From a virus, in the IMG/VR virus record IMGVR_UViG_3300006751_000078, positions 1-30,827 of that record: a DNA stretch of 30,827 bases, one strand, 5' to 3'. The notes beneath the pieces were generated by a model, which worked only from the letters and a program-made list of their open reading frames with translations, did not search any database and had not been told where the DNA came from. Shown in pieces: positions 1-30,827 of this stretch. Every line of letters begins with the position of its first letter. Position 1 is the stretch's first letter. Made by a program: the position numbers and the translations under genes.

Positions 1-3000
1 TCCAAGGTTCAACATTACACTGCCAACTAGATTGACAGCAATTTGGAATTGTAGGATTAAAACATTCAGACTGACTATTATATGTTCCTGCAGGATCTGT
101 TATACAAGTACAAGGTGTCCAACTTCCACTGTAACAAAGACAAGAACTAGTTAAAGTAATAGCATGTTCACCACTCTCATTAAATAGTTTCTGTTTAATT
201 GTAGGAAGATCATCAGTCATAGTAACATTAGATAGTCCTGCATTTATTATAGCAGTTCTAAAACCATCAGCAGTAGTTTTTTGTCCTGTAGCAAACGAAC
301 TAGTAGAGGGTACTTCTATCCATACTAGATAACTTTGTATATAACTAGGATATGTAGGATCCCAACATGGATTAGTAGGAGTAATGGTATTATCTAAGTA
401 AAAATATTGATTAAAAGTTTTAGTACCATTACCAGTCTCAAAGAACCATTCTGCTGAACAATTTCCTGCTGCTGTTGCTGGTGTCATAGTTGCTAAGTCC
501 ATTCCACAATATGGTGGTCCAGTATTTTGTACAGTTGTATTCCACATTACAGGATCCGATGGATCATTATTCCAAAACATCTGTGTTTTTGTAGCACAAT
601 CATTAGTTCCAGTAAAAGTTCCAGGTTCACATTTCCATTTCTCACAAGATCCATCATCTACTGTTGCTAAGTTATTATAACATGGATCACTAGGATTCAT
701 ACAACCACAAGTAAAACAACTACCATCATCACATTGTGCAGTTGGATCATAATTACATCGTACATATCCTGTAGGAGTATTTGTAGGAGCTACACAATCA
801 TATGCAAGACCATCACTAGTACAATATGGGCCTGCTCCACCTGGACCAGTTCTTCCACAATTTCCTAATGCATCACAACCATTTATATCAGGATTTAGAG
901 CAAATAAACTACCTCCAGTATAATCTTCACCATCAGTACAACCACACTCACCACAACAATTAGAGGCATCTAGATTACATGCATCTTCATCTACATGATA
1001 TGGCCCTCCTGATGCTTTTGTAGGATCTTCTACACAATCACAAATTGATTCTTCACAAATACACCATCCATCCAATTCTTTCATTCCTGAATAAGTTCTC
1101 ATTATAGGCCATGTTGCAGAAGGTGGATTAGGATGAGCAGCAGCTATCCAATATTTTCCCCAATGTGTTGTAAGATCTATACCATTTGGTCCCCATGAAG
1201 TATTAGTTGATAATGGATGATTTAAGTAAGTGCTTCCCCACGTATAAGTAGTACCATCTAATGGATATCCAAATAAATCCCAATAAGTATCTGTAGCATT
1301 AAAATTAGGTAATCCTAATCCTGATAAAACACCTGTACTATTTGCCCAACTTATAAAGTTATCTACACCAGAAGACCAACTTGGCCACTTAGGATTATAA
1401 CATCCACCACATGAGGAATTAGACCAAGCTGTCATTGCAGCACACCAATTATTAGGCATAACAGTGCCAAGTATAGTTGCACCACAGTTACCACCACCTG
1501 AATGATTACCCTGCATATGACTAGTAAATGAACCACATTCAGTATTGCCACTAGGAATAATAGCAGGATTATCTTCTTTACATTTAGGAAAATCATATCC
1601 ACTAGAATCATCACAATCCCAACTAAAATAATTATTAGCATTTTCACCTATCCATGAAGTACCATTATTATTGTTTAGTGAATCTGAATAATATCCAAAT
1701 CTTTGTTCTCTGAAACGACCAGGATAAGGATTAGCATCACTATGATTTTGAGTTTGAGAATAAAATCCATCATCAAGTAATCCTGAATTTATACATTCAT
1801 TAACAGGAGCACCTGCAACCCAACTACACACACATGTTCTAGCACCTTGAGCTTGTAAATAATAACCTTCACCCTGTATCATTGTAACCACCTGTTCAAA
1901 GTTTTTTGTAAAATTAAGGCTTGAAGGAGGAGCTCCAATTGTATTTGTCCACCAATCCTGTATACCTGCCATTACATCAATCCATGTCCAATCTCCTCCA
2001 GTATTAAATGGATTATTAATACTATGGTAAAGAGTAGTACCACCACTATTAAAAATTTTAATATTAAAAGTAGAACCAAATTTAACAAAATATCCACTAG
2101 TATCAGTATGACCTTGATTCCAATGATCTCTAGTAGCAGATGAAGAAGGTCCTATACATTCACATGCATCTGGTGGCATACTACCCCCATGATCAACTGT
2201 ATTACACCATTTCATTTCTCTAAAATCACCTGCAGCTAATCCATTTGAGAATGTAGTAACATACATAAGAGAAGTATCTGACGGAGTATAATTATCAAAA
2301 CTATACTCTACTAAATTAATCATATTAAGTCCTCCTATATCATCTATTGTTGCTCCATTAACTGGATCCCACTCACAACTATCTCTATATACTGTTGATT
2401 CACATACCCAATAATATTCACAACACTCACCAGTACCAGGCCCTGTACAAGCTGGATTAGATGTTGTTGTGCATCCCATATATGTTCCATCACAATCACA
2501 AGTAGCTGCACCATCATAATTAACTGCATTTACATCTTGACAACCATAAATACAGAAATTACAACATCCAGTATTAGTACCTCCTGGTATACAAAGACAA
2601 TCTGCAGTAGGTGCTTGAGCAGGAGTTGTCATTTCTAATCCTGTATCTGCACAAATTGCATAAGTAGTATTTACTCCTGTTAAATCTATACAACCAGCAT
2701 ATAAACAAGATCCATCATCTAAATTAGCTGTAGCATCATAATTACATGCACAAACATCCATACATCCATATCTACTTAATGGCTGACTAATAAATATTGT
2801 TATTACTTCTGTACAACCTTCAGAGTCCATTACTATTATAGTATAAACACCTGGTCCTAATCCTGTTGCAGAAGATACATTTCCTGGATCAACAAATCCA
2901 CCCCAACTAGAACTCCAACCATATGTATAAGGTAATGTACCACCAATTGCAGTTATAGTAATTGTTCCATTATCAATACCAAGATCTGCATCTGTATGTA

Positions 3001-6000
3001 CTTCTGTAACAATGAAAGAACCACAATACATGCAAGAACCATCATCTACATTTGCTAAAGAACTATAATTACTTGCAGTAGGATCAGTACATCCCATTAA
3101 TATTGGCTCTTCAGGAATTATTACTTCTGGTGGACATGCATCAAATATATCATCACAACATACAGCTGGACATTCTTCTGTAACAGTTATTTTTATTTTT
3201 TGTTGTCTACAATCACCTTCAGATGTAAGACACCAACATAAATTAAGTATATGTTGAGTATCTACTGAAGCATTAGGAATTACTATATGAAAACGACCAT
3301 ACTCATCAGTTGTACCAAGATTTGCACCATCTAAAATTATATCATAATCTTCAACAGCAACTCCATTCTGATTGACTACAGTTATATACCAACACTCAGA
3401 ATCATCACATTCCAATTCTTGTGACCCCCAAAAGTCGTTTAAATCATTTATAAAAGTCTGTTCTGTAAAAGGTTCCATAGAAACATTAGTTCCCCATCCA
3501 TAATTATCTAATCCACCATAACCATAAGCAGAAGGAGAACCTGAACTAAAAGGAGGAAGAATATTAGGAGCTATAGGAGTATAATAAGGATTAACTCTTA
3601 CATGTCCTACATAATTTTCAATAGCACACATTTTAACACCTATACCATTAGCTCCTCCCATTCCAGGAGAACAATGTGGTGCTGTACCTTGTGTAAAAGT
3701 TCCATCTTTAACAGTTTGATTACCACTTGAAATAGCACCTAAAACATGTAATGGAAATGGTTTATGTGTACTAAAGATAGTATTAGGTTTAGAAGGATAT
3801 ACAAAGAAACTTGCATTATGATCAGCTGATTGACCTATCCAATTTGTGTATGCACTTACAAATGCATTATAATCACCTTTCCAAGTAAATCCTACTTCAG
3901 AATCTGATCCATCCACAAGTGTACCCATTCCATCTGTTGCTTTAGGCCAAATTGTAGTCACAGATGTACCAGTATCATGATATAATGAAGGAGATGCTGG
4001 ATTTTGTCCATCATTACCATTTTCTGCTTCATCAGCAAATATCACAGTCAAAAGACATTTTGCAGTTGATGCAGGTGGAGGACCTAATAATGTAATAGTA
4101 TTCATATTTGTTCCACTACCAGTATCACCAGCTTGTTTACCACCATACATTGTTACACCATTAACATCTGCCCATTGATGAACCTGCCAAAATATATTAC
4201 CTGGAAGATTAGTAACATTATTAGTATTCATATTAGAAGAACCAAAAGGAGATACATAATTATCCCATGAACCTGTCATAGCACAACTAGCCCAATCTAA
4301 CCAACGTTCTTTACCTTGTGCTGAATGAAATTGATTTCCTGTAAATCCTAAACCGGTTAACCAAACTTGTGTAGCATCATATGCATCTTTAACTTCAGTT
4401 TCACCCAATGAACTTGTATCATAGAAGAAATACAAATCACAATCAGCCGCCTGAGACTCAGAAAGTCCACATAATTCTGTTACCCAAGTAGGTTTATATG
4501 GATCATCTGGATTAGGAGCACCATCAACAATAGGATAATCATATGTAGCTTCTTCTTTAAGATCTGCTCTAAGATATGAAGGTAGTTTTCCATCTTCCCA
4601 ATCACATAATCCTTTTTCATTTAAATGATTTTGGTAATCAGATCCACAACAATTACCAATTCCATATCTTAAGGATTTATATTTTTTATATACATCATCA
4701 GCAAAACTACATTCTATTTCAATCTTTCTGATAACATAATCTGTTTTATCTGGTTTCTTTTCTCTTTTACACGGTGTATCCTCATATAAACATGGATTAG
4801 AAACATCAGTAGCTGAAACTTGATTTACAGTAGCTGTAGGATCATAATTATCTGCATTAGGATCAGTACAACCATATACAATAGTAATACAAGTACCATT
4901 ATCACAAGTAGCTAAAGGATTATAATTAAGTGACGTAGAATCCATACAACCATAAACACAAGGAAGACAACAATCATTAGGTGTACCTCCATCACAAGGA
5001 AAGCATGCATCAGGATCATAATTAGATGATCCAGGATCTTTACAGCCAGTACACGGAACACTAGTACAACATGAGCCATCATCATAAGTAGCTGCAACAT
5101 CATAATTACATGCTGCTATATCTGTACAACCAGGTGTACCTGTACAATCTCCACAATCACCAGCTATATATGTTATTCCAGCAGGATTTGATTCAGAAAG
5201 ACCATCAGCAGCAACAGTAAAAGAAGTACCTTCATATTCCCAACAAGCTCCTCCAAGTTCTGGAACTTGTATAGTTTCTCCTATAGCAGGAGGACCACCT
5301 GGTATATTATCAAAAAATTGTTGATTTTCAGATGGTATATTAGTTGCAAGTAAAGGAATAAAATTCACATGAAGTAATCCTGTATCACAATCTGTCCATT
5401 GATGGAATGTTTCATAATAACAAGAACCATCATCTATTGTAGCACAAGGATTAAAATTAGATGCTAAATATCCAGTTGCACAAGGCCATGTACAAGGATC
5501 TGTAACAGTTGGTATTGTAGTTGATACTGCACAATTATATACTGCAGCTGTACCATGACCATTTATATCAGGCATCCAACCAGCTTGTGCAGTACTATCC
5601 GTACAACCTAGTATATCCTCAGTTGCAGTATCACAACTAGCACAATCTACAAATGGCCCTTGTATATTTTCACATATATTACCATTTAATGTCCATTCTG
5701 GCCATACATTAGGACTAGCTCCAACAAATAATTGAGTACCTATATATTCCCAACATGCTGATGTGGAACCACAACCACATCCAAGAGAAGGATCACAATT
5801 AGCCTCTTGTATTTTTACAAACTCCCCTACTGCAGGACTTCCTACTAAATTATAAAAATTTATACTTGACTGAGATTGTAATAAAAGTTTTGCTGATCCA
5901 ACAGCAAGATTTATAGCAGTACTATCTATATAATGAACTTTATTTGAAAAAGGAGTGGCTCCAGTACAACCAGGATCACGTTCTAAAAATACATGAAATT

Positions 6001-6358
6001 CATATTCTGGTATGGTTAAGCATTCTGCACAATCAGGATATGTAGTATAAGGACCTCCTACAGAATCAAATAATGTTTGTGGAATAAAATCATTTGTTCC
6101 AAGAGATGTAGTTATAGCTACTAGTTTTATACATCTGAAAGATTGCTCACCAGTAGGAGTGGGATCTAAATAATCAGGTATTGGTATAAGAATTACATCA
6201 CCTATACTAGGTGATCCTAATGCAGTCCAAAATGCTATATTTTCAGCATGTTTAGATACGGTAGGTACCCCCACATTAGGAACAAGCCAAAAACATGTAG
6301 ATCCTGCTCCACCGCCTACTTCATCACACCAAACCCATCTATAAAAATTATCCTCCAC
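1..6358 (-). CDS. Giant cysteine-rich tail/adhesin protein (partial, C-terminus outside window)
   Basis: The minus strand stays open from a GTG at 6358 to the window edge, 2119 codons without a stop. No in-frame ATG occurs until about 5570; the GTG follows an A-rich leader and lies 11 bases after the upstream stop, so it is the likeliest start. Visible parts in order: a Cys-containing N-terminal region; a block of GCTDP-like repeats ending in DDGSC (about residues 290-525); a region with a DTSS patch vaguely like a von Willebrand A domain (about 590-960, weak); a CnaB/carboxypeptidase-regulatory-like domain (about 987-1057, with TDEYGRFHI); a further DDGSC repeat; a SprB-type repeat (about 1113-1191); two more Cys repeats; a Trp/Asn-rich region; then two repeats near 645-765. 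Position after connector and tail genes, together with adhesin-type domains, suggests a tail fibre or host-recognition protein. That role is inferred; the repeats are seen directly. Confidence 0.8.
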   Translation of the reverse strand, partial: MEDNFYRWVWCDEVGGGAGSTCFWLVPNVGVPTVSKHAENIAFWTALGSPSIGDVILIPIPDYLDPTPTGEQSFRCIKLVAITTSLGTNDFIPQTLFDSVGGPYTTYPDCAECLTIPEYEFHVFLERDPGCTGATPFSNKVHYIDSTAINLAVGSAKLLLQSQSSINFYNLVGSPAVGEFVKIQEANCDPSLGCGCGSTSACWEYIGTQLFVGASPNVWPEWTLNGNICENIQGPFVDCASCDTATEDILGCTDSTAQAGWMPDINGHGTAAVYNCAVSTTIPTVTDPCTWPCATGYLASNFNPCATIDDGSCYYETFHQWTDCDTGLLHVNFIPLLATNIPSENQQFFDNIPGGPPAIGETIQVPELGGACWEYEGTSFTVAADGLSESNPAGITYIAGDCGDCTGTPGCTDIAACNYDVAATYDDGSCCTSVPCTGCKDPGSSNYDPDACFPCDGGTPNDCCLPCVYGCMDSTSLNYNPLATCDNGTCITIVYGCTDPNADNYDPTATVNQVSATDVSNPCLYEDTPCKREKKPDKTDYVIRKIEIECSFADDVYKKYKSLRYGIGNCCGSDYQNHLNEKGLCDWEDGKLPSYLRADLKEEATYDYPIVDGAPNPDDPYKPTWVTELCGLSESQAADCDLYFFYDTSSLGETEVKDAYDATQVWLTGLGFTGNQFHSAQGKERWLDWASCAMTGSWDNYVSPFGSSNMNTNNVTNLPGNIFWQVHQWADVNGVTMYGGKQAGDTGSGTNMNTITLLGPPPASTAKCLLTVIFADEAENGNDGQNPASPSLYHDTGTSVTTIWPKATDGMGTLVDGSDSEVGFTWKGDYNAFVSAYTNWIGQSADHNASFFVYPSKPNTIFSTHKPFPLHVLGAISSGNQTVKDGTFTQGTAPHCSPGMGGANGIGVKMCAIENYVGHVRVNPYYTPIAPNILPPFSSGSPSAYGYGGLDNYGWGTNVSMEPFTEQTFINDLNDFWGSQELECDDSECWYITVVNQNGVAVEDYDIILDGANLGTTDEYGRFHIVIPNASVDTQHILNLCWCLTSEGDCRQQKIKITVTEECPAVCCDDIFDACPPEVIIPEEPILMGCTDPTASNYSSLANVDDGSCMYCGSFIVTEVHTDADLGIDNGTITITAIGGTLPYTYGWSSSWGGFVDPGNVSSATGLGPGVYTIIVMDSEGCTEVITIFISQPLSRYGCMDVCACNYDATANLDDGSCLYAGCIDLTGVNTTYAICADTGLEMTTPAQAPTADCLCIPGGTNTGCCNFCIYGCQDVNAVNYDGAATCDCDGTYMGCTTTSNPACTGPGTGECCEYYWVCESTVYRDSCEWDPVNGATIDDIGGLNMINLVEYSFDNYTPSDTSLMYVTTFSNGLAAGDFREMKWCNTVDHGGSMPPDACECIGPSSSATRDHWNQGHTDTSGYFVKFGSTFNIKIFNSGGTTLYHSINNPFNTGGDWTWIDVMAGIQDWWTNTIGAPPSSLNFTKNFEQVVTMIQGEGYYLQAQGARTCVCSWVAGAPVNECINSGLLDDGFYSQTQNHSDANPYPGRFREQRFGYYSDSLNNNNGTSWIGENANNYFSWDCDDSSGYDFPKCKEDNPAIIPSGNTECGSFTSHMQGNHSGGGNCGATILGTVMPNNWCAAMTAWSNSSCGGCYNPKWPSWSSGVDNFISWANSTGVLSGLGLPNFNATDTYWDLFGYPLDGTTYTWGSTYLNHPLSTNTSWGPNGIDLTTHWGKYWIAAAHPNPPSATWPIMRTYSGMKELDGWCICEESICDCVEDPTKASGGPYHVDEDACNLDASNCCGECGCTDGEDYTGGSLFALNPDINGCDALGNCGRTGPGGAGPYCTSDGLAYDCVAPTNTPTGYVRCNYDPTAQCDDGSCFTCGCMNPSDPCYNNLATVDDGSCEKWKCEPGTFTGTNDCATKTQMFWNNDPSDPVMWNTTVQNTGPPYCGMDLATMTPATAAGNCSAEWFFETGNGTKTFNQYFYLDNTITPTNPCWDPTYPSYIQSYLVWIEVPSTSSFATGQKTTADGFRTAIINAGLSNVTMTDDLPTIKQKLFNESGEHAITLTSSCLCYSGSWTPCTCITDPAGTYNSQSECFNPTIPNCCQSSWQCNVEPW
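645..765 (-). repeat. Two further Cys-rich DDGSC repeats
   Basis: Two adjacent copies of the same repeat lie near the left edge of the giant tail gene. The first is truncated (CNYDPTAQCDDGSC, about 765-718). The second has a lengthened first half (GCMNPSDPCYNN, ending VDDGSC, about 708-645). Confidence 0.7.
2785..3022 (-). other. SprB-type repeat domain within the giant tail protein
   Basis: The translation shows the sequence of landmarks typical of SprB repeats: NGTITITAIGGTLPYTY, then GWSSSW, then GLGPGVYTIIVMDSEGCTE. These match the family pattern (nG-i-v-a-GG-pYtY-W ... l-aG-YtvtvtD-nGCt). SprB is the gliding adhesin of Flavobacterium johnsoniae, and this repeat is largely a Bacteroidota feature. 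Its presence in a phage tail protein points to the host group and to acquisition from a host surface protein. Confidence 0.75.
4792..5130 (-). repeat. Tandem Cys-rich GCxD...NY...DDGSC protein repeats (four copies)
   Basis: Four consecutive copies are read inside the giant tail gene, at about 5130-5067, 5055-4975, 4956-4891 and 4878-4792. Each begins Gly-Cys-(Thr/Lys/Met)-Asp, has a central Asn-Tyr, and ends near Asp-Asp/Asn-Gly-Ser/Thr-Cys. Related single copies lie at about 5478-5422, 3096-3033, 2771-2708 and 2547-2484. The repeat type is familiar from secreted proteins of marine Bacteroidota and some algae. Confidence 0.8.
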
Positions 6359-6369
6359 TATTTTTTATA

Positions 6370-6543
6370 TTATTTTGTTCTTAGCTTATTATGCTCATAT
6401 TCTCCTCTACATGTTTTATGAACTATTTGTCCATCAGTAGCTTTTGTCTTTTGACATCCACATGAGAAAGGTTTGTTGCAATGTGTACAATAAGTGTGTT
6501 TTCTTTTAGGTACAACCATAGTTTTTTTATTTTTATCTAACAT
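6370..6543 (-). CDS. Small zinc-ribbon-like protein
   Basis: A 57-residue basic protein if it starts at the ATG at 6543, which overlaps the upstream stop as ATGTTAG; an ATG at 6552 would add three residues. It contains CTHC followed by CGC and a later Cys (HKTC), so a single zinc-binding site of the Cys4 type is plausible. It sits between a tail-region gene and the giant tail gene, 11 bases before the latter. The small size and missing larger fold make function unknowable here; a tail-assembly or regulatory accessory role is only a guess from position. Confidence 0.65.
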   Translation of the reverse strand: MLDKNKKTMVVPKRKHTYCTHCNKPFSCGCQKTKATDGQIVHKTCRGEYEHNKLRTK

Positions 6544-7082
6544 ACTGTGCAAGTTATTTTTTCTAATTTTCTTTTAGCAAAATTAAGAAGTTCTGTCCCA
6601 GCTTGTGGACTACTACAATATTCAACCTTTGCTCTTGCTGCATCAATCATAGTCCTAATATCATGCATTTCTTCCAATACTTTTTCTCTTTCAGAATATG
6701 GAGTACATTTATCAATATCTAACTTACATAGTTTTCTATAATACAATTCCATTAAACTAGTAGTTCTTAAGTGATTATATTCTACATATACCTTATCTCC
6801 TGGAGAAACACTATATCTAATTATATATACACCATCAGGAATAACTGTTCTTAAACCACTACAATCTGTTGTTTGAAGATTTAATGCACAAGCATTAACT
6901 GAAAAGTCAAATCCTGGTTGAACATCTATTGTTGAAGGAGAATTAAATCCAGGAGATGTTATTGCTAAATCCCCACATGTTACAGGAAGTTCAGATGCAT
7001 ACTGACTAGTATCTTTAATACTAAGTATTTCTGGATTTGAGACATTTAAAACTTCAAGACTTAATATATGTTTAGTTGCCAT
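6537..7082 (-). CDS. Conserved-looking tail-region protein, 181 aa
   Basis: The function is not recognised. The first half is beta-rich (PDGVYIIRYSVSPGDKVYVEYNHLRT), and the second half is helical and charged (YSEREKVLEEMHDIRTMIDAARAK). The protein ends in CTVC and has several other cysteines, like the tail genes on both sides. A beta-domain followed by a helical domain, lying between a tail-structural gene and the giant fibre gene, suggests a tail adaptor or fibre-attachment protein, but this is inference. The ATG at 7082 is preceded by an AT-rich leader and a strong terminator of the upstream gene, so it probably begins its own transcript. Its stop overlaps the start of the zinc-ribbon gene. 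Confidence 0.75.
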   Translation of the reverse strand: MATKHILSLEVLNVSNPEILSIKDTSQYASELPVTCGDLAITSPGFNSPSTIDVQPGFDFSVNACALNLQTTDCSGLRTVIPDGVYIIRYSVSPGDKVYVEYNHLRTTSLMELYYRKLCKLDIDKCTPYSEREKVLEEMHDIRTMIDAARAKVEYCSSPQAGTELLNFAKRKLEKITCTVC

Positions 7083-7144
7083 ATTTATGTAATTATTTAT
7101 AAATCATTAGTATCTACTAATAATATACAAAAAAAGCTTCATAT

Positions 7145-7179
7145 ATAAAACAAAAAAGGATGGGAACTTAATCCCATCC
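7145..7179 (-). terminator. Rho-independent terminator after the 407-aa tail gene
   Basis: On the minus strand GGATGGGA, a six-base loop, TCCCATCC, then TTTTTTGTTTT. The 8-bp GC-containing stem followed by a T-run lies 29 bases past the stop of the 407-aa gene, in an otherwise AT-rich gap. Confidence 0.9.
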
Positions 7180-7208
7180 CTTTATTGTTCATCATAAACT
7201 ATACTAAT

Positions 7209-8432
7209 CTACTCTCCTTCCTCTTCTCCTGTTTCGTCACAACTACCTTCCTCAGGTGGAACAATAGGAAGTCCTGGTGCATTCATATTTCCTGCTCCAT
7301 CTCCTACTCCTACTCCTGCGGCAGCAGCAATTGCATCCCAAGCAGCATCTAATTCAGCAATACCAACAACATCATCACATTCAATAGCAATACTTACTAA
7401 ATACTGATCATTATCAAACACTCCAGTTGGATTGTTAAATCTTGGAACAGAATGCAATAAATAATAAACCGCATAATATCCTACAGGATATGTGTTAGGT
7501 GATGTAGGTCTATTAACTGCATTAATAATAGCATCTCCATGTTCTATTTGTCTAAAACGTGAAGAATCTCTATTACCAGCATTATAGCCACCATCCTGAC
7601 GATATCTACCATCCATAATAAGATCTCGTAAAATACGTTCTCCTGAAGTTTCAGGTCTACCTTGTACTTGTATAACAGTACATCCTGGATCTGTAAACAC
7701 AGGTACAGAAGTTACACAACAATCTGTACATGGATCTCCATCATCATCTAAGATAGAAGCACTAAATTGAAGTGGTTCATATGGATACCAATCTCTAGTA
7801 TCAAATGAACAATTATCAAATATAGTTTCCATATCAGTCTGAACTGTAAGTGTAACAGTACCTCCTCCATCAGTAGCAAGAATGAAAGGATTTATTGTTG
7901 CATCATCATTAATAGCAGCTGTCCAAGCGGCTGAAACTTCAGCACCAGACCAGAATAAAGGAGCTTCAGTATCTTCACAACATCCTGTAATATCTGCAAT
8001 CATATAAGCATTTCTGTTAAGATATCTTAATACATCTGTACCTTTAACATCAATTCTTAATTGTGGATGTGAATCACATGGATAACAATCATCTGGAATT
8101 GTAAGTACAATATTTACTAATTCCGGATCATAACAACATGTTTTCCACATTCTATTAATAAAGTGTGTTTTAATTACCTTTGATTTAATTGATTCAGCAT
8201 ATCCACCATGAAGTGGATTGCCACCAATTGTATCTACAGTATTTAGGTTTCCCTGAACAAGTAAAAAACCTGCTTCAGAGTTAGGTGGAACTGCAGGGGC
8301 AATGCTCAAATACGTTGTAGCATCAACTAATCCCCATTCACCAGCAGCTAGGTCTTGTGTTGCTGTACCATTAGCTGCTTCCCCGGCTGTAGATATCATA
8401 CTTTTTTTATAAGCGTGATCAAAATAAGCCAT
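7209..8432 (-). CDS. Probable tail structural protein, 407 aa, cysteine-rich
   Basis: I do not recognise a named family. The protein begins MAYFDHAYKKSM, has several Cys pairs (KTCCYD, TGCCED, TDCCVT) and a CYPC motif, and ends in an acidic Glu-rich tail after an Ala/Gly-rich helix. Near residues 265-350 is a segment rich in Arg, Asn and Tyr (RILRDLIMDGRYRQDGGYN and onward) followed by VGYYAVYYLLHSVPRF, which looks like a packed beta-structural domain. Its own intergenic leader upstream and a strong terminator downstream imply high, separately controlled expression, as expected for an abundant virion component such as a tail tube. Position after the connector gene supports this. Confidence is high that it is a gene and moderate that it is a tail protein. 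Confidence 0.8.
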   Translation of the reverse strand: MAYFDHAYKKSMISTAGEAANGTATQDLAAGEWGLVDATTYLSIAPAVPPNSEAGFLLVQGNLNTVDTIGGNPLHGGYAESIKSKVIKTHFINRMWKTCCYDPELVNIVLTIPDDCYPCDSHPQLRIDVKGTDVLRYLNRNAYMIADITGCCEDTEAPLFWSGAEVSAAWTAAINDDATINPFILATDGGGTVTLTVQTDMETIFDNCSFDTRDWYPYEPLQFSASILDDDGDPCTDCCVTSVPVFTDPGCTVIQVQGRPETSGERILRDLIMDGRYRQDGGYNAGNRDSSRFRQIEHGDAIINAVNRPTSPNTYPVGYYAVYYLLHSVPRFNNPTGVFDNDQYLVSIAIECDDVVGIAELDAAWDAIAAAAGVGVGDGAGNMNAPGLPIVPPEEGSCDETGEEEGE

Positions 8433-8504
8433 TTTTTTTAATTGCCCTACTATTTTTAATTTATAAGGACTTTATTTAACATAAACAGAATGGGTTTATT
8501 CATT

Positions 8505-8531
8505 GTACCCAGATAAAAGTACCCAAACCTA
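8505..8531 (-). promoter_or_regulatory. Candidate promoter/operator for the 407-aa tail gene
   Basis: The 152-base gap before the 407-aa gene contains TAGGTTTG (8531-8524), matching the Bacteroidota -7 box TAnnTTTG, followed by two GGGTAC copies spaced 14 bases apart (8524-8519 and 8510-8505). No clear -33 TTTG is seen. The first GGGTAC overlaps the box, which would suit an operator. An imperfect stem at 8556-8584 (AAGACTT/AAGTCTT) just after the previous stop may be a weak terminator. Confidence 0.4.
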
Positions 8532-8584
8532 AACTTCTATCCTTCATTATAATATAAGACTTTTTTATCTAGTAATCAAGTCTT

Positions 8585-9340
8585 TTAATTATTTTTTTCT
8601 GCAGACTGAGTTCCTCTCATATACTGATTTACTGCATCAATATCTCCTGCCATTATTGCAACAGCTTCATCAATAATAACTTCTACAATATCATCTTTAA
8701 ACTCAGATATCACATTAACAGCTGATGTATTCTGGGTATAAGGATCTACACAACCTAATATTTGTATATTTCTAGGTTTTCTATAATATGTTAATTCAGG
8801 ATTAACTATATTAAATTTTCTTCTATATATCCTTATCTTATTACCTTGTAATGTACAAAATGTTTCACCCCAATCAAAATCAGGTCTTTTTAATTTATCT
8901 CTCATTATCAAATCTACATTAGCTTCTTCTGCTAAATATACAGTCATAGATCTTCCATTATATACTACAATATCATCTGCAGGAGTAACACCTTTTATTT
9001 TAGTAGCCTTAACAGGACAACATTCTGATTCAGCTTCTGCACTAACTCTTTTATATTCTAAATAATCAGATGGCCAATTAGTTGCTTCAAAATAATCAGC
9101 AAAAAGAGTACCTGTTAATGTATATTCATTAAGTAAAATCTGAAGATCATCTATTCTACGCTTAGATGCTTCATCTCCTTCCTTATACATATTATTACCA
9201 TGAAGTTGTCTTCTACACCATTCAATTTGAGCTTTATTAAAGGCTTCAATAATTTGCCAGCATTCTAAATTATCATAGTCATTGCTAGCTAATTTATTTA
9301 ACCTTTGCATAAACTTTATTTGAAGAGTAGTATTGTTCAT
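8585..9340 (-). CDS. Head-tail connector / ring-type protein, 251 aa
   Basis: Likely a head-completion or tail-adaptor protein acting below the portal. Evidence: position two genes after the MCP; the size usual for such proteins; an N-terminal helical region (IIEAFNKAQIEWCRRQLHG); a middle with WPSDYLEYKRVSAEA, a pattern typical of connector proteins of crAss-like and P22-gp4-like type; beta strands (NKIRIYRRKFNIVNPELTYY); and a C-terminal helix (DDIVEVIIDEAVAIMAGDID) of the kind ending these proteins. The family link is from memory of patterns and not from an alignment. The start ATG at 9340 follows the upstream stop by five bases, so the two genes are probably co-transcribed. Confidence 0.7.
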   Translation of the reverse strand: MNNTTLQIKFMQRLNKLASNDYDNLECWQIIEAFNKAQIEWCRRQLHGNNMYKEGDEASKRRIDDLQILLNEYTLTGTLFADYFEATNWPSDYLEYKRVSAEAESECCPVKATKIKGVTPADDIVVYNGRSMTVYLAEEANVDLIMRDKLKRPDFDWGETFCTLQGNKIRIYRRKFNIVNPELTYYRKPRNIQILGCVDPYTQNTSAVNVISEFKDDIVEVIIDEAVAIMAGDIDAVNQYMRGTQSAEKNN

Positions 9341-9345
9341 CTATC

Positions 9346-10398
9346 TTATTTATTCCACAAAGGTTCTATTTTTTCCAAATAGTAATTTAGTGTATCATCA
9401 TTAATAGGATTCTTTAAAAATTCTACAACTTCAGCAGATCTTTTTCCTAATTTTACTTTTGCAAATGAATCATAGATATATCCATCACTTTTACTTTCCA
9501 TGAATCCATGTAACATAGCATCTTTTACAAGTGCTCTAATCTTAAGATCTTCCATAGACAAGTTATTGATAGATAAGAAATGTTGAGCAGCTTTCTTCTT
9601 ACCTTTCTCAAAACTATTACCATTTATATAAGCATCCATATTCTCATATAATATATCAATTGGTGTAGTTTTCTCATATTGAGTACTATTTGGATCTACA
9701 ACTTTTGTTACATAAAATAATTTACTTGTATCTGAATCATACATTCCTTGTAATGCAGCAAGAGCCTTATTCCTTATTTTAGATAATTGAGTTCTTGTAC
9801 TTGTGGTTTCTTGTACTTTATCTAGATAAAATCTTAAGCCTTTTTGTTTTGCTTCGGCTAGAGTTTTTCCAATAATAGAAAATCCTCCTGCTTCAATACC
9901 ATATATTTTAATAAGATCATATGGGTCTTTTATTGGATCTAAATAAATTGGATCATTTCCACATTTAATAGAAATTTTATCCCAAAATTTATGGTTATCA
10001 GGTCTTAATATCTGAACTTTACCCCAAAAATCTTTATCATCTATATCAATAACATTAGTTGCTAATTGTTTTTCTAACTCACTCACAGTATTTCTAATCT
10101 CTTTTATTTTTTCTTTTCTTGCTTCTGGAGATAAAGTTTTTACTTCTGGAGCAAATTCATTTAATCCAGTAAGATATCTTGAAACTCCATTTTGTTCTAA
10201 ACATGTTAAACTCTGATGATGATATACACCATCAAATAGAGTCATTTTATATTTTTCTAATCCCATATTTTCCTTTGTTTCATCAAAATATGGACGTATA
10301 GCAATAGTATGATTTTTACTTTGCTGATACTTTTCTACAATTGTTACAGTATCTGATTTAGTTACTATTTCTTCTGTTACTATTTCTTCTTTTGTCAT
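9346..10398 (-). CDS. Unknown virion-region protein, 350 aa
   Basis: No family recognised. The N-terminus carries a short repeat (EEIVT twice, then KSDTVTIVEKYQQS), giving an acidic, flexible head. Residues about 70-115 are a charged helical region (SPEARKEKIKEIRNTVSELEKQL), likely coiled coil. The middle reads KVQILRPDNHKFWDKISIKCGNDPIYLDPIKDPYDLIKIYGIEAGG, and the C-terminal half is helical and Lys-rich. It has no signal peptide or membrane segment. It follows the MCP terminator, so it starts a new unit together with the connector gene. The leader has the ACCAAA-N6-ATG arrangement seen before several genes here. A capsid-decoration, internal or connector-associated role is possible but unproven. 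Confidence 0.7.
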   Translation of the reverse strand: MTKEEIVTEEIVTKSDTVTIVEKYQQSKNHTIAIRPYFDETKENMGLEKYKMTLFDGVYHHQSLTCLEQNGVSRYLTGLNEFAPEVKTLSPEARKEKIKEIRNTVSELEKQLATNVIDIDDKDFWGKVQILRPDNHKFWDKISIKCGNDPIYLDPIKDPYDLIKIYGIEAGGFSIIGKTLAEAKQKGLRFYLDKVQETTSTRTQLSKIRNKALAALQGMYDSDTSKLFYVTKVVDPNSTQYEKTTPIDILYENMDAYINGNSFEKGKKKAAQHFLSINNLSMEDLKIRALVKDAMLHGFMESKSDGYIYDSFAKVKLGKRSAEVVEFLKNPINDDTLNYYLEKIEPLWNK

Positions 10399-10431
10399 TT
10401 TTTCTTTGGTTTAATAATTATTAATTGGTTT

Positions 10432-10462
10432 AAAGAAATAAGGAAGGGCACTGGGCCCTTCC
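10432..10462 (-). terminator. Rho-independent terminator after the major capsid gene
   Basis: On the minus strand GGAAGGGC, loop CCAGT, GCCCTTCC, then TTATTTCTTT. The stem of 8 bp is perfect and lies 20 bases after the MCP stop. It would separate abundant capsid mRNA from the downstream connector and tail genes. Confidence 0.92.
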
Positions 10463-10481
10463 ATCTTTCATTTTATCATGA

Positions 10482-12101
10482 TTAGAATGATCCTCCTGTT
10501 ACAGGGTTAGCCATTACAATCTTAAGAACCTTAGTTGGATCTTTTACCCAAATGGCTGGCATCGTTTGAGTCATCATAACTCTATAGCCATTAAAGTGGC
10601 CTGATGATGCAAAACCTTGAGATCTTCCCATATAATCCATTGTACCATTTTGGTAGAACCATTTTAACTGGTTATCCCAAGATAATTTCAATAAGAATAT
10701 ATTGTCACTTCCTTCATCAGTTACATCAAAAATAATGTAACTATAAGAACTTAGTGGACGACCATCTACTAACGGATTCTCAATGTCATTAGTATGTAAG
10801 TTGTCAAATGCAGGATTTAATACAAATTTAACATTTGCTAAGAATGGAATAACCATACTTGTATATGCAAATCCAAATCCTAGATTCATACCAGAACCTG
10901 TAACAGCTCCAATATTATCAGCATTTGTAATCATACCGTTAGCACCGTTAGCTTGAGCAGCAATTGCAGCATTAACTAACTGCATACCACCTATTCCTGT
11001 TTGTACAATTAACTCACGTTTTGGATCTGGTCCATCAAACTCAACTTTTCCTTGATAGAAATTATAAAGTTCATTTTGGAACATATCCATACTAAACTGA
11101 TTCTTGTTGTACACACGTTTAAAGGAGTTATCCAATTGTGACCAAAGACCTACTGATAATCTAATATCATCTGGACCGTCTTGTTTAACTCTACCTCCGT
11201 GTCCCCACATTAAGTAAGTCTCAATATCACTAGCAATTTTTGTTAAATGGGCTGCCTCCATAGCAGTTAAGAATGTTCTAGAAAGATCACCATTATCAAA
11301 AGCTTTCTTCATATAATCTTTACCCATTGCTCCTGCAAGTTCTTCTATAGAAGAAATTGAAGGATTTACATTTGGATCAAAGTTTCTCCAAATTTCAGTT
11401 ACAGGAACTGTACCATCTGCATTCATTCCTCCTTTAAGCATTAAGTCTGCTCTTGAAGAAATTGTGTAATGTACATGCGCTTCAGCACCTCCTACAAAGT
11501 TGTAGAATTCACGGAAACCTGCTCCTGTTTGAATATCAGAAAATCTTTCTCCATATTCTCCTCTAGCAGAACCTTTTCTAAAATACTTAGTTCCTAAAGC
11601 TAAATGAGCAGGATTAAGAAAATGTGTACTATCATTATTTACAAGTTCAACAGTATAAACCCATCCATCACCTACTTGAAGAATATCATCAGCAGTAATA
11701 TAAAGTTCATCTCCATTATATTTGTCATAAGTAATAATATCCCCATGACCAAATTCTCTTTGAGATAGTTTAATTGTAAATTTTTGACCATCTATACCTT
11801 TATAAGTATTTAATGGTTCAATATCACCCATTGCTACAGGTAATTCTTGTGATACTGGGGTTTGCCATCTATATTCTCCCCTGGCATTATCCACCATTAT
11901 TGTATTCTTACCACCAAAAGATGCCATCTGATACAAAGGCATTTCTACCTTCTGAGTCATTGCCCATAGATCCACTGGACCTAGATCCTGAGGTTCTGCA
12001 TTGCCTAGCAAATTAGTTAAGTGATATGAATCAATATGTGAACTCGTATTATAATTTGTGTCTCTTAAAAAGAGACCATTGTTTAACACTGGTGTTGACA
12101 T
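10482..12101 (-). CDS. Major capsid protein
   Basis: Forms the icosahedral shell. The assignment rests on order (TerL, portal, acidic scaffold-like gene, then this gene), a typical length of 539 aa, and composition of a soluble mixed alpha/beta protein. It has an N-arm-like start (MSTPVLNNGLFLRDTNYN), an early segment FGGKNTIMVDNARGEYRWQT, and a likely inserted beta domain around residues 110-170 (FGHGDIITYDKYNGDEL, GDGWVYTVELV). The C-terminal part with NVKFVLNPAFDNLHTNDI and a final strand (VMMTQTMPAIWVKDPTKVLK) resembles the P-domain end of HK97-fold capsid proteins. The start ATG is preceded by AACGAACAATT, AT-rich with no Shine-Dalgarno. The gene is closed by a strong terminator, in keeping with high expression. 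HK97 fold is inferred. Confidence 0.82.
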   Translation of the reverse strand: MSTPVLNNGLFLRDTNYNTSSHIDSYHLTNLLGNAEPQDLGPVDLWAMTQKVEMPLYQMASFGGKNTIMVDNARGEYRWQTPVSQELPVAMGDIEPLNTYKGIDGQKFTIKLSQREFGHGDIITYDKYNGDELYITADDILQVGDGWVYTVELVNNDSTHFLNPAHLALGTKYFRKGSARGEYGERFSDIQTGAGFREFYNFVGGAEAHVHYTISSRADLMLKGGMNADGTVPVTEIWRNFDPNVNPSISSIEELAGAMGKDYMKKAFDNGDLSRTFLTAMEAAHLTKIASDIETYLMWGHGGRVKQDGPDDIRLSVGLWSQLDNSFKRVYNKNQFSMDMFQNELYNFYQGKVEFDGPDPKRELIVQTGIGGMQLVNAAIAAQANGANGMITNADNIGAVTGSGMNLGFGFAYTSMVIPFLANVKFVLNPAFDNLHTNDIENPLVDGRPLSSYSYIIFDVTDEGSDNIFLLKLSWDNQLKWFYQNGTMDYMGRSQGFASSGHFNGYRVMMTQTMPAIWVKDPTKVLKIVMANPVTGGSF

Positions 12102-12136
12102 AATTGTTCGTTTTTAATTAATAATTATTGTTGTTT

Positions 12137-13435
12137 CTAAAATCTTTTAAATATATTATTACTTCTTGGAAGAGTTCTTTTTGTTTTTCTTCTAGTTGAC
12201 TCCTCTTCTTGTGTATTAAGAGAAGATACATTTTTATTTGATTGTGCTGTTTTAAGTTTTCTAACAGTTTTTTCAACTGCCTTATTCTCTCCTTTTACCA
12301 TAATCTGTTTCTTATATCCATCTGGATCAGCAAGTAACCATAATGCTTCTGATACTAGAGTATAATTTGGTTCAACAAATTGATACTTTTCCAATAAATG
12401 TCCTAATAAATTTGTATTTTGGCCTGATATAGATGGATATGCAGGACTAACTAATCCGTTATATAAAAGAGATTGAGTCTTTTTATTTACTTTTATCTCT
12501 CCCAATTTACCATCTTTTAATGTATCATATACATTAGCCATATATGTTTCTGATGCCTTATGCTGTTGTGCTTTTTTTACTTCTTGTTCTTGTAACCTTT
12601 TAGCTACTATTGCTTCTGACATCTTATCTAATTTTGGTTTAAACTTAGATGCTTGTTTTTCAAGCTTTCCTAAATCTTTCCATATCTCTATTTCTTCCTC
12701 AATATCTTCTGGTGTTCCATATCCTGTAGCACCTAAATATTCTCTTACAATATGTGATTGACCATCTTCTGTTGAGATATCAAGTGATCTTGTTTCCTCA
12801 ACTTGAGATAATGCTCCAAATAAACCTTTTAAATCTTGTCCTCCATCTGCAACATATTTAGCTGCAACTTGTAATTCTTGTGGTAAGCTATCAAAAAATT
12901 GTTTTGGAGTTTCTCTTCTTACCTTATTAGCTCTCTCATCCATATTAGCTTGAATAAGTTCTTTCCAATCTTTAGCACTATAGTCTTCTAAATCTTTATC
13001 ATCATCAAAAGGAATGATTTGTTCATCATCAATCATTTTTTTGAAAACATCTGACATACCATCAATTCTTCTTCTACCTGTAGCAGTAGACTTCTCATCT
13101 TCTGATTCTGCTACTTCTAAGCCTTCATTTAATATCTCATCAACTTCTTCTGCTGAAACAGTTGGTTTTGTTTCTTTTACTTCTTCTACTTCTTCAACTG
13201 TAGTATCAGACTTAGTTTCTTTTTCTTCTAATTTAGTTTCCTCAACTGGTGGTTCTTTAACATCCTGATCTAAATATGTTAAATCTACATTCTCTGGTCT
13301 AGAGAACATATTAGGTTTTTTTTCATCAGGTAATGTAATTGATTCAGCTCCAGGAGCTCCATTAAAAATTTCATCTAGATTAACATCTACCTGCTCTACA
13401 TTAGTTGTAGTTTCTATGTTTTTTTCTTCTGACAT
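12137..13435 (-). CDS. Scaffold-like acidic protein upstream of the capsid gene
   Basis: A 432-aa protein between portal and MCP, the usual place of a scaffold. The first ~120 residues are strongly acidic and low-complexity (KLEEKETKSDTTVEEVEEVK). The middle is helical (EEEIEIWKDLGKLEKQASKF, MSEAIVAKRLQEQEVKKAQQ), and the last ~35 residues are Arg/Lys-rich (STRRKTKRTLPRSNNIFKRF). A long acidic or helical body with a basic C-terminus is the common design of phage scaffolds, whose basic tail binds the capsid protein. No protease motif is seen. The leader contains a perfect palindrome (AAGTTATAACTT) and ACCAAA-N6-ATG. An internal virion protein is the main alternative. Confidence 0.68.
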   Translation of the reverse strand: MSEEKNIETTTNVEQVDVNLDEIFNGAPGAESITLPDEKKPNMFSRPENVDLTYLDQDVKEPPVEETKLEEKETKSDTTVEEVEEVKETKPTVSAEEVDEILNEGLEVAESEDEKSTATGRRRIDGMSDVFKKMIDDEQIIPFDDDKDLEDYSAKDWKELIQANMDERANKVRRETPKQFFDSLPQELQVAAKYVADGGQDLKGLFGALSQVEETRSLDISTEDGQSHIVREYLGATGYGTPEDIEEEIEIWKDLGKLEKQASKFKPKLDKMSEAIVAKRLQEQEVKKAQQHKASETYMANVYDTLKDGKLGEIKVNKKTQSLLYNGLVSPAYPSISGQNTNLLGHLLEKYQFVEPNYTLVSEALWLLADPDGYKKQIMVKGENKAVEKTVRKLKTAQSNKNVSSLNTQEEESTRRKTKRTLPRSNNIFKRF

Positions 13436-13453
13436 AATATATTTGGTTTTTAT

Positions 13454-13465
13454 AAGTTATAACTT
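13454..13465 (-). promoter_or_regulatory. Palindrome AAGTTATAACTT in the scaffold-gene leader
   Basis: A perfect 12-bp palindrome, extended to 16 bp here (ATAAGTTATAACTTAT, 13452-13467), ends 19 bases before the start of the scaffold-like gene. The identical 12-mer occurs at 22779-22790, at nearly the same distance before another gene. Candidate operator or promoter core. Confidence 0.5.
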
Positions 13466-13559
13466 ATTGGTTATTATATAGATAATATACTAAGATTTTT
13501 ATTGTAAACCTTAGAAATTTGATATATTAATATAAATTTTTTGCAGTATATAGCTAAGA

Positions 13560-16328
13560 CTACTTTTTCTTATCTTTTTTATCTTCTTTTTTGGTTCCTT
13601 TTACATCATATTTATTCTTATTCTCTCTTGCTATCTGAAGATTTTTGTTTGCTATATCACGTTGAGTAGCTAATTTCTCTCTATCAATGTTTAATTTTGA
13701 CTTAGTATTTGAATCTTGAACAGCTGCCTGTTCTTTTTTGAAATTCATTTGCTCTCTATACTCATCTCTCTTACGTATATCCTTCATAGCATCTTGAAAA
13801 TCACTTTCTTGATTCTGATTAATATCTACTACTGATCCATATCCTGAAGCTCTTATCTCAGCAACAGTAATATCTTTTTGTATCTCAGCTTGTGTCTGAT
13901 CACTTTCAAACGCTCTTTGTTTATCAGCTTCAGCAGCTACTGCTTGTTGCTGTTGTTGTTGCATTTCTTGTTGTTGCTGTTGTTGTTGCTGTTGTTGCAA
14001 TTGTGTTTTTAATTCTGCATCTTTAAGTATATCAGTAACCTCAGCAATGGAATCTGCTTTGATTACACTACCAAGATCATAAATACTAGCACCTGTAGTA
14101 TTATTAGTAAGTGCCATCTGTTTTAATTGTTCAAGAGTAGCCCTATGATTAGTTTTAGTAGTACAGAAAATATTAAAATCTCTCATTAATAAGTCTTTTC
14201 CATTAATAGTAAAATTAACTTTTTCAGCTTCAGTAGTCATATAAGTTAATCTAATAGATGGATTTGTACTATTATAATGTTGAGCAAGATCAGTTCTCAT
14301 TTGTTGAACTCTTGGCATAAGATAATCAGAATGTTGTACAAAATACATTTCTGTTTGTGCATAAGATTGTTGCATAGCCTGTGTAATACCTGTTGCAGTA
14401 GCATGTTGGTCAATTGGTGCTCCTAATCTTTGTGCATTAATACCAATAGCTTCAAAAGCTTGAGATTTAAAATGATTAGCTAATTGTATTCTAGACATTA
14501 ATCTATTAGTTTGTTCTAGATTAAGTGTCTGATAATGATTAAAGTTTGTTGCATTTTCTGTATTTGTAATAGAAGTATCTAACGGCATCATACCAAAGTC
14601 TTTCATTGCTACATATGCTTTAGCAAGATTATGTTTACCCCAATCTTCACCCATTGAATGGCGTGGTAATGCATTTTGATCAAACATAATAACAGTACCA
14701 AGCTCATCTACAAGTATATCTGCTATCTGATTATTAACCATATTATATCCTACTTGATATGGCTTCATCAAATCAACAAGAGATGTAGATCTTGTATTTC
14801 TATCTGAAAATACTCTTCCTTCTACTGGGAGTTTACATCCATATAGAGAAGTATCTCCCTTAAATTGATATGGTACTTTTCCTGGTTGTGTTCTATCAAT
14901 TCCTAAATATATTGGATTAAGTACTTCTGATTCTTTTTTCCAACTAACTGGTGCATTAAGACCAATTTTTACTCCTCCCCATACTTCATTAATCCAAAAC
15001 CAATCAATATGTTCACCTGCTATAAGATTATCTTTTGTCTTTTGTTTAAATAAGTTTGTATTATATATTGGTTTTTCTGATACTTTATACGTTTCATCTA
15101 CAATAGCCTGTATTATTTCCCCTTCTTCTGTTATTCTCATAAGATGCCCTACTTTTCTTTGAGTTTTCCAATATACTGTTGTAACTCTCATCATATCAGA
15201 ATCACCCCAATGATATATATCATCACTGTCGTTTAATATCCAGTTTACAATATCAGCACCTTCTGTTGGATTATTCTCCCAATTACTTAAGAATTGTCTA
15301 TATGCTAAACCTGGTTGCTTTACATTCCAATCATGTGTTTGTGAAGCATCATAATATGAACCATCATTCTGCATTCCTCTAAGTAAATATCTAGCAGATC
15401 GTATAGGATAATTTTTTTGTAATGATTGTAATTGATCATCATCCATTAGATATCCATACTTATCAATTACATCAGCAACAGTAAGCATATCACACTTCCC
15501 AACAAAATTTGAATCAGCAATATATCTAGAATCTGGAGATTTCTGATAAAATGTTAATGCTGGATTCCATAACTCAACATCATAATCATCCTCATTCATT
15601 TTAAAATGCCAGAATTCTCTATCACAAACAAGCATATCTCTAAATCCTCTTTCTTCTAGTTCATTTAATTTAAATCTTTCTTCATCAACATTTAATTGAT
15701 GAGAAGCCCATTCTTCAACTAAACTTCTATAATCCTTAGAAAAGAAATCTTCAATTTGGGGGAGTGTTTTTAAATTTTGTGGAGATAATTGTTCTTGAAC
15801 TTCTTCTGATTCAGGATCAGCACCTTGCTGAATCATCTCAAACATTAGATTATTATGTGCATCAGTTAATAGATTCTCTTCAATCATTGATCTTTTTTGT
15901 TCCAGCATCTCATTATAAGATGTATCATCTACAGCTCTAAATTGTACCTTATTAAATCTTTTTGCAAATTCTCCACATAAAACATTTATAACATTAGGAA
16001 CTATTGGATAAAATTTAAGTTCTAAGGCACTACTATCTTCCTTTGTTAGAACATCCATTAATTCTCCATACTCATTATCTTCTTCTACAATATAATCTGT
16101 TTTATCAATAATACCCTTTGCAAGTTTATAGTTCTTAAGAATTCTTCTTGCATTTCTTCTAAGTTGATCCATTCCTCTCATTTCAAACCAGTCTAAATTC
16201 CATTCAGTCCACTCTTTATCTTTCTTTTTAGCTGATATAAATTGTAATGGTTGTGTAAGAGATCCATTTACAGCTGTTTCTGTAGCTTTGGCTCCCTTCT
16301 TTAATTGCATTGCACTAAGTACCTTCAT
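13560..16328 (-). CDS. Portal protein
   Basis: Forms the dodecameric channel for DNA at the capsid vertex. Identification is by position between TerL and the scaffold/MCP genes, by large size (922 aa, as in crAss-like and other Bacteroidota phages), and by its architecture. The N-terminal region has KFYPIVPNVINVLCGEFAKR (about residues 103-122), resembling portal wing/clip regions. Long helical stretches follow, and the last ~150 residues form a Gln/Lys-rich helical tail. This tail begins with ten consecutive glutamines, then Glu-Met, then six more (about 778-795), and ends in KKEDKKDKKK. Low-complexity C-terminal barrels are known in large portals. The ATG at 16328 follows the small upstream ORF by 11 bases. 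Assignment as portal is firm by context; no crystal-level motif is visible. Confidence 0.85.
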   Translation of the reverse strand: MKVLSAMQLKKGAKATETAVNGSLTQPLQFISAKKKDKEWTEWNLDWFEMRGMDQLRRNARRILKNYKLAKGIIDKTDYIVEEDNEYGELMDVLTKEDSSALELKFYPIVPNVINVLCGEFAKRFNKVQFRAVDDTSYNEMLEQKRSMIEENLLTDAHNNLMFEMIQQGADPESEEVQEQLSPQNLKTLPQIEDFFSKDYRSLVEEWASHQLNVDEERFKLNELEERGFRDMLVCDREFWHFKMNEDDYDVELWNPALTFYQKSPDSRYIADSNFVGKCDMLTVADVIDKYGYLMDDDQLQSLQKNYPIRSARYLLRGMQNDGSYYDASQTHDWNVKQPGLAYRQFLSNWENNPTEGADIVNWILNDSDDIYHWGDSDMMRVTTVYWKTQRKVGHLMRITEEGEIIQAIVDETYKVSEKPIYNTNLFKQKTKDNLIAGEHIDWFWINEVWGGVKIGLNAPVSWKKESEVLNPIYLGIDRTQPGKVPYQFKGDTSLYGCKLPVEGRVFSDRNTRSTSLVDLMKPYQVGYNMVNNQIADILVDELGTVIMFDQNALPRHSMGEDWGKHNLAKAYVAMKDFGMMPLDTSITNTENATNFNHYQTLNLEQTNRLMSRIQLANHFKSQAFEAIGINAQRLGAPIDQHATATGITQAMQQSYAQTEMYFVQHSDYLMPRVQQMRTDLAQHYNSTNPSIRLTYMTTEAEKVNFTINGKDLLMRDFNIFCTTKTNHRATLEQLKQMALTNNTTGASIYDLGSVIKADSIAEVTDILKDAELKTQLQQQQQQQQQQEMQQQQQQAVAAEADKQRAFESDQTQAEIQKDITVAEIRASGYGSVVDINQNQESDFQDAMKDIRKRDEYREQMNFKKEQAAVQDSNTKSKLNIDREKLATQRDIANKNLQIARENKNKYDVKGTKKEDKKDKKK
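13944..13997 (-). repeat. Poly-glutamine CAA/CAG tract in the portal gene
   Basis: Ten Gln codons, Glu-Met, then six Gln codons, in mixed CAA and CAG. The trinucleotide run could vary in length by replication slippage, so copy number may differ among related genomes or reads. Confidence 0.9.
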
Positions 16329-16339
16329 AATAATCTATT

Positions 16340-16444
16340 CTATTCTATAATTTCTGAGCTTACAAGTTCTCTACATTCTTCAACATAATCATATACAAAG
16401 AATGTAAAAGGCCATGTACATGATGTGACATAATTTATATACAT
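16340..16444 (-). CDS. Small ORF (34 aa) bridging terminase and portal genes
   Basis: ATG at 16444 overlaps the TerL stop (TAATG), and the frame runs 34 codons to a TAG at 16340, 11 bases before the portal start. It fills the only gap between these two genes. The peptide begins MYINYVTSCTWPFTFF and ends in an acidic part (EECRELVSSEIIE). The first half is hydrophobic and aromatic but too short for a confident membrane segment. Tight coupling on both sides favours a real gene; an alternative is a non-coding spacer. Confidence 0.5.
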   Translation of the reverse strand: MYINYVTSCTWPFTFFVYDYVEECRELVSSEIIE

Positions 16445-18630
16445 TATTTAAAATTTTTAAATGGAGATCTTTTTACTCTCCCTCCACTTGGTTTATTTTT
16501 ACCTAGATTTCTAAAAGGTCTCATAGATAATTTATACAAATTCTTTGAATTATCCAAGGTTTCTAACGACTTATCTCTTTCTTTACGCTTAATATACCCT
16601 CTATTTGCCTGTTGCATCTTAGCAAATGCCACTAAAGCAGAAAAAGCAACAAGTCTATCCACATTTAATCCTGGATAAAATTGTAACATTTCTGTCAGTA
16701 ACATTTTATCAGGAATTCTCTCAACTCCATATGTTGTCTTCTTTACCTCACCATCATTATCTACTACCTCATCTATCACTTCTCTTATAAACTCAATGGC
16801 ATATGATACAAGATGACTTTTAAATAATGTACCTGTATTTTTCCATCCATATTCCTGAAATACATGCATATTAGATCCTAAATCCTTTAAGAAAACAATT
16901 TGTTGTCTAGGTACAAGATATTTTTGTTTTCTTTGAGAAATCATGTGTTGAATAAATAAAGATATATTATTCTCAATAAGTGTCCATGCATTATACCATT
17001 CTATAATTAATTCTAACTGTTCATGAGTTTTATTTATATCATCATATCTACCACACCAAGATGCAACAATTTTATCACCCTCAACAAAAGTTTCTAAGCC
17101 TTCAAGAGTTTCTTTTGTTACTTCTACAGGATTTTTATATACAAATATACTGCATAAAGAATCTGATGTTGTAGTTTTTCCTTCAGAAACAGGGTCAATA
17201 GAAGCATAATATGTACCAAATGGTGGATCTTTAATAGGTCTTTCCCACACTACTAATACACCTGTCTTATCTTCTTGTTTTTTATTTACTGGAAAATCAG
17301 ATATAGGTAATTTTTTAGATTTTGTTGCCTTAATACCATCTTCATCTCTCTCAAGTTTAATATATTCATGAGAATATTCTTTATCTTCAATCCTTCTTAT
17401 TTGTTTTGTTACTAAACTTTGTGGAAATATTGAGGCTTTCCTATATGCAAAAGCTTCAGCAATATTCATTGGTTTTTGAGAAATCCTTAATTGATACTGT
17501 TCTGGATTTAATTTTTTCTCCCAACTTGCACGTTCTTTTTTAATTGCCTTAAGTGCCTCTTTAATGTCAGAATTTCCATACTTATCAATAAAAGGTGGCA
17601 TAGACCATTGTTCAGGAATAAATAAACCAGCAACTCCTATAGTTCCTTTATCATCCATTAAATCAGTTTCTATTCCAAGTATACCATTTTCTTCAGGAAA
17701 AAGAATCATATTTTTAAGAGGATTACATTGATCTAAGTCACCTACAGATCCAGCAGCAATAAACATACCTGTTGTTAACATACCAGATGTCATAGCTGGT
17801 CTAATATACTCATATGTTTGATTCATCTTTGGTGCAATACCTGCTTCTTCATGAAAGAAATAAGTTACAGGACCACCTACTCCTGTTGTTGCATTTTTTT
17901 CAAATGAACCACCTTGGATTTTAGATCTCAGTCCCTTAAAAGTTTTTCTATTATTTATTCTTACTTCAATCTTCTGTTCCCATAATAATACTTTATCAGG
18001 ATTATTAGGTCTATACCATGCTGTATGTTCATTAAGAAATGTTTTATACTCATCTAAAAATTTCCATGAACCTTTATCATTAATATAATCTTTAAGAGCT
18101 GCCCCTATTTTTAATATTGAACCCTCCTCAAACCAGTACATATTAATCAATTTACCCATATGAAAATATGATGAAGCTATCTGTCTTTTCTTTAATATGG
18201 CAACATGTTTAAAAGATAACTCAGCTATCTGTTCATATATAGCCATGTGATATTGTGCATCTCTTACCTTAGCAAAACCGTATGCCTTTTCTTCTTTATC
18301 AAAAATAGGTAAAAAATTTAACCACATGTAATAATCTCTGGTTAGATACCATACATCTTTTTTCCCATGATATATAGCACCTTCTCTACATTTATTTTTT
18401 TGGTCTTCCCAATAAACATTAAAATCTTTTGACCTAAATGGTTTATCACAATAAAAACCTTGTTTATTAAATATCTTAGCTTGTTCGTTAAACTCTAATG
18501 CAGTCTTATCAAACTTATATTTTCCAGGTTCCTTAAATAAAGATTCTATAAACTCTTTAAACTCTTCTTGAGTTTTAAACTCAGTTGTAGACCAAATACC
18601 ATCTCTGTATGTGGGAATTATTTTATACAC
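16444..18630 (-). CDS. terL: Terminase large subunit
   Basis: The ATP-driven DNA packaging motor and genome-cutting nuclease. ATPase part: a Walker-A-like segment KKRQIASSYF (residues 147-156), which lacks the classical GxxxxGK(S/T) glycine; Walker B with catalytic acids in VTYFFHEEAG (255-264); coupling motif region GMFIAAGSVGD (288-298). Nuclease part, RNase-H-like: Asp479 in YYASIDPVSEG, Glu553 in LIENN, and Asp658 in VDRLVAFSALVAFA. Length 728 aa is in the range of large terminases of Bacteroidota phages. The gene starts inside the end of the GroES-like gene (8-base overlap), and its stop overlaps a 34-codon ORF before portal. No small terminase is recognised; the neighbouring 172-aa or DNA-binding genes are candidates. 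Confidence 0.92.
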   Translation of the reverse strand: MYKIIPTYRDGIWSTTEFKTQEEFKEFIESLFKEPGKYKFDKTALEFNEQAKIFNKQGFYCDKPFRSKDFNVYWEDQKNKCREGAIYHGKKDVWYLTRDYYMWLNFLPIFDKEEKAYGFAKVRDAQYHMAIYEQIAELSFKHVAILKKRQIASSYFHMGKLINMYWFEEGSILKIGAALKDYINDKGSWKFLDEYKTFLNEHTAWYRPNNPDKVLLWEQKIEVRINNRKTFKGLRSKIQGGSFEKNATTGVGGPVTYFFHEEAGIAPKMNQTYEYIRPAMTSGMLTTGMFIAAGSVGDLDQCNPLKNMILFPEENGILGIETDLMDDKGTIGVAGLFIPEQWSMPPFIDKYGNSDIKEALKAIKKERASWEKKLNPEQYQLRISQKPMNIAEAFAYRKASIFPQSLVTKQIRRIEDKEYSHEYIKLERDEDGIKATKSKKLPISDFPVNKKQEDKTGVLVVWERPIKDPPFGTYYASIDPVSEGKTTTSDSLCSIFVYKNPVEVTKETLEGLETFVEGDKIVASWCGRYDDINKTHEQLELIIEWYNAWTLIENNISLFIQHMISQRKQKYLVPRQQIVFLKDLGSNMHVFQEYGWKNTGTLFKSHLVSYAIEFIREVIDEVVDNDGEVKKTTYGVERIPDKMLLTEMLQFYPGLNVDRLVAFSALVAFAKMQQANRGYIKRKERDKSLETLDNSKNLYKLSMRPFRNLGKNKPSGGRVKRSPFKNFK

Positions 18631-18898
18631 TCACAACAATTGCAAGCACTGCTCCTTCATCCATTAGTAAATGTGGTTGTCCTTCATGATCCATTATAAT
18701 TGGATCTGCATGATTACTATATCTTATAGTGGATCCTTCATCTACAAGTGTAACTTCAGAGCCTAATGCTACTACTACACCTTTTCTCTCTTTAGATTGT
18801 GAAGTTTCTGGTATATAAATACCTGTATTTCCATATTTCTCTGCTGCTTTCTCTTGTAATACAAGTATTTTTTTTCCAGTTGGGATAATTCTTTCCAT
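18623..18898 (-). CDS. GroES-like co-chaperonin (Hsp10)
   Basis: A 91-residue protein with the full layout of GroES. It starts with a beta segment IIPTGKKILVLQ, has a mobile loop containing TGIYIPETSQSKERKG (compare GGIMLPEKSQGK in mitochondrial Hsp10), then VVVALGSEV, a short dome region around VDEGSTIRYSNHADPIIMDH, and the typical end LLMDEGAVLAIVV. GroES caps the GroEL chamber; phage versions such as T4 gp31 replace the host protein so that the capsid protein can fold. Overlap with TerL and the location upstream of MCP suit that job. The IYI triplet stands where GroES has its hydrophobic GroEL-binding tripeptide. Confidence is high from the continuous pattern; use in capsid folding is inferred. 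Confidence 0.85.
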   Translation of the reverse strand: MERIIPTGKKILVLQEKAAEKYGNTGIYIPETSQSKERKGVVVALGSEVTLVDEGSTIRYSNHADPIIMDHEGQPHLLMDEGAVLAIVVSV

Positions 18899-18921
18899 TT
18901 TTTTAGTTTTTAGTTAATTTA

Positions 18922-19440
18922 TTATAATTGATCATATGCCAATCCCTGACCACCACGGACTGTACTTTTCTGTTCTTCTTTCATATCATTATACGCCCCC
19001 TTAAAGGACTGTCTAATACCATCAAAATTTTTAGCAGCACTAACAAGTGAATTAATATTACCATCTCTTCCATGTTCAATCTGAGTATGTTCCATATAAT
19101 CAGCTAACTTATCTATCATAGCTTTTATTCCTCTATATGCTCTAAATGTAGGAGTTTCATATAATTGAGAACATTTATCAAGAGCATATGTTATTTTTGG
19201 ACATTCTAAAGACTCTTTCAAATCTATTTCATCCAATATAAGTTCATCTTTATCTATCTCTGGAACATTAAAAAAAGGATTAATATCAGGATCGGGACAT
19301 GTCATATAAAATAAGTACTTATACACTTCAAGATATGTATCAGGATACTTATCCATAATAGATTTAAGAAACTTAAGAGAATAACAATGTTCTGTTGGTA
19401 TAACTTCATTATTCTGTACATCAAACAATTTTACTAACAT
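18922..19440 (-). CDS. Unknown protein upstream of the GroES/terminase pair, 172 aa
   Basis: The start is chosen at the ATG at 19440, which overlaps the stop of the nuclease gene as ATGTTAG; an in-frame upstream ATG at 19461 would add seven residues. No family recognised. The sequence is mainly helical: KFLKSIMDKYPDTYLEVYKY, then MTCPDPDINPFFNVPEIDKDE, then a second helical half (FRAYRGIKAMIDKLADYMEH). The C-terminus is a likely disordered Gly/Gln-rich tail (STVRGGQGLAYDQL). Small terminase subunits are short, helical and located just before TerL, so this is a possible candidate, but no DNA-binding helix-turn-helix is evident. It lies 24 bases before the GroES-like gene, in the same operon. 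Confidence 0.75.
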   Translation of the reverse strand: MLVKLFDVQNNEVIPTEHCYSLKFLKSIMDKYPDTYLEVYKYLFYMTCPDPDINPFFNVPEIDKDELILDEIDLKESLECPKITYALDKCSQLYETPTFRAYRGIKAMIDKLADYMEHTQIEHGRDGNINSLVSAAKNFDGIRQSFKGAYNDMKEEQKSTVRGGQGLAYDQL

Positions 19441-20264
19441 AATGAGTTTTCTTTTAACCATCTGATTAATGACTGTACTTCTTTCTTCATATATGGTATT
19501 TCATACATTTTAATATCTTCTATTACTGGGTTTCCATCTAATTCTTTAGTAATTGGATATCCATACTTATCTTCTCCCACTTTCTCAAACTTAACATGCT
19601 GTATCAAAAGCTTACCTGCTTTAAGTTTAGGATTATGTTTTAAGATAATATACATATATAGACTTAATTGCAAGTTATAATGATTTAAGTTACAATCATC
19701 CAAATTACTAACAGGATTATACATTTTGGAAGTAATTCCTTCCCAATTTGTAAACCCTTTTTCTTTTATTTCTTTATTTGTTTTATAATCTGTAATGTTT
19801 ACACGACCATTAACAATAGTAACTAGATCAGCTTGACCACATATACATGCAGACTTTAAGTATGCAAAATGCTCTGGATATACTCCATCACTTAATTCTT
19901 GCTTAGGAGCTATTTTAATACCATTAGAATCAACTATAGGCTTAATAATTGGTATCTCTACTCCTTCACGTCCAATTGTCTTAAAATCAAGCATACTTGA
20001 TTCTCTTTGGTCATGATACCAATTACCTAATTTAATTGCTCTTTTAGTTTCTTTATCCCATATATCTATAACTTCTTTAGGTTTAAGTCCATACCATTTT
20101 GAACGTTTATTCTTACAAGATTTCTTAGCTTGTGCCTTAGCATTAAACTTAGGTTTAAACATACTTATAAATGTAGTAACACTAGTCCATTTAAGTCCAT
20201 CAGAATTTAGATTTTTATCTAAACTTTCATAGATATGTCCATTTTCTTTAAATATTACTGCCAT
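19434..20264 (-). CDS. PD-(D/E)XK superfamily nuclease
   Basis: A 276-aa protein with the core of RecB/Cas4-type nucleases. His84 lies in GNWYHDQ, Asp146 in CGQADLVTI, the (D/E)xK signature is Asp159-Tyr-Lys161 in ITDYKTNKE, and the trailing QxxxY motif is Gln199 in YNLQLSLYMYIL. The N-terminus reads FKENGHIYES, then TSVTTFISMFKPKF, a pattern shared by phage exonucleases of this family. The probable role is processing DNA ends in recombination or before packaging. The start overlaps the zinc-ribbon gene by 17 bases and the stop overlaps the next gene, so it is embedded in the late packaging operon. Cys140 and Cys142 before the active site might suggest an iron-sulfur cluster, but the four-Cys set of Cas4 is not seen. 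Confidence 0.85.
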   Translation of the reverse strand: MAVIFKENGHIYESLDKNLNSDGLKWTSVTTFISMFKPKFNAKAQAKKSCKNKRSKWYGLKPKEVIDIWDKETKRAIKLGNWYHDQRESSMLDFKTIGREGVEIPIIKPIVDSNGIKIAPKQELSDGVYPEHFAYLKSACICGQADLVTIVNGRVNITDYKTNKEIKEKGFTNWEGITSKMYNPVSNLDDCNLNHYNLQLSLYMYIILKHNPKLKAGKLLIQHVKFEKVGEDKYGYPITKELDGNPVIEDIKMYEIPYMKKEVQSLIRWLKENSLC

Positions 20265-20634
20265 CTTCTTCAGGTTTTAGCATTATCCCTGTATCATCTT
20301 TAGGTTTATAACCTATAACTTTTAATAATCTATCCTCTTCTTCTGCTGACATATATGAAGGCCAATGACCTTTAGGACATGTTGTAGACATTGCTCTTAA
20401 CTTAAATCCTAAACTACAACCACAATCAGAACAACAAGGATGAGTACCAGGGGCAACACAGCTTTTTCCTTCTATGTCAACAAGGTCACAATTTTTACAT
20501 ATTGACCATCTATAATCTGCTATTCTTTCAATATAATGTTTTTTGAAGAGTTTATTTTTGATACCTTCATACACTTCATCCATATTTTTAACAGCATCAA
20601 ATACTTTTCTCCATCTTGATTTTGTTTTTTTCAT
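20248..20634 (-). CDS. Zinc-ribbon phage protein, 128 aa
   Basis: The centre holds a clear metal-binding array: CKNCD, a later Cys (KSCVAPG), then CCSDCGCSLGFKLRA, and a final CPKGHWPS. Small phage proteins with this CxxC ... CGC-l-K ... CP-G-W pattern are widespread, and the function is unknown. The N-terminus is basic (MKKTKSRWRKVFDAVKN) and could contact nucleic acid; the C-terminus is acidic. It overlaps the IHF-like gene by 38 bases and the nuclease gene by 17, so the three are translated together. A role with the nuclease in DNA handling is inferred from that coupling. Confidence 0.75.
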   Translation of the reverse strand: MKKTKSRWRKVFDAVKNMDEVYEGIKNKLFKKHYIERIADYRWSICKNCDLVDIEGKSCVAPGTHPCCSDCGCSLGFKLRAMSTTCPKGHWPSYMSAEEEDRLLKVIGYKPKDDTGIMLKPEEDGSNI

Positions 20635-21010
20635 TTTCTTTCCAGGTTTTTTTTGTTTCTAATTCATTTTTTATCCTCTCAACTGCATTTTCCATCTGTA
20701 TTAACTTCTCTTTAACAGGAAGATGTCTTCCATATCCAGAATAGGTAATCTTCTCCATATTTCCTAACATATCTTTATGTCTTTTAATTGCTCTATCTAA
20801 TCTACCTTTTCTAATTACAAAAGTTCCTAAGTTAGGTAATAATATTTTAGTATGTTCTAACTTTATTAACTCTTTTCTAATCTCATTATAAAAGAATCTA
20901 ATAAGATCATCAACTAAATCAGGATGTACTTTACATTCACTAGCAACTTCCTCAAATAAATCCGTATAACTTTTAGGATTTAATTGCTTATTCTTATCAT
21001 TTATCTGCAT
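20597..21010 (-). CDS. IHF/HU-like DNA-bending protein
   Basis: A 137-aa protein (ATG at 21010 preferred; a TTG at 21019 would add three residues). The first ~75 residues follow the IHF/HU plan: a helical N-terminus (SYTDLFEEVASECKVHPDLVDDLIRFFYNEIRKELI) and then the beta core LPNLGTFVIRKGRLDRAI, equivalent to the conserved GFG-F body and start of the DNA-binding arm. The second half is a Lys/Glu-rich coiled helix not found in HU. IHF-like genes occur in the structural region of crAss-like phages, which supports that kinship. It may help DNA compaction, packaging or initiation. It is translationally coupled to the zinc-ribbon gene. Confidence 0.75.
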   Translation of the reverse strand: MQINDKNKQLNPKSYTDLFEEVASECKVHPDLVDDLIRFFYNEIRKELIKLEHTKILLPNLGTFVIRKGRLDRAIKRHKDMLGNMEKITYSGYGRHLPVKEKLIQMENAVERIKNELETKKTWKENEKNKIKMEKSI

Positions 21011-21052
21011 GAAGGCCAAATAACAACAATATTATTATCAGTCATATACATT

Positions 21053-21409
21053 CTATTCTGAATCAACACTTAAAATTTTAAAGTCTAATAAAATATTACC
21101 AGAAGATTGTAATTTCATATCAGGATTAATAACTATATACTTATTATTTTTAACAATTAAATTCTTTTTCTTAGCTTTTTGTACAGCATTTCTAACAGAT
21201 TGAGGACTCTTAAAAATTCCCATACCAGAAATATGTTTACAGAATGTAGTTAAATCTACACTTCCACTTTTAGCTAACTCAACTAGACAGTTTAAATCTG
21301 AAATACTTAATTGTAGATCATTAATGAAGCAGAAAGTGATGATCTGATACTTAATTACACCATCTTTCTGCATCTTAATCTTCTTTTCTACTTTATTTAC
21401 TATAGCCAT
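21053..21409 (-). CDS. Winged-helix-like small protein, 118 aa
   Basis: The pattern is that of a winged helix-turn-helix. A helical pair (SISDLNCLVELAKSGSVDLT) is followed by SPQSVRNAVQKAKKKNLIVK, a recognition-helix-like stretch, and a beta wing (NNKYIVINPDM). The N-terminus is basic and beta-like (KKIKMQKDGVIKYQIITFCF). A DNA-binding role as late regulator or packaging recognition factor (small-terminase-like) is inferred. It overlaps the preceding L,D-transpeptidase-like gene by ten bases, and the start has ACCAAA three bases before the ATG region (ACCAAAAAC-ATG). The family is not named with certainty. Confidence 0.65.
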   Translation of the reverse strand: MAIVNKVEKKIKMQKDGVIKYQIITFCFINDLQLSISDLNCLVELAKSGSVDLTTFCKHISGMGIFKSPQSVRNAVQKAKKKNLIVKNNKYIVINPDMKLQSSGNILLDFKILSVDSE

Positions 21410-22038
21410 GTTTTTGGTATTTCTTTACTTTCTAGTAGTGTATACGTAAAGTTATTACCCCATATATCTCTAGCTTTTCTCATAATTTTCATAAACAATC
21501 TCCAATCATCATTAGCTGCAATTACTTGACAACCAGCTGACCATCTATCTATTTGTGTAGATTTTTTACCAGCATTCTTATTAGCTCTATGAATATTGAT
21601 ACCAAACATGCCTGTTTCAATATTTTCACTATTTAGATTATAAATATCATCTCTATTATTATCTCTATAAACACTTACAGGATTTTGTTGTCCTAAAGCT
21701 TCATATTTACCTAGATGTTTTCTGATCTTATGAGATTTAGAATATTGCCCAGGTACAAGAACTGCTACCCCTTTTTCATCATTTATACAATTTTCAACCC
21801 AATGAGTTCCCGGATCTGTTGTACAGTCAAACTCATGATACTGCCAAATACCATTATCATCTTTATAGGAGACAGTCATTGCATCATCAAATCTATTTGT
21901 TACTTTATTATTAAATAAAGAGTTTCTAATGCCTACAATATTTACATTATACAAACCTTCTGTAAAGAATTTATATCCCTTACGTTCCATTGCATTCTTA
22001 ATACGAAAAGCATTTGCATTGAGAGAAGCACTAAACAT
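21400..22038 (-). CDS. L,D-transpeptidase (YkuD)-like cell-wall enzyme
   Basis: The ATG at 22038 is chosen because it overlaps the upstream stop (ATGTTTAG), giving 212 aa; the longer upstream frame overlaps the previous gene by ~180 bases and begins with low-quality sequence. The C-terminal half contains GMFGINIHRANKN (His150) and then RWSAGCQVI (Ser167, Gly169, Cys170), matching the H-x(n)-S-x-G-C catalytic arrangement of the YkuD fold, with Ala where the family commonly has His before Gly. In phages such proteins are thought to act on peptidoglycan. Here it could be a lysis or virion-entry enzyme. There is no signal peptide. The neighbours are small virion-type genes and the lysozyme-like giant protein, so a wall-remodelling function fits. 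Confidence 0.75.
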   Translation of the reverse strand: MFSASLNANAFRIKNAMERKGYKFFTEGLYNVNIVGIRNSLFNNKVTNRFDDAMTVSYKDDNGIWQYHEFDCTTDPGTHWVENCINDEKGVAVLVPGQYSKSHKIRKHLGKYEALGQQNPVSVYRDNNRDDIYNLNSENIETGMFGINIHRANKNAGKKSTQIDRWSAGCQVIAANDDWRLFMKIMRKARDIWGNNFTYTLLESKEIPKTWL

Positions 22039-22369
22039 TAGACTCAACTTCCTTGAGCTTTCTTGTAGGTGGAGCATCATCCATACTAGAATCCCAATCT
22101 TCTTTTGCTTGAGAATTATTTTCTGATACTTCTTGGTCTTCTTGTGGACCGGCCATAGTTTGTGATAAGAACATTTGAGATTGAACTCTTTCAGCACGAG
22201 CTTTTTCAATATCTCTCAAAAGAGATTCATATTCTAACTGAACTTTAAGATGTTTAATGTTTTCTTTATACCAAGCTGTGATTTCAGCTCGTTTTGCCTC
22301 CATTTCTTTTTCAGTAGGAGGTACAGTGTTTGCATTTGGAGTTGCATTCTCTTTTGTTTCTTTTGCCAT
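22031..22369 (-). CDS. Small coiled-coil, low-complexity protein, 112 aa
   Basis: No named family. A short disordered N-terminus (MAKETKENATPNANTVPP) precedes a strong charged coiled coil (EMEAKRAEITAWYKENIKHL, then YESLLRDIEKARAERVQSQM), and the C-terminus is acidic and disordered. The composition resembles small phage scaffolding or internal core proteins. It opens a new transcript: a -7-like TATCTTTG lies 31 bases upstream, preceded by an AT-rich terminator. The start has ACCAAA-N5-ATG. The stop overlaps the transpeptidase-like gene. Confidence 0.7.
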   Translation of the reverse strand: MAKETKENATPNANTVPPTEKEMEAKRAEITAWYKENIKHLKVQLEYESLLRDIEKARAERVQSQMFLSQTMAGPQEDQEVSENNSQAKEDWDSSMDDAPPTRKLKEVESNV

Positions 22370-22399
22370 TTCAATTTGGTTTTAATAATTAATATAATA

Positions 22400-22407
22400 C
22401 AAAGATA
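22400..22407 (-). promoter_or_regulatory. Bacteroidota-type -7 box TATCTTTG
   Basis: An exact match to TAnnTTTG, 31 bases before the 112-aa gene and just after the T-run of an upstream hairpin. A -33 TTTG is not seen at the expected distance, so this rests on one box and its position. Confidence 0.5.
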
Positions 22408-22434
22408 CAAAAAACTTTTAAATAATAAAAGTTT
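22405..22434 (-). terminator. AT-only hairpin terminator after the 93-aa gene
   Basis: On the minus strand AAACTTTT, loop ATTATTT, AAAAGTTT, then a T-run. The stem is 8 bp but weak in base composition. It sits 43 bases past the stop of the 93-aa gene and directly before the promoter-like box of the next unit. Confidence 0.55.
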
Positions 22435-22477
22435 ATTGAAATAAATTAAGTTTATCTCTAGTAATTATTTGGAAAAA

Positions 22478-22759
22478 TTAGGGTAATTCTTTTATAATAT
22501 CTCTAATAACAGCACATTTATTATATTCTTCTTCCTCAATGAAGTAGTCCATCATATTCTGTAAATTGTTTTTATCTAATGGTTCATTAGGATCATGTGC
22601 TAATACTTTGTTTTCACTCTCTTCTAAGAAGACTTTAAAGGTATTTTTACCTATTATTATATCAAATGAATTTCTAAATGCTTGATCTAATAACATATAA
22701 TCTGTTACCATCTTTTCCGTTTCATTTAGATCATCATAATTTTCTAATGGATCATTCAT
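22478..22759 (-). CDS. Small acidic protein with UVR-like helix pair, 93 aa
   Basis: The end of the protein (MMDYFIEEEEYNKCAVIRDIIKELP) resembles the UVR motif, a helical hairpin found in UvrB/UvrC and in stress regulators, where a paired acidic helix and an RD-I helix mediate protein contacts. The rest is acidic and has no recognisable domain. Many phages have small proteins with such an ending, of unknown function. Its own promoter-like sequence lies upstream, and a hairpin follows, so it may be a single-gene unit. Confidence 0.7.
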   Translation of the reverse strand: MNDPLENYDDLNETEKMVTDYMLLDQAFRNSFDIIIGKNTFKVFLEESENKVLAHDPNEPLDKNNLQNMMDYFIEEEEYNKCAVIRDIIKELP

Positions 22760-22776
22760 AATTATTCTTTTAGTTG

Positions 22777-22809
22777 CAAAGTTATAACTTTTTTTAAATA
22801 CATTCCAAA
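22777..22809 (-). promoter_or_regulatory. Candidate Bacteroidota-type promoter with palindromic core
   Basis: On the minus strand TTTG (22809-22806), 21 bases, then TAACTTTG (22784-22777), matching the -33/-7 pattern TTTG / TAnnTTTG. The palindrome AAGTTATAACTT (22790-22779) overlaps the -7 box. The 93-aa gene starts 18 bases after the box. Confidence 0.6.
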
Positions 22810-22826
22810 TATTTTGTTAATTATTT

Positions 22827-25800
22827 TTATACTCTTCTGTATTTTGATGCATTAGATGTATAATTATCTCTACTATAAAATGAATCATTTATTGGTTCAC
22901 CACCTTCTTGTTTCTTAGGTATAATAGGATTTCCTAATACATCTTTTTTTATTTTTTTCTGGTTAAATAAGTTTCCATGTTTTTCAAGCCATTGTTCTAT
23001 TGTTAGTCCTTCCGATACTGAACCTTTTTTCTTAGGTATAACAGGTTTATATTTTTCTTTAAGTGCATCATCTATTAAACTAATATTTTGTAATGAACCA
23101 ATTGGAGTTCCTTCCACCCCTATGAATTGTGGAAAATTACCTGTCATAACATTTATTCCTTCTGATCTAAAAGCAGGAAAACTAAATTGTTTCATGATAG
23201 GAGTAATATCTTTATTATGAAAACCTAATTCTTCTGCTTCTGCTGCATATTTCACTAATAAATTCTGATCTTCTGCTGACAGAAGAGGAAAATCATCATA
23301 AGGAGTAGTTTCTAACAAAAATTTATCCCCTCCAAGAATTCCTGTAGCTGGAGCTCCAAATATTCCTCTTGTTCCTAAATCTTGTTTAGGATTAGTTAGA
23401 TTTGGTAAAGTTGGATCATAAGGGGTATCACCTATTCTCCACATTCCTGTAGGATTATCAGTATATTTACTTATATGTTTTAAAGAAGAAGGGATATCAT
23501 TAGCAAAATTTAAAGTTTGAAAGAATTGACCTTTTCTATATGTGTTAGTATTAGGAGGAATAGTAGTTGCCATTATCTCTAAAATATCATCATCTGACAT
23601 TCCTTTAAACATCTTAGAATTCCTAATTGCATCATTTAATAATACACTTCTATATAGAGTTTCATTAGTTGTTTTAGAAGTTGGTTTTATTTTTCTTAAT
23701 CTATTTAATAATTTTATTCCTGTTTCAATCACTTCTCTCCCTTTTTGTGCTTTTTCTAGTTCTCCTCCCTTTTCATTAAGATTCCAAGGTAAATTCCTCT
23801 TATTTATAAAAGTTGATCTAAGAGGTGTATCAGGCATCTCCCCTGGTGGTATACCCTTATTAAACCAATTTGGAGTCCATACCCTATCAGTCCACTGTAA
23901 ATCACTACTTAACTTTTCCCTACTTAAATTATCAGAGGGTAACTTATCTAAAAGACCTGTTGATTTATCTATATTTAATCCCAAAGGATTTCTACGACTA
24001 CTCTTTAACCACATCTCATATGCCATAGCTTCTAAACCACTTTTAAAATTATGAGCATTTAACCATAATCTATCACTAGATCCTGATACATTCATTGGAT
24101 AATTTCTTCCGTATCCTTCACCAGTTCCATGTCTTCCAATATAATACTTCTCAAGATCTGTATAATATTGTGGATTTACAAATGGCTGAAACTGGGGTTG
24201 AGGAGCCCCAGGAAGTGGATTATTAAATTCATCCATAGCCTTCTTAATGTCTATGTCAAAATCCCCACCAACTTCTGGATTTACACCTGATACATTTTTT
24301 GGTTTAAAATTACCTTTTAGATTATCCAATCTTCTATCAAGATAGTCTAAAAATTTCTTATCAAGATCTCTACGTCTTTGTACTCTAGGTACATATTTCA
24401 ATGTTTTCTTATTAATTGGTCCTGATAAATTTTCTTTTTCCCTTGCATGCTTCCAAGTTTTACTTAATCTATCATAATGTGATGAAAAACTAGTAGGAAA
24501 AAAAATGTCAGAGAAAAGCCCAGGAGCTACTTTAAGATTTAATGGTAAACTTTTATATAAATTAACCATTGATCTATCAAATTTTCTACCAGCATTAATA
24601 CCTTCTAAATATGTATCAAAAGCTGGTAACATAGATCCTTTTATATTTTGTAGTAATTCAATTTCATCATATGGAGAAATAGTTTTTTCAATGTTAAATA
24701 GACTCTCAAACAGACCCATATCTCTAGGTTCATCTATCCTTTGCTTTTCATATTGAAGATACTCATTTATACTTTTTGTATCCGCCACTTCTTTAAGAAA
24801 TACATTTTTAGTTTTATCAATAGCATCTATTTTATGTGACTTTTCCCATCTTTCAAAAAATGGATTCCATATTTTATCACCTTTTACTCCTGAATATGGT
24901 GTATAATTATAAAAAGGTATATTAGGTTTCCAATTCTTATATTTCTTCATTAAATTTACAAGCCCCTTTCCAAATTGTGCCTTAGGTAGTTCCCCTCCTT
25001 CACTAAATCCTTTATTAATTGCATCAAGTAACTTCTGTCTTTCATTTATTATCTGATATTTTCTTCCATCAAATTTATTTGTAACATTAAAAACATCTTT
25101 TAATACTCCAGCATTGATTGATAATGCACTTGCATCTTTTAGCAAATGCATATACTTAGAAAAACGTAATAACTTTTCCGTTTCATTACTATAAGAAGTA
25201 GTTGGAGATTTAAATTGTATATACCAATCATCTATAAAATTATTAAACTCTCCCATAGTAAGATCTTTTCCAGGTTTTTGAAATCCTTTAGAAAGTAAAT
25301 CTTTCCTAAGAGTAGCAAGCATATTCTGTTGTTCTGCTGGCTGATTCCACCATTTAGATAGTTCAAAAGGTTTATCCACAGGACTAACTCTATCTACATT
25401 AAACGAAGGATGAAAAGCTATTCCTTGTTCATTAAATGGCTCATAATATTGATTGTCTGGCTTTAAATTAAAATTTCCCCTAAAAGGTTTTCCAATTGTT
25501 CTATAATATATATCCTTCAGCTGATCCCTAAGTTGTCCACCTTTATATATTGGTTTATAGTCACTACCTAACTTAGACCAATCACTACTTTGTTCTGACT
25601 TTCTTAAAAGATGATTAAGTTCATGAATAGTAGTTTCTTTCATGTCGTTCAAATCATCTCCTACATGATATTCATTAAGAGCAATAATATCTCTTTTTTT
25701 TGCAAATGGGTTTTGAAAATAAGCACCTATTCCATCACTAGCACCAATTCTTGTACTAAGATCTGTATATCTTCCACGAGTATAGTATCCACTTACATCA

Positions 25801-28301
25801 TCTACCATGTTATATAAATTAATATCTATATTTTTTATATCTTCTAACCGATCAGCCAATCTAAGTGCTACTTGGGTTCTACTTTCTCCAGTAGATTGAC
25901 TTATTTTTCCAATTTCATAATCACGATTTATAGGATTACCATAATAATTTAATATATGCTGTTTGCCTTCTAATATTTTTGCTCTTCTAGGATCTGTACG
26001 TGCAAGAGTACTTAATTTCTCATTTTTAAAAACATTTTTTACTATCCCACTTAGATCTCTTCCAAACTGTCTTAGACCTTTTCCAAACTGTGCTTTAGGT
26101 AACTCTCCTCCTTCTTTCTCCGATAATAGCTCTTCTAAAGTAAAGTCAGAATATCCATTTTTAATACCCTTATTTTTGGCATCCTCTATACTTGCTCTAA
26201 AACTTTCACGATTTCCTTTTGTTTCTTTATTCTTATGTCCTTGTAACCATAAATCTTCAAGTGATAATTTACCATCTGCAAAATCTTTTAATACTGCATC
26301 TGACTCAATTAAATTTGCAAAAAATAATGTATATTGTTGTTTTTTACTTAAATCTCTTGCATCAGTAACATCTAATATATTTTGATCTATATTAAAATCT
26401 GTTACATCCGCAATATTTTTATATCTTGCTTGTGCAGTTTTTAAAGATGAAGGTTCAAATTGAAACATGCCTCTACCTGGACCATCATAAAATCCTGTTT
26501 CTTCATTTCCTGATACCTGTACGGCTTTAGGATCCATTCTTTGACCAGCACTACTTTCATGATATGCTATAGAATCTGCTGCACCACTCCATAAATCTAT
26601 ATCACCACCTCTTGTTTCAATAATATAATTCATAATATTATTGAGATCTAATAGTTTGGGTTTATCTTCTTCTATTATCTCTAATTTATTAGGGAGTGGA
26701 ACTATAGTATTATCTTGTATCATTGGTGGTATTGTATCCCATGATCCTCCTTCTTGAAAGAGTCTATAATTTTGAGCATCATATGGTGGATTTCCTAGAC
26801 TAGGTAGTATTTCTGGATTATAGAGTTTCTCATTAAAAAGAAACTTCATTTTATTATAATTATCACTAGTTCCATAAGGTATAATTGTTTTTCCTAAATC
26901 TACTTTACTTAATTCTTTTAAAAGATCGGTTACCTCAGAAAATGTAATTACTGCATCAGGATGAAGATTCTTTTCATTTGGGAACATCTTATTAAACTGT
27001 GCTCCTGTATATTCAGTATGTCCAGTATTTACCATCAATTGATGCAATCTTTCTATACCATCCCTTGAAGTTCCTATATAACCAGTAGTGCCTCCAGGTC
27101 CACTCAAAAATGGTTGAGATAAATCTCCTAGTTCTCTATTTATATATCCTTTTAAGTTATCAGAACCTTCCTTAGAAGATAATTCTCCACTAATTGGATC
27201 TCTAACAAAATTTTCTTTTATCATCTCTTCTCTCCAACTCTGGAAACCAGGTTTAAATAAACCTTCTGCACTAGCCTGATCAAAAAGACTAGTTGCTAAT
27301 CCTTTTGGACTTACACCAGAAGGAATATTACTTTTATATGGATCAGTGATATTCCAAGGAAACCGTATATTTTGATTGAAAGAACTCAAAGAAATATCTT
27401 TTGGATATTGATGAGGAGCAATATTTATATTAGGCACAAATCCTCTTTCTACATTAACATTTTCTTGAATATTTCCAGGTGGTTGTACATTTTTTTCAAT
27501 ATTAGTGATATCTTGTTTTAAAAAGGCTGTATGTGTATCAGGAGCAATCTGCATAATTTTATGTTCTGATTGTTTTCTTAACCTTAATTCTTCTTTTGTT
27601 TTTGGAAGATTTTTTATTTCCCAATCATTTAAAAATCTTATATCACCATTTTTAAATGTAACTTTATTATAATGTTTTTCACTATAAGGTGGTAGACCCC
27701 ATTCTGCATACGGCCATTCATTCTTAGGTATAATAGACTTATCCGTTCTATGAATAGGATAATAATCCAATACGTTAGAAGAAGCAGGTAATGCTGTTAA
27801 AGGTCTATTCTGTAATTGAAGATTCTTTAACCAATCATCTGCAAGTAGTTTTTGTTGTGCTTGATATTCTTGAAAACTTATTCCAGAAATAGGTGTATTT
27901 GAAGGAGGGGCATATAAAGGAGAAGTCTTTCTAGTACTTCCCTTTAGATTAGTATTCTTTACGATATCATCTAACTGCTTTGAAAACTTACGAGCATTTC
28001 TAGCCCCTTTGGTAAAAAGCTCTAAACCCCACTGTGCCGTAGGAATGGGATCAGATGATGGAACACCAAAATCAACATCACTCCATCCATCAGGAGTGTC
28101 TACATCTATATCCATATTAAAATCACCAGGATTCATACTATAAGCTGTAGTATCTCCACCTGGATCAAAAGACTCTGTGCTTCCTCCTATTCTATTTTCC
28201 TTTAAGTTTCTAGAGTATGCAGGAAGCTTTGGTTGGCCTTCAACTTTTAACTCATCTACGAGACCCATCCAGTCTATCTGTTGATTAATTTTCCTTCCCA
28301 T
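22827..28301 (-). CDS. Giant modular virion-type (polyvalent) protein, 1824 aa
   Basis: Large phage proteins of this design are often carried in the virion and injected. Visible modules: an N-terminal region rich in Pro/Asn; a lysozyme/transglycosylase-like domain (about 560-680) with Glu582 in AYHESSAGQRM and GPGRGMFQFE (607-616), matching the Glu/GxFQ pattern of muralytic enzymes; an HExxH zinc-peptidase motif (893-897, TTIHELNHLL); two C-terminal modules not recognised. A junction motif, best form GGELPKAQFGKG, occurs at 731-742, 1102-1113 and, altered, 1512-1521, with a degenerate IPTAQWG at 86-92. Each is followed by a basic amphipathic helix. Further EGG motifs lie near 523 and 1800. 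No signal peptide or membrane segment is seen. It is the first gene of the leftward cluster. Enzyme activities are inferred from motifs. Confidence 0.8.
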   Translation of the reverse strand: MGRKINQQIDWMGLVDELKVEGQPKLPAYSRNLKENRIGGSTESFDPGGDTTAYSMNPGDFNMDIDVDTPDGWSDVDFGVPSSDPIPTAQWGLELFTKGARNARKFSKQLDDIVKNTNLKGSTRKTSPLYAPPSNTPISGISFQEYQAQQKLLADDWLKNLQLQNRPLTALPASSNVLDYYPIHRTDKSIIPKNEWPYAEWGLPPYSEKHYNKVTFKNGDIRFLNDWEIKNLPKTKEELRLRKQSEHKIMQIAPDTHTAFLKQDITNIEKNVQPPGNIQENVNVERGFVPNINIAPHQYPKDISLSSFNQNIRFPWNITDPYKSNIPSGVSPKGLATSLFDQASAEGLFKPGFQSWREEMIKENFVRDPISGELSSKEGSDNLKGYINRELGDLSQPFLSGPGGTTGYIGTSRDGIERLHQLMVNTGHTEYTGAQFNKMFPNEKNLHPDAVITFSEVTDLLKELSKVDLGKTIIPYGTSDNYNKMKFLFNEKLYNPEILPSLGNPPYDAQNYRLFQEGGSWDTIPPMIQDNTIVPLPNKLEIIEEDKPKLLDLNNIMNYIIETRGGDIDLWSGAADSIAYHESSAGQRMDPKAVQVSGNEETGFYDGPGRGMFQFEPSSLKTAQARYKNIADVTDFNIDQNILDVTDARDLSKKQQYTLFFANLIESDAVLKDFADGKLSLEDLWLQGHKNKETKGNRESFRASIEDAKNKGIKNGYSDFTLEELLSEKEGGELPKAQFGKGLRQFGRDLSGIVKNVFKNEKLSTLARTDPRRAKILEGKQHILNYYGNPINRDYEIGKISQSTGESRTQVALRLADRLEDIKNIDINLYNMVDDVSGYYTRGRYTDLSTRIGASDGIGAYFQNPFAKKRDIIALNEYHVGDDLNDMKETTIHELNHLLRKSEQSSDWSKLGSDYKPIYKGGQLRDQLKDIYYRTIGKPFRGNFNLKPDNQYYEPFNEQGIAFHPSFNVDRVSPVDKPFELSKWWNQPAEQQNMLATLRKDLLSKGFQKPGKDLTMGEFNNFIDDWYIQFKSPTTSYSNETEKLLRFSKYMHLLKDASALSINAGVLKDVFNVTNKFDGRKYQIINERQKLLDAINKGFSEGGELPKAQFGKGLVNLMKKYKNWKPNIPFYNYTPYSGVKGDKIWNPFFERWEKSHKIDAIDKTKNVFLKEVADTKSINEYLQYEKQRIDEPRDMGLFESLFNIEKTISPYDEIELLQNIKGSMLPAFDTYLEGINAGRKFDRSMVNLYKSLPLNLKVAPGLFSDIFFPTSFSSHYDRLSKTWKHAREKENLSGPINKKTLKYVPRVQRRRDLDKKFLDYLDRRLDNLKGNFKPKNVSGVNPEVGGDFDIDIKKAMDEFNNPLPGAPQPQFQPFVNPQYYTDLEKYYIGRHGTGEGYGRNYPMNVSGSSDRLWLNAHNFKSGLEAMAYEMWLKSSRRNPLGLNIDKSTGLLDKLPSDNLSREKLSSDLQWTDRVWTPNWFNKGIPPGEMPDTPLRSTFINKRNLPWNLNEKGGELEKAQKGREVIETGIKLLNRLRKIKPTSKTTNETLYRSVLLNDAIRNSKMFKGMSDDDILEIMATTIPPNTNTYRKGQFFQTLNFANDIPSSLKHISKYTDNPTGMWRIGDTPYDPTLPNLTNPKQDLGTRGIFGAPATGILGGDKFLLETTPYDDFPLLSAEDQNLLVKYAAEAEELGFHNKDITPIMKQFSFPAFRSEGINVMTGNFPQFIGVEGTPIGSLQNISLIDDALKEKYKPVIPKKKGSVSEGLTIEQWLEKHGNLFNQKKIKKDVLGNPIIPKKQEGGEPINDSFYSRDNYTSNASKYRRV
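23739..28046 (-). repeat. Four-copy GGELPKAQxG junction motif in the 1824-aa protein
   Basis: Copies at 28046-28026 (IPTAQWG, degenerate), 26111-26082 (GGELPKAQFG), 24998-24969 (GGELPKAQFG) and 23768-23739 (GGELEKAQKG). The two exact copies use different codons (GGA GGA GAG TTA against GGA GGG GAA CTA), so the peptide and not the DNA is being conserved. Spacings are about 645, 370 and 410 residues. Confidence 0.8.
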
Positions 28302-28339
28302 ACAACAATATACGAAAAATCCAAAACCTTTCCAAGCTT

Positions 28340-28374
28340 CCCCCCACCCTTTTCCACTTCCCCCCTACACCCCC
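28340..28374 (-). other. G-rich tract, potential G-quadruplex, in the divergent hub
   Basis: The minus strand reads G5-TGTA-G6-N10-G3-T-G6 in a genome otherwise poor in G/C runs. Four G-runs with loops of 4, 10 and 1 bases could form a quadruplex. It lies 39 to 73 bases before the start of the 1824-aa gene, so it would be in that transcript's leader or in the promoter region. Confidence 0.6.
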
Positions 28375-28420
28375 TCAGACGGATTAAGACTTACTGATGA
28401 CAAAAACAAAGATGTGTTTG

Positions 28421-28506
28421 GTGTTCTGATTGGGTCCTACCGTTAAACCTCCCCCACTTAAATTTGCTTGTGGGAACCCCCCTGCAAGTGGAGAACACTA
28501 ATCAGA
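28421..28506 (+). promoter_or_regulatory. Structured 5' leader of the GC-rich small gene
   Basis: An inner hairpin pairs CCACTT (28454-28459) plus GC (28466-28467) with GCAAGTGG (28484-28491), with a GGG/CCC tip. It is enclosed by TCTGATT (28425-28431) pairing AATCAGA (28500-28506). A competing 7-bp pairing, GTGTTCT (28421-28427) with AGAACAC (28492-28498), shares three bases with the outer stem, so two folds exclude each other. The element ends 17 bases before the start codon at 28524. A regulatory role is inferred. Confidence 0.5.
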
Positions 28507-28523
28507 GGGTAAATAATTTTATT

Positions 28524-28862
28524 ATGAGTTTAAAAAAAGCTGTTTATTTCAAAAAGGTGACTCGTACCAGAAAGGCTGTTGTATTCTGCGTTGAGAAACC
28601 AACTGCTGCTGCTGTCAAGGCTGCTGATGCAGGAAGTGCAGGAACTGCTAGTATCAACTTTGGCGGAAAGGCTATTAAGGGGCGTAAAGCGTTCCACAAC
28701 TTTGGCAGACAATACTTCGTGCAAATGGACTGTACCAAGTTGAACAAGTCTGATGAGCCAAAAGTGGGCACTGAATTCCAGATTGTAACAACTACTAAAC
28801 CTGTTATCAATCAGGAAACCAAAGAGGAGTTACCAAACCTCTTTTGGGGCTATGTAGGGTAA
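28524..28862 (+). CDS. GC-richer basic small protein of unknown function, 112 aa
   Basis: The ATG at 28524 is taken as start because the longer upstream frame crosses the structured leader. The protein begins MSLKKAVYFKKVTRTRKAVV and has a low-complexity Ala/Gly stretch (about residues 30-45). A beta-rich core follows (RQYFVQMDCTKLN, VGTEFQIVTTTKPVI), and it ends LPNLFWGYVG. It is basic, with many Lys and Arg near the N-terminus, which suits a single-strand DNA- or RNA-binding protein, but no OB-fold signature can be proved. Codon use differs from neighbours (Phe TTC 5 against TTT 3; Asn AAC 4 against AAT 1), indicating very high expression or recent transfer. It is framed by structured RNA on both sides and faces away from the leftward cluster. 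Confidence 0.75.
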   Translation: MSLKKAVYFKKVTRTRKAVVFCVEKPTAAAVKAADAGSAGTASINFGGKAIKGRKAFHNFGRQYFVQMDCTKLNKSDEPKVGTEFQIVTTTKPVINQETKEELPNLFWGYVG

Positions 28863-28866
28863 ACTA

Positions 28867-28992
28867 AAGGGAGTACCACGTAACTGGTACACCCTTAAAG
28901 GCTGTCGTTGACAGCATAAGAACACTCACTCAGGGTAAGCAATCCAACTTGACCGGAAGGAAAATAGTTGCAACTTGTCCCTTTGTGTTCTT
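28867..28992 (+). ncRNA. Multi-hairpin structured RNA downstream of the GC-rich gene
   Basis: Three helical units follow the stop at 28862. (1) AAGGG-A-GTACC (28867-28877) pairs with GGTAC-A-CCCTT (28886-28896). (2) GCTGTC (28901-28906) pairs GACAGC (28910-28915) with a three-base loop. (3) A long arm: AAGAACAC (28918-28925) with GTGTTCTT (28985-28992), then AGGG (28932-28935) with CCCT (28979-28982), then CAACT (28945-28949) with AGTTG (28966-28970), and a CC-GGAA-GG tip. Segment 28863-29339 has no credible long ORF. This could be a 3'-UTR-derived RNA, a free ncRNA, or an mRNA-stabilising element. No known family is recognised. Confidence 0.55.
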
Positions 28993-28999
28993 TCTATTC

Positions 29000-29118
29000 C
29001 CTTTTGAAAGGTATAGTGACATATATCTCACTAAATTAGGCTCACTTCCTAAGGATAGACAAATCTTTTAAGATTTTATAGGTTAAAGCAATTTTTTTTG
29101 TGCTTTTGTTACGCAAAA
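29000..29118 (+). other. Series of small hairpins with a U8 tract
   Basis: CCTT-TTGA-AAGG (29000-29011); TAGTGA/TCACTA (29014-29033); palindrome AAATCTTTTAAGATTT (29061-29076); AAAGCA (29085-29090) with TGCTTT (29101-29106) around eight T residues (29092-29099); CTTTTG/CAAAA(A)G nearby. Transcription from the small gene may end here, but no single hairpin plus T-run has the classical terminator form. Confidence 0.35.
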
Positions 29119-29134
29119 AGAGTTAATGGTATAC

Positions 29135-29164
29135 ATTACCACATATTACCACATTATACCACAT
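29135..29164. repeat. Three tandem 10-bp repeats (ATTACCACAT)
   Basis: ATTACCACAT, ATTACCACAT, TATACCACAT stand without gaps. The exact 10-bp period places each copy on the same face of the helix. This is the layout of iterons or of a multi-site operator. It lies between the structured RNA and the rightward operon. Confidence 0.75.
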
Positions 29165-29204
29165 AGTAGTTTGTATAGTGCATAATAAATATATAGCTAT
29201 CATT

Positions 29205-29273
29205 AGAGTAAATAGGAGTGATGAACCTACAATTACAAAGAAGTCATGGTCTAGACTAAGTTTGTATTACTCT
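29205..29273 (+). promoter_or_regulatory. tRNA-sized three-way-junction leader of the rightward operon
   Basis: AGAGTAA (29205-29211) pairs TTACTCT (29267-29273). Inside are TAGG (29213-29216) with CCTA (29226-29229), and TACAAA-GA-AGTC (29234-29245) with GACT-AAG-TTTGTA (29254-29266). The 69-base length, 7-bp closing stem and the arm directly adjoining it recall a tRNA, but there is no anticodon arm or TTCRA loop. TAAGTTTG (29257-29264) also fits a TAnnTTTG promoter box, so this could alternatively be promoter DNA. A second hairpin, TATTCTCT/AGAGAATA (29284-29305), follows. Confidence 0.45.
29221..29259 (+). CDS. Possible 12-codon leader peptide
   Basis: ATG at 29221 runs 12 codons (MNLQLQRSHGLD) to TAA at 29257-29259. 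AGGAG stands two bases before the ATG, a rare Shine-Dalgarno-like context in this window. The ORF lies inside the three-way-junction leader, so ribosome passage would open the second arm. Chance occurrence is quite possible. Confidence 0.25.
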   Translation: MNLQLQRSHGLD

Positions 29274-29339
29274 TATGTATAGTTATTCTCTCTGTATAGA
29301 GAATAGGCATAGTAACCACAACATTAAAAATTTAAAGAC

Positions 29340-29615
29340 ATGAAAGTATTTGGATATAATCGTAAAGGTTTTTTATACATTGATACAGGTTCTCATCTTA
29401 TCTCTCAACAAGTTAGTTCAAATGCATCAAATATGCTGAACAAGTATTCTACTCTTAAAGAGTTTGAGAACTATGATGTAGCTGCTAGCATTTATTATAA
29501 AGAAAAAGACTTGCAAAGGAAAGAAGCATATCATAAGAGTCAGATTGATCATAAAGGTTTAGTTGTGATAGATGAATTTGATAATGAAGAATATTTAAAT
29601 GAAAAAGGCATATGA
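29340..29615 (+). CDS. Unknown small protein, 91 aa, first gene of the rightward operon
   Basis: No family recognised. The sequence is soluble, mixed and charged: MKVFGYNRKGFLYIDTG looks like a beta hairpin, followed by a helical middle (NASNMLNKYSTLKEFENYDV) and an acidic end (VVIDEFDNEEYLNEKG). There is no membrane or signal segment. The start has an A-rich leader (AAAAATTTAAAGAC-ATG) of Bacteroidota type. The stop overlaps the next start as ATGA. As first gene after the divergent hub it may belong to the early or middle phase, judged only from direction and neighbourhood. Confidence 0.75.
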   Translation: MKVFGYNRKGFLYIDTGSHLISQQVSSNASNMLNKYSTLKEFENYDVAASIYYKEKDLQRKEAYHKSQIDHKGLVVIDEFDNEEYLNEKGI

Positions 29616-29890
29616 TAGGTACACAATATATAATGAGACTAAGTAAACTAAGTCTTATATTAATAGATGAGCAATCAGAAGGAGAAAGATATAAATTAGA
29701 AGTGATTGCAGTATCAGGAGAATATGAAGAGGTTGTAGATATGCATATGGGTACACATTTTGATTGCATTATGTTTGCAATAGCACAGTTCACACCAGGA
29801 GAATTTGAATTAGGTGGTGAGTATAGTGATGAAGATATGGAGAGTTATCGTGCAGAGGGAAGGAATCCATGTTATTTTTGTATGAATTAA
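29612..29890 (+). CDS. Unknown acidic small protein, 92 aa
   Basis: The start ATG overlaps the previous stop by four bases, showing coupling. A beta-rich N-terminal half (IMRLSKLSLILIDEQS, YKLEVIAVSGEYEEVVDM) is followed by HMGTHFDCIMFAIAQF and an acidic tail that ends CYFCMN. Cys-x-x-Cys at the very end could bind metal. No known family. The pattern of strands and one helix is compatible with a small alpha/beta accessory protein, but no function can be given. Confidence 0.72.
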   Translation: MIGTQYIMRLSKLSLILIDEQSEGERYKLEVIAVSGEYEEVVDMHMGTHFDCIMFAIAQFTPGEFELGGEYSDEDMESYRAEGRNPCYFCMN

Positions 29891-29902
29891 ATAATTAATA
29901 GA

Positions 29903-30085
29903 ATGAAGAAAAGATATTTAGTAGTACAAATAGGTTGCATAGAATGTGGTGTTAACTCATATCCAATAGCAGTTGTAAGCACCAAAAAGGAAGCAAAAAA
30001 GATAAAAGAAAATCATCCATCTACTTGGGATACTGAAGGGGGAGATGGTTATGTAACTATATGGGACTTAAAAGATATAAAATAA
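29903..30085 (+). CDS. Unknown small alpha/beta protein, 60 aa
   Basis: MKKRYLVVQIGCIECGVNSY forms a likely strand and turn, with CIEC as a possible metal pair. SYPIAVVSTKKEAKKIKENH is a strand followed by a helix, and GDGYVTIWDLKDIK is a last strand. This compact beta-alpha-beta order is common in tiny phage proteins of unknown role. It starts 13 bases after the previous stop and its own stop overlaps the next start as TAATG. Not recognised by name. Confidence 0.68.
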   Translation: MKKRYLVVQIGCIECGVNSYPIAVVSTKKEAKKIKENHPSTWDTEGGDGYVTIWDLKDIK

Positions 30086-30375
30086 TGGCCAAGTTAACTA
30101 AGAAACAGAAACGTAGTATTCGTAGGAAAGTAGCTAAAGAGTTAGGTGTCTATCCTCCTAAGCATAGTATTCATAAGAGTAAGAAGGCATATACTCGTAA
30201 GAATAAGCATAAGAAAGATGATGATGAGATGAAGAAGGCTCTTATAGATTCTATTAGGCAAGATAATGCTCCAACAACTGTAGGTACACCAAGTCCTAAT
30301 TGGTTGTATAAAGAAAAAACAAAACCATCATTATGGTATGGTGAAACAACAGGTAATATATTAAATAACAAATAG
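30085..30375 (+). CDS. Lysine/arginine-rich small protein, 96 aa
   Basis: The ATG at 30085 is preferred, since it overlaps the previous stop (TAATG); a longer frame from 30061 would overlap the previous gene by 25 bases. The first ~50 residues are very basic (MAKLTKKQKRSIRRKVAKEL, then HSIHKSKKAYTRKNKHKKDD), suggesting nucleic-acid binding. The C-terminal half is Pro/Thr/Trp-containing and likely unstructured (NAPTTVGTPSPNWLYKEK). It may coat DNA or bind RNA; this is a composition-based guess. Confidence 0.7.
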   Translation: MAKLTKKQKRSIRRKVAKELGVYPPKHSIHKSKKAYTRKNKHKKDDDEMKKALIDSIRQDNAPTTVGTPSPNWLYKEKTKPSLWYGETTGNILNNK

Positions 30376-30377
30376 AA

Positions 30378-30827
30378 ATGAAAGATAGATTAAGTAAAGA
30401 CATGCTAAAGAAGTTAAAGAATATTGGTAAGCAAGGAGATAAAACTAAAAAGAAACCATCACATGATAAATTAGGTGGTAACTTAGATGATCCTCATATG
30501 AGAAATACTAATACTTTTCTACGTGATGGAAATCCTAATAAGGCTAAGGATGAGAAGAGGGCTAAAGATAATACAAAAAGATTTCTTAAAGCTCAAGAAG
30601 TAGAATATAAAATCAATAAAGATATTGCTGAGAACTATAGACATTGGCAAGGAACAGCAATAGGTGATTATAATCTTAATCCATTTGGTTGGGATGTATT
30701 TAGCATGACTAAAGAACAATTAGTTACTACATTAGGTCATTGTTATCATACTATGAAACATATTCATAGTAAATATTTAAAGACAGAAGAAGGTAGAAAA
30801 GAAGAAGAGCATTATAATAAAATAAAA
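30378..30827 (+). CDS. Unknown charged protein (partial, cut by the right edge)
   Basis: Open from ATG at 30378, two bases after the previous stop, for 150 codons to the window end. The N-terminal ~75 residues are Lys-rich and probably disordered (MKDRLSKDMLKKLKNIGKQG). A more ordered part follows (HWQGTAIGDYNLNPFGWDVF), then a helix with CYHTMKHIHSKYL, whose His/Cys cluster (LGHCYHTMKHIH) could bind metal or form a helical bundle. Without the rest no family can be named. Confidence 0.65.
   Translation, partial: MKDRLSKDMLKKLKNIGKQGDKTKKKPSHDKLGGNLDDPHMRNTNTFLRDGNPNKAKDEKRAKDNTKRFLKAQEVEYKINKDIAENYRHWQGTAIGDYNLNPFGWDVFSMTKEQLVTTLGHCYHTMKHIHSKYLKTEEGRKEEEHYNKIK

Follow-up and report, generated by a model that had tools for sequence, protein, structure and literature searches.

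At the sole strand switch of a 30.8-kb linear virus record (the window, that is, the whole stretch of 30,827 nucleotides that was analysed), the DNA from 28.3 to 29.34 kb is a conserved control hub whose elements are kept jointly in more than 20 related phages, all of them marine. On its left, genes for capsid, portal and terminase, distantly related to crAss-like ones, are encoded on the minus strand; from 29340 rightward the plus strand carries short genes. The elements of the hub are conserved, held at regular spacing, present in single copy and found together, and its one small gene has a marked codon bias; from these we infer what the elements do, including the promoter and activator roles, the self-regulation and the identity of the protein. 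The best reading is that of a divergent early/late control region arranged around an abundant, possibly self-regulated protein of the single-strand-binding type, and the hub looks like the central place from which both early and late genes are switched.

We hypothesize, with confidence that is about evenly balanced, that the hub serves a crAss-like phage as its main divergent control region. Late transcription would start leftward from a recurrent AT-rich box, observed as a motif; rightward there would be two units, a gene for a small early protein and then the early operon. The first unit is probably monocistronic and would encode an early protein of small size and very high expression, most likely a nucleic-acid binder of single-strand-binding type with an OB fold. 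Its single-copy leader with C-run words would regulate the gene in cis, combining promoter and operator and perhaps serving as a binding site of the small protein itself, and a hairpin after the gene would close the transcript. Three CCAC sites in helical phase would fix the start of the second unit; they lie on one face of the helix about 35 bp before an ATAGCTA box, and an activator, from phage or host, probably binds them. The 5' untranslated region of the early operon would carry a swappable hairpin. All promoter positions given here are predictions from sequence.

The divergent junction and its relatives

The preliminary description had presented this region as the window's only strand switch, with a base composition unlike that of its flanks. 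The list of open reading frames (ORFs) bears out the former, and the GC content (0.43 at 28.0-29.0 kb, against about 0.30 in the surrounding DNA) bears out the latter. Its suggestion of a combined regulatory locus is well supported by the joint retention of the elements in relatives; the lack of conservation that it had named as evidence to the contrary is not what the search of more than 20 relatives returned.

These relatives were reached by several routes. The small gene as sole query yielded one close contig. A terminase search gave 395 matching stretches, 388 of them encoding a relative, from which 80 loci were kept, and the small-gene family was present in 10 of 48 records searched (47 derived from the terminase search, together with that of L002); a search with the family alignment raised the number of small-gene loci to 18. 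A search of viral_contigs with the leader pattern found 15 contigs, each with a single copy, and one with the box that follows the early-leader hairpin found 25, among which L171, L173 and L175 are chance matches. In the true new hubs from the latter search, the family gene lies at the same position wherever the upstream part was read, and the leader lies upstream of that gene wherever the contig extends far enough. Since the same array is recovered from the gene, from the leader pattern and from the post-hairpin box, three independent probes converge. No annotated phage related to the hub was found by protein or DNA search. The window's large terminase subunit (TerL, with matches in 137 records) is about 25% identical to those of crAss-like phages and its portal and capsid match portal and capsid PHROGs, a set of sequence matches by which we class the phage as crAss-like.

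Several further observations concern these genomes as a whole. Seven contigs from different metagenomes (L167, L168, L169, L170, L176, L178 and L184) have nearly identical hubs, the hairpin included, and are probably one widespread phage species. In G005, G049, G052 and the window, only 2-10% of starts have Shine-Dalgarno-like sequences and A makes up about 50-55% of the bases upstream of starts; the scarcity of Shine-Dalgarno-like sequences fits Bacteroidetes-type hosts. A Leptolyngbya phage record is likewise almost devoid of them. At the record end of Leptolyngbya phage Lbo-JY46 (L186:15400-15600) there is a divergent junction with a leader-like string (GTGGACCCA...ACTACTCCCCC...GCACCCC), whose first rightward gene (237 aa, third-position GC 0.37) is by eye not homologous to the small gene. 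At the far left of the window, an ORF of at least 2119 aa (positions 2-6358, minus strand; third-position GC 0.10) runs off the window and has no Pfam match; recoding of a stop codon was considered for it and rejected, as the frame is open in the standard code.

On the minus strand the hub begins with a late-promoter-like box, TTTTTNGTATATTNTNGTATR (28299-28319), which reads into the late arm and in the hub relatives examined precedes the divergent minus gene as TTTTNGTATATTATAGTATA. A scan with a position-specific scoring matrix (PSSM) of this box found further matches in G005, G049, G052 and the window; those clearly exceeding controls are all on the late strand, and an ORF starts within 50 bp after 11 of the 13 matches listed. 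Recurring in this way before late genes on the late strand, the box appears promoter-like. It overlaps the mechanically called ATG at 28301, and the true start of the minus gene may lie some 30 bp further in.

Beside the box, C-tracts at 28340-28374 form G-tracts on the minus strand that are capable of forming a G-quadruplex in the window strain. The potential G-quadruplex noted earlier thus stands for the window and its near-twin L106, which both have the four-run tract, but it is not conserved in other relatives: their upstream C-runs differ, and those always shared are the CTCCC and ACCCC words of the leader. In three relatives the density of runs of four or more C is 0.29-0.40 per kb per strand.

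The early operon start and the question of an origin

The 10-bp tandem repeats of the preliminary description proved to be a conserved feature. In the window the repeats are exact over 29135-29154, with a third copy at 29157, and contain three CCAC boxes (29137-29164, plus strand) starting at 29139, 29149 and 29159. In 20 of 23 hubs, three CCAY boxes follow one another at exact 10-bp intervals and lie 34-38 bp ahead of ATAGCTA, although the array was never part of any search pattern; as to the exceptions, L120 and L121 keep two boxes and L174 is degenerate. The array has been lost in L123 (G052). With an expected count of 0.00-0.10, the strict pattern occurs only at the hub in G049 and the window, and in G005 at the hub and at one further CCAT-type match. 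Such exact helical phasing points to an array of bound protein, consistent with an activator site or iterons. The boxes are followed by an AT-rich promoter-like stretch (29176-29203, plus strand) ending in the ATAGCTA box (29193-29199), which is conserved in 23 hubs; its PSSM score is 32.4 at the hub, against 11.7 for the next best site in the window.

A long early-leader hairpin overlaps the end of this stretch (29196-29283, plus strand; minimum free energy -23.0, z -2.35). It is followed by a second small hairpin with a conserved box, TCTCTGTATAGAGAATAGGCATAGTA (29284-29314), before the first gene of the rightward early operon (29340-29615), which encodes 91 aa, is 99% identical in L002 and matches no family above the cut-off. 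Most of the 12 hubs folded first form the long hairpin (z about -1 to -7), and over 23 hubs z falls below -2 in roughly half, with no significant hairpin in L166, L172, L174, L179, L181 and L182. The leader had been described as tRNA-sized, which leads no further: ARAGORN detects no tRNA in either the window or L002, and a tRNA or tmRNA element was accordingly ruled out. A Y RNA, prompted by the TROVE protein among the early genes of crAss001, was also rejected, there being no TROVE match in 15 records.

The upper part of the hairpin (about 29207-29272) is replaced between close relatives. It is wholly different in three close pairs, window/L106, L107/L111 and L108/L109, whose overall identity is 92%, 95% and 82%, respectively; within these pairs the identity of the top is at or near chance (7-9 of 30 positions between the window and L106) while the flanks are nearly identical. 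Replacement is not universal, as the hairpin is conserved within L112-L116 and within L120-L121. It is somewhat unlikely, in our estimate, that the hairpin serves for processing of the RNase III type or for mRNA protection, its sequence free to change so long as it is double-stranded and with no role in immunity. Retention of the stem through complete changes of the top in the three pairs would be expected of such an element, as would the near-continuous stem of about 25-28 bp in L112-L116; the six hubs with no significant hairpin, however, argue that it is not essential to the module, and wholesale replacement in close relatives exceeds the expected drift. Because the top is replaced wholesale, with its frame kept, between hubs that are otherwise 82-95% identical, diversifying selection might instead act on the hairpin, as RNA or as DNA, in the way expected of a self/non-self tag or a decoy against host defence or competing phages, an idea we regard as rather improbable.

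Whether the same elements mark a replication origin was approached through cumulative GC skew, a check proposed in the preliminary description. In G005 and G052 the global minimum of the skew coincides with the hub, and G049 likewise has a minimum at this place, but the skew tracks the coding strand everywhere, small inverted islands within an arm included, and so cannot locate an origin at the hub. An origin based on skew was therefore rejected, and of the origin/regulatory locus first suggested the regulatory part stands, whereas for the origin part gene orientation explains the skew inflection. An origin that is, or lies within, the hub is a possibility that we judge unlikely: the CCAC boxes would be initiator iterons, the AT-rich stretch and hairpin an unwinding or priming site, and transcription from the hub would prime replication. 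Single-copy phased short repeats do lie next to an AT-rich stretch and to a hairpin, with a candidate single-strand-binding gene as neighbour; to these come the skew minima at the hub and, in Crassvirales, a reported GC-skew inversion between two likely replichores (PMC10136315). Against this, besides the dependence of skew on coding strand, the arms of G005 are very unequal (about 25 and 98 kb), and in contig L135 (L135:2421-2779) the leader stays with the small gene; its upstream neighbour is another gene, and neither CCAC array nor hairpin was seen in the DNA that follows. The arrangement in L135 also means that leader and array are separable and that the leader belongs to the gene, the pair behaving as a unit. 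We favour, over an origin, a control region in which the array would set the start of the early operon.

The small gene and its leader

The leader element (28404-28482, plus strand) has an A-rich start followed by conserved words, GGGTCCTA at 28432, CTCCCCC at 28449 and AACCCCCC at 28475. Across relatives it keeps the words GGTCCTA, CTCCC and ACCCC in genomes of 30% GC, and it is single copy per genome, with PSSM scores of 33-52 against at most 8.5 elsewhere. In each of the 15 contigs found by its pattern it stands ahead of a member of the small-gene family, and leader and gene remain together at 23-27% protein identity, which is consistent with a cis element of the small gene. In L172, L179, L181 and L182 a second TGCTCCC/CTCCCC string, resembling that of the leader, lies upstream of the CCAC array, before the second promoter-like unit; possibly the two strings share a binding site. 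Many relatives have an A/T-rich stretch with TTAAA before the start codon; starts in these phages are A-rich.

The leader does not behave as the switch-like structure first suspected. It folds no better than shuffles (z -0.33), no covarying helix is seen across 16-25 relatives, RNAalifold gives three weak pairs or none, and the complementarity of its 5' and 3' arms equals that of shuffled and swapped controls. A leader-encoded peptide was rejected as well, since in the alignment its frames are shifted by one base and have stops in relatives.

The multi-hairpin RNA suggested after the gene fared better, for 28860-29000 folds better than shuffles (z -3.3). A hairpin directly after the stop codon (28867-28896, plus strand), which resembles a 3' end or terminator, is present with differing sequences in nearly all of 12 relatives folded, followed in L121 by TTTT. 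Two further hairpins (28901-28915 and 28918-28992, plus strand) are nearly identical in L106, and more distant relatives fold otherwise; no consensus structure was found on the sequence alignment of the 3' hairpins because the sequences diverge too far. A conserved string, ATCACTATCAT, occurs in the 3' region of L112-L119 and L107-L111 and is absent from the window's clade.

The precedent for structured regulation is gene 32 of T4, which encodes a single-strand-binding protein that regulates its own translation through an operator in which a pseudoknot is combined with an unstructured stretch rich in UUAAA (PMC535899). By analogy, leader and 3' region could be structured RNAs, a switch or a gp32-type pseudoknot, acting in cis on translation. 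The strong conservation of the leader words between genes of only about 25% protein identity, and the hairpins that follow the stop codon, would suit such an arrangement, but with the leader's failure to fold, the weak or absent consensus pairs, an arm complementarity equal to controls and no Rfam match at the gathering score, we think it very doubtful. The structure tests are compatible with linear recognition of the leader RNA. The likeness to gene 32 is thus one of working only: an abundant nucleic-acid-binding candidate with a conserved cis leader just upstream and an A/T-rich stretch before its start codon. The hub leader differs in having neither pseudoknot nor covariation, the hub protein in having no acidic tail and a single-stranded DNA binding that is only predicted, and no sequence relationship was found.

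The gene itself (28524-28862, plus strand) was examined through its translation, a family alignment, codon bias and an AF2 model; it starts at 28524 and not at the mechanically called TTG, and belongs to an unannotated family. The protein has 112 aa in the window and 86-139 aa elsewhere; identity to the window protein drops to about 17-25%, with a tryptophan near the end nearly invariant. At E <= 0.01 it has no match among Pfam or PHROG families, and none of the solved structures is matched with confidence. Apart from one short helix, the AF2 model (pLDDT 74-75) is all-beta, and its top Foldseek matches are mostly OB folds, none with E below 0.001; on this model the protein is weakly OB-fold-like. 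Net charge in the family ranges from -3 to +13, so it is not uniformly basic, and an acidic C-terminal tail is absent (C-termini are, for example, EELPNLFWGYVG and VTNCYWASLPKA). In L123:4001-4850 (G052) two copies of the gene lie in tandem, of which the second retains parts of a leader (the words GGCATTGGTGA and CTCCCCAGC).

That the gene is GC-richer than its neighbours, as first described, is confirmed by its third-position GC (0.42, against 0.10-0.26 in other window genes). In the near-complete relatives G005 and G049 no other sizeable gene is as biased towards C-ending codons, and in a third, G052, just one ORF, antisense to the small gene, scores higher, with the capsid-sized gene (539-543 aa) next in rank: in G005, G049 and G052 the small gene reaches 0.79, 0.61 and 0.50 and the capsid-sized gene 0.49, 0.45 and 0.43, against medians of 0.13-0.20, and in the window the small gene scores 0.52, the capsid gene 0.23 and the remainder 0.04-0.16. 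The bias is weaker in the most distant hubs (0.24-0.30 in L172, L179 and L182). With the qualification that codon bias is a proxy for expression and that the gene is short, this suggests that it is among the most strongly expressed of the phage, and high expression would account for its odd composition, the bias being as in the capsid gene. Acquisition of the region as a lateral cassette of foreign base composition, for which the GC content of 0.43 and the third-position GC might speak, is barely credible: all hub relatives found have the small gene at the corresponding junction, a conserved synteny that contradicts it, and the bias runs in the same direction as that of the capsid gene, which selection for expression would be expected to produce.

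A search for PF00436 single-strand-binding proteins (SSBs) found no match in 15 related records, as against matches in 11 of 14 control genomes, an absence compatible with another divergent SSB elsewhere. Given the OB-like matches, the codon bias and this absence, we favour the small protein as a candidate abundant protein of the single-strand-binding type.

Relation to known phages and implications

Phage N4 reportedly has early and late transcription and a virion RNA polymerase. Transcription in Crassvirales is described as broadly similar to that of N4 (PMC10136315). Like the window, Crassvirales such as crAss001 and phi14:2 have oppositely oriented modules with a skew inversion, and their early, middle and late transcription may be counted as a further likeness (PMC10136315); the window's TerL, portal and capsid are distant relatives of Crassvirales proteins. 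In the literature searched, by contrast, no such SSB-like gene, promoter, origin or RNA element is mentioned at the Crassvirales junction, and the small gene sets the hub apart, with no match in 50,697 phage records.

CrAss-like phages are very abundant, yet their promoters are poorly described in the literature searched. The hub supplies testable promoter and operator motifs (the late box, the phased CCAC array and the leader words) for the whole marine group. Its swapped hairpin is a defined place to look for recent conflict between phages or between phage and host, and its small protein could be the single-strand-binding protein that genomes with no recognisable SSB appear to lack.
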